Origin: Lachnospiraceae bacterium
GTDB lineage: Bacteria; Bacillota; Clostridia; Lachnospirales; Lachnospiraceae
Assembly (NCBI GenBank): GCA_024687125.1
Contig: JAILFA010000012.1
Span: forward strand, 1-64,000
Direction of reading: 5' to 3'
DNA: 64,000 nucleotides
The notes beneath the pieces are model-generated. The model did no database searches. It was not told the DNA's origin and saw only the letters and a program-made list of their open reading frames with translations. The position numbers and the translations under genes were made by a program. Positions 1 to 64,000 of the stretch are shown here, in pieces (the first letter of the stretch is position 1; every line of letters starts with the position of its first letter).

Positions 1-1334
1 GTAAAATACGCACCGTCACGCATATAGTAATTGTCCTCCAGATGCGTGCAGACCGGCATTTCAACAAGATCGCCGATGGTGTGCGTATTCATCAGATCCT
101 CGGTCGTATCCAGCAGATAATCATAATTGAACGTCTGTTCAATTCCTTCCATCGTTGCCTCCTGCTGGAACGAACCGTCCCCCCAGGTGACATCCATGAA
201 ATATTCCCGGCCGTTTACCCTGGTCATATTCCAGGCATGCCGTCCGTTAGTGGTATCCCCGGCTGTCACAGTCCCTGTGACGAGAGTCGTCTGGATCCCC
301 AGACGGTTCAGCAGAAGCTGCGCGGTCTTGGCATAGCCCTGACAGACCGATCGGCCGAAGAGCAGGACCGAGCAGATATTCTGGTTATCGGGCGCCCCGA
401 TCTCGTACTCTGTATGATTCACGATATAATCATAGACATATTTGGCCTTATTGAACTGGTCGCTGTCGCTCGGTGCGTCCGCAAGGATCTTCGCGACGGC
501 ATCTTCGATCAGAGCACTTCTCCGCTTTTCCTCCGAAGCGTCATACAGATACCGGGCGGTATATCCGAGCTTGATCAGTTCTCCATCCTGTGTGTAACGG
601 GTGTAGACATAGCCGTCCACAGAAAACAGTTCCGGATGATCTGCCATCAGATACTGATAAACCTCTCCCAGCCGGTCGACATCCATGGTGGAAACTTTGA
701 TCTTTTCACCGCGCTGTGTGGTGATCTGATACAGCTCCGCATAGAGCCTCTTACCTTCGTTGTCGAGATGCTCGAAATAGTAATTTCCGCGGTTTTCGCG
801 GATGAGATCGGAGATCCTCGTTTCGGTCAGACCGATGGCCTCCCGCTGCTTTTCATCCTCGCGGTCGAGTTCCTCCCGGGAAAGGTGTGTCGTCTGCAGC
901 TCCATCTTTTCCTGCTGCGCTTCGATATCCTCGGTCTCCAGCCCCTCCGCAGGAGTACTCTGCGGTGTCTGCGCATTCCCGGCAGGCTCGGCAGCCGGTG
1001 CGGTACTGTCCGTCGGTTTGCTCTCCGGCGCCTGTGTCTGCTGATCCGCCTGCTGTGTCTGCTGATCCGCCTGCTGCGTCTGCTGATCCGCCTGCTGTGT
1101 CCCGCCCTCTTCGGGAAGCGGCTCCATCGTCACGCCCCCCGATGTGTTCACACCCCCGGCCGCGTCGATCTGGTCCTGCTGGGTAAGATCATAGATGACA
1201 TCCAGATCCTTAAGCTTGTCCACCGCACAGCCCGTGGTGATGAGCACCGCGAGAACGGCAAAAAGCACCGCACGCACGGCTTTCCGCCGGCGTCCCGCCC
1301 TTTGCTGCATACCCGTTTTCCTCGTGCTGTGCAT
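1..1334 (-). CDS. Transglutaminase-like lipoprotein (3' end outside window)
   Basis: Reading the minus strand from an ATG at 1334 gives at least 444 residues with no stop before the window edge, so the gene is partial. The N-terminus is basic, then hydrophobic, and ends in a lipobox with Cys36, predicting an exported lipoprotein. A Gln-rich linker follows, with a 7-residue unit (TQQADQQ) repeated three times at about residues 69-90. The second half is a transglutaminase-like (papain-fold) domain: a VCQGYA motif with Cys331, an HAWN motif with His366 and a DVTWG motif with Asp381 form the expected Cys-His-Asp triad. Such domains in Clostridia are thought to act on cell-wall or surface peptides as proteases or cross-linkers; the substrate cannot be read here. 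The start is 6 nt after the prfC stop, so the two are probably cotranscribed. Met9 is an alternative start. Confidence 0.85.
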   Translation of the reverse strand, partial: MHSTRKTGMQQRAGRRRKAVRAVLFAVLAVLITTGCAVDKLKDLDVIYDLTQQDQIDAAGGVNTSGGVTMEPLPEEGGTQQADQQTQQADQQTQQADQQTQAPESKPTDSTAPAAEPAGNAQTPQSTPAEGLETEDIEAQQEKMELQTTHLSREELDREDEKQREAIGLTETRISDLIRENRGNYYFEHLDNEGKRLYAELYQITTQRGEKIKVSTMDVDRLGEVYQYLMADHPELFSVDGYVYTRYTQDGELIKLGYTARYLYDASEEKRRSALIEDAVAKILADAPSDSDQFNKAKYVYDYIVNHTEYEIGAPDNQNICSVLLFGRSVCQGYAKTAQLLLNRLGIQTTLVTGTVTAGDTTNGRHAWNMTRVNGREYFMDVTWGDGSFQQEATMEGIEQTFNYDYLLDTTEDLMNTHTIGDLVEMPVCTHLEDNYYMRDGAYF

Positions 1335-1340
1335 GCCTGA

Positions 1341-2942
1341 TCAGTTCCTCTGAAACTCTGAGAGCACCAGTCCCTCGTTGCGGTCGATCGTCATCTGCGC
1401 GCTCCACTCGTGGACAAAGATCAGGAGCGGCCGGTCCTTCATATCCTTGACACGCTTCATATCCGACGTGCCCACCAGATCCTCCACCGGTACCGGCGAC
1501 TTTTCCACCCAGCGGATGTGCTCATACGGCAGCTGATCCATACGGATCTCCACGCCGTACTCGCTCTCAAGGCGGAATTTCAGCACATCAAACTGCAGCA
1601 CGCCCACGACGCCGACGATGATCTCCTCCATGCCGGACTGCATTTCCTGAAAGATCTGAATGGCACCCTCCTGGGCGATCTGCGTGATCCCCTTGACGAA
1701 CTGTTTGCGCTTCATGGTGTCCACCTGCCGTACCCGGGCAAAGTGCTCGGGAGCAAAGGTGGGAATCCCCTCATAGCGCACATCATCACCGGGTGCGCAG
1801 ACGGTGTCCCCGATGGAAAAGATCCCGGGGTCAAAGACACCCATGATATCCCCGGCATATGCCGTTGTCAGGATCTTGCGCTCGTCCGCCATGAGCTGCT
1901 GCGGCTGCGACAGCCTGAGCGTACGGCCGCTCTGGATATGCTTTACTTCCTTATCCGCGTCAAAGCGCCCGCTGCAGATCCGCATAAAGGCAACGCGGTC
2001 ACGGTGTGCCTTATTCATATTGGCCTGGATCTTAAAGACAAACGCCGTAAAACCGTGCTCTGCGGGATCGACCATCGTTTCCCCGCTCATGCGGCCCACC
2101 GGCGGCGTTGCCATGGACAGAAAGGATCTGAGAAAGATCTCGACGCCGAAATTCTGCAGAGCGGATCCGAAAAACACCGGTGTCAGGAGTCCGGCGCGCA
2201 CCTCCTCAAGGTCGTAAGACGCACCCGCTCCGTCGAGCAGATCGATCTCCCCCGTAAGCTGTGCAAGCGCGTCCTCACCGATATACTTCGCGGTCTGCTC
2301 CGCGTCATCGAGCGCGATATGGATCTCCTCGCCCTCCTTGGTGCCCTTTTCTGTGCCCTCGTAGACAACAATCTTCTTTTCTGTCCGGTCATAGATCCCG
2401 CGGAAGTCCTTGCCCGAACCGATGGGCCAGTTCCGGGGACAGGTCGCGATCCCGAGGTTGTTCTCGATGTCCTCGAGCAGAGAAAAGGTGTCCAGTGCGT
2501 CACGGTCCATCTTGTTGATGAACGTAAAGATCGGGATATGCCGCAGTGTACAGACCTTGAACAGCTTTCGCGTCTGCGGCTCAACGCCCTTGGCGCCGTC
2601 GATCACCATGACCGCGCAGTCCGCCGCCATCAGGGTGCGGTAGGTATCCTCCGAAAAGTCCTCGTGTCCCGGTGTATCCAGAATATTGACACAGAAACCG
2701 TCATATGAAAACTGCAGCACAGAACTCGTCACCGAGATACCGCGCTGCTTCTCTATCTCCATCCAGTCGGAAACGGCATGCTTTGCCGTAGCCTTGCCCT
2801 TGACGCTGCCGGCCGTGTTGATCGCCCCGCCGTAAAGCAGGAACTTTTCGGTCAGCGTCGTCTTACCGGCGTCCGGATGCGAAATGATTGCAAAAGTACG
2901 CCGTCTTTCAATTTCGTTTTTGATCTCGTTTGCTGCACTCAT
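1341..2942 (-). CDS. prfC: Peptide chain release factor 3 (RF3)
   Basis: This 533-residue translational GTPase recycles RF1/RF2 from the ribosome after peptide release. The G1 loop (HPDAGKTT, residues 22-29), switch I (RGISVTSSV), G3 (DTPGHEDF) and G4 (NKMD) are all visible, followed by the beta-barrel domain II and the RF3-specific C-terminal domain (LPYEHIRWVE near the end). Length matches the family (about 525-535). The RF3-type G1 sequence and domain layout distinguish it from EF-G and LepA. It is monocistronic or cotranscribed with the downstream lipoprotein; a strong terminator separates it from pnp upstream. Confidence 0.97.
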   Translation of the reverse strand: MSAANEIKNEIERRRTFAIISHPDAGKTTLTEKFLLYGGAINTAGSVKGKATAKHAVSDWMEIEKQRGISVTSSVLQFSYDGFCVNILDTPGHEDFSEDTYRTLMAADCAVMVIDGAKGVEPQTRKLFKVCTLRHIPIFTFINKMDRDALDTFSLLEDIENNLGIATCPRNWPIGSGKDFRGIYDRTEKKIVVYEGTEKGTKEGEEIHIALDDAEQTAKYIGEDALAQLTGEIDLLDGAGASYDLEEVRAGLLTPVFFGSALQNFGVEIFLRSFLSMATPPVGRMSGETMVDPAEHGFTAFVFKIQANMNKAHRDRVAFMRICSGRFDADKEVKHIQSGRTLRLSQPQQLMADERKILTTAYAGDIMGVFDPGIFSIGDTVCAPGDDVRYEGIPTFAPEHFARVRQVDTMKRKQFVKGITQIAQEGAIQIFQEMQSGMEEIIVGVVGVLQFDVLKFRLESEYGVEIRMDQLPYEHIRWVEKSPVPVEDLVGTSDMKRVKDMKDRPLLIFVHEWSAQMTIDRNEGLVLSEFQRN

Positions 2943-2992
2943 TATAAATATCGCTCGTTATTAAATAATTCAGACTCTGCCAAAGATACGCG

Positions 2993-3034
2993 AAAACCGC
3001 AGAGAAGCCCACAGTACAAGGGCTCCATCTGCGG
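2993..3034 (-). terminator. Rho-independent terminator after pnp
   Basis: On the minus strand a 14-15 bp stem (arms 3020-3034 and 2997-3010, one mismatch region) with a 9-nt loop is followed directly by TTTT. It lies about 20 nt after the pnp stop and ends the rpsO-pnp transcription unit before prfC. Confidence 0.85.
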
Positions 3035-3053
3035 TCATTGCAAATTGTTCCGG

Positions 3054-5144
3054 TTACCTCTGTGCGACGTCCTTCATGGAGAAGCTGATCCGTCCCATCT
3101 TATCCTTGCCAAGGCAGACCACGGTCACTTCATCGCCCATCGCGAGGACATCCTCGACGCGGTCGATCCGGCGGTTGGCGATCTTGGAGATATGCACCAT
3201 TCCTTCCTTGCCGGGAGCAAACTCGATGAACGCACCGAACTCCTTGATGGAGACGACCTTGCCCTTGAAGATCTGTCCCTTTTCGAACTCCATGACGATG
3301 ATGTTGATCATGTCGATCGCACTCTGGATACCCGCAAGATCCTCGCCGCAGACGGAAACATGGCCGTTGTCGTCGATGTCGATCTTGGTGCCCGTGCGGG
3401 AGATGATCTCATTGATCGTCTTGCCCCGCTGACCGACCACATCACCGATCTTCTCGGGATCGATCTGGATCTGTACGATCTTGGGTGCCAGCTTGCCGAC
3501 TTCCTTCCTGGGCTCGGAGATAGCCTTGGACATGCACTCGTCCATGATGAAGAATCTCGCCTCGCGGCACTGCTTGATTGCCTGGCGCACGATCGCTTCG
3601 GTCAGACCATGGATCTTGATATCCATCTGGATCGCAGTGATACCGTCCTTGGTACCGGTCACCTTGAAGTCCATATCACCGAAGAAGTCCTCCAGACCCT
3701 GGATGTCGGTCAGGACCACGAAATCGTCGTCCGTATCGCCTGTCACAAGGCCGCAGCTGATGCCGGCGACCATCTTCTTGATCGGTACGCCCGCGGCCAT
3801 CAGGCTCATGCAGCTGGCGCAGGTGGAAGCCATCGAGGTCGACCCGTTGGACTCAAAGGTTTCGGAGACCGCACGGATCGCGTAAGGGAACTCCTCCTCA
3901 GAGGGAAGGACCGGCAGGAGCGCACGCTCCGCCAGAGCGCCGTGACCGATCTCGCGGCGGCCGGGACCTCTGGAAACCTTGGTCTCGCCGACGGAGTAGG
4001 ACGGGAAATTGTACTGGTGGATGTAGCGCTTGTTCGGTGCAAACTCGTCCAGATTGTCCACCTTCTGCATCTCGGAAAGAGGCGCCAGCGTGATCACATC
4101 ACAGATCTGCGTCTGGCCGCGGGTGAACATCGCGCTGCCGTGTACACGCGGAATGATGTCGATCTCGGCGGAAAGCGGGCGGATCTGCGTGATATCACGG
4201 CCGTCCGGGCGCTTTCTGTCCTTGAGGATCATCTTGCGGACCGTCTTCTTTTCATACTGATAGATCGCTTCGCCCAGGATCGCGAGCCATTCTTCATTTC
4301 CGGCGAATTTTTCCTCGAGCTTCGCGGTAATCTGACGGATGTTCTCCTCACGGACCTGCTTCTCATCGGTAAAGACGGCCTTTTCCATCTCTTCCGGCGG
4401 CACGGTCTCCTTGATCGCGGCAAACAGTTCCTCCGGAACCGCGCAGCTGGTGTAGCTGTGCTTGGGCTTGCCGATCTCGGCGACAATCTTGTTGATGAAC
4501 GCGATGATCTCGAGGTTGACGGAATGTGCCTTGTAGATCGCCTCGATCATCTTGTCCTCAGGGATCTCGTTGCAGCCGGCCTCGATCATGATGACCTTTT
4601 CGCCGACAGAAGCGACTGTCAGGCGCATCTGGCCCTTGTTCCACTGCTCCTGCGAGGGGTTGACGATCAGTTCGCCGTTTTCCATGCCGATCTGCGTCAT
4701 CGCACAGGGACCTGCGAACGGGATATCAGAGATGGATACCGCGATCGAGGAACCGATCATGGCTACCAGCTCGGGACGGCAGGAGGGATCCACTGCCATA
4801 ACGATGTCATCGATCGTGACATCATTGCGGTAATCCTTAGGGAACAGCGGCCGCATCGGACGGTCGATCACGCGGCTCGTCAGGATCGCGTTCTCGGAGG
4901 GTCTGCCCTCACGCTTGTTGAAACCGCCCGGGAATTTCCCCGCCGCGTAGAACTTTTCTTCATATTCCACAGAGAGCGGGAAAAAATCGATTCCGTCCCT
5001 GGGCTTTTCCGAAGCCGTCGCCGTACACATGACGGTAGTTTCCCCATACTGCATGAACGCGCAGCCGTTCGCCTGTTTGCCGACCTTGCCGCACGTCACC
5101 TTGAGAGTGCGTCCCGCGAGATCCATCGTAAATACTTTTTCCAT
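3054..5144 (-). CDS. pnp: Polyribonucleotide nucleotidyltransferase (PNPase)
   Basis: The 696-residue protein is the 3'-5' phosphorolytic exoribonuclease of mRNA decay. It has two RNase PH domains separated by the helical linker, then a KH domain (GDVVGQRGKTINEI, about residues 565-620) and a C-terminal S1 domain (about 622-692, GKVVSIKEFGAFIEF). Length and order are typical. A purine-rich Shine-Dalgarno stretch precedes the ATG. It lies downstream of rpsO as in many bacteria, separated by 162 nt that hold three hairpins, which may be processing or autoregulatory sites. Confidence 0.98.
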   Translation of the reverse strand: MEKVFTMDLAGRTLKVTCGKVGKQANGCAFMQYGETTVMCTATASEKPRDGIDFFPLSVEYEEKFYAAGKFPGGFNKREGRPSENAILTSRVIDRPMRPLFPKDYRNDVTIDDIVMAVDPSCRPELVAMIGSSIAVSISDIPFAGPCAMTQIGMENGELIVNPSQEQWNKGQMRLTVASVGEKVIMIEAGCNEIPEDKMIEAIYKAHSVNLEIIAFINKIVAEIGKPKHSYTSCAVPEELFAAIKETVPPEEMEKAVFTDEKQVREENIRQITAKLEEKFAGNEEWLAILGEAIYQYEKKTVRKMILKDRKRPDGRDITQIRPLSAEIDIIPRVHGSAMFTRGQTQICDVITLAPLSEMQKVDNLDEFAPNKRYIHQYNFPSYSVGETKVSRGPGRREIGHGALAERALLPVLPSEEEFPYAIRAVSETFESNGSTSMASTCASCMSLMAAGVPIKKMVAGISCGLVTGDTDDDFVVLTDIQGLEDFFGDMDFKVTGTKDGITAIQMDIKIHGLTEAIVRQAIKQCREARFFIMDECMSKAISEPRKEVGKLAPKIVQIQIDPEKIGDVVGQRGKTINEIISRTGTKIDIDDNGHVSVCGEDLAGIQSAIDMINIIVMEFEKGQIFKGKVVSIKEFGAFIEFAPGKEGMVHISKIANRRIDRVEDVLAMGDEVTVVCLGKDKMGRISFSMKDVAQR

Positions 5145-5177
5145 TTTCTTCTTCCTTTTCCTTCCTTGTCTTCTCCG

Positions 5178-5290
5178 GTGACGGACTCCGAACCGTCACA
5201 CTTCATCTTCTCTTCTTCCGGTACGGCGGCAGCGCCGAATACCGGCATACAGCGACAGTCCGCTCCGGATGGATCCGGCGCGGGCTGTCG
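5178..5290 (-). promoter_or_regulatory. Three consecutive hairpins in the rpsO-pnp intergenic leader
   Basis: Three self-complementary blocks lie between rpsO and pnp. The first in transcription order is 5253-5290 (CGACAG/CTGTCG outer stem, CGC/GCG and CCGGAT/ATCCGG inner stems). The second is 5219-5246 (CCGGTA/TACCGG and CGGCG/CGCCG). The third is 5178-5199 (GTGACGG/CCGTCAC). None is followed by a T-run, so they are not classical terminators. In E. coli a structured pnp leader is cut by RNase III and used for PNPase autoregulation; an equivalent role here is inference. Confidence 0.6.
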
Positions 5291-5306
5291 GTGTTTGATC
5301 GGCTGA

Positions 5307-5573
5307 TTACTTTCTCAGACCAAGCTCTGCGATGAGCTTACGATAGCGCTCGATGTCCTTGGCCTGCAGATAGGAAAGCAGGCGGCGGCGCTGACCGACC
5401 ATCTTCAGAAGGCCTCTTCTGGAATGATGATCCTTCTGATTGGTGGAAAGGTGCTCATTGAGCTCGCGGATACGCTCTGTCAGAATGGCGATCTGCACCT
5501 CCGGGGAACCTGTGTCTCCCTCGGAGCGCGCAAATTTGCTGATGATCTCAGACTTTTTTTCCTTGGTGATCAT
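5307..5573 (-). CDS. rpsO: Ribosomal protein S15
   Basis: The 88-residue protein has the family length and sequence, with the [10 protein letters not shown] motif near residue 20 and the conserved [21 protein letters not shown] block that contacts 16S rRNA helices 20-22. It assembles early into the 30S platform. The start follows a GGAG Shine-Dalgarno. The gene has its own consensus promoter about 140 nt upstream and a leader hairpin next to the ribosome binding site. It is followed by pnp. Confidence 0.98.
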
Positions 5574-5592
5574 GTTTTTTCTCCTCTCTTGA

Positions 5593-5613
5593 TGCCGGGT
5601 CCATGTCCCGGCA
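5593..5613 (-). promoter_or_regulatory. Hairpin beside the rpsO ribosome binding site
   Basis: TGCCGGG and CCCGGCA form a perfect 7-bp stem around a 7-nt loop, ending about 20 nt before the rpsO start codon. S15 in several bacteria represses its own translation by binding leader RNA structures; this position fits, but no known S15-motif class is claimed. Confidence 0.45.
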
Positions 5614-5712
5614 CTGTGTGCGCCCTGTGCAGCGGATGGGTCGGAGTCTCCCGATCCGATGTACGGGTACTGTTGCTGTTTGCCGCGCCGGAAGTCCCGA
5701 AGCGGCTTAACT

Positions 5713-5741
5713 AATATAGCATAACAACGGCCTATTGTAAA
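5713..5741 (-). promoter_or_regulatory. Sigma-A promoter of rpsO-pnp
   Basis: On the minus strand TTTACA (5736-5741) and TATATT (5713-5718) are separated by exactly 17 bp. The -35 region overlaps the last codons of the upstream lipoprotein gene. Transcription would start near 5706, giving a leader of about 130 nt. Confidence 0.8.
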
Positions 5742-6523
5742 GGAGTATTTCCCGGATCTTTGAAATCGGCCGTTTCGATCACTTCACCGGTCGCTTCGTC
5801 CACCAGATCAACATGAATGCTTTCGGCAGACACGCCGGACAGTCTGGCATACGCACCGCCGAGAACGTACACCCCGGCCGGAATGACCTCCTTCGGTGCT
5901 GTGACATCCTCACCCGTGATGTATACCCTGAAGCCTGTAAAATCCTCGTTTCTCTCTATTCGCGCAAGCAGGGGTGATTCGTCCGCATACTCGTTAAGCT
6001 TCTCGTCCATGCGCTTTTCGAGATTCTTAAGGAACCAGGCGTGCTGGGCTTTCGTCATGGTGAACGTCGCGGAACCGTCCTCGTTTACTTTGCCGTACTC
6101 ATAATTACCGATACCGGCGTTCCTGTTGATCCTGTCCTGTGTGATCCCATGCATAAGAGACGACGGGAGCGTGAGCGTGTCATACACCTCTCCGTTTACG
6201 GTCTCGATCCCCGACAGGTCCTCGAGCATATCCAGCGAAAGGTCCAGGATCCCCTGGCGGCTGTCATCGGATGTCTGCCCGGTTCCGGAGCCCGCATCTC
6301 CCGGATCTGTGGCAGGCAGCGTGTCCTCGGGATACGAGTCCGCGGCTGCAGGCGGCTCAGCAGGGGCAGGGTCGGCGGCGGGAGTCACGGTGTCATCAGC
6401 AGGCGCCGTCTCATCGGGGCGCACGATCTGAATTTTCGCGACCTCTCCCTTGCTCTCGCCGCATGCCGTCAGGACAGCGGAAATGGCCAGAAAAGTCAGA
6501 AGCGCAATGACTCTGTTCTTCAT
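5732..6523 (-). CDS. Putative lipoprotein of unknown function
   Basis: A signal peptide ends in a lipobox (VLTAC), followed by a disordered Asp/Ala/Pro/Thr-rich linker of about 70 residues that would hold the globular part away from the membrane. The C-terminal 160 residues are mixed alpha/beta with no family I recognise. The start chosen is the second ATG of the reading frame, because a GGGAG Shine-Dalgarno lies 6 nt before it, whereas the first ATG, 6 nt upstream at 6529, lies almost on that site. The gene follows the nif3-like gene by 13 nt, so cotranscription with trmK-nif3 is likely. Confidence 0.75.
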
Positions 6524-6536
6524 ATACATCTCCCTG

Positions 6537-7319
6537 TCACACCGTCACAAACGGTTCCCGCTCGACTGCGCAGGTGACCTCGAGAGACGGCATCTGACGG
6601 CGGAAGACTTCCTTCATATAAGGAATAAAGATCTTCTCAAGGCCGTAATGGCCGGCATCGATGATGGAAAGGCCGCAGGCCACGGCGTCGATCCCGGTAT
6701 GGTGATCGATGTCACCGGTGATCAGGACATCGGCGCCGGCCGCGATCGCCGTGTCCACGACACTCTTCCCGGAGCCGGGGCAAACAGCGGCCATACGGAC
6801 CCTGCGGCTCTGCTCCCCGAAGAGTCGGACAGCATCGATATGAAAGACTCCCTTGACGAGTTCCGCGCACTCAAGCAGTGTCATCTCCCTCGACAGACGT
6901 CCGACGCGGCCGATCCCTTCCTTGGCGAGATCATCCTCCCAGGTGACATCCAGTACCTCGCGGTCACCCAGTCCCAGCTCGTCGGCAGCCGCGTCCGCCA
7001 TGCCCATGACATCGAAATTCGTATGCATGGCGATCAGACTGATCCGGTTCTCGATCAGTTTGAGGACGCGGCGTCCCGTAAAATCCTCGTCCGTCACGCG
7101 CTTGAGGCCGTGAAAGATCAGCGGATGATGTGTCAGCAGCAGGTCTGCCTCCGCGCGGATCGCGTCGTCCACGACGTCATCGGTCGCGTCCACCGCAATG
7201 AATACCCGATTCACCTCACGGTCGCTCCTGCCTGCGAGCAGGCCCACATTGTCAAAGGAGAGCGCGAACCGTTCGGGTGACAGTTCCTCCAGCTGCGATC
7301 TGATCTCAGAAAGCTTCAT
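6537..7319 (-). CDS. Nif3-like dinuclear metal-centre protein
   Basis: The 260-residue protein belongs to the Nif3/YqfO family (often annotated GTP cyclohydrolase 1 type 2-like). Metal ligands are visible in LLTHHPLIF (about residues 60-68), in GDIDHHTG and in the C-terminal DAGHYGLEK segment. This is the short form without the PII-like insert seen in B. subtilis YqfO. Its start codon overlaps the trmK stop (TGATG), indicating translational coupling, and the trmK-nif3 pairing is conserved in Firmicutes. The true biochemical role of the family is unsettled. Confidence 0.92.
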   Translation of the reverse strand: MKLSEIRSQLEELSPERFALSFDNVGLLAGRSDREVNRVFIAVDATDDVVDDAIRAEADLLLTHHPLIFHGLKRVTDEDFTGRRVLKLIENRISLIAMHTNFDVMGMADAAADELGLGDREVLDVTWEDDLAKEGIGRVGRLSREMTLLECAELVKGVFHIDAVRLFGEQSRRVRMAAVCPGSGKSVVDTAIAAGADVLITGDIDHHTGIDAVACGLSIIDAGHYGLEKIFIPYMKEVFRRQMPSLEVTCAVEREPFVTV

Positions 7320-8074
7320 CAGGCATCCTCCTGTTTCATTGCCGATCCCGCGTTCCGAAAGACAGAGAGTGCGGCCTCAATATTCGCCTGCCTGTCCGAA
7401 AGCTCCCGGATCCTGTCCTGCGGCCCGTTCTCCCCTTCAAGCTTTTCGATCAGCACCCGGTTGGCAGCCTGCTCCTTTTCCAGGAACAGATGCCAGGTCT
7501 CGTCACGGCCGGCGGACAGGATCGCCCCGAAATCCTCCTCGGCGCTGACAGCACTTTCACCCTCACGGACAGAGCGCATCATGGTGTAGAATTTTTCATC
7601 CTCATACACCATGCGTTCCCCGATCACAGCCCAGCCGCGGCTTCTCAGGAAGTCCCAGAGCTCCCGCACCTCGGACTGCGGCTGCACGATCAGCTGGCGT
7701 ATTCCGAGTTCTCCCGGGTCATGCGCGGTCATCATCTTCTGTATCAGGCGCCCGCCCATTCCGGACAGGACCGCGATCTGCGCCTCTCCTTCCAGGAGCT
7801 GCTCAAAGCCGTCGGAACGTCTGAGATCGATCCTGTCCAGAAGACCTGCCTGCCGCACATTGTTTCTGGCGCGCTCGAGCGGTCCCTCATTGATATCCAT
7901 GGCGATCATACGCCCGGTAAAGCCCTGCTGTACAAGATAGATCGGCAGATAGCCGTGATCCGTCCCAATATCGACGATCCCGATCCTTCTGTCAGGCTCC
8001 TGTTCCCGTAAATCCCCTGCCGCCCGCAGTACCATCGCCGCTACGACGAGCAGTCTTTCAGACATCGTGCTCAT
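7319..8074 (-). CDS. trmK: tRNA (adenine(22)-N(1))-methyltransferase
   Basis: The 251-residue enzyme methylates A22 in the D-loop of tRNA using S-adenosylmethionine. The SAM-binding motif VDIGTDHGYLP is at about residues 35-45, followed by the family-typical AMDINEGPLERARNN and SGMGGRLI segments; the C-terminal coiled-coil helices are also present. The gene overlaps the beta-mannosidase stop by 4 nt (ATGA) and the nif3-like start by 1 nt. In B. subtilis trmK and yqfO lie downstream of sigA, which supports the assignment. Confidence 0.94.
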   Translation of the reverse strand: MSTMSERLLVVAAMVLRAAGDLREQEPDRRIGIVDIGTDHGYLPIYLVQQGFTGRMIAMDINEGPLERARNNVRQAGLLDRIDLRRSDGFEQLLEGEAQIAVLSGMGGRLIQKMMTAHDPGELGIRQLIVQPQSEVRELWDFLRSRGWAVIGERMVYEDEKFYTMMRSVREGESAVSAEEDFGAILSAGRDETWHLFLEKEQAANRVLIEKLEGENGPQDRIRELSDRQANIEAALSVFRNAGSAMKQEDA

Positions 8075-10650
8075 CCCGCGATATCATACGTCGAGATCGC
8101 GCGCAGCTTGTTCTCCGGTCTGCACTCCAGACGGATCCGGCGCTCTCCCGCTTCCATGTCAAAGAAATTGTCCGAAAGGACCGCCGGCCTGTCCCCATCC
8201 ATAATGCAGACACCTTTGGCGAAGGCATCGGACCGGACGACCGCCTCTTCCCCCTCTATGCTGACGCTCAGATGCGGATCCCGGAACATATAGTATTTCG
8301 GTGCGCAGAAGAGTGTCGTTCCGCGTGAGACTTCCCTGCCGGCGATCTCCAGCACATACTCCAGATGCACCTCGTGCTGATCGATATCCATCGCATCCAG
8401 CGCCTCTCCGCCGTTGATCCATCTGCCGTCATAAGGAAGTACCTGCACCTCTTCGCTGCCGCTGCGTACCTCCGCGGACGCGGCGTCACGCAGAGACCAT
8501 CGGACCGAAGCGTTTACCGGATCCTGCGTCTCGTTGGCGACATGCAGCATAAATGTGCAGCGCACAAGTCTCGGCTGCATGTTCGGGAACGGCATCTGTG
8601 TGATCTCGCCCTCCTCCCTGCAGGAGATCATGATCGGCGCGAACATCCGTTTTTCCGCGTAATGCAGTGCCTTGCGGTTGCCAAGACTGTCAATACCGGA
8701 CCAGGAAGCCACCGGCGAGATATCGTTGAACTGCCACACCAGCGATCCCATGCAGATGCCGCGGTTGCGCCTGAGATGCTCGACTCCGTATCGGATCGCG
8801 TCCGCCTGCATGAGCTGCGTCGCATAGAGCACCATCTCAAAGTTTTTGGGATACAGATATGTCTCCGAAAGATACTGCATCAGCTTCCCGTTCGCCGCTG
8901 TATTGCGCTGGTGCATCTCCATCACACGGGAAAAGATATTGAGATCCCTGTCCTCCGCAAAGGTGCGGATCGTCGCCAGACACGGAAACGACTGGAATCC
9001 GAATTCCGACAGGAAGCGGAACGTATGCTTTCTGTACTCGGTAAACGGCTTTCCCGCGTGCCAGACCTCCCAGTAATGCACGTCACCGACGTTTTCCGCC
9101 TGCGGCGCATCGAAGTTGCCGCCGGAGGAAGGAGAACTCGGCCAATAGCAGGTATCGGGGTCCTCTCTGGAAAGAAGCCGCGGGATCCTGTACTCAAAGA
9201 TCTTGATATAGTCCGCCTTCTGTTTGAGGGTCGGTTTCCATGCTCCGTCGATGGTCTGCGATTCCACTTCATTGTTCCCGCACCAGAGTCCCAGGCAGGC
9301 ATGGTGCCGGATACGGCGCACATTATCCGTGATCTCCGCGAGCACGGTCTCCTCAAAGGCGTCCGTCAGTTCATAATTGGCGCAGGCAAACATGAAATCC
9401 TGCCAGACGATGAGTCCGAGCTCATCGCACAGATCGTAGAAATCATCATCCGGATAGTAGCCGCCGCCCCAGACGCGGATCAGGTTGTAATTTGCCCAGA
9501 CCGCCTCCCTGAGCAGTTTCTCCGTACGCTGCCTCGTCACACGGGGAAGGATGTTATCCTGCGGGACATAGTTGGCACCCATTGCAAAGATCGGTGCCCC
9601 GTTGATCTTGAACGCAAAGTTCTTTCCGCCGTCCGGCATTTCATCCTGATTGACGGTCAGGATCCGGAGGCCGATGCGTTTTTCTACAACATCGATCACG
9701 TCGCCCGTCGCCTGCTCCACAAGCTTGACACGAGCCGTATAGAGCGGCTGATCACCGCTGCCGTTGGGCCACCAGAGTCTGGGATCCGGGACACGGATCA
9801 TCTGCTGCACGCCGGTTCCTCCATCCTCATCGGTAATCCGGCCGCGCCTTTTGCCCTCCATATGATATACCGCGCCGTCCGGAGAGACGAGTTCCGCTTC
9901 GACGGCAAACCCCTTTCGCCTGAGATCCTCATGGCTCCCAAGCGTCACCGGTTCGCCTTCCTCATATACACTCACCTGTGTCGTCACATGCAGACGCACC
10001 TCAGGAATAATGTAGCCGTGTACGCCGCGTCCGGTCTTGATGTGCTCCTGATAAAAACTCACCTGGCTGATATCCGCGTTGTGATGTGCGATCACCTCGA
10101 CCTTGCGGAAGATTCCCGCGTCAGGAAGTCTCTGCCCCCAGTCCCACCCGAACATGCAGTGTGCCTTGCGCAGCTGGGGGAAGCCGTCCATCGCATCGGA
10201 TGTTCCGCCGACCGGATTCTGACGGTTTGCCGCCGCGATATAGGCGGTCGGGGAATGCAGATTCACGCGCAGTGTGTTCTCCCGGGAAGCCACGGCACTG
10301 ATATCAAAGCTCCAGGTGCGGTGCATGTTGTCCGTCTCACCCAGCGCGATCCCGTTCAGGAAGATCTCGCCCAGCGTATCGATCCCGTGAAAGACCAGCG
10401 TCAGGGCATCCGCCGAGAGCATCTCCTCTCCGAGCTCGAACGCTGTCTCAAAAATGAACTCGTTGTCCATCAGCGGCAGGACTCGCAGCTCATTGTCACC
10501 GACATACGGATCCGGCATCCTGCCTGCCTCGAGCAGCGTGCTGTAGACGGTTCCGGGAATATGTACCGGGAGTTTTTCCTCCGTTGATACGAATTCGTTG
10601 CCGCGCATCAGGCGGAGCGTCCAGTTGTCAGCGATTTCCTGTCTTTTCAT
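8071..10650 (-). CDS. Beta-mannosidase, glycoside hydrolase family 2
   Basis: The 859-residue protein has no signal peptide, so it should cleave beta-1,4-linked mannose from imported manno-oligosaccharides in the cytoplasm. The N-terminal sugar-binding sandwich domain ends near residue 200. The catalytic TIM barrel carries the acid/base Glu in WCGNNE (about residue 459) and the nucleophile Glu in FLSEFGFQSFP (about residue 550). The WDWGQRLP and RVWGGGYYPDDDFYDLCDE segments are typical of beta-mannosidases rather than beta-galactosidases. It sits between the pilus operon and trmK, with a 4-nt overlap into trmK, an odd functional pairing suggesting insertion into an older operon. Confidence 0.93.
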   Translation of the reverse strand: MKRQEIADNWTLRLMRGNEFVSTEEKLPVHIPGTVYSTLLEAGRMPDPYVGDNELRVLPLMDNEFIFETAFELGEEMLSADALTLVFHGIDTLGEIFLNGIALGETDNMHRTWSFDISAVASRENTLRVNLHSPTAYIAAANRQNPVGGTSDAMDGFPQLRKAHCMFGWDWGQRLPDAGIFRKVEVIAHHNADISQVSFYQEHIKTGRGVHGYIIPEVRLHVTTQVSVYEEGEPVTLGSHEDLRRKGFAVEAELVSPDGAVYHMEGKRRGRITDEDGGTGVQQMIRVPDPRLWWPNGSGDQPLYTARVKLVEQATGDVIDVVEKRIGLRILTVNQDEMPDGGKNFAFKINGAPIFAMGANYVPQDNILPRVTRQRTEKLLREAVWANYNLIRVWGGGYYPDDDFYDLCDELGLIVWQDFMFACANYELTDAFEETVLAEITDNVRRIRHHACLGLWCGNNEVESQTIDGAWKPTLKQKADYIKIFEYRIPRLLSREDPDTCYWPSSPSSGGNFDAPQAENVGDVHYWEVWHAGKPFTEYRKHTFRFLSEFGFQSFPCLATIRTFAEDRDLNIFSRVMEMHQRNTAANGKLMQYLSETYLYPKNFEMVLYATQLMQADAIRYGVEHLRRNRGICMGSLVWQFNDISPVASWSGIDSLGNRKALHYAEKRMFAPIMISCREEGEITQMPFPNMQPRLVRCTFMLHVANETQDPVNASVRWSLRDAASAEVRSGSEEVQVLPYDGRWINGGEALDAMDIDQHEVHLEYVLEIAGREVSRGTTLFCAPKYYMFRDPHLSVSIEGEEAVVRSDAFAKGVCIMDGDRPAVLSDNFFDMEAGERRIRLECRPENKLRAISTYDIAG

Positions 10651-10678
10651 AGTCTTCTCCTGTCACTGTCGGAACTTC

Positions 10679-11347
10679 TCATCTGCGCTCATCCCACACC
10701 AGCTCCTCCACTGCTTCGCGCGGCATCGCTGTCGTGTGATAGTTATAGGATCTGCTCTCATGATACTGCATGGTCAGATCCGCCGACACTCTGAAACGGC
10801 CGTTCACATCGATATGCTTATTGGCCAGATTCACCATTTTTTCACTGTCCGCGTCCAGCGTGCACTGAAAATCCTCAACCTTGTTGCTGATCAGGTATTC
10901 CGGCTCACAGATCCGTCCGATCTCACTCTTGGCACGCAGCGAATTAAACAGTGCGGAATGTCCCGTCTCTTCATGAAACTCCATATCCGCATACAGCTTA
11001 CGGGTTTCCCGGTCAAAATAGAAGACCGCGCCGTCAAAACTGACCGAATATACACCAGGCGTATCCCTGCCGGTCATCAGGAAGCAGCCGCTGCGGTCAT
11101 TGGAGTAAAAGATCGCCTCCGCGGACATGACCTGTCTTTCAAACTGTGCAAAAACCGTCTCGGCTTCCCTCTGCAGTGCTGAGATCTCCGTGCTGGAACG
11201 GTTCAGCCGCACCACGATGGAAAAAAACTGCGCCACCATGAGCGAGATCACCGAAGAGATCGCCAGACCGATGATCAGTTCGATCAGAGACATCCCCGCG
11301 CAGTCCGCGGTCTTTTTCAGGATCCTGTTTTTCCTGCGCCGAGGCAT
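10679..11347 (-). CDS. Pseudopilin, PilW/GspJ-like
   Basis: A 222-residue protein with a type III (prepilin) signal: a basic leader of about 17 residues, then Gly followed by MSLIELIIG, with the conserved Glu at mature position 5, and a hydrophobic helix. The remainder is a beta-rich globular part with a WIxxRE-free PilW-like pattern. It is the last gene of the pilus cluster and starts 1 nt after the stop of the preceding pseudopilin. Cleavage would require a prepilin peptidase that is not in this window. Assignment to PilW/GspJ rests on size and gene order. Confidence 0.8.
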   Translation of the reverse strand: MPRRRKNRILKKTADCAGMSLIELIIGLAISSVISLMVAQFFSIVVRLNRSSTEISALQREAETVFAQFERQVMSAEAIFYSNDRSGCFLMTGRDTPGVYSVSFDGAVFYFDRETRKLYADMEFHEETGHSALFNSLRAKSEIGRICEPEYLISNKVEDFQCTLDADSEKMVNLANKHIDVNGRFRVSADLTMQYHESRSYNYHTTAMPREAVEELVWDERR

Positions 11348-11348
11348 C

Positions 11349-11891
11349 TCATCGCACCCCGTAATCCGTATGCACTTCGCTCCTGCCCGTCGGTTCGTAT
11401 ACCGTCAGGGTAAAAGCCTTACCGGAGCCGCTGAACACGAGCGTCCCGGCACCCTCCGTGCAGGCACCGCTCGCGCGGTCAAAGCTCCACTGATAATAGG
11501 AACCGTCATACCCCTCCTTGAGGAGTGTTCCCTTTTCATCACTGATCCTGAGCGTATTGGAGCTGGCCAGTTCCCTGCGGTCATATTCGCTCCAGGCCGT
11601 GCCTGTCGTGATCTCCTGATCCATCGTGCGCTGGATGACAACCTCCCATACATGGGAATCCTGGCGCAGCTGTATGCGGAATGTCCCCGGCCGGGTCTGC
11701 TGAGCGCTCTGTGCCAGCAGCAGTTCGTCCGATACGGCGCGCACCTGCTGTTCTGTCATCTTGCCGCGGTAGGAGCCCATTCCCATTACCGTGATGCCGG
11801 TCATCGTCATGATGATCGTCAGCACCACCAGCAGCTCGATCAGGGAAAAGCCTTCCCGGCGCCGCTCAGCCGATTCGTTCCCAGTTTTCAA
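11349..11891 (-). CDS. Pseudopilin, GspH/FimT-like
   Basis: A 180-residue prepilin-like protein with leader, Gly, then FSLIELLVVLTII (Glu at +5) and a beta-rich C-terminal domain. The best start is a TTG with GAGG 8 nt upstream; it lies inside the 3' end of the PilX-like gene, giving a 26-nt overlap and likely translational coupling. Short pseudopilins of this kind (GspH/FimT, ComGD) form the tip or core of type II or type IV filaments; FimT-like members bind DNA in some transformable bacteria. Confidence 0.82.
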   Translation of the reverse strand: MKTGNESAERRREGFSLIELLVVLTIIMTMTGITVMGMGSYRGKMTEQQVRAVSDELLLAQSAQQTRPGTFRIQLRQDSHVWEVVIQRTMDQEITTGTAWSEYDRRELASSNTLRISDEKGTLLKEGYDGSYYQWSFDRASGACTEGAGTLVFSGSGKAFTLTVYEPTGRSEVHTDYGVR

Positions 11892-12747
11892 ACCGTACCA
11901 CCTCGTCGACCGTCGTGATCTCCGCCGGTGCGCGGATCACCATGTCGCAGGAGATCTCCGACCGGGCGTCGCGTTCATAGTTCGTCAGGATCAGATGAAC
12001 CCCCTGCAGGATGAGCGTACCGTCCGGATTGACCCTGATATCCTCCACTCGGACGGAAAGGATCTCTGTCTTCTCTGATGTGATCGATCTGGTGCCCTCC
12101 GCCGTCACAGACGAAGAAAGCCCCGACAGATACGTCTCCATCAGCCTGAGTCCCGCCTCTTTGCGGGTGTCCATCTGGATCTTGCTGCTCGTCTCATAGA
12201 TCGACGGATCAAAGATCCCGACCCGGTTCCGGAGAAACCATTCCGCGGGAGCCTGCGGCCCGGTTGTCGCAAGCAGATCCGGTCCGATCACTTCAGATGC
12301 ATCCTCGCCGTCCGCGGCCTCATCGTCAGCGAAATCCTCCTGCTCCCCGGTGCCCTCCGCGTCCTCTGTGTCCGCGGTATCCTCCGTCTCCTCCTGCTCC
12401 TCGGTATCCGCGGTATCCTCTGTGTCTTCCGGATTCTCCGCGTCCGCTGTCTCTTCCGTATCCTCCAGTTCCTCATCAGCCTGCTGCCAATTGTACATGC
12501 TGATGAAATAGAAGTCCGTCACATCTCTGGTAAGACCGGCTTTTACCTCCCCTTCGACCATCTCCAGCTTATAGAAATTCTTGTCGGAGATGCGCTTTGT
12601 GCCATAAAGGCGGATGCTCAGAAGTGCGCCGCTCATCGCCATGATGCCGAGGACCGTAGCAAGCGCCGTCACGGTCATGACGAGAATAAAGGTCTGTCCG
12701 CCGGTCTGCCGCAGTTTTCCGCGGGCACCTTTAAAGAGCCGCCTCAT
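11866..12747 (-). CDS. PilX/GspK-like minor pilin with acidic insert
   Basis: The N-terminus has a basic leader, GGQ and a hydrophobic helix (TFILVMTVTALATVLGIMAM) but lacks the +5 glutamate, as in GspK/PilX tip proteins. Between about residues 85 and 155 there is a very acidic low-complexity stretch built from Glu/Asp/Thr/Ala with near-repeats of the type EDTADTE. The remainder is beta-rich. The gene overlaps both neighbours (4 nt with the upstream pseudopilin, 26 nt with the FimT-like gene). Its role as tip initiator is inferred from position and missing Glu5. Confidence 0.75.
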   Translation of the reverse strand: MRRLFKGARGKLRQTGGQTFILVMTVTALATVLGIMAMSGALLSIRLYGTKRISDKNFYKLEMVEGEVKAGLTRDVTDFYFISMYNWQQADEELEDTEETADAENPEDTEDTADTEEQEETEDTADTEDAEGTGEQEDFADDEAADGEDASEVIGPDLLATTGPQAPAEWFLRNRVGIFDPSIYETSSKIQMDTRKEAGLRLMETYLSGLSSSVTAEGTRSITSEKTEILSVRVEDIRVNPDGTLILQGVHLILTNYERDARSEISCDMVIRAPAEITTVDEVVRFENWERIG

Positions 12748-13385
12748 GATCCGCCTCCGGGCATGAATCTGGCTGTCTCAAAGCGGATCTGCTCCGTTCC
12801 GTTTTCGGCCAGCCGGCTGTCCATCCGGTAGATGACAACCCTGAGCTGCACAAGCCTGTTCATATCACCGCCTGACAGCACTCCCGGGCGCGGCCAGCTG
12901 TTGTATGTCGCGGCCAGATTCCCGCCGCTCTGGTGATTGGCACCGCTGCTCCCTGTATAGGGCGCGGGGTCGATCTCGCAATATACGCCGTATTGTTTTC
13001 CGAAGCTGACAACCGGTCCGCGGCCGTTGCCGATATCGTTGTACAGCAGCCGTATCCCGTTCTGTGTCCGGGATACCTGATACGTGATCCCGTCGATCCG
13101 GCATACCCCTTCGTTCCTGGCAATCTCCTCGAGTTCGCCGAGCTTTAAGTCCGCAGCCTTCATGCTCTCCATCGTCGTCTTGGCGAGGGTCTGGAGCTTC
13201 TGTTCGGTGGAGGCGCGCGCATTCAGACGCCTGGCCACGATAAAGGACTGCAGCAGCACTGCCGTCATCACACTTAAGAGCGCCACGGAAACAAGCAGCT
13301 CCACCATGGAAAAGCCGGCGTTCCGCCGGCTTTTTTCTGTCACTGTTTTACCGGAGGTCGTTCCGTATCCCTGATCTGCTCTCAT
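12744..13385 (-). CDS. Pseudopilin, PilV/GspI-like
   Basis: A prepilin-type protein with leader, Gly, FSMVELLVSVALL (Glu at +5) and a ~180-residue globular part. The reading frame is open to 13418, but the ATG at 13385 has a GGGG Shine-Dalgarno 6-7 nt upstream and is preferred; a GTG at about 13345 just after the upstream stop is also possible and would give a shorter leader. It overlaps the PilO-like gene. Gene order places it among the minor pilins. Confidence 0.78.
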   Translation of the reverse strand: MRADQGYGTTSGKTVTEKSRRNAGFSMVELLVSVALLSVMTAVLLQSFIVARRLNARASTEQKLQTLAKTTMESMKAADLKLGELEEIARNEGVCRIDGITYQVSRTQNGIRLLYNDIGNGRGPVVSFGKQYGVYCEIDPAPYTGSSGANHQSGGNLAATYNSWPRPGVLSGGDMNRLVQLRVVIYRMDSRLAENGTEQIRFETARFMPGGGS

Positions 13386-14073
13386 TGGTCCCCGCGTTGT
13401 AGTACTGATAACCCGCACCCGCCGACAGGGGGGATCCGGAATAGAAGATATTGTCCGTCCCGGTCTCTACCTCCGTCTCTTTCTGCACTTCCTTGCGGTC
13501 ATCGCCGGTGATCGCATATTCACTGATGGTCACGTCGGCATCCACCATCCCGTTCGAATTGTCATAGCTCGCACTGACCGTCTCAAGAACCTGCAGTCCG
13601 CCGCTCTCCTCGAGGTACTTGATAAAGCGCTTCCATTCGCTGTAGGAGAGCTGCATCGGAAACTGCAGCGTACTCCGCACGAGAGTGTAGCCTTCCTGAT
13701 TGCCCGGCATCACGGACATAAACTGATAGACCGCCTCCGGATCCGTATAGCTCGCTGTCGTGATGCGGAGATCAAATTCGTCCTCCACACCGCGCAGGAA
13801 CATGATCTGATTATTCTGAGTAATGCCGCAGGGAAACTCACCGATCATCTGATCGTAGTCGGCATTAAACTTATCGGTCTGAACCGTGTATTCGCCGCTC
13901 GAGTCATCGATCTTCTTGAGCCGATCATATTCGGACTGGAGCTCGTCATGTCTGACACTGATCTCGTCACTGGCGTCCTTGATCCGACTGTCCACGACGA
14001 GGATGCTGAACAGTATCATTGCCAGCGCAATACCGAGGACGATCAGCAGTCTGCTCCTGGACACTCCCTTCAT
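13348..14073 (-). CDS. PilO-like pilus assembly protein
   Basis: A 241-residue protein with one N-terminal transmembrane helix (residues 7-26), a coiled coil (about 30-60, ASDEISVRHDELQSEYDRLKK is the core region) and a ferredoxin-like globular domain, the layout of PilO/GspM inner-membrane alignment proteins. It overlaps the PilM-PilN gene by 4 nt. The C-terminal tail after about residue 195 is Glu/Lys- and Ser/Gly-rich and probably disordered. Sequence identity to PilO is low; assignment rests on architecture and neighbours. Confidence 0.75.
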   Translation of the reverse strand: MKGVSRSRLLIVLGIALAMILFSILVVDSRIKDASDEISVRHDELQSEYDRLKKIDDSSGEYTVQTDKFNADYDQMIGEFPCGITQNNQIMFLRGVEDEFDLRITTASYTDPEAVYQFMSVMPGNQEGYTLVRSTLQFPMQLSYSEWKRFIKYLEESGGLQVLETVSASYDNSNGMVDADVTISEYAITGDDRKEVQKETEVETGTDNIFYSGSPLSAGAGYQYYNAGTNESRSGIRNDLR

Positions 14074-15884
14074 TGCCCTGCCTCCTGAGATGTTTCCGTG
14101 AGTTCATAATCGCGCTTTACCTTGTTGGTCAGCGTACAGGAGATCGTACAGGTGACCGTCTCCGCGTTGCCCTCATAATAGCTGGCGATCGCGCTCGCCT
14201 CGACCTCGGAGACATTGTTCATCCCCTCCAGGGAGCGGAGCATGGCTGCCACAACATCCTTGCCGGAAGCAAGCACCATCATGGAGACATTGCCTTCATC
14301 GATCGTAAAGCTCTCGATGCTCAGTCCGCTCGGCCGCATCTCCTCCAGATCCGCGATGAACGCGGACAGCACATCGTTGTGAGAGGCCGTGATCCCCCGG
14401 ACATTGTGCACGTCATCATTTTTGGTCTTGGCCTCGTTGTAGGCATTCAGCACCGCGTCAGCGCCCTTCAGGCTCCGCACCTCGCTTTCAAGGTGATCCG
14501 TATCATTTTTGAGCGAAAGGTATTTTGTCGCCGGTATCGCGATCGAGATCGCACTGACTGCAAAAGCACCGGCCAGTATGATCCGGTAGATATGCTTCCC
14601 GCTGGATTCCGCTTTGCTCTGTGTAAGCTCCTGAGAAACAAAGCCGACAGGCTTGATGACCGCGCCGTAGTTGTCCAGAAAACGCATCGCCTGGTCATGC
14701 ATGAGCGAAGTGCGGGGAATAAACACGCCCTTGATCTGGTCGACCGAAATGACCGATACGGACAGCTGTGACTCCAGGATATCCCGAACACCATGATAAT
14801 AGATAGCGTCACCCATCAGGAGCACCTTTTCCACCGGACGCATCCCGCGGTTTCTCGTATAATAGATCATCGTCCGGCGGATCATGTCGATCGCGAAATA
14901 CAGCTGCTCCATCAGAGGGCTGTTGGGCGGCAGATCCTCGTTGATCATCTTCGTGGTGCGCAGCATCTCATCCGCGCGCTCCGCGCTGACCCACTTTTCC
15001 CGGGCTACGATATCAATGACCTGATCCATGCCGAAATCCATATTTCGCTGCATGATCATATCACCGTTGTCAAAGAAGGTCATCGATGTGTGATCACCGG
15101 AGATATCCACGGTCAGTGTCGGTTCCTTGCCGACCTGCATGGCGGCGAGCCGGAATACGCTGTTACCGATGAAATCGATCGACTCCACCCGCATCTTGAG
15201 ATAGGCGGCCATCTCATACAGCGTGCTGACCTGCTCGTTGGGCGCGGCGATCGCCATGACGCGGATCTCTCCGCGCTTTTTCTTTTTGCTGCGCTTCTCG
15301 GCGCCTTCTTCGCCATCCGCGGCGGGCGCATGGTCCTTCTTTTTCTTTCTTCCGGCGCGCTCACGGCGCTTTTTACGCGTCTTGCGCTCCTTGTCCGGAT
15401 GCTTTTTTTCAAAGGTGGTCAGTTCGACATCCGAATCACTCGCAAGATCATCGTTGTCCTCCTGATTCTCCTGTCCCTCCTGCTCTGCTCCCGCGGCGTC
15501 TTCCGCCTGGCGCACGGCCGCGACACGGTAAAAGCCGATAACATACTCCTCCAGATTGATGGGGAAGTATTCGCCGGCGTTGGTCGTGACGATCTGACGG
15601 ATGCGTGCGTCCGACATGTTGGGGAGGATCACTTCGCGGGTCATGACCTTGTCCGCGGGAAGTGTAAAGATCACATTGCGGGAACGGATACCCGCACTGG
15701 CAAGCTGCAGCTTCAGAAATCCGGCGAACGCCTCCGGATCGAGAACGGTGCTGTCATCGACCAGTTCCTTGGGGCATTCCCGCTCCAGCAGACGGCGCAC
15801 ACGCGTCGTACCGCCGCTGCGATGGTGCAGCTGCGCGATCCTGAGCACATTATTATTGATCACTATCGACAGGATATCTGCCAT
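14070..15884 (-). CDS. PilM-PilN fusion protein with charged insert
   Basis: The 604-residue protein begins with a PilM-like actin/FtsA-fold ATPase: LSIVINNNVLRIAQL at the phosphate-1 position, PADKVMTREVILP, EEYVIGF (residues about 85-105), LTVDISGDHTSMTFF and the VLLMGDAIYYHGV region. At about residue 440 a single transmembrane helix (IILAGAFAVSAISIAIPA) starts a PilN-like half with coiled coil and ferredoxin-like domain. In most bacteria these are two genes. An insert at about residues 108-195, first acidic then very Lys/Arg-rich, interrupts the PilM domain. The protein should couple the cytoplasmic motor platform to the PilO-like partner encoded next, with which it overlaps by 4 nt. Confidence 0.85.
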   Translation of the reverse strand: MADILSIVINNNVLRIAQLHHRSGGTTRVRRLLERECPKELVDDSTVLDPEAFAGFLKLQLASAGIRSRNVIFTLPADKVMTREVILPNMSDARIRQIVTTNAGEYFPINLEEYVIGFYRVAAVRQAEDAAGAEQEGQENQEDNDDLASDSDVELTTFEKKHPDKERKTRKKRRERAGRKKKKDHAPAADGEEGAEKRSKKKKRGEIRVMAIAAPNEQVSTLYEMAAYLKMRVESIDFIGNSVFRLAAMQVGKEPTLTVDISGDHTSMTFFDNGDMIMQRNMDFGMDQVIDIVAREKWVSAERADEMLRTTKMINEDLPPNSPLMEQLYFAIDMIRRTMIYYTRNRGMRPVEKVLLMGDAIYYHGVRDILESQLSVSVISVDQIKGVFIPRTSLMHDQAMRFLDNYGAVIKPVGFVSQELTQSKAESSGKHIYRIILAGAFAVSAISIAIPATKYLSLKNDTDHLESEVRSLKGADAVLNAYNEAKTKNDDVHNVRGITASHNDVLSAFIADLEEMRPSGLSIESFTIDEGNVSMMVLASGKDVVAAMLRSLEGMNNVSEVEASAIASYYEGNAETVTCTISCTLTNKVKRDYELTETSQEAGQ

Positions 15885-15885
15885 C

Positions 15886-16455
15886 TCAACTGTTCCTCAT
15901 ATCTGCCGTAACTGGCGCTTCCATACCGGCGGGCAGGAAGCCTGCCCAAAACCCATCGCCGGACATCTGCTCGCTGCTGCCGGCCCAGACACCCGTCCGT
16001 ACCATGCGTATGCCGGTGTTCCGGTCAACCTCTTCCCGCAGGAAGATCATGATCTCCCCGGTATCACTGTCTCCGCGTGCCTTGCGCGACACCAGCATCG
16101 GTGCCACGGGGATGTAATCCCGTACGGCATCCGCAAAGCTGTCATCCTGTAAAAAAAGCGTCGAAACCGCGATCGGTGCGGAATAGACGCCATTGGACGA
16201 AAGAGAACTCTTAAGCGCATCATATGCGATCTCGTCATACAGCACACTCTCAAGGGCACTGTAGACCATATTGATATTCTGCTGATCGCGTCTTTCCCTT
16301 CCTCTCTCGATATAGCGCACCAGCGCAGGACTGATGACACCTGTCAGCATCACCATCACGGAAACTGCAATGATCAGTTCGATCAGGGAAAAACCGGCTC
16401 TGGAAAAATCCGTCGCATCGGAGGATCTATTCGGTATCCGCTGCGCCTTCCTCAA
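15886..16455 (-). CDS. Prepilin-type major/minor pilin 2
   Basis: A prepilin with leader, Ala-Gly, FSLIELIIAVSVMVML (Glu at +5) and the ARG-type alpha-helix continuing into SPALVRYIERGRERRDQQN. The frame is open to a TTG at 16494, but that lacks a Shine-Dalgarno; the TTG at 16455 has AGAGG 6 nt upstream and is preferred, giving 189 residues and a ~21-residue leader. It overlaps the upstream pilin gene. The mature N-terminus closely resembles the adjacent pilin (PRIIRYVDRAREVRD versus PALVRYIERGRERRD), so the two are probably duplicates. Confidence 0.8.
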   Translation of the reverse strand: MRKAQRIPNRSSDATDFSRAGFSLIELIIAVSVMVMLTGVISPALVRYIERGRERRDQQNINMVYSALESVLYDEIAYDALKSSLSSNGVYSAPIAVSTLFLQDDSFADAVRDYIPVAPMLVSRKARGDSDTGEIMIFLREEVDRNTGIRMVRTGVWAGSSEQMSGDGFWAGFLPAGMEAPVTADMRNS

Positions 16456-16996
16456 TGTCTTCCTCTGCCTCACGGCTTGTCGACGGTACTTCAAACTTAT
16501 TGCCCTTGCTGTCAGCGATCACGCGCTGCTCATTCTTGCTGCCGCTGCGTGCGATCCAGACCTTAAGCTGACCGTTCAGATAGGAGAAACGGATGATCTT
16601 GCCCTTGGCGCGATTGGAGACCAGTGTCGGCATCTGATTGCCCATCACGGCCTGATATTCAATGGTAAACGGATCGGTCGGGTTTTCCTGATAAAGATTA
16701 TCGGTGGAGACCACTGCTCCGTCCCCGCTCTCGATATCGACCGCGCCGTAGCGCCAGGTAACCTTGCCGCTCTTCTGAGAGATCTGCTCCATAAAGGAAT
16801 CGTATGCATCCTCATCCGTCAGCGCCGCGTTGATCCCCTCATAAATGGAGTCGATCGTCTGCATATCCCTGACCTCACGGGCCCTGTCCACATATCGGAT
16901 GATCCTGGGCGCGATCAGACCGACCAGGATGACCATGACGGTGATCGCGATCAGTATCTCGACAAGAGAAAAACCTGCCTTTTTGTCAGATCTCAT
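16427..16996 (-). CDS. Prepilin-type major/minor pilin 1
   Basis: A 189-residue prepilin from the ATG at 16996, which has AGAGG 8 nt upstream; the upstream in-frame ATG at 17038 has no such site. The leader is short and basic (MRSDKKAG), followed by FSLVEILIAITVMVILVGLIAP with Glu at +5. Its helix and the QTIDSIYEGINAALTDEDAYD region parallel the next gene, suggesting duplication. As the first pilin after PilC it is the best candidate for the major filament subunit. Confidence 0.85.
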   Translation of the reverse strand: MRSDKKAGFSLVEILIAITVMVILVGLIAPRIIRYVDRAREVRDMQTIDSIYEGINAALTDEDAYDSFMEQISQKSGKVTWRYGAVDIESGDGAVVSTDNLYQENPTDPFTIEYQAVMGNQMPTLVSNRAKGKIIRFSYLNGQLKVWIARSGSKNEQRVIADSKGNKFEVPSTSREAEEDIEEGAADTE

Positions 16997-17098
16997 TTGT
17001 TTTCCCTCTGGTGAATAGCTCTGTTCTATGCAAAACATGATGTCCGGATGGCTACTCTGCTTGCAATTTTAGTTTGACATCATATTATAACACAAGAA

Positions 17099-18316
17099 TT
17101 ATAATGCGTCGATATTTGTATACAGAGAAATCATCGGAGCAAAAACTGCCGCGATGATCCCGACAACGATCAGTGCCATCACGATGATAATGATCGGTTC
17201 AAGCGCCGCGGCTGCGGCCTCCGTGGCCGCCGTAACCTCTTCCTCGTAATAATCGGCCGCCTTTTCCAGCATACTGTCGACCGTACCCGTCTCCTCGCCG
17301 ACCTTGATCATGTTGACGATCATCATCGGGTAAAGCCCGCTGTCCGCGATCGGATCCGCGAGACGCGACCCGCGGGTAACCTGTTCCTCAGCCCCCTTCA
17401 GACTCTGTTTGTACAGCTCATTGCCGAGTGTATCCGCCGTGATCGTGAGTGCGCGCATGATGGGCATCCCGGAGCCCAGAAGAGTACTCAGATTCCGGCT
17501 GAACTGGGCGCAGACCGTGCTTTTGTTGAGCTTGCCGAGTACCGGGAGTTTGAGTTTGAGACGGTCGATCCGTATTTTGCCGGAGGGCGTCGCCGCGTAA
17601 GAGCGGTATGCGATGACGATCGCGAGGATCACCAGCACCAGGATCCACCAGAAGCTGGTGAAAAATCCGCTGAACGCGACCAGGGTCTTCGTCGCCCCGG
17701 GCATCTCCGTGCCCATCTGATCGAACATCTGCGCATACATCGGGACGATCCTGGTGAGCATGATGACTACGACCGCGAGCGCTACCAGTGCCAGAATGAT
17801 CGGATAGACCATCGCCTTTTTTACTACGCCGCGCATCTTTTCCGACTTTTCGTAATGGATGGCCATGCGTTCAAAGGCCACCTCCAGGCGTCCCGCTTCT
17901 TCGCCGGCGCCGACCAGCGCCGTGAACATCGGCGGGAATACGCGGCTCTGCCGGTGCATGCTCTCCGACAGTGTCGCGCCTTTTTCAACCGAGATGCGCA
18001 CATCACGGAGGGCGTCCTTGAACATCTGATTCTCCGACTGCTCCTCCAGCATTTCCAGGGAACGCACGATGCTCACGCCGGAGCTGGAAAGAGTGACAAA
18101 CTGCCGGCAGAAGACGCTCATCTCCCGATGAGAGATCCCTTTGCTGAACGAGGGCAGCTTGATATTCCTGTCCAGACCGCTGGCTTCCTGTACGGAGATG
18201 ACCGTGTTGCCGCCGGATTTCAGCAGTTCGATCGCCGCGTTTTTATCACCCGCGGGAACTGTTCCCATCCGGGTCCTGCCTTCCGGTGTGATGATCCGGT
18301 ACTTGTAATTCGCCAT
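17099..18316 (-). CDS. pilC: Type IV pilus/type II secretion platform protein PilC
   Basis: The 405-residue inner-membrane protein has two repeated GspF domains (about residues 70-190 and 270-395), each with the SLEMLEEQ/GxxLxxSM-like signature (VEKGATLSESMHRQSRVFPPMF and VTRGSRLADPIADSGLYPMM regions), and three transmembrane helices near residues 170, 215 and 375. It forms the platform turned by the PilB ATPase. It is encoded 11 nt after pilB. A gap of about 100 nt without a terminator separates it from the first pilin gene. Confidence 0.95.
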   Translation of the reverse strand: MANYKYRIITPEGRTRMGTVPAGDKNAAIELLKSGGNTVISVQEASGLDRNIKLPSFSKGISHREMSVFCRQFVTLSSSGVSIVRSLEMLEEQSENQMFKDALRDVRISVEKGATLSESMHRQSRVFPPMFTALVGAGEEAGRLEVAFERMAIHYEKSEKMRGVVKKAMVYPIILALVALAVVVIMLTRIVPMYAQMFDQMGTEMPGATKTLVAFSGFFTSFWWILVLVILAIVIAYRSYAATPSGKIRIDRLKLKLPVLGKLNKSTVCAQFSRNLSTLLGSGMPIMRALTITADTLGNELYKQSLKGAEEQVTRGSRLADPIADSGLYPMMIVNMIKVGEETGTVDSMLEKAADYYEEEVTAATEAAAAALEPIIIIVMALIVVGIIAAVFAPMISLYTNIDAL

Positions 18317-18327
18317 GCCTTTTCCCT

Positions 18328-20028
18328 TTACTCTTCGTACGCGATCTTGCGCACCTCATCCATCGATGTGATCCTCTCGCGCACCAGACGCGCCGCCTGC
18401 TGCTGCAGCGTTGTCATGCCTTCATCCAGCGCGATCTGCTTGATCTCCGAACTGGGGCGCATCCGCGCGATCGCCAGATGGATCTCCGGCGAAGACGGCA
18501 GCATCTCATAAACCGCGATCCGCCCGTAATAGCCGGTGTGGCTGCAGCGCTGGCAGCCGACGGGTTCACTGATCGTCAGGGGTTCCGCGGGATCGACACC
18601 GAGCTCCTGCTTTTCCTCCTCGGTCGCCTCGCGGTCACGTTTGCAACTGCAGAGCCTGCGGACCAGGCGCTGTGCCACGACACCGACAAGCGCATCCGCG
18701 ATCAGATAAGGCTCGATGCCCATGTTCATAAGTCTGGCCACCGAGGCCTCAGTACTGTTCGTGTGCAGGGTGGAGACCACCAGATGGCCAGTGATGGATG
18801 CCTGGATCGCGATCTCCGCAGTCTCGGAGTCGCGGATCTCACCGATCATGATGACATCCGGATCCTGTCGCAGGATCGAACGCAGCGCACTGGCGAAGCT
18901 CATGTTGATCTTGTGGTTGACCTGGACCTGGTTCACGCCGTCCACGTTGGCTTCGACCGGGTCCTCGACCGTGACGATATTGACGCTCTCTTTGTTGAGC
19001 TGAGAAAGAGCCGTGTACAGAGTTGTGGATTTACCGCTTCCGGTAGGTCCTGTCACCAGGATCAGACCGTGCCGGTGCGAAAGCATATCATCAAACTTGA
19101 CCAGGTCATCTCCCTCCAGACCCAGTTCGCGTTTGTCGCGAGTCAGGCTCTCCTTGTTGTTGAATCGCATGACCAGTTTTTCACCGTAAACCGTCGGGAT
19201 CGAAGATACGCGGACATCATATTCCACGTGGTCGACCACAAGCGTCGTCCGGCCGTCCTGCGGCTTTCTCTTTTCGGAGATATCCATGCCGGAAATGATC
19301 TTGACACGGGCGGTGATCGCCGCCTGGATCGTGGAGTCGTGGCGCATGGCCTCGATCAGGTCGCCGTCGACACGAAAACGGATCCGGATCCCGTTGCGCA
19401 TGGGTTCAAAATGGATATCGCTGGCTCTCTGGTGTACCGCCTGCTCCATGATCGAACGCACCATGACAACGATCGGCGAGTTGTCGGTCTCGGTCTGTTC
19501 ATCGCGCTTTTCGCTCTTTTCCTCCTGCGCATCCTCTTCGCCGAACTCCTTTTTATAGCGCTCTGCGACCTCCATCACGGACTGCCGGCCGAAGAATCTG
19601 TCGATCTCGTAGGCGATCTGTGAGCTGGTCGAAAGGACCGGCTGTATTCTGCGGTTCGTAATGATGGAAATATCGTCCATCGCGATGAAGTCCATCGGAT
19701 CCGACATGGCTACCAGCAGGATGTTGGGATTGTTCTTGTCAAAGCCGATCGGGATCAGGTTATACTGCTTCGCGATGGTCTCATTGATCAGATAGACCGC
19801 ATCCTTGTCGAGCTTGATGTTGCGCAACTCCACATAGTCGATGTGCAGCAGCTCAGTCAGGATGTCGACCATCTTCTGCTCGGATACCAGGCCCAGGCTC
19901 ATGAGCGTTTCGCCGAGCTTGGTACCGCGTGTCTTCTGCTCTTTCAGCGCCTTTTCCAGCTGCTCCGGGGTGATGACCTGCTTCTGTACGAGAACGTCAC
20001 CCAGACGGATTCTTTGCCTTTGGATCAT
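18328..20028 (-). CDS. pilB: Type IV pilus assembly ATPase PilB/GspE
   Basis: The 566-residue motor ATPase has an N-terminal MshEN/T2SSE domain (LGDVLVQKQVITPEQLEKAL, residues about 6-25), a long ATPase domain with Walker A GPTGSGKST near 326-334, Walker B region LRQDPDVIMIGEIRD near 395, and a tetracysteine zinc site (CSC ... CQRC) near 465-505 that is typical of PilB/GspE extension ATPases and absent from PilT. It starts only 13 nt after the rpoD stop, so the pilus operon is physically joined to dgt-dnaG-rpoD. Confidence 0.95.
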   Translation of the reverse strand: MIQRQRIRLGDVLVQKQVITPEQLEKALKEQKTRGTKLGETLMSLGLVSEQKMVDILTELLHIDYVELRNIKLDKDAVYLINETIAKQYNLIPIGFDKNNPNILLVAMSDPMDFIAMDDISIITNRRIQPVLSTSSQIAYEIDRFFGRQSVMEVAERYKKEFGEEDAQEEKSEKRDEQTETDNSPIVVMVRSIMEQAVHQRASDIHFEPMRNGIRIRFRVDGDLIEAMRHDSTIQAAITARVKIISGMDISEKRKPQDGRTTLVVDHVEYDVRVSSIPTVYGEKLVMRFNNKESLTRDKRELGLEGDDLVKFDDMLSHRHGLILVTGPTGSGKSTTLYTALSQLNKESVNIVTVEDPVEANVDGVNQVQVNHKINMSFASALRSILRQDPDVIMIGEIRDSETAEIAIQASITGHLVVSTLHTNSTEASVARLMNMGIEPYLIADALVGVVAQRLVRRLCSCKRDREATEEEKQELGVDPAEPLTISEPVGCQRCSHTGYYGRIAVYEMLPSSPEIHLAIARMRPSSEIKQIALDEGMTTLQQQAARLVRERITSMDEVRKIAYEE

Positions 20029-20041
20029 AGCTGCCTCACTT

Positions 20042-22306
20042 TCAATCTAAGTAGTCTTTCAGCTTTCTGGATCTGCTCGGGTGGCGGAGCTTGCGCAGCG
20101 CCTTGGCTTCGATCTGGCGGATACGCTCACGGGTGACATTGAACTCACGTCCGACCTCCTCCAGCGTCCTGGCACGGCCGTCATCCAGGCCAAAGCGCAG
20201 CCGGAGCACCTTCTGCTCGCGCTCGGTCAGCGTCCCAAGCACCTCTACAAGCTGCTCCTTGAGCAGAGTGAACGCCGCCGCGTCCGCCGGGACCGGCACA
20301 TGATCATCCTGGATGAAGTCACCGAGATGGCTGTCCTCCTCCTCGCCGATGGGTGTCTCCAGAGACACCGGCTCCTGCGAGATCTTCAGGATCTCCCGCA
20401 CGCGCTCGACCGGAATGTTCATCTTTTCCGCAATCTCCTCGGGACTGGGTTCCCGCCCGAGCTCCTGCAGAAGCTGCCTGCTGATGCGGATCAGTTTGTT
20501 GATCGTCTCAACCATGTGTACCGGGATCCGGATCGTACGCGCCTGATCGGCGATCGCGCGCGTGATGGCCTGCCGGATCCACCAGGTCGCATAGGTGGAA
20601 AACTTGAAGCCCTTGCGGAAGTCGAATTTCTCAACGGCTTTGATCAGACCCAGATTGCCTTCCTGGATCAGATCAAGGAACAGCATTCCGCGCCCGACAT
20701 ACCGTTTGGCAATGCTGACCACGAGACGCAGATTGGCCTCCGCGAGCTTGTTCTTGGCATCCTCGCCGGCGGCGATCGGTGCCTGCAGCGCCTTCTTTTC
20801 TTTGTCTGTCAGCTTCTTCTTGAGTTTGTCCTGATCGAGCATCTTTTTGGAATTCTCGATCATATCACTGATCTTCTTTCTGGCCTCCTCGGCTTCCTCG
20901 TCGTCGCCCTTGACGGCCTTCAGCTCCTTTTCATATTCCTTGATACGGTTCTTGACGTTCTGTCTGCCCTCAGCCGTCATCTTGGTGCGGTCGTCACGCA
21001 GCTTCTTCTCCGCGTTCAGGCCGTCCTCCATGCGCTTTGCCAGAACGATCTCCTCGTCGGCGGACAGAAGCGGGACCTTGCCGATCTCTTTGAGATACAT
21101 GCGGACAGGATCCTCGATAGCGACGTTGTCGGGGACAGAGAGATCGATGTTCTCCATATCGACCTCTTCCTCCTCGATGATAATCTCATCGTCATCCGGA
21201 AGCTCATCGGGATCCTCGTCGGTCTTGAGGACATCGATCCCCTCCGACTCCATGATCTCAAGCACACGTTCAAAATGCTCATCGTCCAGGCCGACATCGA
21301 CCAGATGGTCCTTGATCTCGTTGTATTCCAGGACGTTCTTCTTTTTCTTGGCAATAAGGAGCAGATCGTTCATTTTTTTCTGGAAGCGCTGCTGCAGAGC
21401 CTCATCGATCTCGTGGGCACCCTCTTCTCCCTCAGCGCCGAGAAGCAGCTCCTCTTCCTCCCAGGAGAGCGTATGTCCCTTCTGCTGCTCTTCAGCCGCG
21501 GGAGCCTCCTTCTTTTTCTTTTTGGAGGAGGAAGGAGCGGGCTCCTCCTTCTGCTCTGTCCCGGAAGCGAGACGCGCCGCGCGTTTTTCCGCGGAGAGCT
21601 TGGCCGCGCCGTAAAGCACGCCTTCTCTGGCGGCTGCCGCCGCACCGTAGAGCTTTTTTCCGGACTCATTCTGACCGGCTTCGGCTTCGACCTGGCCCTT
21701 TTTGGATTTCTTTTTTCCGTCCTTCTTCTGTTCCTCGGCCAGACGCGCCGCGCGTTTTTCCGCCGACACCTTGGCAGCGCCGAAGAGAACGCCCTGATGC
21801 GCCGCTGCCGCCGCGCCGTAAAGCTTCTTTTCCTCCGCTTTGGAGGAGGGCTTTTTCTTTTCCTCGGCAAGCCGTTCTGCGCGCTTTTCCGCCGACACCT
21901 TGGCGGCACCGTAGAGGACGCCCTGATGCGCCGCCGCTGCCGCGCCGTAAAGCTTCTTTTCCGCCGTCTTCTTCTCAGACACCTTCTTTTCCGGCGCCTT
22001 CTTTTCCGGTGCCTTCTTCTCGGTCACCTTCTTTTCCGGCGTCTTCTTCTCAGCCGCCTTCTTTTCCGGTGCCTTCTTCTCGGTCACCTTTTTCTCCGGA
22101 GCCTTCTTTTCCGCCGGCTTCTTTTCTGCAGCCTTCTTTTCCGCGGGTTTCTTTTTGGAAGCGGACTTCTTTTCCGCCTCCAGCTTGGCCGCGCGCTTTT
22201 CCGCCGACACCTTGGCGGCGCCGAAGAGTACGCCCGCGTGCGCGGCCGCCGCAGCACCGTAAAGCTTCTTTTCCGGTTTCTTGTTTCTGTCCTCTTTCTT
22301 TGCCAC
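20042..22306 (-). CDS. rpoD: Primary sigma factor SigA (RpoD) with long repeat-rich N-terminal extension
   Basis: From about residue 303 this is a normal group 1 sigma-70: region 1.1, region 1.2 ([16 protein letters not shown]), region 2 ([37 protein letters not shown] ... [10 protein letters not shown]), region 3 and region 4.2 ([30 protein letters not shown]). The first ~300 residues are unusual: four copies of a ~30-residue unit ([20 protein letters not shown] then VSAEKRA) near 13-42, 117-146, 160-189 and 217-246, and between copies 1 and 2 a run of pentapeptides of the EKKAP type (about 56-118). The start is GTG with AAAGGA 8 nt upstream. It lies between dnaG and pilB. Confidence 0.95.
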
Positions 22307-22329
22307 TGTGATTATCCTTTCTTGCTCTC

Positions 22330-24114
22330 TTATGATAATGAGATCTTCAGTTTCTTCAGTTCGTCGATCTTCTTTCGATTCTCTACCACCAGGCTCAGGT
22401 ATGCCGGATCCTCTTTGGAGAATGCGGCGGCCTCATCCTCGAGGGCATGCCGCCTGATGTCCCGGATCAGATTCTCCAATGCCCGCTCGCGCTCCGGCAC
22501 GGTGTTTACTCCCTGTACCGGTGTGTCAAACAACGCGGCCACCCTTGCCTGATCCTCCTCGGCACAGCCGGAAATGATCGCAGCGGGAACAAGCGTCCCT
22601 GCCCGGATATCGGCAAACATGCGTTCCGCGATCTGCCGGTACAGCGGATCCGAGAAATCTTCTATCTTAAGATACTGCTCGATCACCGGCAGAATTCCAG
22701 GTTCATCCGAGAGCCAGGTGAGGAGCATCCTCTGGGGCTTTAACCGCCTCTCATCCTCTTCCCGCCGCCCGGCGTCACCCGCGGCATTCTGACGCCGCGC
22801 CCGGACCGCCGGCTGCGCAATGCCTGTCCTCGCCGCCATGTCCGCGACCAGGTGGCGCAGATCCTCAAGAGAGATCCCGTACTTTGAGGCCGTCGCGGCG
22901 ATATAGTTTTCACGCTCGATGGGCTCGGAAAAACCGCAGAGCTTCTCTGCCGCAGCCCGGATAAAACGTGTGCGTCCCTCCGGGTCCTGCATATCGTAGT
23001 CTCTCTCCGCGACCCTGAGTTCGAAAAAGTAGGTGCTCTCCGCCTTCTTCAGACGCTCCGCGAACGCATCCCGCCCCTCGTTCTTGATGAACTCATCCGG
23101 ATCCTTGTGCGGTGCGAGATTCAGAACCCGGCCGCGAAGCCCCGCCTCTTTCAGGATACCGATCGCCCGCTTTGCCGCCATGATCCCCGCCTCGTCACTG
23201 TCATAAGAGAGGATCACTTCATCGGCGTACCGTCCGAGGATCCTGGCCTGCATCTCGGTAAAAGCCGTACCCAGCGACGCCACTGCCTGCGTAAAGCCGG
23301 CCTGATGCATCGCGATGACGTCCATATACCCCTCGCAGAGGATCATGCTGCCGGTCCGCGATCCCCTGGCATAGTTCAGGCCGTAGAGATTGCGCCCTTT
23401 ATCAAAGATCAGCGTCTCGGGGGAGTTCAGATACTTGGGCTTTCCGTCCCCCAGCACACGCCCGCCGAAGCCGATCACATGGTTGCCGCCGTCAAAGATC
23501 GGAAACATGACGCGGTTCCAGAACTTTTCCGTTATCCCGCGCTTTTCATCATGGGTGGCCAGCCCCGCCTCGATGATCTCCGCGTCGGTAAATCCCGCCT
23601 TCCTGAGATGCTTTACGAGCGGATTTCCGCCGACATCGGCATATCCCAGGCCGAAGTGCTTTATGGTCCTGTCGTCCAGTCCTCTGTCAGCAAAGTATTG
23701 TCTGCCCTGCTTTCCCGCATCTTCGTACAGCTGATGGTAGTAAAACAGTGCGGCTTCCTTGTTGACGGCGAGCAGACGCTGCTTTTTATCCCGCACTCTG
23801 CGCGCGTTCTCGGAATTATCCTCATCCGGGACCGCCATCCCGGCACGCTCCGCCAAATTCCTGATCGCTTCCGTAAAGGTCAGGTTCTCATACTGCATGA
23901 CAAACGAAATAACATTGCCCCCCGCGTTGCAGCCGAAGCAATGAAAGATCTGCTTGCCCTGATGCACGGAAAAAGAGGGTGTCTTTTCGTTATGGAACGG
24001 ACAGAGCCCGAAATGATTGGCGCCGCGCCTTTCAAGGTGGACCACCTGGCCCACTACGTCAAGGATATCATTGCGCGAACGAACTTCTTCAATAAAACTG
24101 TCGCTGAAAGCCAA
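22330..24114 (-). CDS. dnaG: DNA primase
   Basis: The 594-residue enzyme makes RNA primers at the replication fork. The N-terminal CHC2 zinc finger has Cys38, His41, Cys59 and Cys62. The Toprim core follows ([17 protein letters not shown] near 258 and SYDSDEAG near 303), and a C-terminal helicase-binding domain ends the protein. Domain order and length are typical. It is 23 nt upstream of rpoD in the classical macromolecular-synthesis operon. Confidence 0.97.
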
Positions 24115-24123
24115 TGCCTCACC

Positions 24124-25131
24124 TCAATAAACTGACCAGGATTTTGGGATATGGATCTCTTCATAGCGCGCGATCGCATAGCGGTCTGTCATGGAACTGA
24201 TATGATCGCACACGCAGCGCTCAACGCTCTCGCCGTCGCTCATCATCCGCTGCTGCAGACGCGGAAGCTCCTCCGGATGGCTGCAGTAGTATTCGTACAG
24301 GGTGCGCACCAGCTGCGTGGCCTTGCCCTCCTCACCCTTGGCGATCGGATTTGTATAGACCGCTTCAAACATGAACGAACGGAGATCCTGCATCGCCTGC
24401 GCGACGTCGTCGGACATCCGGATCTCGGCGCTGTCCGCGCTGGTCACGATAATGTCGTGGATAAAGTTATCGAGCCACTGGCCGTTCGTCCATCCGATCA
24501 CCTCGGCGATCTCACGGGGGATATCCGCCTCACGCAGGATACCGCCGCGAATGGCGTCATCCATATCGTGATGGATATACGCGATCTTGTCGGAAAGGCG
24601 AACGATCTGCCCCTCCGGTGTCGCGGGAGTCAGGGAAAGCTCGTGGTTCAGGATGCCGTCCCGAACCTCCCAGGTGAGGTTCAGCCCCTCGCCGTCCTTT
24701 TCCAGGATCTCAACGATCCTCAGACTCTGCTCGTTGTGCTTGAACCCCATGGGGCAGACGGCATTCAGCGCGCGTTCCCCGGCATGGCCGAAAGGTGTGT
24801 GCCCGAGATCATGCCCCAGCGCGATCGCCTCCGCGAGATCCTCGTTGAGACGCAGCGCCCGTGCGATCGTGCGCGCGTTCTGGGATACCTCAAGCGTATG
24901 CGTCATCCGCGTGCGGTAATGATCTCCGTCCGGCGTGAGGAATACCTGCGTTTTATCCTTGAGCCTGCGAAATGACTTGGCATACAGGATCCTGTCCCTG
25001 TCCCTCTGAAAACAGGGACGCAGGTCACAGTCCTCCTCGATCCGGTCCCGTCCGCGCGAATGACTTGAAAGCGTCGCATAGGGACTCAGGATCTCTTCTT
25101 CTCTTTTTTCAAGATTTTCACGGATTTTCAT
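24124..25131 (-). CDS. dgt: Deoxyguanosinetriphosphate triphosphohydrolase-like protein
   Basis: A 335-residue HD-domain hydrolase. The metal-binding histidine in RTRMTHTLEV (about residue 75) and the HD pair in LGHDLGHTPFGHAGE (about 103-117) are clear, as is the CFQRDRDRILYAKSFRRLKDKTQ N-terminal signature. Family members hydrolyse dNTPs, thereby tuning the pool for replication. The ATG at 25131 is preferred over the one 15 nt upstream because a GGGG Shine-Dalgarno sits 6 nt before it. It heads the dgt-dnaG-rpoD operon, an order common in Clostridia. Confidence 0.93.
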   Translation of the reverse strand: MKIRENLEKREEEILSPYATLSSHSRGRDRIEEDCDLRPCFQRDRDRILYAKSFRRLKDKTQVFLTPDGDHYRTRMTHTLEVSQNARTIARALRLNEDLAEAIALGHDLGHTPFGHAGERALNAVCPMGFKHNEQSLRIVEILEKDGEGLNLTWEVRDGILNHELSLTPATPEGQIVRLSDKIAYIHHDMDDAIRGGILREADIPREIAEVIGWTNGQWLDNFIHDIIVTSADSAEIRMSDDVAQAMQDLRSFMFEAVYTNPIAKGEEGKATQLVRTLYEYYCSHPEELPRLQQRMMSDGESVERCVCDHISSMTDRYAIARYEEIHIPKSWSVY

Positions 25132-25165
25132 CAGGCACCCCAACATGTGGTATGTGGCGCTCCTG

Positions 25166-25207
25166 ACAGAAAGAACCCCACACTGTTATGTTCGGTGCGG
25201 GGTTCTG
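25166..25207 (-). terminator. Hairpin between the decayed gene and dgt
   Basis: A 12-bp stem (AGAACCCC with GGGGTTCT as outer part, arms about 25172-25183 and 25194-25206) is followed on the minus strand by TTCTTTCTGTC, a weak T-tract. It probably terminates transcription of the upstream decayed gene; because a TATAAA-like element lies just upstream (about 25213-25218) it could instead belong to the dgt leader. Confidence 0.55.
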
Positions 25208-25247
25208 AATTCCTTTTATAGCAAGTGTTATTTTTTCGATTTGTTTC

Positions 25248-26054
25248 TTATGCTTCGATCTTCTTTCTGTGATCATCATAAGCCTTCTTGACGATCAGCG
25301 CGATCACGATGAGGAGGAGAAGCAGCCACCACCAGTTCATCTGAGCACCGCTCTGCTCGAAGGTCTTCGCAAGCGCGACCTCTTCTTCAGCGATCGTCAC
25401 GAGCTCGGTCTCGGCGGTCTCGTTCGTGATCTCTTCGGCCTCTGCCAGAAGGGTCTCATCGATCTCTTCCGCGCTGTCCGCGATCTCCTCGCTGCCGGCT
25501 TCTCTCTTTACACCGAGGACGGCTGCCTTTTTGCTGCTGTCCTGTGCTGCCGTTCTGTTCACGCCCAGAACCTGCTGTCCCTGAACCGCTGCTCCGCCTG
25601 CTGCCACGAGGGTCACATTGCCATCAGCGGTCTGTGCATCGCCGTCTTCGGTCTGTGCGCTGCTGCCTGCGACAACAACATCACCATTGTCATCAGCGCT
25701 GCTCTCTTCGAAATCTGCCGCTTCGTCCGCGGGAACTACCACAACCGCGAATCTGGAGAGGTCGATGGAATCAACGATCCTGCGGGCTTCCTCAACACGA
25801 TCCTCAAGGCCTTCCTTGACGATCCTGGCCGCATCCAGACCGCTCTGTGCCGCGCTCAGCTGACCCTGCAGAGCCTCCAGACGGCTGCTGTCGATCGTGA
25901 TGTTCTAAAGTCTGTCGATCTCTGCCTTAAGTGCTGCCACCTCATCGGCTGCCGCCGCCACTGCCCTGGCAGTTTCCTCATACTCGCTCAGGTCGCTCAG
26001 CGCCTCATACGCTTTGCAGAGCTTCTGGTAATCATCGAAGTTTCCGGGGATTCC
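25248..26054 (-). pseudogene. Decayed gene for a membrane-anchored coiled-coil protein
   Basis: A continuous minus-strand frame encodes Glu/Ala-rich coiled-coil sequence (LCKAYEALSDLSEYEETA, later LQGQLSAAQSGLDAARIV), a Ser/Asp/Ala-rich linker and a C-terminal transmembrane segment (MNWWWLLLLLIVIALIV) with a basic tail, the layout of a surface protein anchor. The frame is cut by an in-frame TAG at 25905-25907 and bounded by a TGA at 26055-26057. No ATG, GTG or TTG with a Shine-Dalgarno exists upstream of the TAG, and the first GTG downstream (25742) lies inside a predicted strand without a ribosome site. A promoter-like sequence is still present. I read it as a pseudogene, with sequencing error as the alternative. 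A 164-residue product from 25742 cannot be excluded. Confidence 0.6.
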
Positions 26055-26093
26055 TCAAGGCTCAATGGTACGGGCGTTCCTTAAAGTAACGTC

Positions 26094-26121
26094 ATTGTAC
26101 AACAGAAAAAATCAAAAGCAA
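26094..26121 (-). promoter_or_regulatory. Promoter of the decayed membrane-protein gene
   Basis: TTGCTT (26116-26121) and TACAAT (26094-26099) are 16 bp apart on the minus strand, within an AT-rich stretch (26100-26170). It directs transcription into the decayed frame. The 26055-26181 interval contains nothing else I recognise. Confidence 0.5.
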
Positions 26122-26181
26122 GAGAAAAATCGAAAAATTTCAAAATTTTTATTTTTTGAGATGAATTCAGATTTTTCGGGG

Positions 26182-26511
26182 CTATGTCGTCCAGGGTGCC
26201 TCTGCTGCCGTGAGCCAGCGCGGCCTGTCCGCCTCATAGCGTTCGGTCAGCCAGGCGGCTGCCTGCTCCAGGCCGTCCGCGGAGAAAGGAAAGGATTCCG
26301 AACTCTTTTCCTCGTCTGCGGTACTCGCCCAGGAATAGGGCTCCGGCCATACGGTCGCAAGGATCTGGACACCCTCCTCGACCGGCTTGTCGGGGCGCAT
26401 CCTTTTCAGGGGATCCGCCGCCACGCGGTAGCGCATCCCCTGATAAGAGCCGAAAAATGCCTCCCCATAGAAGTAATGGTTCAGTCCGAACAGATCGTGA
26501 GCTGTGATCAT
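26182..26511 (-). CDS. Small hypothetical protein (109 aa)
   Basis: This aromatic-rich acidic protein (MITAHDLFGLNHYFYGEAFFGS at its start is the most distinctive part, split here only as a description) has no signal peptide, membrane helix or known motif that I recognise. It begins 8 nt after the stop of the DUF6465 gene, so it is probably the second gene of that operon. Its Shine-Dalgarno is weak, suggesting translational coupling. The conserved-looking N-terminus argues for a real gene. Confidence 0.65.
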   Translation of the reverse strand: MITAHDLFGLNHYFYGEAFFGSYQGMRYRVAADPLKRMRPDKPVEEGVQILATVWPEPYSWASTADEEKSSESFPFSADGLEQAAAWLTERYEADRPRWLTAAEAPWTT

Positions 26512-26519
26512 GGTCTGCC

Positions 26520-27074
26520 TTAATAATCGATCCTGCCGGTGTCGTGATGGTTGATCACGTAGTAGGCGCGTCTGTCACCGGGCTTGATGTATACCTGCAG
26601 CTCGCGGATCTCAGTGATCTTGTGGCCCTCCGACACATAGTGCTCACGCACGCGCTTGATCATATCGTCGGTCTTGATCTCGTAATCGCCGAACTGGATA
26701 TACACCTCGTTTTTGGAGGTCACCTCAGCAGCTTTGTCCGCAAGACCTCTGCCGGCTTTCTTTGCGGTATCCGCTGCCCGGCCCGCCTGCTTCTTTACGG
26801 TCTCCGCCGCAGGACCCGCTTTTTTCTTAGCCTCTTCGATCACGGGACCTGCTTTCTTTTTCGCCTCATCGATCACCGGCGCCGCCTTCTTTTTTGCGCC
26901 TTCGATCACCGGGCCTGCCTTCTTTTTCGCCTCATCGATCACCGGGCCTGCCTTTTTCTTTGCTTCCTCGATCACGGGCTCAGCCTTTTTCTTTGCTCCT
27001 TCGATCACGGGCTCAGCCTTTTTTCTGGCTGTCTCGATCGTATCTGCGATCTTCTTCATCGTGCTGTCTGCCAT
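26520..27074 (-). CDS. DUF6465 protein with N-terminal KKKAGPVI repeats
   Basis: The 184-residue protein has two parts. Residues about 17-93 consist of seven 11-residue repeats of the type KKKAGPVIEEA, forming a highly basic amphipathic or extended tail; residues 94-125 are a further Lys/Ala-rich linker. Residues about 125-184 (NEVYIQFGDYEI ... DRRAYYVIN) match the small DUF6465 domain found in Lachnospiraceae. Function is unknown; the Lys/Ala/Pro composition resembles histone-H1-like nucleic-acid-binding tails, as does the tail of the sigma factor in this window. No signal peptide is present, so it is cytoplasmic. A GGAGGG Shine-Dalgarno precedes the ATG. Confidence 0.85.
   Translation of the reverse strand: MADSTMKKIADTIETARKKAEPVIEGAKKKAEPVIEEAKKKAGPVIDEAKKKAGPVIEGAKKKAAPVIDEAKKKAGPVIEEAKKKAGPAAETVKKQAGRAADTAKKAGRGLADKAAEVTSKNEVYIQFGDYEIKTDDMIKRVREHYVSEGHKITEIRELQVYIKPGDRRAYYVINHHDTGRIDY
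26755..27025 (-). repeat. Tandem 33-bp repeats encoding KKKAGPVI units
   Basis: About seven in-frame, imperfect 33-bp units lie inside the DUF6465 gene, each encoding an 11-residue block. Adjacent units differ at a few positions (GPVI, EPVI or APVI), so they arose by tandem duplication followed by drift. Confidence 0.8.
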
Positions 27075-27163
27075 CTTTCGTCCCTCCTCTCAGAAAATGA
27101 GATTCATAAACATTTGCCCTATTGTATCACAGATTGCAGCGGATGATTATGAGATTTTTATAA

Positions 27164-27199
27164 ACAAAAAGCAGGAGCCGCCTTCCGACGACTCCTGCC
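27164..27199 (-). terminator. Rho-independent terminator after the solute-binding protein gene
   Basis: GCAGGAG and CTCCTGC (27171-27198) pair around a 14-nt loop and are followed on the minus strand by TTTTTGTTT. The hairpin begins about 35 nt after the stop of the binding-protein gene and closes the ABC-importer operon. Confidence 0.9.
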
Positions 27200-27231
27200 T
27201 TTGTGTTTGATCGAATTATTTCAGAGGCGCT

Positions 27232-29034
27232 TTACTGAAGAGCGTTCTTGGCATCGATCTGAGGCTGCCACTTCTCGCAGTCGAACTTGTACAGATCCTG
27301 GAAGCCCATGCCGTCCAGTGTCTGGGTCATCTCATCCCACAGCGCGTCAAACGCAGCATCGTCATCGACGAAGATCATCTGCCAGCTGTACTGCTCCAGG
27401 GACTCTTCGCACTGGTTACGTACAACAGAGATGTCCGCCGTATCGGAAACGAGCGTAACCGCAACGTTCGGGGAGATCACGAGCTTGTTGTTCTTCTTCA
27501 TCCACTCTGCAGGCTCCGCTGCGCCAAACCTCTCCGCCCAGTCCTTCTTCATCTGGGTCAGCGTGGAAGCCTTCCAGGAAGCCCAATAATCCTTGGCATA
27601 GGTCTCGCCGGTGTTCGGGTTCACAGAGTTCGCGGAAACGATCCACTCGTTGATCTGGTTGTTGCCGTCGCTGTAGCCTGCCCCGCCGTACTCTTCGGGA
27701 ACCGGAAGGTTGTCCATCAGAGCGTTGTCGTTGATAGCAGTGAACTTGCCGTCTGCGCCGACTTCATAGTTGAAGCCCTCGATACCGCAGTGCTCAAACT
27801 GGCATCCCTCAGGAGAAGCGTACCAGTCAAGGAACTCCATGATCTTCTTGTACTTCGCATCGTCAACCTGGGAGCCGACACCGAACACACGGCCGCTGCC
27901 GTAGAAAGCATCCGCATCAGCATAGTAGTTCTGATCGCCAACGGGAACAAAGATCATGGCTGTGCCGTTGTCAAGACGCTCCTGGCTGTTCCAGAAACCG
28001 ACCTGCCAGCTGTACCAGAACATATTGACCTGTCCGGCGCTCATCTTTGCGCAGGCAGCGTTCCAATCCTGGGTACCGGAGTCGGGGTCGACGAGACCCG
28101 CTCTGTAGAGGGAGTTCAGGAACTTCAGCATCTTGTAGTAGGTAGCGTTCTTGTCGGTGAGGGGTGTGAAGGTCTTGCCGTCCGCCTTGAGGATCGCGGA
28201 ATCCTTGATCTTCTCGCCGTACCAGGTGGTCAGCTGAACAACGTTCGCGATACCGAGCATGTTGTCGTTGCCGTCCCAATCAGGCCACAGAGAAACCGCA
28301 TAGCACGGATCTCCGGCATCGTTGGTGGGATGTGCCGCCTGCATCTTGCCCAGGACATCGACGAGGTCGTTGAGGTCCTTGATCTCCGGGCAGCCGAGCT
28401 CCTGATAGTAATCCCAGCGGAGCAGCGGGCTGGAGTAGATGACATCCTGCGAATAAGAGGTCGGAGAGGTGTTCATCATCTGGGTCGGGATACCGTAGAT
28501 CTGACCGCTGTTGCCCTCGAGACCAGAGTTGTAAACGTTGATCTGATCCATATACTGTGCAAGGTTCGGATAGTTCGGCAGATCCGCCGTGATATCCTTG
28601 ACGAGGCCGGTCTTGACACAGTCCGCGAAATCAACGGAGTCAAGAAGGACGATATCGCCGAGGTTGCCGGACTGCGTCCTGGTCTGATAGATCGCGTCGC
28701 CCGCTACCTGCGGAGCGATGATGTTGAGCTCGATGTTGAATCGGTCCTTGACGACCTTGTCAAACCATCCGGTCTGCAGACCCTGATAGTTCGCAGCCGC
28801 GTCGTAGACTTCGATCGTCATCATTTCGCCGTCAGCGGCAGCCGGTGCCGCATCGGTCGTGGCTGTGGTGTCAGCCGTGGTGTCGGTCGAGGTCGTCTGC
28901 GTCTGGTCAGTCGCCGCAGGCTGTGTTGCGTCACCGCCGGCCGGCTGTGCTGCCCCGCCTTCGCCGCATCCGGCAAGGGACGCGATGACCATAGCGGTAG
29001 CGGCAAACAGTGAGATAAGTTTCTTTCCTTTCAT
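27232..29034 (-). CDS. ABC-importer solute-binding lipoprotein, oligosaccharide type
   Basis: The 600-residue protein has a signal peptide with lipobox (LAGCG, Cys23), a Thr/Ala/Asp-rich linker to about residue 75 and a large two-lobed family 1 extracellular solute-binding domain (for example LGDIVLLDSVDFADCVKTG and YSSPLLRWDYYQELGCPEIKDLNDL regions). Size and sequence style resemble LplA/YtcQ-type binding proteins that work with LplB/LplC permeases. The substrate is probably an oligosaccharide but is not readable. It is the last gene of the operon, after the two permeases, preceded by an intercistronic hairpin. The ATPase must come from a shared MsmK/UgpC-type subunit elsewhere. Confidence 0.93.
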   Translation of the reverse strand: MKGKKLISLFAATAMVIASLAGCGEGGAAQPAGGDATQPAATDQTQTTSTDTTADTTATTDAAPAAADGEMMTIEVYDAAANYQGLQTGWFDKVVKDRFNIELNIIAPQVAGDAIYQTRTQSGNLGDIVLLDSVDFADCVKTGLVKDITADLPNYPNLAQYMDQINVYNSGLEGNSGQIYGIPTQMMNTSPTSYSQDVIYSSPLLRWDYYQELGCPEIKDLNDLVDVLGKMQAAHPTNDAGDPCYAVSLWPDWDGNDNMLGIANVVQLTTWYGEKIKDSAILKADGKTFTPLTDKNATYYKMLKFLNSLYRAGLVDPDSGTQDWNAACAKMSAGQVNMFWYSWQVGFWNSQERLDNGTAMIFVPVGDQNYYADADAFYGSGRVFGVGSQVDDAKYKKIMEFLDWYASPEGCQFEHCGIEGFNYEVGADGKFTAINDNALMDNLPVPEEYGGAGYSDGNNQINEWIVSANSVNPNTGETYAKDYWASWKASTLTQMKKDWAERFGAAEPAEWMKKNNKLVISPNVAVTLVSDTADISVVRNQCEESLEQYSWQMIFVDDDAAFDALWDEMTQTLDGMGFQDLYKFDCEKWQPQIDAKNALQ

Positions 29035-29069
29035 GTTTTACCCTCCCTTTTGTTGTTAATAGTTACAAA

Positions 29070-29114
29070 GCCTCCGGATCCGCGGAAAGGAAACAGCGCG
29101 GATCGTTGCGAGGC
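29070..29114 (-). promoter_or_regulatory. Intercistronic hairpin before the binding-protein gene
   Basis: Outer arms GCCTC/GAGGC and inner arms GATCCGCG/CGCGGATC form a two-part stem between the second permease and the binding-protein gene. It is not followed by a T-run. Such structures commonly protect or allow excess of the binding-protein mRNA; that function is inference. Confidence 0.5.
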
Positions 29115-29118
29115 CAAA

Positions 29119-30051
29119 CTAACCTTTTACGGCACCGATCATGATGCCCTTGACAAAGTAGCGCTGGAAGATCGGATAGACCAGCAGGATCGGCGCAACA
29201 ACGACAATGGTGACCGTCATACGGATCGAAGTCGCGGTCGCAGCGTGCGCCAGAGACTGTGCCAGAGAAGCCGCGTTACCGGTACTGTTGACCAGTGCCT
29301 TGAGCGAGCTTGCCTGATTGATATACTGATACAGCGTAAACTGCAGGGTGGACAGTTTGGGATCACTGACCAGCAGCAGCGTATCCTGGAAGGAGTTCCA
29401 CTGCGCCACTGCTGCGAAGATCGCGACCGTCGCCAGGATCGGTTTGATGACCGGTATGATGATCGAAGAAAACGTGCGGATCGTCCCGGCGCCGTCGAGC
29501 TCCGCCGCGTCGGTCAGCTCCGCGGGAACGGATTCCACAAAGGTCTTGCAGAGCACGATGTAGAACGGAGACACCATCGTCGGCAGGACATAGACCCAGA
29601 AGTTGTTGTAGAGGCCGATGTTCTTCATCGTAATGAAGAACGGGATGATGCCGGCGTTGAAGTACATGGTCGCAACCACAAGGCGGTACCAGAGCTTGCG
29701 CAGCCACATGGTCTTGCGCGTGAACATGTAGCCGAGGAAGGCCGATGCGAAGACCGTCAGGATCGTGCCGATCACAGTCCTCCCGACAGACACCACGGCC
29801 GCATCCAACAGTGACGGAATATGCGACACATTGATGTAGTTGGTGAAGTGGATCTCCTTCGGCAGGAAGGTAATCTTGCCGCGGGCGCTCAGATCGTTGG
29901 AACTGATCGTATTAATGAAGATGTAGTAGAACGGATAGACACAGACGAAGGCAAAGAACGTATACACGATGTACGTGATCACGCTCATCGTCACATCGAC
30001 AGGATCCTGCGTCTTATGGACTTTACGTACCTTGATCTCGGAGTTCTTCAT
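29119..30051 (-). CDS. Carbohydrate ABC transporter permease (LplC/YtcP type)
   Basis: The 310-residue membrane protein has six predicted helices and the binding-protein-dependent permease loop with the EAA-like motif (ELTDAAELDGAGTIRTF, about residues 175-192). The MalG-like arrangement, ending in YFVKGIMIGAVKG, is typical of the second permease of CUT1-type importers. Its start overlaps the end of the first permease gene. It works as a heterodimer with that permease. Confidence 0.94.
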   Translation of the reverse strand: MKNSEIKVRKVHKTQDPVDVTMSVITYIVYTFFAFVCVYPFYYIFINTISSNDLSARGKITFLPKEIHFTNYINVSHIPSLLDAAVVSVGRTVIGTILTVFASAFLGYMFTRKTMWLRKLWYRLVVATMYFNAGIIPFFITMKNIGLYNNFWVYVLPTMVSPFYIVLCKTFVESVPAELTDAAELDGAGTIRTFSSIIIPVIKPILATVAIFAAVAQWNSFQDTLLLVSDPKLSTLQFTLYQYINQASSLKALVNSTGNAASLAQSLAHAATATSIRMTVTIVVVAPILLVYPIFQRYFVKGIMIGAVKG

Positions 30052-30965
30052 CAGATGAATCCCTCCCCTCTTGTCGCCTTGGCAATCGTGTTCATCGCCG
30101 CAAGAAGAACAATACTGACAAGACTCTTAAGCACGCCGATCGCCGTTGCCAGCGAATACCCTCCGTTACCCATTGCCAGATTGTATACGTACAGATCCAG
30201 CACCTGGATGTAATCCTTGTTGAAGTTGTTCTGGAAGACGAAGAACTGCTCCATACCATTGGAAAGGAAGTTTGCCATGTTCAGGAACAGGAGCACCAGA
30301 TAGGTCGGCAGAATGCTCGGGATCGTGATGTGCCAGATGGTCTTCCATCGGTTGGCACCGTCCACCTTGGCCGCGTCAATGAGCTCCTCGTCAATACCGG
30401 TGATCGCGGCGATATACATGATGGCTGCCCAGCCCGCGTTTTTCCACGTGAGCCACAGCCACATCTTGAACCAGATGTGCTCCTTGGACTGGAGGAACAT
30501 GATCGGCTTGTCGATGACGCCCCAGTCCGACAGCAGGGAGTTGACAACACCGGTGCTGTTAAAGACACAGAATGCGATGGAATAGACCAGAACCCAGCTG
30601 ATGAAATTAGGCAGCGTGGTAACGGTCTGAACGAACTTCTTGTAGGGTGCGCACTTGATCTCATTCAGAAAGACCGCAAACATCATCGGGAACCACGAGA
30701 ACAGCATGCTCAGGCCGCTGATCGCAAACGTATTGAGCAGCACCTGGAAGATCGCCTTGCGCTTGATGTCGTTGTCGACCATGTAGGAGAACCACTTGAA
30801 GCCGACAAAGGCAGATTCCGACAGCGGTGTCGGAGGCTTATAGTCATAGAAGGCATAAACCCATCCGTACAGGGGGTAGTAGGCAAAGATCAGAACGACG
30901 ATGATAAAGGGTAGAACGTAGAGGAATTCTCTGTATCCGCGGAGCTTTTTCCTGTTCAGCTTCAT
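30051..30965 (-). CDS. Carbohydrate ABC transporter permease (LplB/YteP type)
   Basis: A 304-residue permease with six predicted helices and the EAA loop (DEELIDAAKVDGANRWKTI, about residues 200-218). The ATG at 30965 has AGAGG 5 nt upstream and is preferred over the GTG two codons earlier. It is the first gene of the importer operon, directly behind a consensus promoter with a LacI-type operator, and downstream of the divergent-function but codirectional lacI-like regulator gene. Confidence 0.94.
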   Translation of the reverse strand: MKLNRKKLRGYREFLYVLPFIIVVLIFAYYPLYGWVYAFYDYKPPTPLSESAFVGFKWFSYMVDNDIKRKAIFQVLLNTFAISGLSMLFSWFPMMFAVFLNEIKCAPYKKFVQTVTTLPNFISWVLVYSIAFCVFNSTGVVNSLLSDWGVIDKPIMFLQSKEHIWFKMWLWLTWKNAGWAAIMYIAAITGIDEELIDAAKVDGANRWKTIWHITIPSILPTYLVLLFLNMANFLSNGMEQFFVFQNNFNKDYIQVLDLYVYNLAMGNGGYSLATAIGVLKSLVSIVLLAAMNTIAKATRGEGFI

Positions 30966-30980
30966 AGGCACCTCTCACAT

Positions 30981-30996
30981 GGTTAAACGTTAAACC
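30981..30996 (-). promoter_or_regulatory. LacI-family operator candidate in the importer leader
   Basis: The sequence GGTTAAACGTTAAACC contains GTTAAACG and lies at about +7 to +22 relative to the predicted start site. The same GTTAAACG element occurs at about +5 in front of the lacI-like gene, which makes both good operator candidates for that regulator. Confidence 0.6.
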
Positions 30997-31009
30997 AACC
31001 TACGGATTT

Positions 31010-31038
31010 ATTATACGCCGTTGTCCGAATCGTGTCAA
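31010..31038 (-). promoter_or_regulatory. Perfect consensus sigma-A promoter of the ABC importer
   Basis: TTGACA (31033-31038), a 17-bp spacer and TATAAT (31010-31015) on the minus strand match the sigma-A consensus at every position. A strong promoter with a repressor site immediately downstream fits an inducible importer. Confidence 0.9.
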
Positions 31039-31059
31039 CGCGAAATATAACGAAAAAAC

Positions 31060-32112
31060 TCAGCCCGAAGCGAGCGCCACGGAATCCCTGTATACCATGG
31101 TACACGGGATCTTGATAACCTGCGGTCGATCCCCGGGGACGTCCTCCAGACGTTTTTCCAGCCGGTCGATCAGCAGTCTGGCGGAGGTATGACCGATCTG
31201 TGACAGGGGAAGCGCCGTCGTGGTCAGCCCCGGTCTGTAATAGGCCGCGATGCTCTCATCATCAAAACCGATCACCGATATGTCCCTGCCGACCCGAAGT
31301 CCCTTTTCCTCCAGAAAGTCGTAGATACCGCCGCTCATCTTGTCCGAGATCCCAAAAAAGGCGGTGACGCCGCGTTCATAGAGTTCTTTGGCGCCGTTAT
31401 ATCCGGACTCCCTGGTCCAGTCGCCGTAGTAGACCAGATTGGGGTCAAACAGGATCCCCTCTTCGAAAAGCGCCCGCTGATAGCCCAGAAGCCGCTGCTG
31501 CGTGTGGTTGTTCTCGACGCGGCCGCCGATCACGCCGATCCGCTTATGCCCCATCTTCAGCAGATAGGAGACCTCTTCAAAGGCACTCATCTCATCATCG
31601 ATGACCACGGACGGTACCGCGGGAGAATCCGAAAAGGCATAGGCCATGACCACGGGAATGGGATAATCGTCGCTGCAGCAGTGAATGACGCGGGCATGCC
31701 CCGCGATGTAGATGATGCCCTCGACGCGTGCTGACTGCAGGTCGCGGAGCACCGGATCCAGAACGGAATGGTATGCGATCTCCTGATCGTACCAGGTATC
31801 GGCCCATCGGGCGTACAGACGCAGATTGCGGACGGATACGCGGTAATTCTCTCTCTCGCAGTACTCCATGATGCCTTCGATGATGGGCGGCACGGTAAAC
31901 TGCGCGATGTCCTCGGCAATGATGGCGATCGTGCGCGTGCGCTGCAAGCGAAGACCCTTGGCTACCTCATTGGGCTTGTAGCCGGTCTCTTCGATGACGG
32001 ACAGGATCCGTCTCTCTGTCTCCTTGCTGGTCTTTGCCTTGCCGTTGATGACGTTGGAAACCGTCGTGGCGGAAACATGGCAGCGCTCTGCGATCTCTTT
32101 CAGTGTGACCAT
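31060..32112 (-). CDS. LacI-family transcriptional regulator
   Basis: The 350-residue protein has the LacI helix-turn-helix and hinge at the N-terminus (VTLKEIAERCHVSATTVSNVINGK, residues 2-25, with the hinge helix to about 60) and a periplasmic-binding-like sugar-sensing domain. It probably represses the importer operon that follows it and its own gene, as both leaders carry a GTTAAACG element. The effector is likely a sugar taken up by the importer. Confidence 0.93.
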   Translation of the reverse strand: MVTLKEIAERCHVSATTVSNVINGKAKTSKETERRILSVIEETGYKPNEVAKGLRLQRTRTIAIIAEDIAQFTVPPIIEGIMEYCERENYRVSVRNLRLYARWADTWYDQEIAYHSVLDPVLRDLQSARVEGIIYIAGHARVIHCCSDDYPIPVVMAYAFSDSPAVPSVVIDDEMSAFEEVSYLLKMGHKRIGVIGGRVENNHTQQRLLGYQRALFEEGILFDPNLVYYGDWTRESGYNGAKELYERGVTAFFGISDKMSGGIYDFLEEKGLRVGRDISVIGFDDESIAAYYRPGLTTTALPLSQIGHTSARLLIDRLEKRLEDVPGDRPQVIKIPCTMVYRDSVALASG

Positions 32113-32124
32113 AGGTTCCTTCTG

Positions 32125-32194
32125 GCAGATGCCGGGGTACGTTTGTTAAACGATTAATCTTACATAAATCGTACTTCATGTACCCCGCATCTGT
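32125..32194. repeat. 15-bp inverted repeat flanking the lacI-like promoter
   Basis: The arm 32125-32140 (CAGATGCCGGGGTAC) is repeated inverted at 32180-32194 (GTACCCCGCATCTG), differing by one base. One arm overlaps the promoter spacer and the other lies in the leader; the GTTAAACG operator lies between them. Confidence 0.65.
32145..32157 (-). promoter_or_regulatory. Second LacI-type operator candidate (autoregulation)
   Basis: GTTAAACGATTAA lies in the leader of the lacI-like gene, at about +5 to +17 from the predicted start site, mirroring the site in front of the importer. Confidence 0.5.
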
Positions 32195-32197
32195 CAA
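32168..32197 (-). promoter_or_regulatory. Promoter of the lacI-like gene
   Basis: TTGACA (32192-32197) and TACGAT (32168-32173) are 18 bp apart on the minus strand. The -35 box is perfect and the -10 box weaker. Confidence 0.6.
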
Positions 32198-32212
32198 ATG
32201 GTTTTCCTGCGA

Positions 32213-34120
32213 TCACGACGCCTTTTTTTCGGTCTGTGAATCGGTGCCCTGCGGCATCTCGATGATGTTGTCCGGCTGTGCCGCCGCACCGCCGCGCGTG
32301 GCGGGATTCATCCTGACATCGTCTCCGAAGATCGTCGCAAAGTCATTTTTCATGGAGATGGTGAAATACCCTGCCGCATCGCATTTTTCCTTGAACGAAG
32401 CCGCTTTTTCCGGGTTTCCATAGTCTCTGTCCGTATCATCGCAGAGGAGCATGTATGCTCTTCCTTCATATTTACCATTGGACAGCGTGTACTGCGCCAT
32501 GGCAAAATCGCCGGTGCTGTTCCCGAATGCCACAACAGGGACCTTGCCGATCTCCCTGGAAATGGCGGAAACCTTGTTCATCTTGAGATTCTTCACGATG
32601 AGCGCGTCGCCCATGCACAGCTCATCATCCGCAGAAAAGGTGTAATTCAGCCCGTCCGCGTCGCCCTGGTTTGTTCCTTTGAGCAGGAAATCCGAGCCGA
32701 TGACGCGGTCAACAGGGACCACATCGCCGATCTCATCCTCGACCAGTGCTCTGGCGGTCTGTCTTTCTGTCCCGCTGACGACGTAGACCTTGAAATCATT
32801 CGCGGCAAGATATCTGATGACGGAGATCATGGGCTTATAGAAAGCCGTTCCGTAGGTGAGATTGTCAAATCCTTCCGGCGTGAGCTTTTTAAACTCCCTG
32901 ACATAATCCTGGAACTGCTCAACGGTCAGATCCGAATAGCACTGCGCGAAATGCTGCGCCAGCGCTTTCATGTCAAAGCTTCCGATGGTGCCGTCATTCA
33001 TGGCGTCGCGGACACTCTGCGCGAATGTGCGCATCTCGTCTGTGGGCTGATAGTCAGCGTCCTCAAGGACTCTGTGCACGAACATGCAGGTATCGACATA
33101 GGTGGGGAAGAGTTCTCCGATGAACGTGCCGTCCATGTCAAAGACCGCGATCCTGTCCTCAACCGGAACATACTGATCGGAGTTTTCGTCACAGACCTGC
33201 CGGACATATTCACGGATGGACTCTGCCACCTGCGAGCCGTCCGTCCAGTATTCCAGTTCTGCCGCGGGTTCGCAGGGAACTTCCGCCTGTTCTTCGGCAG
33301 GCTCCGTCTCTTCGACTGCCTCTTCGGCACTTCCCGCCGGCTCCTGTGCGGCAGGGATGCCGAAGCCGGGCGCACCCTTCAGATTCATCTCCTCCCAGGT
33401 TTCGGGGCTCAGGATCTCCAGCTGATCGATCACGACCACACAGTCCTCACGGACATTCTGCATGACAGTCTTCATGCAGTCTTTGGGGATCGCCACACAC
33501 CCGCCGGTATAGGGCTTGACCGGCCCCAGGCAGTGCAGAAAGATCGCCGAACCGACACCGGGGACGCCTTCCTCGTTGTAGCTGATGTTCAGGCAGTACT
33601 GATACTGGTACTCGTAGTCCATGATCCGTTCACTGTCATCGACGGCAAGATCCGGCAGATCCTTGATACTGACCATCTGATTATAGGAATAGCCGTCACG
33701 GACATCGCCGGACCAGTAATCATCGCCGGTCACCTTATGATATTTCATCTGGCATCCCGGGTCACTCGCGATTCCGAACGCGTAATTGAAACGGAATTCA
33801 CCGACAGGGGTCATCCCATCCCCTTCTTTGGTCTTGCCCAGCCCGAACTTGCCGATATACCCCGGCGTTGTCATGATCTGCTTCCAGTTTCCGGACGCAT
33901 CCTTTTCGTGCATGGATACATAGGCCGTCGTTTGCGTTACTCCCGCCACGACAAACAACTGTGAGGCATTTTTCTCCTCCCCCAGCTTTGCGATCCATTC
34001 CGGGGAAGCCTCCGCCTTCTTCAGATCGGCCTTTTTGCTCCCGCAGCCGGTCAGGACCGCTCCTGCCATGAGCACTGCCATCACCAGTGCTGTCACTCTT
34101 CCGAACAGTTTTTTCTTCAT
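32213..34120 (-). CDS. Lipoprotein fusing an L,D-transpeptidase (YkuD) to a HAD phosphatase
   Basis: A 635-residue protein from the ATG at 34120 (GGAG lies 9 nt upstream; the earlier ATG is too close). It has a signal peptide with lipobox (LTGC). Residues about 50-230 are a YkuD-like L,D-transpeptidase domain with His196 and Cys208 in an HCLGPVKPYTGGC motif, which cross-links peptidoglycan stem peptides. A Glu/Ala/Pro-rich linker (about 235-290) leads to a second enzyme: a HAD hydrolase of the phosphoserine-phosphatase type with DMDGT (Asp328, Asp330), VVSGTE as motif II and a GNSTGDFAM motif IV. Both domains would face outside. The last ~30 residues are polar. Confidence 0.85.
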   Translation of the reverse strand: MKKKLFGRVTALVMAVLMAGAVLTGCGSKKADLKKAEASPEWIAKLGEEKNASQLFVVAGVTQTTAYVSMHEKDASGNWKQIMTTPGYIGKFGLGKTKEGDGMTPVGEFRFNYAFGIASDPGCQMKYHKVTGDDYWSGDVRDGYSYNQMVSIKDLPDLAVDDSERIMDYEYQYQYCLNISYNEEGVPGVGSAIFLHCLGPVKPYTGGCVAIPKDCMKTVMQNVREDCVVVIDQLEILSPETWEEMNLKGAPGFGIPAAQEPAGSAEEAVEETEPAEEQAEVPCEPAAELEYWTDGSQVAESIREYVRQVCDENSDQYVPVEDRIAVFDMDGTFIGELFPTYVDTCMFVHRVLEDADYQPTDEMRTFAQSVRDAMNDGTIGSFDMKALAQHFAQCYSDLTVEQFQDYVREFKKLTPEGFDNLTYGTAFYKPMISVIRYLAANDFKVYVVSGTERQTARALVEDEIGDVVPVDRVIGSDFLLKGTNQGDADGLNYTFSADDELCMGDALIVKNLKMNKVSAISREIGKVPVVAFGNSTGDFAMAQYTLSNGKYEGRAYMLLCDDTDRDYGNPEKAASFKEKCDAAGYFTISMKNDFATIFGDDVRMNPATRGGAAAQPDNIIEMPQGTDSQTEKKAS

Positions 34121-34147
34121 AATGCCCATCTCCTTACGTCACATTGA

Positions 34148-35083
34148 TCAGTCATTTTCAAAGAGAGGCGTGGAGAAATATCTCTCTGCAGTGTCGGGCA
34201 AAACAGTGACCACGGTCTTGCCCTTTCCGAGTTTTTTCGCCAGTTTCAGGGCTGCGGCAACGTTGGTCCCGGAACTGATGCCGCACATGATCCCCTCCCT
34301 GCGCGCAAGATCCTTAGCTGTGCGGATGGCCTCCTCGTCGGAAACAATATAGATATCATCGTAGATCTCACGGTTCAGATTGCGCGGGATGATACCGTCT
34401 CCGATCCCCATCTGGAGATGTGTCCCGATATTTCCGCCCGCCAGGATCGCAGCGTTCTCCGGCTCGACGGCCCAGATCTCAATATCCGGGTACTGCGCCT
34501 TGAGCGTCTCTCCTATGCCGCTGATCGTCCCGCCGGTCCCGATGCCCGAGCAGAAACCGTGTATGGGCCCCGCGACCTGCTCAAGGATCTCCAGCCCGGT
34601 ATGATGTCTGTGCACCTGCGGATTTGCAGGGTTTTCAAACTGCTGGGGGATATAGACTCTGGGATCCTCCTCGGCCATTCGGAACGCCGTCTTCAGGCAC
34701 TCATCCATGCACGCGCCGATGTCGCCGTCATCGTGGATCAGGATCACCTCCGCCCCGTAGTGTCTGACAAGAAAGCGCCTCTCCTCACTGACGCTGTCCG
34801 GCATGATGATCTTTGTCTCGTACCCCATGACCGCACCGATGAGAGCGAGACCGATGCCCTGATTGCCGCTCGTGGGCTCGACGATGATCGTATCATCCTT
34901 AATGATGCCGGCCTTAATGGCCTGCATGACCATATTGTATGCCGTACGCGTCTTGATCGAGCCGCCGACATTGAGTCCCTCATATTTGACCAGCACCTCC
35001 GCGGCATCGGGATCGTTCATCCTGTTCAGCCTGATCATAGGGGTGTGTCCGATGTACTCCAGAATATTATCGCAGATCATCAT
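34148..35083 (-). CDS. cysK: Cysteine synthase family PLP enzyme
   Basis: The 311-residue enzyme is a fold-type II PLP protein. The PLP lysine is in GGSIKTR (about residue 43), the phosphate-binding loop is GIGTGGTISGIG (about 173-184). The substrate loop reads TSGNQGIG where classical O-acetylserine sulfhydrylases have TSGNTGI. It most likely makes cysteine from O-acetylserine and sulfide, but the changed loop leaves a related beta-replacement reaction possible. No cysE is nearby. Confidence 0.85.
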   Translation of the reverse strand: MMICDNILEYIGHTPMIRLNRMNDPDAAEVLVKYEGLNVGGSIKTRTAYNMVMQAIKAGIIKDDTIIVEPTSGNQGIGLALIGAVMGYETKIIMPDSVSEERRFLVRHYGAEVILIHDDGDIGACMDECLKTAFRMAEEDPRVYIPQQFENPANPQVHRHHTGLEILEQVAGPIHGFCSGIGTGGTISGIGETLKAQYPDIEIWAVEPENAAILAGGNIGTHLQMGIGDGIIPRNLNREIYDDIYIVSDEEAIRTAKDLARREGIMCGISSGTNVAAALKLAKKLGKGKTVVTVLPDTAERYFSTPLFEND

Positions 35084-35108
35084 CCATTCCTCTTGAAAAA
35101 GCTTTCGG

Positions 35109-35621
35109 TCAAAGATATGTTACTGTCTCGCTCACGGGCTTTCTGCTGGCGTGATTGGCCAAAGGGCCTGTTCCCGCGGCGGCATAGCCCAGATCCAGCA
35201 GCATCACGATCACTTCATGATCCGGCAGTCCAAGATCCTGTGCGAGCAGACCGGGATCGAAGAAATTGAGCCAGCAGCTGTCTACTCCTTCATTCGCTGC
35301 CGCGAGCATCAGATGTGTCGCGACGATCGTCGCATCCTCCGCGCCCGAATCATATCTGCCGCCCGGATAGGTAAACACATTCTGACTGTCATAGGCGACC
35401 GCCAGGACAACGGGCGCGCCATACCGGCACGGCGTAGCCTTATCCACTTTGGCCAGAGCCTCCTCTGACTGCAGGACATAAATATGCTGCTCCTGAAGAT
35501 TTTTTGCCGTAGGTGCCAGCCGTCCCGCCTCAAGAATAGCTTCCAGTTTTGACGCCTCAAGCTTTCTCCCGTCATATTTTTTGCAGGAATACCTGTTTCT
35601 GACTACTTCCGTAAACTCCAT
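35109..35621 (-). CDS. Nitroreductase family protein
   Basis: A 170-residue FMN-dependent oxidoreductase of the short nitroreductase type. The N-terminal RNRYSCKKYDGRKL (residues 8-21), the APTAKNLQ segment (about 36-43) and the C-terminal GYAAAGTGPLANHASRKPVSETV region correspond to FMN-binding blocks. It probably reduces a small electrophile or quinone with NAD(P)H. It lies 25 nt upstream of the cysteine-synthase-like gene on the same strand. Confidence 0.9.
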   Translation of the reverse strand: MEFTEVVRNRYSCKKYDGRKLEASKLEAILEAGRLAPTAKNLQEQHIYVLQSEEALAKVDKATPCRYGAPVVLAVAYDSQNVFTYPGGRYDSGAEDATIVATHLMLAAANEGVDSCWLNFFDPGLLAQDLGLPDHEVIVMLLDLGYAAAGTGPLANHASRKPVSETVTYL

Positions 35622-35639
35622 TGCTCCTCCTTTCGGATC

Positions 35640-36989
35640 CTATTCTTCCTGTTTCCCCGTATAAAAAGTATAGGTGTGTTTTCCCTGTCGTTTCGACTCA
35701 TACATCGCAGCATCGGACTTTTCGAACAGGCTGGTGACATCCTTCGCCTCAGACCCGTGAACGACCCCGACGCTGATGGAGACCGGCGGCAATCCGTTCT
35801 CCGGATTCTCCAGCTCCCGGTTGATCTGTTCGATCTTTGCTTCGATCAGCCTTTTCTCCATCCTGCCGGAGTGCACCATGAGCACGACAAATTCATCACC
35901 GCCCAGGCGGCAGATATAATCGTCGTCACGGAAGGCATTCTTCATCTCCTGCACCAGTTTGATCAGCACCTTATCTCCGACTTCATGGCCGTAGGTGTCA
36001 TTGATGGATTTGAAATTATCCACATCGAGCAGCATCATGTAGGTGATGTTCAGATCGATGCCGGACACCAGAACGTCATATCCCGCCCGGTTATACGCGC
36101 CGGTCAGTTCATCATGGGAAGCCTTAAAATTCAGCCTCTCCACGCTTTTCTTATAGGTGGCATACATTTTGTTATAGGCTCTGGCAAGATACCTGAACTC
36201 ATTGGCGCCGACCTCCGGGATCGGACTGTCTGCCTTGATCCTGTCCACGGCTTTGAGGACCGGTCGGACACCCAGAACAGAGGTCAGAAGTACCATGAGC
36301 AGGATCGACAGAACCTGGATCAGGACTGCAGCAAAAAGAATGTTCCTCTCACGGTACAGAGCGGCAAGCTCCTCATTTTCGATACTGTGCGTCAGCTTGT
36401 CGATCTCGTCCAGGCTCTCTCGCATATCGTTCCGGATCATGTCCTTTTTCTCATAATAAGCATCGTCCAGAACGATCGTGGTCGCGAGACGCATTTTATC
36501 TTCCGGGGCAAGTGCGTTATCCGCATCCTTAAGCGGATAGTCATTCAGGATCTCGGGATAGTCCGTATATCCCATGGCCTCGACCACCAGCCGCATAGCA
36601 TAGTATTCACGGTCCATCAGATCCACAGAGTGACTCATTGCCTCGCGGAGCTGCCGCATCGCGGCGGATGTCCGCTCATCAATATTCATCTTTTCAACCG
36701 CTTCTTCACGGCGGTTTTCCTCAAACGCCTCCTCAATATACTCATTGAGAAAACGCACATCTCCGCTGATCGTAAACCGCTGGACGCGCTCGGTGAGATA
36801 ATCGGATGCATCCATCAGCTCATGCGCGGCCTTTTCCAGCCTGATGTGTTCCTCTGTGGCGGCAGCGAGCCGGAGAAACGTAGCAGTCAGGCGATAGGTG
36901 AAAAAGAGCATGATTCCTGACACGATCGCCGTTATCAGGACCAGACAGATCTGGATCACCCTGAGTGAGATTCCCTTTTGCGCATTCAT
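35640..36989 (-). CDS. Membrane-anchored diguanylate cyclase (GGDEF)
   Basis: The 449-residue protein makes cyclic di-GMP. A transmembrane helix near residues 10-30 and another near 215-240 bracket an extracytoplasmic helical sensor of about 180 residues; the GGDEF domain occupies about 285-445. The active-site GGDEF lies near residue 360, and an RDDD sequence exactly five residues before it forms the RxxD inhibitory I-site, so product inhibition is expected. No EAL domain is present. Such signals often control motility and pili. Confidence 0.93.
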   Translation of the reverse strand: MNAQKGISLRVIQICLVLITAIVSGIMLFFTYRLTATFLRLAAATEEHIRLEKAAHELMDASDYLTERVQRFTISGDVRFLNEYIEEAFEENRREEAVEKMNIDERTSAAMRQLREAMSHSVDLMDREYYAMRLVVEAMGYTDYPEILNDYPLKDADNALAPEDKMRLATTIVLDDAYYEKKDMIRNDMRESLDEIDKLTHSIENEELAALYRERNILFAAVLIQVLSILLMVLLTSVLGVRPVLKAVDRIKADSPIPEVGANEFRYLARAYNKMYATYKKSVERLNFKASHDELTGAYNRAGYDVLVSGIDLNITYMMLLDVDNFKSINDTYGHEVGDKVLIKLVQEMKNAFRDDDYICRLGGDEFVVLMVHSGRMEKRLIEAKIEQINRELENPENGLPPVSISVGVVHGSEAKDVTSLFEKSDAAMYESKRQGKHTYTFYTGKQEE

Positions 36990-37041
36990 AAGCTGTTCCT
37001 TATCGATAATCTTTCACTCAATCATTTATAACTGAAAGCAT

Positions 37042-37071
37042 AGTATATGATACTTTCACTCATCCTGTCCA
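37042..37071 (-). promoter_or_regulatory. Promoter of the diguanylate cyclase gene
   Basis: TGGACA (37066-37071) and TATACT (37042-37047) are 18 bp apart on the minus strand. Two copies of a GAGTGAAAG element lie around it (one in the spacer, one downstream of -10), possibly a regulator site. The rest of 36990-37126 shows nothing else. Confidence 0.55.
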
Positions 37072-37126
37072 CAAAAATCAGCAAATACACGCTTGTTTAT
37101 CCGGCCTTAAAGCCTGCCGGCTGCGT

Positions 37127-37945
37127 TCAGATGACGATCCGGTACCCCGACCGCATCTGCACGGCGATATCCCCGAGTTCTTCCCTGAGTATCCCGAAGG
37201 CCCGCCTGCCGGTACAGTGTCCCGTACAGACATACCCGATGCCCGTCTCCCTGACTCTCCCCGCGAAGTCCCTGATCTCCGCTTCCGATTTGTTGAACAG
37301 GTGGAATCCGCCGATCAGTCCGTAGACTTTTTTGTCCGGGAACGTATTCTGCACTTCGTTTATGATATTGTATGCGCCCCCGTGGGAACAGGAATTCAGG
37401 ATGACCAGGCCCTTATCCGTATCGACCACCAGGCTCTGCTCGTGTGAAAAGTCATCAGGTTTCCAGCCGTGAGATGTCTTCCGGTACATCATCTCCCGTT
37501 TTCCGACAGCCTCAAGCCCCTCTGTCTTGTGGGGGATCAGGAACACGCCGTCTGCCAGTCTGAAGTCACCCGAGACCGCTTCGATCCTGTCTGCGTATTT
37601 CACCAGCATTCTGCGCGGGATCCCGATATATTTCCGGAAAAGGAACTTCTTTGCGTAACAGTCCGCTGCCGTCTGTTCCCTGACATACAGCTTTGCGTGT
37701 GAATTCTGTTCCAGAAATGCCGGCAGTCCGCCTGCATGATCATAGTGGGCATGACTGAGCACCGCATGATCGATGGTATCGACATCGATGTCCAGGCTCT
37801 TCATGTTCTCGAGGAACAGATCCGAGGCGCCCGCATCCAGAAGAATTCTGCCGCTCTCATGCTCGATCAGGATCGACAGTCCCCACTCCCCGGAGATACC
37901 GTTATCCGCGATATTGTCTACGATCACCGTGAACTTTGTTTCCAT
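37127..37945 (-). CDS. MBL-fold metallohydrolase
   Basis: A 272-residue metallo-beta-lactamase-fold protein. The ATG at 37945 has GAGG 5 nt upstream and begins the family-typical METKFTVIVDN; the longer frame to 38029 has no ribosome site. The metal motif LSHAHYDHAGG lies near residues 60-70 and later ligands are in NSCSHGG and GGFHLF. It resembles the DHPP/RFAP-synthase-like subgroup (COG1237). The substrate is unknown. Confidence 0.9.
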   Translation of the reverse strand: METKFTVIVDNIADNGISGEWGLSILIEHESGRILLDAGASDLFLENMKSLDIDVDTIDHAVLSHAHYDHAGGLPAFLEQNSHAKLYVREQTAADCYAKKFLFRKYIGIPRRMLVKYADRIEAVSGDFRLADGVFLIPHKTEGLEAVGKREMMYRKTSHGWKPDDFSHEQSLVVDTDKGLVILNSCSHGGAYNIINEVQNTFPDKKVYGLIGGFHLFNKSEAEIRDFAGRVRETGIGYVCTGHCTGRRAFGILREELGDIAVQMRSGYRIVI

Positions 37946-38058
37946 GACATCCTCATTTCTCATTACAAAAAGGCAGTTCCATACTGTGAAAAAGTAGCAT
38001 GACGGTTTTTGTGTGTCAAGCCGGAGCAAAGAACCATTCCGTCATTGAGATCAGACAC

Positions 38059-38094
38059 AGAAAAAGGCATCGGTCACAGGGCCGATGCCTTTTG
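38059..38094 (-). terminator. Terminator after the MerR-type regulator (bidirectional)
   Basis: GGCATCGG and CCGATGCC (38066-38089) form a perfect 8-bp stem with T-rich tails in both directions (TTTTTCTG on the minus strand, TTTTG on the plus strand). It ends the regulator transcript. Confidence 0.85.
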
Positions 38095-38122
38095 TCTGTT
38101 TTCTTTTGCTTTCATTTTTGCT

Positions 38123-38857
38123 TCAACTGCAGTAGATCTGGATCGCTCTGTCGACGAATTCTCCGGTCCCCTCACCGCCGGCCGCGTCGATGTTCTTCGT
38201 GAAATCTCCGCCTGCCGAGTACATCTTCCCAAGGCCTTTCAGGATCTCATTAGTGCAGGTATACATGTTTTCGGTGATATAGGCCTGGATCCTTTTCACG
38301 AGATCCTGTGCCTCAGGAGAGCCGGGATCTTTGTCCTTCATCCCGCCGGCCTCCTTAAAGAGGAGCATGAAGCGTTCCACGAACAGCCTGTTGTCTTTCT
38401 CCGAGCGATCCTTCGTTTTCTCTTCGAATTCCTTATACTCCGGCGTGTCTCCCCACGAAGCTTTTGCTTCTCTGGCATATTCATCGAGCTTCGTCTTATC
38501 AAATGCTGAAAAATCCATATGTTTCACCCCCATTTCTTTGATATTCCGTGCAAAGCGGATCAGGTCATCCAGGTGTGCCCGTTTCAGTGTCAGGAGCTCG
38601 ATCTGCTGCTCCAGCGCCCTGTCCCTGTCAAAATCCGGACTCTCCAGGATGTCTCTGATATCCTTCAGAGGAAACTCCAGTTCCCGAAACAGCAGGATGT
38701 GCTGCAGGCGCTCCAGATCCGTATCGTCATACAGTCTGTAGCCGGCCTCTGTGCGTCCCGTCGGATGCAGAAGGCCGATCCTGTCATAGTACTGCAGCGT
38801 GCGTATACTCACGCCGGCAAGACTGCTCACCTCATGTACGGTCATCATTTCCGTCAT
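38123..38857 (-). CDS. MerR-family regulator with TipAS drug-sensing domain
   Basis: The 244-residue protein has a MerR winged helix (VHEVSSLAGVSIRTLQYYDRIGLLHP, residues 7-32), a dimerisation coiled coil (about 75-118) and a C-terminal TipAS-like globin-fold domain (about 120-240), which in TipAL binds thiopeptide antibiotics. It probably activates its own gene and possibly the divergent PaaK-like gene. Its promoter has the 19-bp spacer typical of MerR targets. Confidence 0.92.
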   Translation of the reverse strand: MTEMMTVHEVSSLAGVSIRTLQYYDRIGLLHPTGRTEAGYRLYDDTDLERLQHILLFRELEFPLKDIRDILESPDFDRDRALEQQIELLTLKRAHLDDLIRFARNIKEMGVKHMDFSAFDKTKLDEYAREAKASWGDTPEYKEFEEKTKDRSEKDNRLFVERFMLLFKEAGGMKDKDPGSPEAQDLVKRIQAYITENMYTCTNEILKGLGKMYSAGGDFTKNIDAAGGEGTGEFVDRAIQIYCS

Positions 38858-38878
38858 CCTCCTTTGCTTTGTGAGTCC

Positions 38879-38909
38879 ACTATAAACTATTACGTTACGT
38901 CAGAGTCAA
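38879..38909 (-). promoter_or_regulatory. MerR-type promoter with 19-bp spacer
   Basis: TTGACT (38904-38909) and TATAGT (38879-38884) are 19 bp apart on the minus strand, the over-long spacing corrected by MerR-family activators. The spacer contains the repeated ACGT elements GACGTAACGTAA, a likely operator. Confidence 0.7.
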
Positions 38910-39005
38910 CACATTTTTTCAATAATTTTTCTTGAAAACAATTCCTGATTCGTTTAGCCTTTATTCATAACATTCCTGTCTTATTCACGAGGAGCCGGGA
39001 TACCT

Positions 39006-40331
39006 ATGGGACTGATCGAAAAAATGATAAAAGCCCGAGGCGGCGACCGCCGGTCAAGGGAAAAGATTCTGAAGGCGCAAAGAAAGCGGCTTCTGGCACT
39101 TGTAAGGACAGCCAGGGAAAAAAGCCCGTTCTATCGGAAACTGTATGCCGGGATCCCCGATGATCCTTCGCTCGCAGATCTTCCGCCCGTCAGCAAGCCT
39201 GAACTGATGGCGCATTTTGATGATGTACTGACCGACAGAAGCATCACGATGGAACGGATCGACCGCTTTACACAGAACCTCGACAACATCGGGCGGATGA
39301 TCGACGATAAGTATCTCATCTTCAAAACCTCCGGATCTACCGGCAACCCGGCAGTTGTCCTGTATGACAGGCCGAATATCGATGTGGCTTCCGCGGTCGC
39401 GGCGTTTCGTACATTCGCGAGAAAAGAGGATCTTCGGAAGTTTCTGAAGCACGGTAAGAAGACAGCCGGCGTATTTGCCGATTACGGATTTTATCTTGCC
39501 TGCGGGATGTCCAGATATCTCCAGCTGAAAATGCCGCGGCAAAATGCCAAGATCACGGTCGATGTCAACGCTCCGGAAGCGGATATCATAAAACAGCTCA
39601 ATGAATTTCAGCCGTCCATGCTGAGCGGTTACCCGTCAAACCTGTCCCTGCTCGCTGATCTTAAGGAACTGAACATTCACCCCGATGTGGTGATCACGGG
39701 CGGCGAGCTCCTCACGGATGATATCCGTGCAAAACTTGAGCGCAGGTTCGGCTGCTATGTGCAGACCCATTATTCATGCACGGAAGGCGGAGAGATCGCC
39801 TGCGAGTGTGAAGAAAAGCACCTGCATATCAATGAGGACTGGGTGATCGTGGAGCCCGTGAATTCCGCCGGCGAACCCGTCCCCTGCGGGGAAATGTCAG
39901 ATAAGGTCCTGCTCACCAATCTGTCAAACCACATCCAGCCATTCATCCGCTATGAACTGACGGACAGGATCATCGTGCATGACGAAAAATGCGGATGCGG
40001 CAGGACCACCCGTTGGCTGGAGATCGAAGGAAGGACCGATGATATCCTGGAATTTGACCATGGGGTTCGTATCGCTCCGATGTCGCTGTACAAGATCCTG
40101 GAGGAAGTAAAAGCGATCCGCAGATTCCAGCTGATCCAGAGAGCGCCCGACCGTCTGGAACTCCGGATGGTCTCAGATGATCCAGCCGGGGCTTTTGCTC
40201 AGGCAAAGCATGACCTTCAGGAGTTCTTTGCGGGCAAAGGCCTGACAGTAGACGTCATTCTTTCCGAACAGACACCGCAGGCCGATAAGATCAGCGGAAA
40301 GTTCAAGCACGTCTGCAAAGACTTCGCCTGA
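39006..40331 (+). CDS. Phenylacetate-CoA ligase-like adenylate-forming enzyme
   Basis: The 441-residue protein belongs to the PaaK/coenzyme-F390-synthetase group. The ATP-binding P-loop TSGSTGNP (about residues 110-117), the YSCTEGGEIACEC segment (about 257-270) with clustered cysteines, and the C-terminal EGRTDDILEF hinge are present. It should adenylate a carboxylate and pass it to a thiol; the natural substrate is unknown. It is followed 40 nt later by an inositol-phosphatase-like gene on the same strand. GAGGAGCC lies upstream of the ATG. Confidence 0.88.
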   Translation: MGLIEKMIKARGGDRRSREKILKAQRKRLLALVRTAREKSPFYRKLYAGIPDDPSLADLPPVSKPELMAHFDDVLTDRSITMERIDRFTQNLDNIGRMIDDKYLIFKTSGSTGNPAVVLYDRPNIDVASAVAAFRTFARKEDLRKFLKHGKKTAGVFADYGFYLACGMSRYLQLKMPRQNAKITVDVNAPEADIIKQLNEFQPSMLSGYPSNLSLLADLKELNIHPDVVITGGELLTDDIRAKLERRFGCYVQTHYSCTEGGEIACECEEKHLHINEDWVIVEPVNSAGEPVPCGEMSDKVLLTNLSNHIQPFIRYELTDRIIVHDEKCGCGRTTRWLEIEGRTDDILEFDHGVRIAPMSLYKILEEVKAIRRFQLIQRAPDRLELRMVSDDPAGAFAQAKHDLQEFFAGKGLTVDVILSEQTPQADKISGKFKHVCKDFA

Positions 40332-40370
40332 TCGATCCGGATGTCATTTGGTAAGCAAGAGGTGCCATTC

Positions 40371-41150
40371 ATGTCAAAACTGCTCGATGATATCATAAAA
40401 GTCTCCGAGGAAGCCGGCCGGATCATGCAGACGGCAAAGCGGCCCAAAGTCATGGAGAAATCCGGACACGCCAATTTCTGCACGGAAACCGACGAAAAGA
40501 TCCAGGCCTTTCTGATCGAAAAACTCTCCGGACTGCTGCCCCAAGCATCGTTCCTTGGAGAAGAGGACGGTCAGGACGTATTCACATCCAAGATGAGCCG
40601 GGGATACTGCTTCGTGATCGACCCGATCGACGGTACATCGAATTTCATCTATTCCTATCATCCGTCGGTTGTTTCCATCGGACTTCTGAAGGAAGGAAAG
40701 CCCTATATGGCAGTCATCCGCAATCCGTACGACGAAATGACGTTCTCGGCGACAGCCGGACAGGGAGCGTATATGAACGGCGAAAAGCTCCTGTCCTCCG
40801 ACGCACCGCTGTCCGATTCACTGGCGGTATTCGGAACGGCACCGTATTATACGGAGCTGCAGGATCAGACATTCGAGTATGCCAGAAAGCTGCTGCCGTT
40901 ATGTGTTGACTTAAGGCGCTCCGGAACAGCGGCGTGGGATATGTGCTGTGTGGCAATGGGGCGATGCAGCCTGTATTTCGAGATGCGGATCCAGTTATGG
41001 GACTACGCAGCGGCTGCACTCGTGGCCAGTGAGGCAGGCTGTTCTGTCACGGATATCAAAGGCGATCCGCTTTCCTATCAGGGTGCGACATCGATCCTGT
41101 GCAGGGCAAGAGGCGTCTCCGAGATACCGAAACCCTTCCTGACTGACTGA
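40371..41150 (+). CDS. Inositol monophosphatase family protein
   Basis: A 259-residue Mg-dependent, Li-sensitive type phosphatase. The ATG at 40371 has GAGG 8 nt upstream and is preferred over 40341. Metal-binding motifs are GEED (near residue 61), DPIDGTSNF (84-92) and a WDMCCVAMG equivalent of the WDxAAG motif (about 195). Likely substrates are inositol phosphate, PAP or a sugar phosphate. Operon with the upstream adenylate-forming ligase is likely. Confidence 0.88.
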   Translation: MSKLLDDIIKVSEEAGRIMQTAKRPKVMEKSGHANFCTETDEKIQAFLIEKLSGLLPQASFLGEEDGQDVFTSKMSRGYCFVIDPIDGTSNFIYSYHPSVVSIGLLKEGKPYMAVIRNPYDEMTFSATAGQGAYMNGEKLLSSDAPLSDSLAVFGTAPYYTELQDQTFEYARKLLPLCVDLRRSGTAAWDMCCVAMGRCSLYFEMRIQLWDYAAAALVASEAGCSVTDIKGDPLSYQGATSILCRARGVSEIPKPFLTD

Positions 41151-41310
41151 TCAACATCCCGCAAAGGTTTGCTCGCGCCATATCCGACATTAAAGGCGAT
41201 ATTCGTGACGGTCAAACATGTCCATGTTTCCTTTCCGAGTTTTCTGTCATCATATCATAACCCGCATGCCATCACAAACATGCCCGGTATTCCGCCTGCT
41301 GCACATCATA

Positions 41311-41338
41311 TTGCTTTTTGAAAGGTGTATGATAAAAT
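41311..41338 (+). promoter_or_regulatory. Promoter of the GH51 gene
   Basis: TTGCTT (41311-41316) and TAAAAT (41333-41338) are 16 bp apart. The rest of the 41151-41310 interval contains no gene that I can support. Confidence 0.6.
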
Positions 41339-41341
41339 AAC

Positions 41342-41356
41342 AGTTGGTACCCAACT
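41342..41356 (+). promoter_or_regulatory. Palindromic operator candidate at the GH51 start site
   Basis: AGTTGG and CCAACT flank TAC, giving a 15-bp inverted repeat that begins 4 bp after the -10 box, so a repressor bound there would block transcription. The regulator is not identifiable. Confidence 0.6.
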
Positions 41357-41382
41357 TCGTCACGTCTATGGGGGAATAAACG

Positions 41383-43836
41383 ATGAGCAATCTCCGGATC
41401 CGAACAAAAGATACGCTCTTTCCGGTCGCACCGGATCTGTATGGCCTGTTTTTCGAGGATATCAGTCACGCGGGAGACGGCGGTCTGTATCCGGAAATGC
41501 TGAGAAACCGCTCGTTTGAGGATTCTCTGCTGCCGGAAGGCTGCGTCACCAAAGACGGCGGCAAAACCTTTGTCTCGCCCACCGGCTGGATAGACGAATT
41601 CAATAACGGTGAGGGCATGAGCGACTGGGTAAAAAACAATGACGTTCCACCCACGGATATACCCGCCTGGTACGCCGATCATGCAAAGATGACGCTGGAT
41701 CATGAGAACCGTCTGAACCAGCATCGCAGGGTATCGCTCCGGGTAGATTTCAGCGCGGGCGGTACCATACGCAATATCGGATATTGCGGCATCCCTCAGC
41801 AGGCGGGGAAATCCTATGATCTCTACATGTTCGTCCGCTCCGATGTCGAGGCGGATCTTACGATCTCGATAACGGAGCAGGATCGCATTTCCGCATCCTC
41901 TGATATCCGGATCCGCCCCGGAGACTGGGACCGGTACGATGCCGTCCTACACGCCGCGTTCTCATCAAAAAGCGCCGCGTTATGCATCACCTGTTCATCG
42001 GATGCGACGCTTACCTTTGGGTTCATCTCTCTGATGCCAGCAGAAACCTTTATGGGGCACGGTCTGCGGATGGATCTGGCGGAGAAGCTCCGCGATATGA
42101 ACCCTGCTTTTCTGCGGTTTCCAGGCGGCTGTATCGTGGAAGGCTTCTCAATGGAGACTGTATGGTACTTCAGAAACACGATCGGTCCCGTGTGGGAGCG
42201 CCCTTCTCACTGGCTGCTGTGGCACTACCGCACCACAAACGGTCTGGGATTCCACGAGTATCTGCAGCTCTGTGAAGACCTGAACGTTGCGCCGCTGTAT
42301 GTGTGTAATTGCGGAATGACCTGTCAGGGCAGGAATCCGCGGTATTTTGACCCGGATGAACAGTCGGACATGCTGGAGGATATCCTGGCTGCGCTCGAAT
42401 ACGCGCTCGGCGATCCCGGCACCAGATGGGGAGCTGTCCGGGCAGACATGGGGCATGAGGCACCTTTCCGTCTTGATTATCTTGAGATCGGCAATGAAAA
42501 TGCCGGGCCTGAATACGAATGGCGTTTTGACATGATAAGAAAAGCTGTTCTGGAGCGCTATCCGGACCTTACCATTATCGCAAACGACCGCGGCAAGTCG
42601 AAAAAACTGGAAACCGATATCGCAGATGACCACTACTACAATATGCCGGAATTCTTTGCCGAAGGGATCCACCTTTATGACGGCTACGACAGGACGGAGC
42701 CTGATGTTTTTATCGGAGAATTCTCGGTCAATCAGACCTATGAGGGACAGCTTCGCGCCGCTGTCTCCGAAGCCATGTTCATGCTTGGCATGGAGCGCAA
42801 TCAGGACAAAGTGAAGCTTTCCTCCTACGCCCCTCTTTTCCAGCATGTACACTATGGTTCATGGTTCCCCAATCTGATCATTTACGACAACGCGGAAAGC
42901 TTCGTGATCCCGACCTATTACTGTTTCCGGATATTCGGAGGAAATCGCGGGCAAAATGTCGTTTTTTCCGAGGAAGACGTAAAAAAAATCTACTATGATC
43001 TCCACGGTCTGCCCGCATTATCCGGAGATGACGGGGTACGGTTCAGGGATCCGGTATGGAACGGAAAATCTGTGGAACCCTCCAGATGCATTCTGGCGCG
43101 TTTTCAGAACATCGGCAAAAATGAGATCACCCTGCACAGTGAATTTGAACCCGACATGCCCGAATTCCCGTTCAAAGTCTATCCTCTTGTAACTCTTGGC
43201 GAGGATCATGAATGCAGAAAAGGCGTCTTTGAGGTCGATGCTTTCTGTGAAAAAGGTAAGGATATCGCTCTTGGCATACTGGTCTCTCCCAAACCCCTTT
43301 CCTACTATGACCGCACAAATCCGAATCCAACCGATCCATGGAGCATGCGGTTTTTGGAAGTGTCAAGATGGATCATCTCAGACGGGCACTCTTTTATAGC
43401 ACGCGGCAGCTTCCCGGCGAAGCCCATTTCGGAACCCAGAGATGTCTGTCTTAAAACAGACGCGTTCAACCACCTGAAGTATACCGTGTCAGACCATACC
43501 CTCATACTGGAGATAAACGGCGAGATCATAGATACCGTAGAGCTCCCGTACTATCCCGCAATGGGCAGCGTGGTCACGGATACGGATGAGGAAGTGATCA
43601 TCAAGATCGTCAATTTTGCCGATGACGCGGAGTCTGTCGGGATCACTCTCGACTGCGACGTGGAGTCCGCCTATACCGTCAATCTTATGACTGGAAACGC
43701 CGCGGATGAAAACAGCCTGGAGGCGCCGGAGAAGGTTTCCGATAAGCTTGTGTGCGCAGACGGTGCTTCGCGTTCATTCGTATATGAAGCACCCGCGCTG
43801 TCTGTCAGCGCCCTGCGCCTGAAAAAACTGAACTGA
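41383..43836 (+). CDS. Alpha-L-arabinofuranosidase, glycoside hydrolase family 51
   Basis: The 817-residue protein starts with the GH51 signature (LYGLFFEDISHAGDGGLYPEMLRNRSFE, about residues 20-47), contains a carbohydrate-binding-like insert (about 90-220) and a TIM barrel with the acid/base Glu372 in EIGNEN and the nucleophile Glu446 in FIGEFS, then a C-terminal beta-sandwich. It lacks a signal peptide, so it would trim arabinose from imported arabino-oligosaccharides in the cytoplasm. It stands alone behind its own promoter and palindromic operator candidate. Confidence 0.93.
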   Translation: MSNLRIRTKDTLFPVAPDLYGLFFEDISHAGDGGLYPEMLRNRSFEDSLLPEGCVTKDGGKTFVSPTGWIDEFNNGEGMSDWVKNNDVPPTDIPAWYADHAKMTLDHENRLNQHRRVSLRVDFSAGGTIRNIGYCGIPQQAGKSYDLYMFVRSDVEADLTISITEQDRISASSDIRIRPGDWDRYDAVLHAAFSSKSAALCITCSSDATLTFGFISLMPAETFMGHGLRMDLAEKLRDMNPAFLRFPGGCIVEGFSMETVWYFRNTIGPVWERPSHWLLWHYRTTNGLGFHEYLQLCEDLNVAPLYVCNCGMTCQGRNPRYFDPDEQSDMLEDILAALEYALGDPGTRWGAVRADMGHEAPFRLDYLEIGNENAGPEYEWRFDMIRKAVLERYPDLTIIANDRGKSKKLETDIADDHYYNMPEFFAEGIHLYDGYDRTEPDVFIGEFSVNQTYEGQLRAAVSEAMFMLGMERNQDKVKLSSYAPLFQHVHYGSWFPNLIIYDNAESFVIPTYYCFRIFGGNRGQNVVFSEEDVKKIYYDLHGLPALSGDDGVRFRDPVWNGKSVEPSRCILARFQNIGKNEITLHSEFEPDMPEFPFKVYPLVTLGEDHECRKGVFEVDAFCEKGKDIALGILVSPKPLSYYDRTNPNPTDPWSMRFLEVSRWIISDGHSFIARGSFPAKPISEPRDVCLKTDAFNHLKYTVSDHTLILEINGEIIDTVELPYYPAMGSVVTDTDEEVIIKIVNFADDAESVGITLDCDVESAYTVNLMTGNAADENSLEAPEKVSDKLVCADGASRSFVYEAPALSVSALRLKKLN

Positions 43837-43850
43837 AGAAGACGTGATCG

Positions 43851-43869
43851 CCCGTTCTGTACAGACGGG
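43851..43869. repeat. Short inverted repeat after the GH51 gene
   Basis: CCCGT, then CTGTACAG, then ACGGG form a near-perfect 19-bp inverted repeat between the GH51 stop and the small lipoprotein frame. It has no T-run on either strand, so a terminator role is doubtful. Confidence 0.45.
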
Positions 43870-43886
43870 GTCCGTCTTAATCTCTG

Positions 43887-43979
43887 TCAGGCTCGTGCTC
43901 CTCGATTTTCCTCCTCGGAACACGCGGAAAGCATGGTCGTGGTCAGGATCAGTATGGCTGCCGCTGCATACTTCTTCAT
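43887..43979 (-). CDS. Very small lipoprotein-like peptide (30 aa)
   Basis: The minus-strand frame from ATG 43979 encodes MKK, a hydrophobic Ala/Ile/Leu segment and a lipobox LSAC at residues 17-20, followed by SEEEN and a stop at residue 31. It starts 5 nt after the stop of the Dabb gene, so it would be translated by coupling. It may be a genuine tiny lipoprotein or the surviving signal peptide of a truncated lipoprotein gene; no continuation of coding is seen in other frames before the GH51 stop. Confidence 0.45.
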   Translation of the reverse strand: MKKYAAAAILILTTTMLSACSEEENRGARA

Positions 43980-43984
43980 GACGT

Positions 43985-44287
43985 TCATACCGTGTAATTC
44001 AGGCACACTCTGGATGCCGTATAAGGTCTTACCTTTCCGTCAGCGACCTCCACATGCGCAGGATGCACGGAATATCCCTTCAGCGCAGCTTCGTCCTCGA
44101 ACAGAGAATCCAGCATCAGATCACAGTTGGAGCCCGCCAGAGGCTCCGTGTTCACTTTTATCTCGACCAGTCCGGGAATCCTGCCCTTCAGGCCTTCCAG
44201 CCCCTCTTTGATAGCTTTTTTGATCTCATCCTTCCGGTCACCGGAATACTCATCCTTCAGTGTCCAGAGAATCACGTGACGTACCAT
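43985..44287 (-). CDS. Dabb (stress-responsive alpha/beta barrel) family protein
   Basis: A 100-residue ferredoxin-like dimeric barrel protein. It starts at ATG 44287 with an AGGAGG Shine-Dalgarno, beginning MVRHVILWTLKDE, the usual Dabb opening with the conserved His. Family members include stress-induced and small-molecule-cyclising proteins; the role here is unknown. The promoter is a strong TTGGCA-17-TATAAT. Confidence 0.9.
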   Translation of the reverse strand: MVRHVILWTLKDEYSGDRKDEIKKAIKEGLEGLKGRIPGLVEIKVNTEPLAGSNCDLMLDSLFEDEAALKGYSVHPAHVEVADGKVRPYTASRVCLNYTV

Positions 44288-44322
44288 AAAAACACCTCCT
44301 TTTCTTTCCGACTTACAAAGCA

Positions 44323-44351
44323 ATTATAGACCATTCCGCGATATATGCCAA
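44323..44351 (-). promoter_or_regulatory. Promoter of the Dabb gene
   Basis: TTGGCA (44346-44351), 17 bp, TATAAT (44323-44328) on the minus strand. Confidence 0.8.
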
Positions 44352-44375
44352 ATCCGCCCGGCCGCGTAAATCCGC

Positions 44376-44406
44376 TTGACATGCTGCGCTGACCTGATGG
44401 TACTAT
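44376..44406 (+). promoter_or_regulatory. Promoter of the HAD hydrolase gene
   Basis: TTGACA (44376-44381) and TACTAT (44401-44406) are 19 bp apart, divergent from the Dabb promoter. The -35 box is perfect; the long spacing hints at an activator or a weaker promoter. Confidence 0.55.
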
Positions 44407-44446
44407 GGAAGCGTAATGGCCACACGCATGATGCACAGGAGATGTG

Positions 44447-45133
44447 ATGATAAAAGCCGTCATCTTTGATATGTTTGAGACTCTGGTGACCCTGTTTGAA
44501 GGGAAAACCTACTTCGGAGAGGATATCGCGGCAGACGTCGGCATTGATCCGACTCTCTTCAGAAAAGAGTGGCATTCGACGGAACAGGGGCGGAGCACCG
44601 GCAAGTACACGATCGAAGAAGGCCTTGCGATCGTCCTGAAAAGGCTGGGTGTATACTCGGAAGAGAAGGTGGCGTTCATCGCAGACAAGAGAAAAGCTGC
44701 TCTCAGGGATTCTTTTTCCGCCATCCCGGACGGATCGATCCGCCTTTTATCGGAGCTTAAGAAACGCGGGATCAGGATCGGGCTGATGACGAACACCTTT
44801 TCCGATGAGCGGGAGTTTATCAGGCAAAGCATCCTGTTTCCGTATTTCGATGTCTCTCTGATCTCGTATGAGCAGGGAAGGTGCAAGCCGGACCCTTCTC
44901 TTTACAGCGATATGACGAGGCTCCTCGGTGTCACTGCTGATGAATGCCTCTATGTGGGAGACGGCGGATCCCGGGAGCTGTATGCCGCCAGAGACGCGGG
45001 CATGCATCCCTGTCAATGCACATGGTTTCACGACAGAGCGTTTGAGCCTCATATCCCATGCGCCATCCTGGAAGAATTTGACCACGCGGATCAGCCTCTG
45101 GATGTCCTTGATAATCTGGACAGAAACAGCTGA
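44447..45133 (+). CDS. HAD-superfamily hydrolase (subfamily IA)
   Basis: A 228-residue phosphatase with motif I as DMFETL (residues about 7-12; the second Asp of the usual DxDxT is replaced by Phe-Glu, as in some HAD-IA members), motif II MTNTFSD, motif III Lys in EQGRCKPDPSLY and motif IV VGDGGSRE. Substrate unknown. GGAG lies 5 nt before the ATG. Its 3' end overlaps the convergent small gene by 43 nt. Confidence 0.9.
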   Translation: MIKAVIFDMFETLVTLFEGKTYFGEDIAADVGIDPTLFRKEWHSTEQGRSTGKYTIEEGLAIVLKRLGVYSEEKVAFIADKRKAALRDSFSAIPDGSIRLLSELKKRGIRIGLMTNTFSDEREFIRQSILFPYFDVSLISYEQGRCKPDPSLYSDMTRLLGVTADECLYVGDGGSRELYAARDAGMHPCQCTWFHDRAFEPHIPCAILEEFDHADQPLDVLDNLDRNS

Positions 45134-45387
45134 TAATCATCATCCTGCCCGTCCAGTAACGGCGAATTCTCCCCGCCGCCGTTGGTGCTGCGCTTCATGG
45201 CCGCGTAATCATTCTCGCCGTGTTCGATCAGATCCATCACATTCATCGGGCATCCTGCCTCATTCGCGATCGAACAGAAATCAGAAAGCGGATGATCGGA
45301 ATCCCTTGTTTTCAGGAGCCTTTTCTTTAACGTCTCGTCGGCTTTCGCCATGATCATCAGTTTTTCCAATGCTTCTTCGATATCCAT
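45091..45387 (-). CDS. Small acidic protein, Nif11-like helical start (98 aa)
   Basis: From ATG 45387 (GGAGG 5-6 nt upstream) the protein begins with a helical MDIEEALEKLMIMAKADETLKKRLL segment, reminiscent of Nif11-like leader peptides or small helical adaptors, then a Cys-containing middle (SIANEAGCP) and a Gly/Asn/Asp-rich stretch (NGGGENSPLLDGQDDDY). It is encoded 11 nt after the large KaiC-like/PPDK fusion and is surely in its operon. Function is unknown; similarity to Nif11 is weak and offered only as a lead. Confidence 0.7.
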   Translation of the reverse strand: MDIEEALEKLMIMAKADETLKKRLLKTRDSDHPLSDFCSIANEAGCPMNVMDLIEHGENDYAAMKRSTNGGGENSPLLDGQDDDYQLFLSRLSRTSRG

Positions 45388-45398
45388 AATGGCCTCCG

Positions 45399-47969
45399 TC
45401 AACAGGTGATCACCAGGTGTTCATTCGCGATATCATTATACACTGCGCATTTCCGGTCTGCCACATCATACACATGGACGATCTCCTTGAGCTGATCGCC
45501 CTGCTCGAATTCCGTGACGAGATCTACTGAAGACGCCAGCTTCTTCGGTGAAAAGCGGATCGTCTTTTCGCTATGGAATACAGCGGTATAGAGGATCTCC
45601 GCCTCCACCAGATCCTGGAAGATGTGGCTGCCGTAGGAGAGTTCCGGATTGTACCCGGCTTTTGTCTCCTCCGTTTCACAGATGATCTCATAGGCGCTGA
45701 TATCCGAAAAAGCAGTGGGCACACCGAGCTCCGGCGACGAGGTTCCCACGCGCCCCGGAACGATCAGCATCATATGCCTGTTCTGATCGCGGTACTGCCA
45801 GTTGATCCTTCCGATCAGTTTCGCGACCAGATCCTTTTCTTTGTAAGGCATATTGTAATAGCACACCGGATCCACATATACGATGATATCCAGTTCCGTG
45901 GTCTTCGATATTCCCATCGAAGCGCCTTTGCTTTCCAGCAGGATCCTTTCCTCCGGAATATCCGGCGGGATCACCGTCCCCGAGCGTCCCTTCTGCACCT
46001 GCAGCGGACGGCACTGTAAGAGATCGACGGAATACTCCCCGCTCTCTGATACATTGATCGTAAACTCCGTATCCACCGGGTACTCATACTCCTCCTGGAT
46101 ACAGGCGAGCATCCGCTTCATCTGCTCCATCAGCGTCTGATTGGCCACCAGCCCTTTGCAGGAGATGAACCTGATGTCCCTGTCGATCCCTCTTTCCCGG
46201 AGCATGGATTCCGCGTCATGATCGTGCTCCAGAAGGATCCGTTCCAGATACTTCGGCATTTCCGGTTCGATATCCTCGAGGGGAAGCTTCTTCAGCGACC
46301 GTTCCCCCATATGGATCACTTCCGCTTTGCCCTGGGAAAACTTATGCTTGTCCGCCGACGAAGAATAGGATGTCTTTTCCGGCATATCCAGGTTGACGAT
46401 CCGGGGATAGGAGCCCTCCGTCCTGTCCACCGCCGAGGTTCCGAGTCCCATGACAAGACGCAGCATTCCGGCGGTCGGATCAGAGTCCTTCATGATCCGG
46501 TAGGGACTGTAGGAATACCCCACGCCCGCCGCGCAGGGCATGTAATTCTGACCGTAGTATGAGCCGGATACCCGCTGGATCAGCAGCGCCATCTGTTCGT
46601 CCCGTTTATCGAGACCGCGTCTTTTCCGGTAATCGAGCGCCGACAGGCTCATGGAACTGGCATACACGACCTTGATCGCGTGCTCGAATTCCTCGAGGCG
46701 CTCCTCGGGAGTTCCTCTGTTCACGCAGAATACGGATTCATATTTTCCGGCAAAGGCATTGCCGAAGCCGTCCTCCAGGATACTGCTGGAACGGATGATA
46801 TAGGGATCCTGACCATAATACTCGATGATGCGGACAAACTGCTCCCGCATGGCTTCCGAAAACGTACCGCTCATCAGCTTGTCAGCAAACTCACCCGCAA
46901 GCGCAAAGTATCCCTCCTCTGTCCGCTGTCTGATCCTCGTGTCCCACAGATTGTTGTCCACGATATAGGTGTAGTACAGATCCGAACCGACGTAAAAGGA
47001 GTCATGCGGCTCCAGCACCTCGTCGATATCCGGCTCCTTATTCCTGATGATCGCGCGGGCAAGGAGCATGCCGCAGGCTTTTCCGCCGATCATGCCGGTC
47101 CCTACCATGTGATCACGCACGGCAAAATAGTCGTCCGGCTGAAAATGCTTCCGCACCATCTCCCGCATCTTGGGATCCCGCGTCATCATGATATCGCACA
47201 TCTCCGAACAGGCATCGGAAATGTCCATGCCGTTTTCATTCATCAGCTTCACACGGTTGAAATATCTGTCCCAGGAATCGGAGTACTGCTCATCGGCGGA
47301 GCGCTGTGCGTGGCCGAGTGTCTGATAAAACCGGCTGGACTGTACACCGTCCAGGATCGGGTGGAAGGTTCCGGCCTCCGGATCGTAGACATGCGGCAGG
47401 AACATCGTGTCGGAGTTCCGGTTCCACACCTTTTCCGGTCTCACATAGACGTTCTTTTTATCGGAATAAACATCAAAGAAAAGCTGCGTGGTGTTCAGGA
47501 TCTTATTGATCGCCTGTACGGAATGCTTGCCGCGGATGATCGGAAAGAAGGCAACTGTGTCCAGAATGAACAGGAACGGGCAGGTGACCCGGAAGAAATT
47601 GCCCATCATCAGATCCGTCGCCCATGCGGTCTGCAGCTCGGACAGACAGTCAAAGACATAAAAGGCGTCCTTTCCTTCGCGCTCGATCACGTTGTGGATA
47701 TCGACCGTAAAATTCTCAAACCGGTGAGACAGCGGTACATTTACCGTCTTGATCTCCGGGCAGTCGTTCACCAACGGCTCATGGCTGGCGAAGCGAAAGT
47801 AGATGATGTTCCGCTTATCTTCGATGGCCTGCCGTACATAGGGCTCCATGAACAGCCGGAACTCCGACAGGTCCGACACCCGCCAGACAACATTATCCCC
47901 CAGCCTGATATGGTCAAGCGCCGTGTCCATCTCCGGAATGCCGCTTTTTACCTTATCGAATGCTGCCAT
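45399..47969 (-). CDS. Two-domain protein: degenerate KaiC-like domain plus PEP-synthase ATP-grasp domain
   Basis: The 856-residue protein (ATG 47969, AAGGAGG upstream) begins like a KaiC/RecA-type domain (SGIPEMDTALDHIRLGD) but the Walker A loop is replaced by NVVWRVSDLSEF, so ATP binding there is unlikely; it continues to about residue 220. From about 290 to 655 it matches the PEP synthase/pyruvate phosphate dikinase N-terminal ATP-grasp domain: GGKACG, IRSSSILEDGFGNAFAGKYES, QRVSGSYYG, GLGTSAVDRTEGSYPR and LLQCRPL. The swivelling phosphohistidine and PEP-binding domains of true PEP synthases are absent; the last ~200 residues are unassigned. It may phosphorylate an unknown acceptor. It overlaps the cytidylyltransferase stop by 17 nt. 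Confidence 0.85.
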   Translation of the reverse strand: MAAFDKVKSGIPEMDTALDHIRLGDNVVWRVSDLSEFRLFMEPYVRQAIEDKRNIIYFRFASHEPLVNDCPEIKTVNVPLSHRFENFTVDIHNVIEREGKDAFYVFDCLSELQTAWATDLMMGNFFRVTCPFLFILDTVAFFPIIRGKHSVQAINKILNTTQLFFDVYSDKKNVYVRPEKVWNRNSDTMFLPHVYDPEAGTFHPILDGVQSSRFYQTLGHAQRSADEQYSDSWDRYFNRVKLMNENGMDISDACSEMCDIMMTRDPKMREMVRKHFQPDDYFAVRDHMVGTGMIGGKACGMLLARAIIRNKEPDIDEVLEPHDSFYVGSDLYYTYIVDNNLWDTRIRQRTEEGYFALAGEFADKLMSGTFSEAMREQFVRIIEYYGQDPYIIRSSSILEDGFGNAFAGKYESVFCVNRGTPEERLEEFEHAIKVVYASSMSLSALDYRKRRGLDKRDEQMALLIQRVSGSYYGQNYMPCAAGVGYSYSPYRIMKDSDPTAGMLRLVMGLGTSAVDRTEGSYPRIVNLDMPEKTSYSSSADKHKFSQGKAEVIHMGERSLKKLPLEDIEPEMPKYLERILLEHDHDAESMLRERGIDRDIRFISCKGLVANQTLMEQMKRMLACIQEEYEYPVDTEFTINVSESGEYSVDLLQCRPLQVQKGRSGTVIPPDIPEERILLESKGASMGISKTTELDIIVYVDPVCYYNMPYKEKDLVAKLIGRINWQYRDQNRHMMLIVPGRVGTSSPELGVPTAFSDISAYEIICETEETKAGYNPELSYGSHIFQDLVEAEILYTAVFHSEKTIRFSPKKLASSVDLVTEFEQGDQLKEIVHVYDVADRKCAVYNDIANEHLVITC

Positions 47970-48675
47970 CTCTGTCCTCCTTCCCTTCACTGCTCTTCCG
48001 CAGTCTGTACTTCATTTCCGCCAGTTCCCAGTCCGTCAGCGTGTCAATGTCCTGTACTTCCATCTCACTGATGATCAGCGGTCTTGCGTGATCAACCGTG
48101 GATCCCGATCCCAGAAAACTGTCCACACGGTAGAAATAGAACTGACCGCAGTCATGATACACGGGTCTAAAATCCTGAGAGCGCTTCATATAATCCGCAG
48201 GACTCGCGGGGGTGATAAATCCGTTCTCATCATAGAGTCCTCTCTGCGGCGGAAAGGCAAACGGGACCACCGGAAAAACCACATTGCAGTCACCGGCAGA
48301 GATCAGATCATAAGCTTCTTTTAATCTCTCTGCTGTGATAAAGGGTGCTGTAGGATAAAGATTGCAGACGAGATCAAAACTCCGTCCCAGGTCTCTGTAT
48401 CTTTCCAGCACTTCCATCAGGGCATCTTCCGTAGTCGCGTAGTCATCCGCGGTTTCCGCACTTCTCATGAACGGGATCTCAGCGCCGTATTTTGCGGATA
48501 TTTCAGCGATCTCCCTGTCGTCCGTCGATACCATTACAGCATCAAACAGTCCGCTGGCCAGCGCAGCCTGTATCGAATATGCGATGATCGGCTGTCCGCA
48601 GAACTCCCGGATATTCTTCTTCGGTATTCTTTTTGATCCGCCTCTTGCCGTGATGACCGCGAGTGTCTTTGCCAT
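47953..48675 (-). CDS. CMP-sugar (acylneuraminate-type) cytidylyltransferase
   Basis: A 240-residue nucleotidyltransferase starting at ATG 48675 (GGGAG 6 nt upstream). The N-terminal AVITARGGSKRIPKKNI loop (residues about 5-21) binds CTP, and the VSTDDREIAEISAKYGAEIPFMR and DCGQFYFYRVDSF segments are typical of the NeuA/PseF group, which activates nonulosonic acids such as sialic or pseudaminic acid. No NeuB, PseI or other nonulosonate gene is in the window. It is cotranscribed with, and overlaps, the KaiC-like/PPDK fusion. Confidence 0.9.
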   Translation of the reverse strand: MAKTLAVITARGGSKRIPKKNIREFCGQPIIAYSIQAALASGLFDAVMVSTDDREIAEISAKYGAEIPFMRSAETADDYATTEDALMEVLERYRDLGRSFDLVCNLYPTAPFITAERLKEAYDLISAGDCNVVFPVVPFAFPPQRGLYDENGFITPASPADYMKRSQDFRPVYHDCGQFYFYRVDSFLGSGSTVDHARPLIISEMEVQDIDTLTDWELAEMKYRLRKSSEGKEDRDGSIR

Positions 48676-48700
48676 CGGCATCTCCCCTTTGTCGTCTGAT

Positions 48701-48741
48701 AAAAAACAGCGCTCTGCATACATAAATGTATTGCAGAACGC
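48701..48741 (-). terminator. Hairpin with T-run upstream of the cytidylyltransferase gene
   Basis: Arms at 48709-48723 and 48726-48741 (CTGCATACAT with ATGTATTGCAG, one bulge) are followed on the minus strand by TGTTTTTT. It looks like an intrinsic terminator or attenuator, placed only about 30 nt before the cytidylyltransferase start codon. Confidence 0.65.
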
Positions 48742-48756
48742 CGTTGTTCATGCATA

Positions 48757-48790
48757 TAAAACAAAACAGGGCTGTATTGATATACAGCCC
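48757..48790 (-). terminator. Rho-independent terminator after the RelA/SpoT-like gene
   Basis: GGGCTGTAT and ATACAGCCC (48769-48790) pair perfectly around a 4-nt loop and are followed on the minus strand by TGTTTTGTTTT. It lies about 65 nt after the stop of the RelA/SpoT-like gene. Confidence 0.85.
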
Positions 48791-48852
48791 CGTTGCCTGC
48801 GCCTATTATATGATCTCTACGATCTCATGTCAACATCAACATGAACGGCAGA

Positions 48853-49842
48853 CTACCCCGTAAGGTCATCCTGAAACCTCGAAAGATGCTCGAACGGCAG
48901 GATCTGCCGCCCTCTGAACAGGCCGCAGCCGTCGTTGATCAGCTGATTGTTGAATGCCTTAAACATATTGACATTGATGGAGGACAGATCCAGATCCTGA
49001 AGCATTCTGAAACGCTCATAGGCCTCATCAAAGAAAACACACTCCCCGGCAGGAATGATGTCTCTCTTTGTCCGGTCCGCTTCCTGACTTTTCTCATATC
49101 CGTAATGATCCGCCGCGCCGATTTCTGCCAGATCGTCCATATCCTTTGTCCGCAGCTGCACTTCCGTATAACACCTTGCATGATTGTCATAAAAGGTGAT
49201 ATGCAGGGACCGATAACCGGATGGACGGGGCGTATGCACATAATCTCTGTAATACGGCCGGATGGCCTTATCCAGTTCTTCCGATCCGTCGTGAACCGCG
49301 TAACCGGACAATTCCGGCGTAAAGCCTCTTTCCTCAAGAAACCCCGGCAGGACATTTGCGATCTCATACAGGTATCTCCGTTCCTGCTCCTCCTGGGTTT
49401 CCTTCCCGGAAACATGACACAGAGGCAGGGATATCACGATACGGTAGGCGATCAGATCCCTGAAACAGTTCAGACTGTTCTTAATCTCTGCTTCACTCGG
49501 ATACTTTCCATTCTCCTTGTAATAATCGTAAATGAACTCCAGAATATAGCCGTTGAACTTCTCCTCCGCGCGGATCAGGGATTTGATCCTGCCCTTAAAG
49601 GTAAACGCAAGAAAGGGATACTTCTGCGTCATATACAGGTAGAATTCCTTTATTCTCTGGGACTGTGACGTAAGGAAATCCGTATGTTCCAGCAGCTCAA
49701 TGATCTGGATCAGAAAATTGCTGTGCGCAAGATCGATCGTATTCTGCGTTTCCAGAGATTCTTTCTTCAGATCTGATGAATATCGAAGCAGGATCTTCAG
49801 AACGGTATCTCCGGAGTATAGATAATCATTCAGTGTAATCAT
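48853..49842 (-). CDS. RelA/SpoT-type nucleotide pyrophosphotransferase domain protein
   Basis: A 329-residue protein with a RelA/SpoT synthetase domain at about residues 90-260: SLNCFRDLIAYRIVIS, PRPSGYRSLHITF (about 203-215) and EVQLRTKDMDDLAEIGAADHYGYE (about 226-249), the last containing the catalytic Glu. There is no HD hydrolase, TGS or ACT domain, so it is a small alarmone synthetase-like or ToxSAS-like enzyme that transfers pyrophosphate from ATP to GTP or to tRNA. N-terminal helices (1-85) are unassigned. It overlaps the radical SAM gene by 4 nt. Confidence 0.85.
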   Translation of the reverse strand: MITLNDYLYSGDTVLKILLRYSSDLKKESLETQNTIDLAHSNFLIQIIELLEHTDFLTSQSQRIKEFYLYMTQKYPFLAFTFKGRIKSLIRAEEKFNGYILEFIYDYYKENGKYPSEAEIKNSLNCFRDLIAYRIVISLPLCHVSGKETQEEQERRYLYEIANVLPGFLEERGFTPELSGYAVHDGSEELDKAIRPYYRDYVHTPRPSGYRSLHITFYDNHARCYTEVQLRTKDMDDLAEIGAADHYGYEKSQEADRTKRDIIPAGECVFFDEAYERFRMLQDLDLSSINVNMFKAFNNQLINDGCGLFRGRQILPFEHLSRFQDDLTG

Positions 49843-50720
49843 TGTATGTTTCCGATCAGCTCTCTGTTCAGCCTGTTCAGCACCCGTTTCTTATCCAGAC
49901 ACCACAGCGGGGCGATCAATAACCGGCGCGGGCCGTCACCGGTCATGCGGTGCAGGACGGTATTCTGCGGCAATATCTCCGCGCATTCGCAGATCAGCTC
50001 AGCGTACTGTTCAAGATCCATCAGCGGAAACGGCTCTTTTTCATATTCTACAGCCATTGCAGTACCCTTAAGGATCTGCAGCATCTGCAGCTTGATCCCG
50101 TCAAGTTCGGGGGCAAGAGCCGCCAGATAGTGTATGGTCTCCAGCATATCATCTCTGGATTCCCCGGGAAGATTCAGGATCACATGAACGATCACAGGAA
50201 TGCCCGACGCTTTCAGTTTTGAATATGCTTCCTCAAATACCGGGAGCGGATAGCCGCGGCGGATCCTTTCCGCCGTCCTCTCATGGATTGTCTGCAATCC
50301 CAGTTCCACCCATACCGGTTTGATCGTCTTAAGCTCGCAGAGCATATCCATTACCGCGGGTCCCAGGCAGTCCGGTCTGGTACCCAGGGATAACGCGGCG
50401 ATCTCCTCCCGGCGGATCGTTTCCAGATACAGCTTCCTCAATCTGTCGGTATTCCCGTAGGTGTTTGTAAAGGACTGGAAATAGGCGATGAACCGCTTTG
50501 CGTCTGTCTTCTCGGCGATCCGTTTCTTCGCCGCGCTTATCTGGTCATCGATCGGTGCTGCGGAAGAAGCAAATTCCCCCGAACCGCCCTCCGAGCAGAA
50601 TGTACAGCCCCCATAACCGATCTGTCCGTCCCGGTTCGGACAGGTACAGCCAGAACTCAGCGACAGACGGTATACCTTCTTCCCGAATTCTGTCCGGAGA
50701 TAGTCCGATAATCGTCTCAC
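49839..50720 (-). CDS. TIGR01212-family radical SAM protein
   Basis: A 293-residue radical SAM protein of the YhcC type. The cluster cysteines are Cys27, Cys39 and Cys42 in a CX11CX2C arrangement (CPNRDGQIGYGG between them), typical for this family. It is followed by FCSEGGSGEFA and by a PVWVELGLQTIHERTAERIRRGY segment. The reaction is unknown; YhcC relatives are found next to stringent-response genes in some genomes. Translationally coupled to the RelA/SpoT-like gene. Confidence 0.93.
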   Translation of the reverse strand: MRRLSDYLRTEFGKKVYRLSLSSGCTCPNRDGQIGYGGCTFCSEGGSGEFASSAAPIDDQISAAKKRIAEKTDAKRFIAYFQSFTNTYGNTDRLRKLYLETIRREEIAALSLGTRPDCLGPAVMDMLCELKTIKPVWVELGLQTIHERTAERIRRGYPLPVFEEAYSKLKASGIPVIVHVILNLPGESRDDMLETIHYLAALAPELDGIKLQMLQILKGTAMAVEYEKEPFPLMDLEQYAELICECAEILPQNTVLHRMTGDGPRRLLIAPLWCLDKKRVLNRLNRELIGNIQ

Positions 50721-50768
50721 TGCTTCGCCAATGTCCCGACGAGGTTCATTCTCTGTCCGCAGTCACCT

Positions 50769-51227
50769 TCATGCATATTTCACAGCCAGTGATGACGCAC
50801 AGTCATGGATGACAAGATTGATGACCGGGCATGCTTCCGCCCCGTTCCTTGCGAAATCGGCATATTTCGAGCCTTTGCATCTGATGGTCACACCATCCGG
50901 CATATCTAAGATCATATTCCCGGCAAAGGATGTGATCTCAATGTTCAGGCAGTCCTTTTCCGGCCTGGGAACCATGATATGTGCCACGCTGAAAAGCACC
51001 GTCAGATAAACGTTCTGTGTATCCGGCTTCAGCTCGATCTCTTCATTCTGAAACAGGCAGGATGTCATGTAATTGTTCTCGTTCTCATGCTGCTTCATCT
51101 TTTTGCTGTTGCGCACGGCCGTCGCGCCGATCGCGGCAATCCCCGCAGCCAGGGCTCCGCCGATGATACAGAAAGCCCCCGCCAGAGCCTTGACGAACGG
51201 GTTCTTTTTTTCCCGTCTTCTTTTCAT
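50769..51227 (-). CDS. Membrane-anchored hypothetical protein (152 aa)
   Basis: A basic N-terminus and one transmembrane helix (about residues 12-35, Gly/Ala-rich) precede a ~110-residue beta-rich domain (ELKPDTQNVYLTVLFSVAHIMV ... MPDGVTIRCKGSKYADFARN) resembling short DUF4097-like adhesin repeats or cell-envelope beta helices. An AAGGAGG site precedes the ATG. No enzyme motif is visible. Confidence 0.7.
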   Translation of the reverse strand: MKRRREKKNPFVKALAGAFCIIGGALAAGIAAIGATAVRNSKKMKQHENENNYMTSCLFQNEEIELKPDTQNVYLTVLFSVAHIMVPRPEKDCLNIEITSFAGNMILDMPDGVTIRCKGSKYADFARNGAEACPVINLVIHDCASSLAVKYA

Positions 51228-51245
51228 GACTGCTCCTCCTTCCTG

Positions 51246-51345
51246 TTGGTCAAAATCGAGGGTTTTATGCTGATTCCGCCCAACTCACTTCGCTTTGTCG
51301 GTCGTATTTGGTCAAATTTTGGGCTTTTGTGCTGTTTTTGCCCAA
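51246..51345. repeat. Imperfect 62-bp direct repeat between two membrane-protein genes
   Basis: The block beginning TTGGTCAAA at 51246 recurs at 51308; both copies continue GGxTTTTxTGCTGxTT and GCCCAA over about 38 bp. The second copy is itself an inverted repeat (TTTGGGC with GCCCAAA). The interval 51228-51390 contains no gene that I can support. Confidence 0.6.
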
Positions 51346-51390
51346 ATCTTTATAGCTCAAGAAAACCGAACATCAATAACCCGAGATTCA

Positions 51391-52062
51391 TTATACCCGA
51401 AACAGCAATGAAGAGTACAGCACGATCAAAAAGTCATATACGCCGTGCAGGATGATCAGAGAAAGCATGGTGCAGCCTTTCACCTTGTATCTGACAAGGC
51501 AGAAGATAATGCCTATGATCGTTGTCAGGCATACCTGCACGATGTTTCCGATCATGAGATGGAATAATCCGAACAGTATGGATGAGGCAAAGATCGATAT
51601 CCATTCATTGCTGAAGACACTTTTCAGTTTAGAATAAACAAATCCCCTGAATACGATCTCCTCGACGGCACCTACAGCCACAATAAAATACACGAGTTCG
51701 AAGGCGAACTGCCATAACTGCGTAAACCGGCTGCCATTATCAACATACGAACCGAATCCCATAAAATACGGTACCAGGAAATACGCCGATGCGATCACCG
51801 ATCCGCCTGCCACCCCGATCAGGATCTGCATCCCGATCTTTTCCCGAGAAAACGTCAGTGTATCAATCTTATCCTTTGAAACGAATATCAGAACCAGCGG
51901 CACCAATGCTATCAGCCAGTATACGATGAGCATGCATATCATCCGTCCCGCTAAAGGCAGAGAAGTCAGCACATAACTGTTAAACATGATCACGCCAAAG
52001 CACCCAGCCAGTGCTCCGACATATCCCAGGATCATCAGACAGATATCGCGTTTCCTGTTCAT
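51391..52062 (-). CDS. CPBP-family intramembrane metalloprotease
   Basis: A 223-residue protein with about seven hydrophobic helices and the CPBP motifs: EEIVFRG (EExxxR, near residue 135) and FGLFHLM (FxxxH, near 168), which hold the zinc-binding glutamate and histidines in the membrane. Bacterial members process peptides or confer bacteriocin immunity. No bacteriocin gene is evident nearby. Confidence 0.9.
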   Translation of the reverse strand: MNRKRDICLMILGYVGALAGCFGVIMFNSYVLTSLPLAGRMICMLIVYWLIALVPLVLIFVSKDKIDTLTFSREKIGMQILIGVAGGSVIASAYFLVPYFMGFGSYVDNGSRFTQLWQFAFELVYFIVAVGAVEEIVFRGFVYSKLKSVFSNEWISIFASSILFGLFHLMIGNIVQVCLTTIIGIIFCLVRYKVKGCTMLSLIILHGVYDFLIVLYSSLLFRV

Positions 52063-52095
52063 GGTTTCCCGTTCCTCTTTATACGAACAGCATAA

Positions 52096-54375
52096 TTATC
52101 TTCCCGCTGTCACCTTTTTCCGGCGATACACGCGGATCTGTTTTACACCCTTTTCTACAAGTATCCTTTTTGACAGAACAGCTTCTTCCATCTCCGCTGC
52201 GCCGTATAACAGCCCGTTATTTCCATAGTACTCCATGATCCCATGGTCAAGGATAACGGTTGTCTGCGCTTTCGCATGTTCAAAGCGGATCTCTGTTTCA
52301 TCCGTCCGGATGACGGCAGGCCCCGCCGTCTCCCACTCCACGGCCATCACGACAGGTTCACCTTCAGGCCTTATCTCTGCACGGCCTCCGTCAGGCCTTA
52401 TCAATTCTGCTTCCCGAAAGCTCTCCCACAGCTCTCTTACCGGTCTGAAGCAGATCCGATAACCGCTTTCCGTTTTCCGAAGAATAAGCTCCGCAGGGAC
52501 AGACATCATCCCCCGAAAGCCCCCTCTTTCATTTTCGGTCCTGTACCACGCAACGCTCACCGTTCTGTCCGGAATCCCGGCGTAAGTCTGCGCGGCATAA
52601 GGCAGTTTCGTATCGTAGGCCGAACACACCTCGGAATCCGGCTCAAATCGGAACCCGTCAAAGCTTCCGGTCATGTAATACCCATCCGCAGACCAGAACA
52701 CCCACTTTTTCTCTCCCGGTTCGTCTTCAACCGATAATTCAAACAGATCCGGGCATTCCCACATATGATCCGCCGAAAACCGCTGACTCTCTTCCCAGTG
52801 AAGCAGATCGGCCGACCGGAATACGGCAAACTCATTTTCGTCCAGGTACAATACCATCACATAGGCATTGCTTTCCTCGTGCCAAAGCACCTTCGGGTCT
52901 CTGTTTCCGCCCTTTATATGTTCGAGGATCAGCCCCTTTTTCTGCAGGGTTTCTCCGCCATCAGCAGATACTGCCAGCCTCTGTGTATGCTTATTTCCGT
53001 TTTCTGCAGACCACAGGCTGGTCCCTCCGGCCGCGGTGTAGAAAAACAGCAGAGTATTTTTTCCGAAACCGGCGGCATTCACCTTATCCTGCCATCCGCA
53101 CCCGGAAAACATCGTGCCGGACGCATCGGGTTCCATGGCCATCGGACGGGTTTCCCAGCTGATCAGATCCCGGCTCACCGCGTGTCCCCAATGCATGTTT
53201 CCCCATTCGGTCCCATACGGATTCCACTGGTGATACAGATGATAGATGCCATCCGCGTATATAAGGCCATTGGGGTCATTGATCCACCCGCCTGCAGCGG
53301 TAAAATGGATCACCGGCCGATGCGGGCAGGCCCCGTCCGGCTGCTCATCATGACAGCTGAGCTTCTCAAGGACATCGTCAGAAACGTCGCCTCGGATCTC
53401 GATCTCCCGCCCAATGTATCTGCAGAGATCCATCGCAAAAAAATGATCGGGTCGCTCCGGGCTTAGCTTCACGTCCAGTTCCTGAAACTTCTCACCATCT
53501 ATGTAGAAATGCAGTTTCTTTACCGCACCGTCTTTCCTGACAGGCAGCCATAAATATCGACGGGAAACATGCAGGATCATGTCCGCATCCTCAGGAATCC
53601 TGTCCCAGATGTCTCTCATTTGATCGCCTCCCTCGTATGTCCCTGCATAGCGGCCATCCTGCGTCAGTGTCAGAATCAGATCCGCATCCGCGGAGTGCTC
53701 CAGGCAGAGTCCGGCGTTATACATGTCGCTGAAATCCACGAATGCCTCCGCCTCTTCTGCCGGGTGTCCGCTTGCGATACGCCTTGCAACAAGCCGCTTT
53801 TTCAGCATCGATTCCTCTGCCCGGATCTGTATCGTATAGTCCGCATAGGAGGATAGCCTTTTCCAGCCATCCAAGTCAAGAAGAAGATAATTCCCCTCCA
53901 GAAGGACGATGTTCTTATCCACCGTGACCGCGTCCTCTACAGGATCATGAAGGAGCCTGTCATACACCGGCCAGCCGCATGCCGCACCTGTTCTGATCCT
54001 CCTGATGGCTTCCTCCAGTTTATCCAGGTCAAAGGTTTCCGGGGTTCCTTTGACATCGACCATCGGGATCTCTTTCCCGTCCCTTACGAGGGTATGGGAG
54101 AGAAGATACTCCTGTCTTCTGTGAAAACCGTCCATGCCGATCGCCTGCAGTTCCTCCAGATCCGGACTTTCCGATGCGAGTGACTGCAGAAAACTCGCCA
54201 GCGTACTCTTGCCCGCGCCGGGAGGTGCGGCAAGGAATGCAAGGATCCGCCGGTGATTCTCTTTATACAGATCCGTGAGAGTGTGCAGAAGCGGGAGGAA
54301 GATCTCTCTGATGTTCTCCTCTTCATAGCAGGCCCTCACAGATAGTCCGTTGATGCTCACACTGTATGTTCTCAT
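52096..54375 (-). CDS. Fusion of a P-loop (uridine-kinase-like) kinase with a GH32 fructosidase
   Basis: The ~759-residue protein has an N-terminal P-loop kinase (about 1-245) of the PRK/uridine-kinase-like type: Walker A APPGAGKST (about 51-59), GMDGFHRRQEYL, YDRLLHDP and LLEGNYLLLD. A short beta domain (about 260-335) is followed by a GH32 five-blade propeller with WINDPNG (nucleophile Asp near 367), RDP (near 494) and EC (acid/base Glu near 541) and a C-terminal beta-sandwich. There is no signal peptide. GH32 enzymes cleave sucrose, sucrose-6-phosphate or fructans. The fused kinase suggests coupled phosphorylation and hydrolysis of one sugar or its product. GTG at 54378 is an alternative start. 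Confidence 0.9.
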   Translation of the reverse strand: MRTYSVSINGLSVRACYEEENIREIFLPLLHTLTDLYKENHRRILAFLAAPPGAGKSTLASFLQSLASESPDLEELQAIGMDGFHRRQEYLLSHTLVRDGKEIPMVDVKGTPETFDLDKLEEAIRRIRTGAACGWPVYDRLLHDPVEDAVTVDKNIVLLEGNYLLLDLDGWKRLSSYADYTIQIRAEESMLKKRLVARRIASGHPAEEAEAFVDFSDMYNAGLCLEHSADADLILTLTQDGRYAGTYEGGDQMRDIWDRIPEDADMILHVSRRYLWLPVRKDGAVKKLHFYIDGEKFQELDVKLSPERPDHFFAMDLCRYIGREIEIRGDVSDDVLEKLSCHDEQPDGACPHRPVIHFTAAGGWINDPNGLIYADGIYHLYHQWNPYGTEWGNMHWGHAVSRDLISWETRPMAMEPDASGTMFSGCGWQDKVNAAGFGKNTLLFFYTAAGGTSLWSAENGNKHTQRLAVSADGGETLQKKGLILEHIKGGNRDPKVLWHEESNAYVMVLYLDENEFAVFRSADLLHWEESQRFSADHMWECPDLFELSVEDEPGEKKWVFWSADGYYMTGSFDGFRFEPDSEVCSAYDTKLPYAAQTYAGIPDRTVSVAWYRTENERGGFRGMMSVPAELILRKTESGYRICFRPVRELWESFREAELIRPDGGRAEIRPEGEPVVMAVEWETAGPAVIRTDETEIRFEHAKAQTTVILDHGIMEYYGNNGLLYGAAEMEEAVLSKRILVEKGVKQIRVYRRKKVTAGR

Positions 54376-54431
54376 CACTTCAGCTGCTTTTCCATAAACA
54401 TCCCGGTCATGAAAACTTCGTATCAGAGTAT

Positions 54432-55034
54432 TCAGACGCCGAATCGATATTCCCTGTCTTCTTTATCATTCGGGACAAGCCCAAACGCTTCGATAACCCT
54501 GTCCGCCACCTGGTCCGGTTCGAGGTCGGAATTATCGATCTTCAGATGGTTTTCAAACCAGGTCTCGCCTTCTTCCGAATTCAGCCTGTGTTTTTCCGTG
54601 TCATCGAGAAGATTCGACCTACTCCATTCCAGGTCACGCTTGGATGCCTTTCTTTCCATTCTGTAGGCCGTCTCATTTCGCGCAAGCCTGGTGTCAAGAT
54701 CAGCGCTCAGCTCGACAAAGTAGAATTTTCCGCCGTTCTTTGTAAAAAGATCATGCAGGCTCATAAGATAGTCTTTTTCTTCCTGCATTTCAAACGCGCA
54801 CACATAGGTGAAGATCAGATCCACGTTATGCCTGACCGCAAGTTCAAAGGCCTTCTCTCTGAAAAACGCGTTAAACTCCCTCTGTGCGGGAGTCGCAAAG
54901 CCAAAGATCCTGTCCGTGATCTCGATACTGTCATGGTTCAGCATCATGTTGTATTTCAGTTTGTCTCTCAGGCTCTCAGCAACCACCATTTTCCCCACAG
55001 CCTGAGGGCCGCATACGACGATCAGATTTGCCAT
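54432..55034 (-). CDS. P-loop nucleotide kinase-like protein
   Basis: A 200-residue protein with Walker A GPQAVGKM (residues 9-16; a Met where Thr/Ser is usual) and an architecture like small adenylate/shikimate-kinase-type or AAA_33 proteins, including an arginine-containing lid (RLARNETAYRMERKASKRDLEW). Substrate unknown; such genes are often annotated as AAA family ATPases. It lies 50 nt upstream of the kinase-GH32 fusion on the same strand. Confidence 0.75.
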   Translation of the reverse strand: MANLIVVCGPQAVGKMVVAESLRDKLKYNMMLNHDSIEITDRIFGFATPAQREFNAFFREKAFELAVRHNVDLIFTYVCAFEMQEEKDYLMSLHDLFTKNGGKFYFVELSADLDTRLARNETAYRMERKASKRDLEWSRSNLLDDTEKHRLNSEEGETWFENHLKIDNSDLEPDQVADRVIEAFGLVPNDKEDREYRFGV

Positions 55035-55073
55035 CTCTCTATTTCTCCTGTCCAGATACAGCGCATATCACCG

Positions 55074-56246
55074 CTAAAAGTGCTCCCCGACGAAAATGTT
55101 CTTCTCGCGGAACAGCATCCTCAGCATTTCTTCCTTTGCCCTCACGGTAACATCCTCGCGGAGCATTGCTTCGTCAAGGTTTACCGCGCCGACTGCCATC
55201 TGCGAAAGTGCGCGTTCCGAGAGCTCGATGTCGGCTGCTGCCTTTGTCTCGATGACCTTGCTGTCCCTGACACGGAAGGTCCTGTTGTTCTCCTTTATGA
55301 TCTCATCCGTGACCTTTATGACGAGATCGCATCCTGCGGGCTTCCTTATCATCTCCAGCAGTTTTTCGGTGTTGATGACTCTTGCCATGAAATTCTGTCC
55401 GGTCTTTTTTTCTACGTGATAAGAAAGAGGCGATCTGATGATGCGGAGAAGATCGATGCCGAGGGGAAGCGGGAGACTGATCTCTCCGTAATCCGCCTCA
55501 AATCTTGCAAGAAATCCCAGGATCGCGTTAAAACCGTCGCGGCAGGTCCAGGCACACTCCTCCACTTCAAGTATCGCTGCGGGATCGTGCCTGATGTCCG
55601 TAAAGATCAGGTATGCGACCGGCTTCCCGCCTTGTTCGAACAGGTATGAAAACTTCCTGTCCGCAAAGGGCTTGTCGACCTTCATGTGCTCCCGCATCAT
55701 TTCTTCGGTGCGGACTGCAGCCAGATTGAATCCCCGTGCGAATCCGCTGTAGACGGAAAGAAACTCCGTGACCGGATCGCCTGTGTTCCACTTTTTCACC
55801 TCGCCGTCAAAGTGATAGCCCGAAAGAACCGCCGGAGCAAAGGTATATCTGTTCCTGTGGGTGATCGTCTCGTAGCCGGATTTCCTGTAGAACTCGTGCT
55901 TGAACGGAAAAAGTGCAGACAGCACCTCGCCGTTCTTATAAGCATCCTTCAGGAGTTTTTTGAAGATCTCTCTGATCGCTCCGCGGTCGCGGTATTCGGG
56001 CAGCGTCGAAACCGCTCCTACCCCGCCCACAGGAATCTCGTGTCCATCGAGATAAAAGGTGTAGTGATTGTTGATGATCCTGGCCATCAGCGTCCCATCA
56101 TCATCGAAGGCACCCCAGTCACCGCGGTTTGACGCGTCGATCTTTCTGATCTCGGCGTCCGTGTCGTCCGTCCGCACGTGAAAGCAATACGCTGAGATCA
56201 GATATGCTTCCGGCAGTTCGTTTTTTCTGAGTTTTCTGATTTTCAT
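55074..56246 (-). CDS. Eis-like GNAT acetyltransferase
   Basis: A 390-residue protein of the enhanced-intracellular-survival (Eis) type: a GNAT domain with the acetyl-CoA loop VSTLPEYRDRGAIREIF (about residues 75-91), a second GNAT-like domain and a C-terminal sterol-carrier-like domain (about 290-385). Eis proteins acetylate amines, including aminoglycosides. The ATG at 56246 (GGGAG 9 nt upstream) is preferred; the earlier ATG at 56285 overlaps the TATAAT box of the promoter and would not be transcribed. Confidence 0.88.
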   Translation of the reverse strand: MKIRKLRKNELPEAYLISAYCFHVRTDDTDAEIRKIDASNRGDWGAFDDDGTLMARIINNHYTFYLDGHEIPVGGVGAVSTLPEYRDRGAIREIFKKLLKDAYKNGEVLSALFPFKHEFYRKSGYETITHRNRYTFAPAVLSGYHFDGEVKKWNTGDPVTEFLSVYSGFARGFNLAAVRTEEMMREHMKVDKPFADRKFSYLFEQGGKPVAYLIFTDIRHDPAAILEVEECAWTCRDGFNAILGFLARFEADYGEISLPLPLGIDLLRIIRSPLSYHVEKKTGQNFMARVINTEKLLEMIRKPAGCDLVIKVTDEIIKENNRTFRVRDSKVIETKAAADIELSERALSQMAVGAVNLDEAMLREDVTVRAKEEMLRMLFREKNIFVGEHF

Positions 56247-56283
56247 GATCTGAAGCTCCCTGCTGCGGTTATCGTGCTTTTCC

Positions 56284-56289
56284 ATTATA
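56284..56289 (-). promoter_or_regulatory. -10 box of the Eis-like gene
   Basis: A perfect TATAAT lies on the minus strand, with TTTGGC 18 bp upstream as a possible -35. Transcription would begin near 56277, downstream of the first in-frame ATG, which decides the start codon choice. Confidence 0.55.
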
Positions 56290-56321
56290 CGTCAAAAGAT
56301 CCGTTCCGCCAAACACATCTA

Positions 56322-56350
56322 TGGTCATTCATGCATATTTATGGTACAAT
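56322..56350 (+). promoter_or_regulatory. Promoter of the NSS transporter gene
   Basis: TGGTCA (56322-56327), 17 bp, TACAAT (56345-56350), divergent from the Eis-like gene. The leader to the start codon is about 50 nt and contains ACGCG repeats. Confidence 0.6.
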
Positions 56351-56408
56351 TCTGGCTTGGAACGCGAAAAACTGAGGACGCGTATACGGAACAGGGAGGA
56401 AGAAAAAG

Positions 56409-57749
56409 ATGAGCAACAGCAGAGAACGACTGGGGAGCCGTTTGGGCTTCATCATGCTGAGCGCAGGATGTGCGATCGGCTGCGGCAATGTGTGGAAATT
56501 CCCATGGATGACCGGACAGTTCGGAGGCGGCGGTTTTGTGCTGATCTATGTGCTGTGCCTGCTGCTTCTCGGATTTCCGGCTCTCACGATGGAATTCGCC
56601 ATCGGACGTGCTTCACAGGCCAGCCCGGTGCGCATGTACCAGAAGCTTCAAAAGCCAGGACAGAAATGGCATATTCACGGTTATCTGTGCCTCGCCGGCA
56701 ATGTGGCCCTGATGTCCTTCTACACGGTGGTCACCGGCTGGATGATCTATTATTTCCTGATGTTTCTGACCGGCCAGTCCGCCGAACTGGGCTTTGTTAA
56801 GATGATCACCGATCCTTCGGTCAATATCATCTACATGCTCATCGCTGTCGCCCTGGGGTTTGGGATTCTCTGCTTTAACCTGCAGAACGGTCTGGAGCGG
56901 GTGACAAAGTACCTGATGACCGGTCTGCTCATCCTGATGATCGTGCTCGCCGTACGCAGCTTTCTGCTCTCCGGAGCGGCGGAGGGGATCAGTTTCTATC
57001 TGGTGCCAGATTTCTCCAAGATCAACGGCTCGGTGATCGTGGGCGCCATGAACCAGGCCTTCTTCACGCTGAGCATCGGCATCGGCTGCATGTCCATCTT
57101 CGGCAGCTATATCGGCAAGGAGCGCTCGCTCCCCGGTGAAAGCCTGCACGTGATCCTGCTTGATACGATGGTCGCCATCATGGCCGGCCTCATCATCTTC
57201 CCGGCCTGCTTCACCTACGATATCGAGGTCAATGCCGGTCCGTCCCTGCTGTTTGACACCATGGCGACGGTTTTCAACAACATGAACGGCGGACGGATCT
57301 GGGGGAGTCTCTTCTTCCTGTTCATGGTCTTTGCGGCTTTCTCCACGGAGCTTGCCGTGTTCGAGAACATCCTGGCCTGTGTACGCGAGATGACCGGCTG
57401 GAGCCGTCCAAAGGGCTGTCTCGTCAGCGGGATCGGGGTCGCTCTTCTTTCCTCTACGACTGCGTTGGGCTACAGTGTCTTACATTTTCAGCCCTTTGCG
57501 GAAGGAACGGCCTGGCTGGATTTCTGGGATTTCATTGTGAGCACGAACCTCCTGCCGATCGGCGCCATCCTGTTCAGCCTCTTCTGCTGCACGAAACTGG
57601 GGTGGGGCTGGGATGCTTTTGTCGCGGAGGCGAATTCCGGCAAAGGGCTGAAGATCCGCCCCTGGATGAAGCCGATCTTCCAGTTCTTTGTCCCAATCTG
57701 TGTGGCTGCTCTTTATATCTACGGACTGGTCACCTTTTCCTGGCATTAA
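56409..57749 (+). CDS. Neurotransmitter:sodium symporter (NSS) family transporter
   Basis: A 446-residue membrane protein with 11-12 predicted helices of the LeuT fold. TM1 carries the family signature (SAGCAIGCGNVWKFPWMTGQFGGGGF, about residues 19-44) that forms the sodium and substrate sites through an unwound helix. It should import an amino acid or related amine with sodium. The shorter 11-12 helix form fits bacterial NSS proteins such as TnaT or MhsT. GGGAGG lies upstream of the ATG. Confidence 0.94.
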   Translation: MSNSRERLGSRLGFIMLSAGCAIGCGNVWKFPWMTGQFGGGGFVLIYVLCLLLLGFPALTMEFAIGRASQASPVRMYQKLQKPGQKWHIHGYLCLAGNVALMSFYTVVTGWMIYYFLMFLTGQSAELGFVKMITDPSVNIIYMLIAVALGFGILCFNLQNGLERVTKYLMTGLLILMIVLAVRSFLLSGAAEGISFYLVPDFSKINGSVIVGAMNQAFFTLSIGIGCMSIFGSYIGKERSLPGESLHVILLDTMVAIMAGLIIFPACFTYDIEVNAGPSLLFDTMATVFNNMNGGRIWGSLFFLFMVFAAFSTELAVFENILACVREMTGWSRPKGCLVSGIGVALLSSTTALGYSVLHFQPFAEGTAWLDFWDFIVSTNLLPIGAILFSLFCCTKLGWGWDAFVAEANSGKGLKIRPWMKPIFQFFVPICVAALYIYGLVTFSWH

Positions 57750-57756
57750 AGTCACA

Positions 57757-57797
57757 AAATATATAAAAATCGGGGCGTCCCGCGCGGGCGCCCCGAT
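57757..57797 (-). terminator. Terminator between convergent NSS and methyltransferase genes
   Basis: ATCGGGGCG and CGCCCCGAT (57769-57797) pair around a GC-rich loop and are followed on the minus strand by TTTTTATATATTTT. It is strong for the methyltransferase transcript and may stop the NSS transcript only weakly, as the plus side lacks a T-run. Confidence 0.85.
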
Positions 57798-57836
57798 CAT
57801 ATAAAAGGTATGACCTTCATATTTCGGAGGATACTC

Positions 57837-58634
57837 TCACAGCTTCTTCCCCTGCAGGATCATGGAAAGCGGAAAACCACGATGATCCAGGGAAGAAAAA
57901 CCGCCGCTTATATCGTAGTCAAACTCCTGAAGTCCTGTGATAACAATTCCGTTATGACACATTCCGTTTATGATCTCCGACATCGGATGCGTATAATCAG
58001 TAAACGTCTTCGAGCGATAGCTCTTCTGCGTCATATAATACATCCCCTCGTTTCCGGTCCATTCATGCTCGAAATATGAATAATGACATTCCGTCCTGTG
58101 CTCCGGATCAAATTCCTCTTCCCCCTCCGTGGCAAGCATATTCGTGCAGGGGTGCTGTTCGTTAAGCACGATCACAGCTCCGGGCTTCATGCATTTTTCC
58201 ACGATCGCAAAAAAACGTTCCAGATCGTCAAACCAGCATAACGCGCCTATCGTAATGATCACAATGTCAAACTGTTCCTTGAAGCTGTCGTCAATATCAT
58301 AGATATTTACTGCTTCAAATGTACAAGGCAGGTTCAATTCTTTTGCTTTTTCATTTGCAAAAGCGACCTGATTCTCGGCAATATCAAAGCCGATTCCTTT
58401 TGCTGCTTTTCCGCTTTTCACCAAAGAAAGCAGTTCCCGGCCGTTATTGCAGCAGAAGTGACCGATCGTTTTTCCTGCGGTATCAATGTTTCGCAGGACA
58501 TCAGCCATTTCTTTTTCAAAAAACGGATAGTCTTCTTTCCGTATGCGCTCGGTTATATCGGCGCCCCAGGATGCGTCCCTGTTATCAAAAGCCTCCTCCC
58601 ATGCCGCCTTATTGCCTTCAATATACTTCTCCAT
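57837..58634 (-). CDS. Class I SAM-dependent methyltransferase
   Basis: A 265-residue enzyme with the Rossmann motifs IGHFCCNNGRELLSL (about residues 55-70; the usual GxGxG is CNNG here), GFDIAENQVAFAN, and VIITIGALCWFDDLERFF. The methylated substrate is unknown. It is the first of several small accessory enzymes on the minus strand. Confidence 0.88.
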   Translation of the reverse strand: MEKYIEGNKAAWEEAFDNRDASWGADITERIRKEDYPFFEKEMADVLRNIDTAGKTIGHFCCNNGRELLSLVKSGKAAKGIGFDIAENQVAFANEKAKELNLPCTFEAVNIYDIDDSFKEQFDIVIITIGALCWFDDLERFFAIVEKCMKPGAVIVLNEQHPCTNMLATEGEEEFDPEHRTECHYSYFEHEWTGNEGMYYMTQKSYRSKTFTDYTHPMSEIINGMCHNGIVITGLQEFDYDISGGFSSLDHRGFPLSMILQGKKL

Positions 58635-58658
58635 AGGATCTCCTCTTCCTTCGTATGA

Positions 58659-59129
58659 TCAAGCGCAGGAATTCAAAGACATTACGTAGATCTGGCAGGG
58701 ATTGGCCTCATCCCAAAGGAGAGGGAATACCTCAAACTCCCTGAAGCCGCAGCTTATATAGAAAAGATTTGTCCTGTCATAATCATCGTACACGCCCATC
58801 TTCACCGTCTTAACCTGCATGAATTCGTATCCTTCGTCCTTCGCTGCTTCTTTGGCTTTTTCTACAAGTTCCCGGCCGACCCCGTTTCTGTGATATTCCT
58901 TCATTACACCCATAACGGCAAGTTCAACCGTAGCATTTCCCGTTTTCTTCAGGCATAGGAATCCCATGATCCGATCACCATCCTTTGCCGCAAGAAATGT
59001 CCAGTCTGCGCAGTCATGGATATAGCCCTCCCGGCTCTCTTCGACCTCAAACCATTCCGTAAGGGCCTCAAGCACTGTTCTGGCGATCGCTCTTTTTTCT
59101 TCCGGATCCTTTATTGCTTCAACCATCAT
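58659..59129 (-). CDS. GNAT family N-acetyltransferase
   Basis: A 156-residue single-domain acetyltransferase. The acetyl-CoA binding block is VMKEYHRNGVGRELVEKAKEAA (about residues 74-95), followed by MQVKTVKMG and the FYISCGFREFEVF end typical of the fold. Substrate unknown. Confidence 0.88.
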   Translation of the reverse strand: MMVEAIKDPEEKRAIARTVLEALTEWFEVEESREGYIHDCADWTFLAAKDGDRIMGFLCLKKTGNATVELAVMGVMKEYHRNGVGRELVEKAKEAAKDEGYEFMQVKTVKMGVYDDYDRTNLFYISCGFREFEVFPLLWDEANPCQIYVMSLNSCA

Positions 59130-59144
59130 TTTCCGATCCTTTCC

Positions 59145-59513
59145 TTACTTCTGTGTTTCATCGGGATAATCCCAGAATCCGCCGGTATGGAAGTTTTCAT
59201 TTCCCAGCGGCTTTGCCGTCAATCTGAAGATCACGCAGCCATCCGGACACACAACAGTTTTTGTATACTTTCCGTCACCGCCGACTCTGGTAAGATCACC
59301 GCCGCTTCTGACAGCTTCCATCAGAGGATACAGCATCATCATTGTCTTTGAACAGATTCCGTAACCATCCTTATTAACCGGGCATCCATAGGTGCATTGA
59401 TAGACATCACCGATCTCTTCACCATTACGGCAATATCTTTCTGTATGATCCCCATGCAGAAAGCCGGTCACCTCCACAGTAAACTCGTATTCTTCGTCAT
59501 ACCATTTTTTCAT
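59145..59513 (-). CDS. TIGR04076-family protein
   Basis: A 122-residue cysteine-rich protein matching the TIGR04076 layout: a GDVYQCTYGCP segment, ICSKTMMMLYPLMEAVRSGGD, and VVCPDGCVIFRLTAKPL near the end. The role is unknown. It overlaps the upstream alpha/beta hydrolase stop by 4 nt, so it belongs to that three-gene unit. Confidence 0.8.
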   Translation of the reverse strand: MKKWYDEEYEFTVEVTGFLHGDHTERYCRNGEEIGDVYQCTYGCPVNKDGYGICSKTMMMLYPLMEAVRSGGDLTRVGGDGKYTKTVVCPDGCVIFRLTAKPLGNENFHTGGFWDYPDETQK

Positions 59514-60262
59514 GATTTCTCTCCATTAACAATTTTCCGTATCGCACGCGCGTACTGATCTGCATGATTGATCGAAAACTCTCCGTGCCTCAGCCCCTTC
59601 AGGCGGTGCAGCTTACAGGAGGGATGCATCCGGCAGATGGTTTCTGCGGAGCGAAGAATCTCCCGAGTTTCTTTTTCGCCGAAATATACGTGTATCCCGG
59701 CAGATGATTCCCTGAAAGTGTCCTTCATGGAATATGCGGTATTTGCCTTCAGAAACGCGATCATGTCCTGTTTTTTTATCCGGCAGGTATCCCTGTAATA
59801 ATCCTCGAACAGATCCGGCCTGATATGCAGAGACTGAAACTGCAGTCTCGCAAAGCCCCTGCGGCTGATCAATCCATAGCAGCTCCCAAAGGTCGGTGCG
59901 ATCAGCTTATTTGTCAGTTTTGAAGGGATCACAGCCGCACTTTCGACCAGCGCGTAAGAGCAGATATCTTTGCGCTGTGATAACATATCCAGCAGGATCT
60001 GTCCGCCCAGCGAAAGACCTCCGATCAGCAAAACCGAACCGGACAGTTTTTCATCAATGAACGAAATGATCTCTGATGCATTCTCCTCGATCGTCGTAAA
60101 CGGCCGGTCACTTCCGGCATGTCCGTCCAGGATCGGAAGGATGACGTGATACTTATCCTGAAGGAGTTCGGCTGCTTCCCGATAATTCCACCACGATAAT
60201 CCGCCGCCATGCAGCAAGAGAATAGTATCTTTTTGATCTGTACCGTACTCCTTGATTCTCAT
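59510..60262 (-). CDS. Alpha/beta-fold hydrolase
   Basis: A 250-residue hydrolase from ATG 60262, which overlaps the flavin-reductase stop (ATGA). The oxyanion-hole HGGG (near residue 19), nucleophile elbow GGLSLGG (Ser near 85) and C-terminal HGEFS histidine complete a Ser-Asp-His triad; the LDGHAGSDRPF segment is typical of the family. The substrate is unknown. Confidence 0.88.
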   Translation of the reverse strand: MRIKEYGTDQKDTILLLHGGGLSWWNYREAAELLQDKYHVILPILDGHAGSDRPFTTIEENASEIISFIDEKLSGSVLLIGGLSLGGQILLDMLSQRKDICSYALVESAAVIPSKLTNKLIAPTFGSCYGLISRRGFARLQFQSLHIRPDLFEDYYRDTCRIKKQDMIAFLKANTAYSMKDTFRESSAGIHVYFGEKETREILRSAETICRMHPSCKLHRLKGLRHGEFSINHADQYARAIRKIVNGEKS

Positions 60263-60831
60263 TTCTTTATTGTTTTCATCGGCTCTCCCCACATCCCCAG
60301 TGCTTTGCCGTCATAGCTCAGATAGGTTTTGGCTGTGGTTCTGATCGGTGCAATGCGTGCAAGCTTTTGCTCCACCGTTTCATCGGATGACAGCGACTCA
60401 TCCTGGAGAACATTTCTGATTTTGCAGAGCATCACTTTTCCGTCATGTTTGGAAATGAAATCCGTCACCTCCAGTTCATAGCTGACCGGAGATTTATTAA
60501 GGATCGGAACATTCAGGACCTCGCCCTTTCCGATATCCAGATCGATCTTCATTTTGTCCGGGTTTTTTCCGCTGACGCATCCGAGATAGTCGGCGACAGC
60601 CAGAAGCTCTTCTGTCACCAGATTCGCGGAAAACACCTTGTCACGCTCAATATTCCTCTTCGTAAGCTTGTCTCCGCCCATACAGCACATAACGCCGAGC
60701 TCGCCGTCCCAGATGTAACTGAGCCAGCAGAAAAGACCGAAGTCGGGATTTCCGTTCTCGTCATAGGTGCCATACAGGAACAGCGTCTGCGGACAATAAT
60801 CATTGTTTGGATTCATACTGATCTTTGACAT
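60259..60831 (-). CDS. Flavin reductase-like / flavoredoxin FMN-binding protein
   Basis: A 190-residue protein of the split-barrel flavin reductase type, starting at ATG 60831 with GGGAGG upstream. The NPDFGLFCWLSYI, GDKLTKRNIERDKVFSANLV and DYLGCVSGKNPDKM segments correspond to FMN-binding blocks of flavoredoxin-like proteins. It probably carries or reduces FMN for a partner enzyme; the alpha/beta hydrolase and TIGR04076 genes follow in the same unit. Confidence 0.85.
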   Translation of the reverse strand: MSKISMNPNNDYCPQTLFLYGTYDENGNPDFGLFCWLSYIWDGELGVMCCMGGDKLTKRNIERDKVFSANLVTEELLAVADYLGCVSGKNPDKMKIDLDIGKGEVLNVPILNKSPVSYELEVTDFISKHDGKVMLCKIRNVLQDESLSSDETVEQKLARIAPIRTTAKTYLSYDGKALGMWGEPMKTIKK

Positions 60832-60861
60832 TTTGTATCCTCCCATATTCTTTTGATACTG

Positions 60862-61476
60862 CTAAACCAAAAACAGCAGCCCGATAAACATTACCGCTCC
60901 GGCCACGTTTCCTTTGGCAGGGATCTTCGTCGGAGCTATAGGGAGCATGATGACTGCTGTGTTGAATACGCATCCCCACGCGGGAAGTCCTGTCATGCCC
61001 CGCACCACCATGACAAACAGTGTTACAAGCAAGGTGAGCCAGCCGGCATAGCCTGCCGCCATTGTAGATATGGTCTTTTTCTGAAGCTCCAGCATGGCTG
61101 TACGTGCCTCGGCCGTTCGTCCCAAACGGATATACCCCCACTCTACGACGCCGCACAGCACGTGGTGCACTACGATGGAAACAAGGAACACTACTGTCGC
61201 GATAAACATGATATTGGCTGCCGTCCCGGAATACTCCTTCATCCAGAAGCACAGCGCAAAGTACCCGAATCCGAAAAGCGTTATCGCGAATGTTCCCATG
61301 ATCATCGATGCCAGGGGGAATGACAAAGGCATATCGGCAAACATCGCCGACATCTTATCCTGATCGCTGATATCCTTAAAATTCAGCCTGCCCCTGGGCG
61401 AGTAACTCAGCAGGCAGTCGCTGATCCCGCACAGGATATGTCCGATAATTGCAAGGACTATTGCTGTCTTGATCAT
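60862..61476 (-). CDS. Six-helix membrane protein of unknown function
   Basis: A 204-residue protein with about six hydrophobic helices, one near the N-terminus (MIKTAIVLAIIGHILCGISD), two in the centre with conserved His residues (VSIVVHHVLCGVVEWGYI), and three after residue 135. A soluble loop with Arg/Lys lies between helices 1 and 2 (SPRGRLNFKDISDQDKM). It resembles small uncharacterised membrane proteins of gut Clostridia (DUF6796-like); no transport motif is visible. Confidence 0.7.
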   Translation of the reverse strand: MIKTAIVLAIIGHILCGISDCLLSYSPRGRLNFKDISDQDKMSAMFADMPLSFPLASMIMGTFAITLFGFGYFALCFWMKEYSGTAANIMFIATVVFLVSIVVHHVLCGVVEWGYIRLGRTAEARTAMLELQKKTISTMAAGYAGWLTLLVTLFVMVVRGMTGLPAWGCVFNTAVIMLPIAPTKIPAKGNVAGAVMFIGLLFLV

Positions 61477-61486
61477 CCTTTACACC

Positions 61487-61975
61487 TTATTCCTGCAGTT
61501 CTTTCACCATATATCCGCACGTAAACGGGAAAAAGTCATACTTCTTCGTTCCGGTGTGAACTGCTCCGTTCTGTTCATACCATTTTCTGAGAATACGGTT
61601 TTCTTCAACAATTCCTATGTTTATAAGCCTGCGCCCCCGGCTTTTTGCCGATTCATATGCATGCTTAAGTAATTCCTTTCCGATCCCGCAGTGCCTGAAT
61701 TCCGGAAGAACGGAAAGATTATTGAGTTCACATTCATTGTTATCCAGCATCAGCAGCGAATAATACCCGCATATTACCCCATCCTGTTCGTAGACAAACA
61801 TCAGACGCGGTTCATTTTCCAGCTGACTGTAAAGTCGTTCTTCGGTCATTGCGAAAGCCGTGAATCTTGGCGCATTCTCCAAAGTAAGACCAAATTCATC
61901 TGCAACCGTCTGAAAACTCTTTCTGATAATATCTACACATACAGGAACATCGCTCTTTTTGACTTCTCTGATCAT
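61487..61975 (-). CDS. GNAT family N-acetyltransferase
   Basis: A 162-residue acetyltransferase beginning MIREVKKSDVPVCVDIIRKSF at ATG 61975 (GAGGGA 9 nt upstream); the longer open frame to 62089 has no ribosome site. The acetyl-CoA motif LPEFRHCGIGKELLKHAYESA (about residues 95-115) and the C-terminal WYEQNGAVHTG segment are typical. Substrate unknown. A divergent flavoprotein gene lies upstream; the interval 61976-62146 holds AT-rich promoter-like sequence (TATAAT at about 62097-62102 on the plus strand). Confidence 0.87.
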   Translation of the reverse strand: MIREVKKSDVPVCVDIIRKSFQTVADEFGLTLENAPRFTAFAMTEERLYSQLENEPRLMFVYEQDGVICGYYSLLMLDNNECELNNLSVLPEFRHCGIGKELLKHAYESAKSRGRRLINIGIVEENRILRKWYEQNGAVHTGTKKYDFFPFTCGYMVKELQE

Positions 61976-62146
61976 TTTCTCGTTCCCTCGATCGACTCTG
62001 CTATAATCCTGAGATTGACTAAAACATCCGACAATCATTCTATCACAGTTGTCCTGCCGAAAGAAGAGATAATGGGTGCATTTGCGCAACAGATAGATTA
62101 TAATATTGCAGTCCGGTTTTGCATTTGATCTTCGGAGGAGAAAACT

Positions 62147-62707
62147 ATGGTTTTATTTGTAAACGCGTGCGTCAGAGGGGAATCTCGCACCAAACGGCTC
62201 GCGGATGCATTGATACAAAAACTGAATTGTGAAGTGACAGAAGTAAAGCTTTCAGAAATCAGCTTTCCGATTGCAGATGCCGGTTTTCTGACAAAAAGGG
62301 ATTCTCTGATCGCAGCTGCCGCATGGTCGGATCCGATGTTCGATCTTGCCAGACAGTTTGCCGGGGCCTCTATGATCATTATTGCCGCGCCATACTGGGA
62401 TCTATCCTTTCCGGCGGCACTTAAGCAGTACTTTGAGCAGATCAATGTGATGGGGATCACATTCCAATACACACCGGAAGGAACACCTGAACCGCTCTGC
62501 AGCGCGAAAAAGCTCTACTACGTCACGACTGCCGGAGGCGCCTTTGTCCCCGAGGAATTCGGCTTCGGATATGTAAAAACGATGGCACAGAGTTTTTACG
62601 GAATACATGATGTAGAATTGATCAAGGCTGTTGGACTTGATATCGACGGAGCTGATGTTGAACAGATCATGAACGATTCGATCAGCTCTATTCCGGATCT
62701 TGCCTAA
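62147..62707 (+). CDS. NAD(P)H-dependent flavodoxin-like oxidoreductase
   Basis: A 186-residue protein of the flavodoxin-like NQO/azoreductase type. The N-terminal VNACVRGESRTKRLADAL (residues about 5-22) binds FMN phosphate, the IIAAPYWDLSFPAALKQYFEQINVMG block (about 77-102) and the TTAGGAF loop bind the flavin ring. It probably reduces quinones or azo compounds. GGAGGAG precedes the ATG. Its 3' end overlaps the convergent membrane-protein gene by 4 nt. Confidence 0.9.
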   Translation: MVLFVNACVRGESRTKRLADALIQKLNCEVTEVKLSEISFPIADAGFLTKRDSLIAAAAWSDPMFDLARQFAGASMIIIAAPYWDLSFPAALKQYFEQINVMGITFQYTPEGTPEPLCSAKKLYYVTTAGGAFVPEEFGFGYVKTMAQSFYGIHDVELIKAVGLDIDGADVEQIMNDSISSIPDLA

Positions 62708-63051
62708 AGGCTTTGCTTTCCATATTTACTGAATATTATCTTATAAACAAAAACGAGAATGGGTATCCCGCCCAAGGTGCCGATCGCAAGCACCGCGCCG
62801 GCCGCATCCATCTGAAAAAGTCCCATGACGGCACCTATCCAAAAAACCGTGGAGTAGCAGATCCACATGATGCCATTCGCTCTGTTATAAGCAGGTATAT
62901 CTGATATCTCACTTTCTTTGACGGTACTGCCTGACCAGAACCACATCGGTTTTTTTCGATTCCAGGCATATATGCCGAGACCGGTAAAAAAGGCACCAAT
63001 GGGGATCGTGATGAGGAGCCATATCAGGGTTGCCGCAGTCATTGATCTCAT
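62704..63051 (-). CDS. Small three-helix membrane protein
   Basis: A 115-residue protein with three predicted helices (about 10-30, 57-77, 83-103). The segment between helices 1 and 2 (NRKKPMWFWSGSTVKESEI then AYNRANGIMW) is characteristic of a DUF3784-like family common in Clostridia. It starts at the stop of the P-loop kinase gene (TAATG), so translation is coupled; Met4 is an alternative start. Function unknown. Confidence 0.72.
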   Translation of the reverse strand: MRSMTAATLIWLLITIPIGAFFTGLGIYAWNRKKPMWFWSGSTVKESEISDIPAYNRANGIMWICYSTVFWIGAVMGLFQMDAAGAVLAIGTLGGIPILVFVYKIIFSKYGKQSL

Positions 63052-63536
63052 TACTCCGTAATCATATCCGCAATCTGTTCAACCGTTAATCCGGTTGTAT
63101 CAATAACGTTTTCTGCCGATTCGAAATATGACAGGGATGCGATACTCGCGTTGAACCACTGATCGGTTCTCCATTCGCATTGATGATCCTTCTCCCAGCG
63201 CTCAGCAAGGCACTCCCTGCTGCAGACAAGTGTTACACTGTTTACATCTGCCTGGAGCGTGGTAAGCCCGTCAATCATGCTCCGGTACACCTGCGGATCA
63301 TCCATCAGCCATGCAAGAACGACCATGCTGCATTCGGAACATCTTTTGTAGTTTCCGATCATATGAAGAATATTGTCGACAGCCATCGCCCTCGTTTCCG
63401 GATTTCCGACAAACGGATGGATATCCATACACCAGTCCCCGTCAATAAACGCGGTTCCGGGATTCCTCTCTGCTATGGCTTTCCCTATGGTTGTTTTTCC
63501 CACACCCATAGGCCCGTTTATGATGATCACCTTCAT
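63051..63536 (-). CDS. P-loop kinase-like protein
   Basis: A 161-residue nucleotide-binding protein from ATG 63536 (GAGG 7 nt upstream), beginning MKVIIINGPMGVGKTTIGK with Walker A GPMGVGKTT at residues 8-16. Short Asp-containing segments (DGDWCMDIHPF) and the absence of other domains resemble shikimate- or gluconate-kinase-like proteins, but the substrate is unknown. A longer open frame reaches into the adjacent tRNA gene and is not used. Confidence 0.8.
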   Translation of the reverse strand: MKVIIINGPMGVGKTTIGKAIAERNPGTAFIDGDWCMDIHPFVGNPETRAMAVDNILHMIGNYKRCSECSMVVLAWLMDDPQVYRSMIDGLTTLQADVNSVTLVCSRECLAERWEKDHQCEWRTDQWFNASIASLSYFESAENVIDTTGLTVEQIADMITE

Positions 63537-63622
63537 ATTCATGCCTCGATTACTCTCAGGGAGTTTTACGAAGATAATTATAAATGATACTGTTTTGATT
63601 GCCAACGATAAGAATTCCTTAC

Positions 63623-63694
63623 TCCTGACAGATGGACTTGAACCATCAACCTCCCGCATATCAGGCGGGTACTCTGCCATTGCGCTATGTCAGG
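63623..63694 (-). tRNA. tRNA-Ile (GAT)
   Basis: The minus strand folds as a cloverleaf: acceptor CCTGACA/TGTCAGG, anticodon stem CCCGC/GCGGG with loop CTGATAT (anticodon GAT), variable loop AGGTT, T-arm GATGG TTCAAGT CCATC, discriminator A. The D-stem GCGC/GAGT has a mismatch and the acceptor stem is atypical for tRNA-Ile. CCA is not encoded. Only 1 nt separates it from the preceding tRNA. Confidence 0.85.
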
Positions 63695-63695
63695 T

Positions 63696-63768
63696 TATTG
63701 CTGCCCGGACTTGAACCGGGATCTGTGCTTTAGGAGAGCACTGTCCTGATCCATTAGACTACAGCAAT
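63696..63768 (-). tRNA. tRNA-Arg (CCT)
   Basis: Acceptor ATTGCTG/CAGCAAT, D-stem GTCT/GGAC, anticodon stem GTGCT/AGCAC with loop CTCCTAA (anticodon CCT, reading AGG), T-arm CCCGG TTCAAGT CCGGG, discriminator A. CCA is not encoded. Confidence 0.88.
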
Positions 63769-63771
63769 TTA

Positions 63772-63844
63772 TGTTCCGTACAGGATTCGAACCCGTATTA
63801 TGCGGGTAGAGGCCGCATGTCCTGATCCGTTAGACGAACGGAAC
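63772..63844 (-). tRNA. tRNA-Arg (TCT), unusual C33
   Basis: Acceptor GTTCCGT/ACGGAAC, D-stem GTCT/GGAC, anticodon stem TGCGG/CCGCA with loop CCTCTAC (anticodon TCT, reading AGA), T-arm ACGGG TTCGAAT CCTGT, discriminator A. Position 33, nearly always U, is C. The D-arm resembles tRNA-Glu, so identity should be treated with some caution. Confidence 0.75.
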
Positions 63845-63848
63845 AAAG

Positions 63849-63937
63849 CGACAGCACCCGGACTTGAACCGGGACACCGGCTTTTACACCGATGGACGGA
63901 TTAGCAATCCGCTGGCTTACCATTGGCCCATGCTGTC
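63849..63937 (-). tRNA. tRNA-Ser (GCT)
   Basis: Acceptor GACAGCA/TGCTGTC, anticodon stem GCGGA/TCCGT with loop TTGCTAA (anticodon GCT), a long variable arm of serine type, T-arm CCCGG TTCAAGT CCGGG and discriminator G. CCA is not encoded. Confidence 0.88.
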
Positions 63938-63969
63938 AAATTTCCATATTTCACGACAGGGGCGGGGCG

Positions 63970-63992
63970 CTGGACGTCCAGTGGACGTCCGT
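63970..63992. repeat. Duplicated GGACGTCC palindrome at the window edge
   Basis: The palindrome GGACGTCC occurs twice, 11 bp apart, the first copy inside the longer palindrome CTGGACGTCCAG; outer arms GGCGCT (63965-63970) and AGCGCC (63995-64000) are also complementary. It lies upstream of the tRNA array and could be a promoter-proximal site or an end of a mobile element; the edge prevents a decision. Confidence 0.5.
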
Positions 63993-64000
63993 TTAGCGCC

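Follow-up and report, generated by a model that had tools for sequence, protein, structure and literature searches.

A modular tRNA array in a Lachnospiraceae genome with predicted leader-peptide attenuators ahead of its tRNA units

The four closely packed tRNA genes at 63,623–63,937 of the window (the whole stretch analysed, made up of bases 1–64,000 of a draft-genome contig, C134, that is 73,363 bases long) form the 3′ terminus of an array of 3.4 kb that continues past the window edge and that is read here, with a probability of about 0.72, as a modular set of spare tRNAs under leader-peptide attenuation, in which a stalled ribosome would switch on the matching tRNAs when decoding fails. In each module, an arrangement that recurs in many related arrays, a leader ORF is followed by an intrinsic terminator and a set of tRNAs, mostly with a small HTH gene as well. 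Leader residues are enriched for the amino acids, and the codons, that are served by the tRNAs of their own module.

The Four tRNA Genes and the Array beyond the Window

The four genes lie where the first-pass annotation had placed them:

63623..63694, minus strand, tRNA-Ile(GAT), found by ARAGORN, Rfam 62.3 bits, last gene of array unit 3
63696..63768, minus strand, tRNA-Arg(CCT), found by ARAGORN, Rfam 65.1 bits
63771..63845, minus strand, tRNA-Arg(TCT), found by ARAGORN, Rfam 53.2 bits, C33 in place of U33, anticodon loop CCTCTAC
63848..63937, minus strand, tRNA-Ser(GCT), found by ARAGORN, Rfam 53.3 bits

By the Rfam boundaries, the gaps between them are 1, 3, and 4 nt, and scores of 53–65 bits, compared with a cut-off of 29 bits for Rfam tRNAs, do not mark them as pseudo-tRNAs. 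The C33 of Arg-TCT is seen in the sequence, as are the D-stem mismatch and the C1-G72 acceptor of the Ile tRNA. Two of the meanings attached to these genes did not survive comparison with the host. The four tRNAs do lack an encoded CCA, but so do all 37 host tRNAs examined, and its absence, taken as a foreign mark, therefore marks nothing foreign. Nor are AGG and AGA the rare codons they were thought to be: among 9,450 codons counted from the host genome, they occur at 10.1 and 7.7 per 1000 (16% and 12% of the Arg codons), which rules out the supply of rare Arg codons as the role of the array. Extended to the right, as had been proposed in case more tRNAs followed, the array reaches ~67,047 on the same contig, and the four genes are its end.

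Besides 14 intact tRNAs, the array contains two that are interrupted, as well as three small HTH genes of the XRE type and one gene of the PF04308 family, the product of which is YkuK-like and RNase H-like; the HTH and PF04308 genes sit among the tRNAs. With 16 tRNAs in 3.4 kb, it has the density of at least two per kb by which tRNA array units are defined, and it is smaller than the at least 20 tRNAs of that definition (PMC5966550), a size reached by its relatives G068 (32 tRNAs) and L101–L103 (28 each). Its three units, in contig coordinates that continue those of the window, are laid out as follows.

Unit 1:
67265-67293, minus strand, promoter-like site
67110-67229, minus strand, leader ORF
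67054-67085, minus strand, terminator
66964-67047, minus strand, Tyr-GTA
66696-66920, minus strand, HTH1

Unit 2:
66591-66619, minus strand, promoter-like site
66405-66536, minus strand, leader ORF
66340-66369, minus strand, terminator
~66341 down to 66090, minus strand, HTH2
65774-66083, minus strand, Lys-TTT, Trp-CCA, Lys-CTT, and Gln-CTG
65650-65780, minus strand, two orphan tRNA 3′ halves, T-arms intact, no recognisable 5′ half
65525-65649, minus strand, interrupted Pro-CGG (insert 65538-65589)
65206-65520, minus strand, Pro-AGG, Asn-GTT, Thr-CGT, and Met-CAT
64695-65189, minus strand, PF04308 gene

Unit 3, before the four genes above:
64648-64676, minus strand, promoter-like site
64515-64625, minus strand, leader ORF
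64512-64527, minus strand, candidate antiterminator segment
64448-64481, minus strand, terminator
64208-64426, minus strand, HTH3
64102-64193, minus strand, Ser-TGA
63954-64099 (63954..64000 inside the window), minus strand, interrupted Ser-GGA, missed by ARAGORN, with 7/7 acceptor and 5/5 T-stem pairs flanking the insert
63967-64020 (63967..64000 in the window), minus strand, structured dispersed element of ~54–55 nt in the Ser-GGA T-loop

Overall, promoter-like sites show no excess over shuffled sequence.

Interrupted tRNAs and the State of the Array

Ser-GGA and Pro-CGG each carry an insert that interrupts the T-loop, and the two inserts are related. The ~55-nt insert, with its seemingly covarying stems, was considered as a tRNA intron; this was rejected on the grounds that copies also lie outside tRNAs and are scattered through the genus. 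The 16-nt core of the element occurs 28 times without mismatch, in 13 of 79 congeners, with none of the reversed pattern, and the copies often adjoin T-arm-like sequences; a search of viral contigs for the element pattern gave no match. Judged from its sequence and distribution, the insert is likelier to be a dispersed element than an intron, though it might still be spliced.

Since 2 of the 16 tRNAs carry inserts, the copy of the array in the window may be decaying. It could even be the silent remnant of a formerly active array, as the two interruptions and the orphan 3′ halves near 65650–65780 would suggest. However, the Rfam scores of fourteen tRNAs exceed the cut-off, the HTH and PF04308 genes are open, the conserved PF04308 residues are intact, and three leaders and three terminators are all present, so that a silent remnant seems unlikely.

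Leader ORFs and Terminators ahead of the tRNA Units

The attenuation reading starts from the arrangement upstream of the tRNAs. Across about 20 array loci, 26 tRNA units are preceded by a leader–terminator pair, and in 25 of these pairs the leader stop codon lies 23–35 nt ahead of the terminator stem, the exception being on the phage contig L071. Most of the leader ORFs have a Shine-Dalgarno sequence (the site of leader 2 of the window’s array failed the automatic rule). No such leader–terminator was found in 18 host tRNA clusters. Two features of trp-type attenuators are thus recovered: an intrinsic terminator between the leader and the first gene and, as far as predicted ORFs can be trusted, a leader with matching codons. 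Terminators placed just before tRNA units make sense only if read-through is possible. A T-box control was also considered and rejected, since no non-tRNA Rfam family came above the cut-off in L002 and eight related arrays. PF04308 is not universally tied to the leaders, as phage arrays with PF04308 mostly have no leader–terminator.

Leader 1 of the window’s array has five Tyr codons ahead of tRNA-Tyr. Leader 2 has many K, Q, N, T, and M residues, and its unit consists of Lys, Trp, Lys, Gln, Pro, Pro, Asn, Thr, and Met tRNAs; it lacks any codon for its own Trp tRNA and any that its two Pro tRNAs would read. Leader 3 is MLYYMLNNRISHSTGRSSRRSIRRIICYGKSVVREE, and the tRNAs behind it are Ser, Ser, Ser, Arg, Arg, and Ile. 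In the congener G068, a leader beginning MNRNRFEQFQSEKQEKQFCKEQKC precedes Gln, Glu, Glu, Lys, Lys, Gln, Phe, and Cys; in Ruminococcus albus 7, a cultured strain, the pRUMAL01 leader MKNTVFAFSYSYSYSSVVQKNKARLAMREC, located at 102364-102512 of the plasmid record and with a SYSYSYSS stretch, is followed by Tyr, Ser, Ser, Ser, and Ser.

Statistics of the Leader–tRNA Match

The idea was formed on seven leaders and then tested on the whole set. For 17 non-redundant leaders, drawn from the first 26, which were partly picked by eye, the summed z was 31.4 (permutation mean 0.06, sd 5.3), a value reached in 0 of 200,000 permutations; non-redundancy was set by hand, and the arrays are mutually related. 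The ten leaders outside the idea-forming set gave p=4e-5. Leader codons covered 0.906 of the unit anticodons versus 0.741 after permutation (p=1e-5), and the +1 and +2 frames of the same 17 leaders showed no match (p=0.96 and 0.81). In a held-out test, for which an automatic rule was fixed first and then run on loci fetched later, six non-redundant units passed, from L200, L211, L219 (which is R. albus pRUMAL01), and L226; the true pairing was the best of all 720, with p=0.00014 against random sets. For all 23 non-redundant leaders, the trace was 41.3, and the maximum of 200,000 permutations was 25.1. Taken one at a time, units often fall short of significance, and three leaders fit poorly (z of 0.06 for L088, 0.22 for L104, and 0.60 for L107-2). 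In 9/9 loci, leaders fitted their own unit more closely than the adjacent one.

One simple explanation of the locus would be an ordinary mobile tRNA array, in which spare tRNAs supplement the codon use of the element and the ORFs and hairpins are spacers or the ends of upstream genes, with no switch. Such arrays are well known on phages, plasmids, and chromosomes (PMC5966550, PMC12803027), and the phage arrays with the same PF04308 gene mostly do without leaders. This explanation has to contend with a leader and terminator that recur at a fixed distance across arrays and in none of the 18 host clusters, with a residue match that is frame-specific and holds in the held-out test, and with the inclusion of tRNAs that read codons in ordinary use, AGG and AGA among them; we consider it improbable. 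Another possibility is an erm-like switch that senses translation stress in general, reacting to ribosomes that are slow at any codon; the residue match would then be incidental. The many different amino acids in the leaders would fit such a switch, as would the induction of the Anabaena tRNA operon by translation-targeting antibiotics (PMC10272220); the preference of leaders for their own unit over its neighbour in 9/9 loci and the lack of a match in shifted frames argue against it, and it appears very unlikely.

Alternative Pairing and a Possible Mechanism

For the 5′ arm of the terminator, an alternative partner located at the leader 3′ end or ahead of it gives better pairing than shuffled sequence would (mean z -1.57 over 26 units, with z below -1.5 in 14 of them). 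The best such pairing has 11 contiguous bp and -20.8 kcal/mol, versus -17.4 kcal/mol for the terminator. In the three units of the window’s array, the pairing exists and is no better than shuffled (z of -0.50, -0.48, and -0.68); in unit 3, the antiterminator partner overlaps the leader stop codon.

Under leader-peptide attenuation, an ample supply of charged tRNA would allow the ribosome to reach the leader stop codon and to cover the antiterminator segment, whereupon the terminator would form and the spare tRNAs would be off. If a tRNA of the group were lost or uncharged, the ribosome would stall upstream, the antiterminator would form, and the matching spare tRNAs would be transcribed.

What would pull this switch is less certain than the switch itself. 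The trigger might be the destruction of tRNA by nucleases, whether those of defence systems or toxins, because extra tRNA helps only where the tRNA itself is limiting; uncharged tRNA and general translation stress were considered as alternatives. Anticodon loops without U33 occur in 29 of 301 array tRNAs versus 0 of 37 host tRNAs, and, going by sequence, the C33 of Arg-TCT and Ser-TGA is suggestive of resistance to host tRNases. Together with RNA-repair neighbours (see below) and published anti-defence phage tRNAs, the loops without U33 favour cleavage as the trigger without proving it. A related proposal is that the leaders, like those of his and trp operons, detect starvation for amino acids, and that tRNAs are raised to aid the use of scarce amino acids. 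The logic of the leaders is indeed that of amino-acid operons; against this, extra tRNA cannot cure a shortage of amino acids, the leaders combine several amino acids, and the units tested showed no biosynthesis gene, all of which makes starvation sensing hard to credit.

Origin and Relatives of the Array

Horizontal acquisition of the array, and with it the mobile origin that the first-pass annotation had proposed, is supported. The array tRNAs have 54–73% identity to host tRNAs of the same anticodon and are mostly closer to tRNAs of other arrays (for the G068 array alone, closer in 7/7 comparable anticodons). The PF04308 marker is sporadic: it is present in only 2 of 79 congeneric genomes, namely, this one and G068, where a single array combines the 32 tRNAs with the same PF04308 protein and an HTH gene, and in a family sample of 397 genomes, this genome alone carries it. 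Relatives of the array lie near integrases (L079 and L101), on a mobilizable plasmid, and in phage contigs. The flanks of the copy in the window, however, are ordinary chromosomal genes (RF3, type IV pilus genes, and glycosidases), with no integrase or phage gene among the flanking genes tested. The locus is, in short, chromosomal but sporadic.

The related arrays come from Clostridia MAGs of the gut and rumen, from the R. albus 7 plasmid pRUMAL01, and from phages, where they mostly have no leaders. PF04308 homologues of other Clostridia MAGs are often inside arrays of up to 28 tRNAs, and the L101 array has tRNAs for all 20 amino acids. Neighbours of the related arrays include RtcB, an RNA ligase, a metallophosphatase, a DUF2828/DUF7788 protein, and integrases; PADLOC defence models gave no match. 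At viral PF04308 loci (L129–L208), at least three tRNAs are nearby in 73 of 80, even at 26–30% identity. PF04308 was rejected as proof of array descent: because its closest relatives (70–75% identity) are mostly in loci without tRNAs, the histories of the gene and of the array are partly separate. A search found no solved structure of PF04308 relatives, and among the HTH matches on Ligilactobacillus plasmids, the one region opened, in pMP118, is without a tRNA array.

Several unusual RNAs were seen in these loci. tRNA-like RNAs with a CCGGYGG acceptor, in which a long hairpin domain (resembling AATCCTG..CGGGATT) replaces the anticodon arm, occur at L211:6005-6118, L073:5662-5780, and L084:2141-2253, in loci with a PF04308 or HTH gene. 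At L100:5871-5990 and 7056-7178, there are tRNA-like genes of 120–123 nt, the additional hairpins of which seem to lie in the variable region. The array of L071, a 394-kb viral contig, includes a tRNA called with the anticodon TTA (stop) and a tmRNA (8411-8482 and 11696-12054). Several arrays (L112:11563-11636; L101–L103) encode Ile-TAT, which would read AUA, a codon normally read in bacteria by a lysidine-modified tRNA.

Known Systems and Significance

Among the closest known systems is the trn operon of Anabaena sp. PCC 7120, in which 26 tRNAs on a megaplasmid are controlled by the repressor TrcR, which also controls rtcB; like the arrays proposed here, it is redundant, normally silent, situated beside a housekeeping set, and induced by translation stress (PMC10272220). 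TrcR is a ribbon-helix-helix repressor, and the part of the text consulted mentions no leader-peptide attenuator, whereas the arrays here have XRE-type HTH and PF04308 proteins and a leader and terminator for each tRNA group. The tRNA array units of Mycobacterium are likewise dense, occur on chromosome, plasmid, and phage, and have been proposed to have an anti-defence role; about 87% of the arrays of group G2 have an XRE regulator and HNH genes, so that HNH endonucleases stand there where PF04308 stands here (PMC5966550, PMC12803027). Phage tRNAs, some with altered anticodon loops, counteract defences that cleave tRNA (PMC11555353; a role put forward in PMC10264068), and PF04308-bearing relatives of the present array are found in phage contigs; T5-type phages, however, have a strong promoter for tRNA-Tyr, while the arrays here appear to be switched by leaders. 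Attenuators of the trp/his type, including the histidine leaders of hisS and hisZ in Firmicutes, share a leader ORF with regulatory codons and an intrinsic terminator, and have a competing antiterminator of which the arrays here show a candidate (PMC2965389); they differ in that here the regulated genes are tRNA genes and each leader spans several amino acids as a group, not a single one. The text of that survey nowhere uses the phrases tRNA gene, operon, or cluster. A literature search, with subscription papers mostly outside it, found tRNA arrays, stress-induced tRNA operons, and amino-acid leader peptides and no attenuator of tRNA genes.

With slightly better than even confidence, we go further and propose that the leaders serve as codon test strips, each spelling out the codons that the tRNAs behind it read, in which the loss of a tRNA group would be sensed by stalling and answered by transcribing the replacements for that group alone, protecting mobile elements or their hosts against defences and toxins that destroy tRNA, and that this class of switch is absent from the literature searched.

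Why mobile elements have large sets of tRNAs is a long-standing question. If the proposal is true, a switch that reports the missing tRNA group would give a mechanism for these sets; the arrays would be predicted to be off until tRNAs are attacked, and the anti-defence idea would become testable for each tRNA group. PF04308 (YkuK) would be indicated, by its viral loci, as a partner of tRNA clusters, and leader-peptide attenuation would extend to tRNA genes and to the sensing of several amino acids at once.
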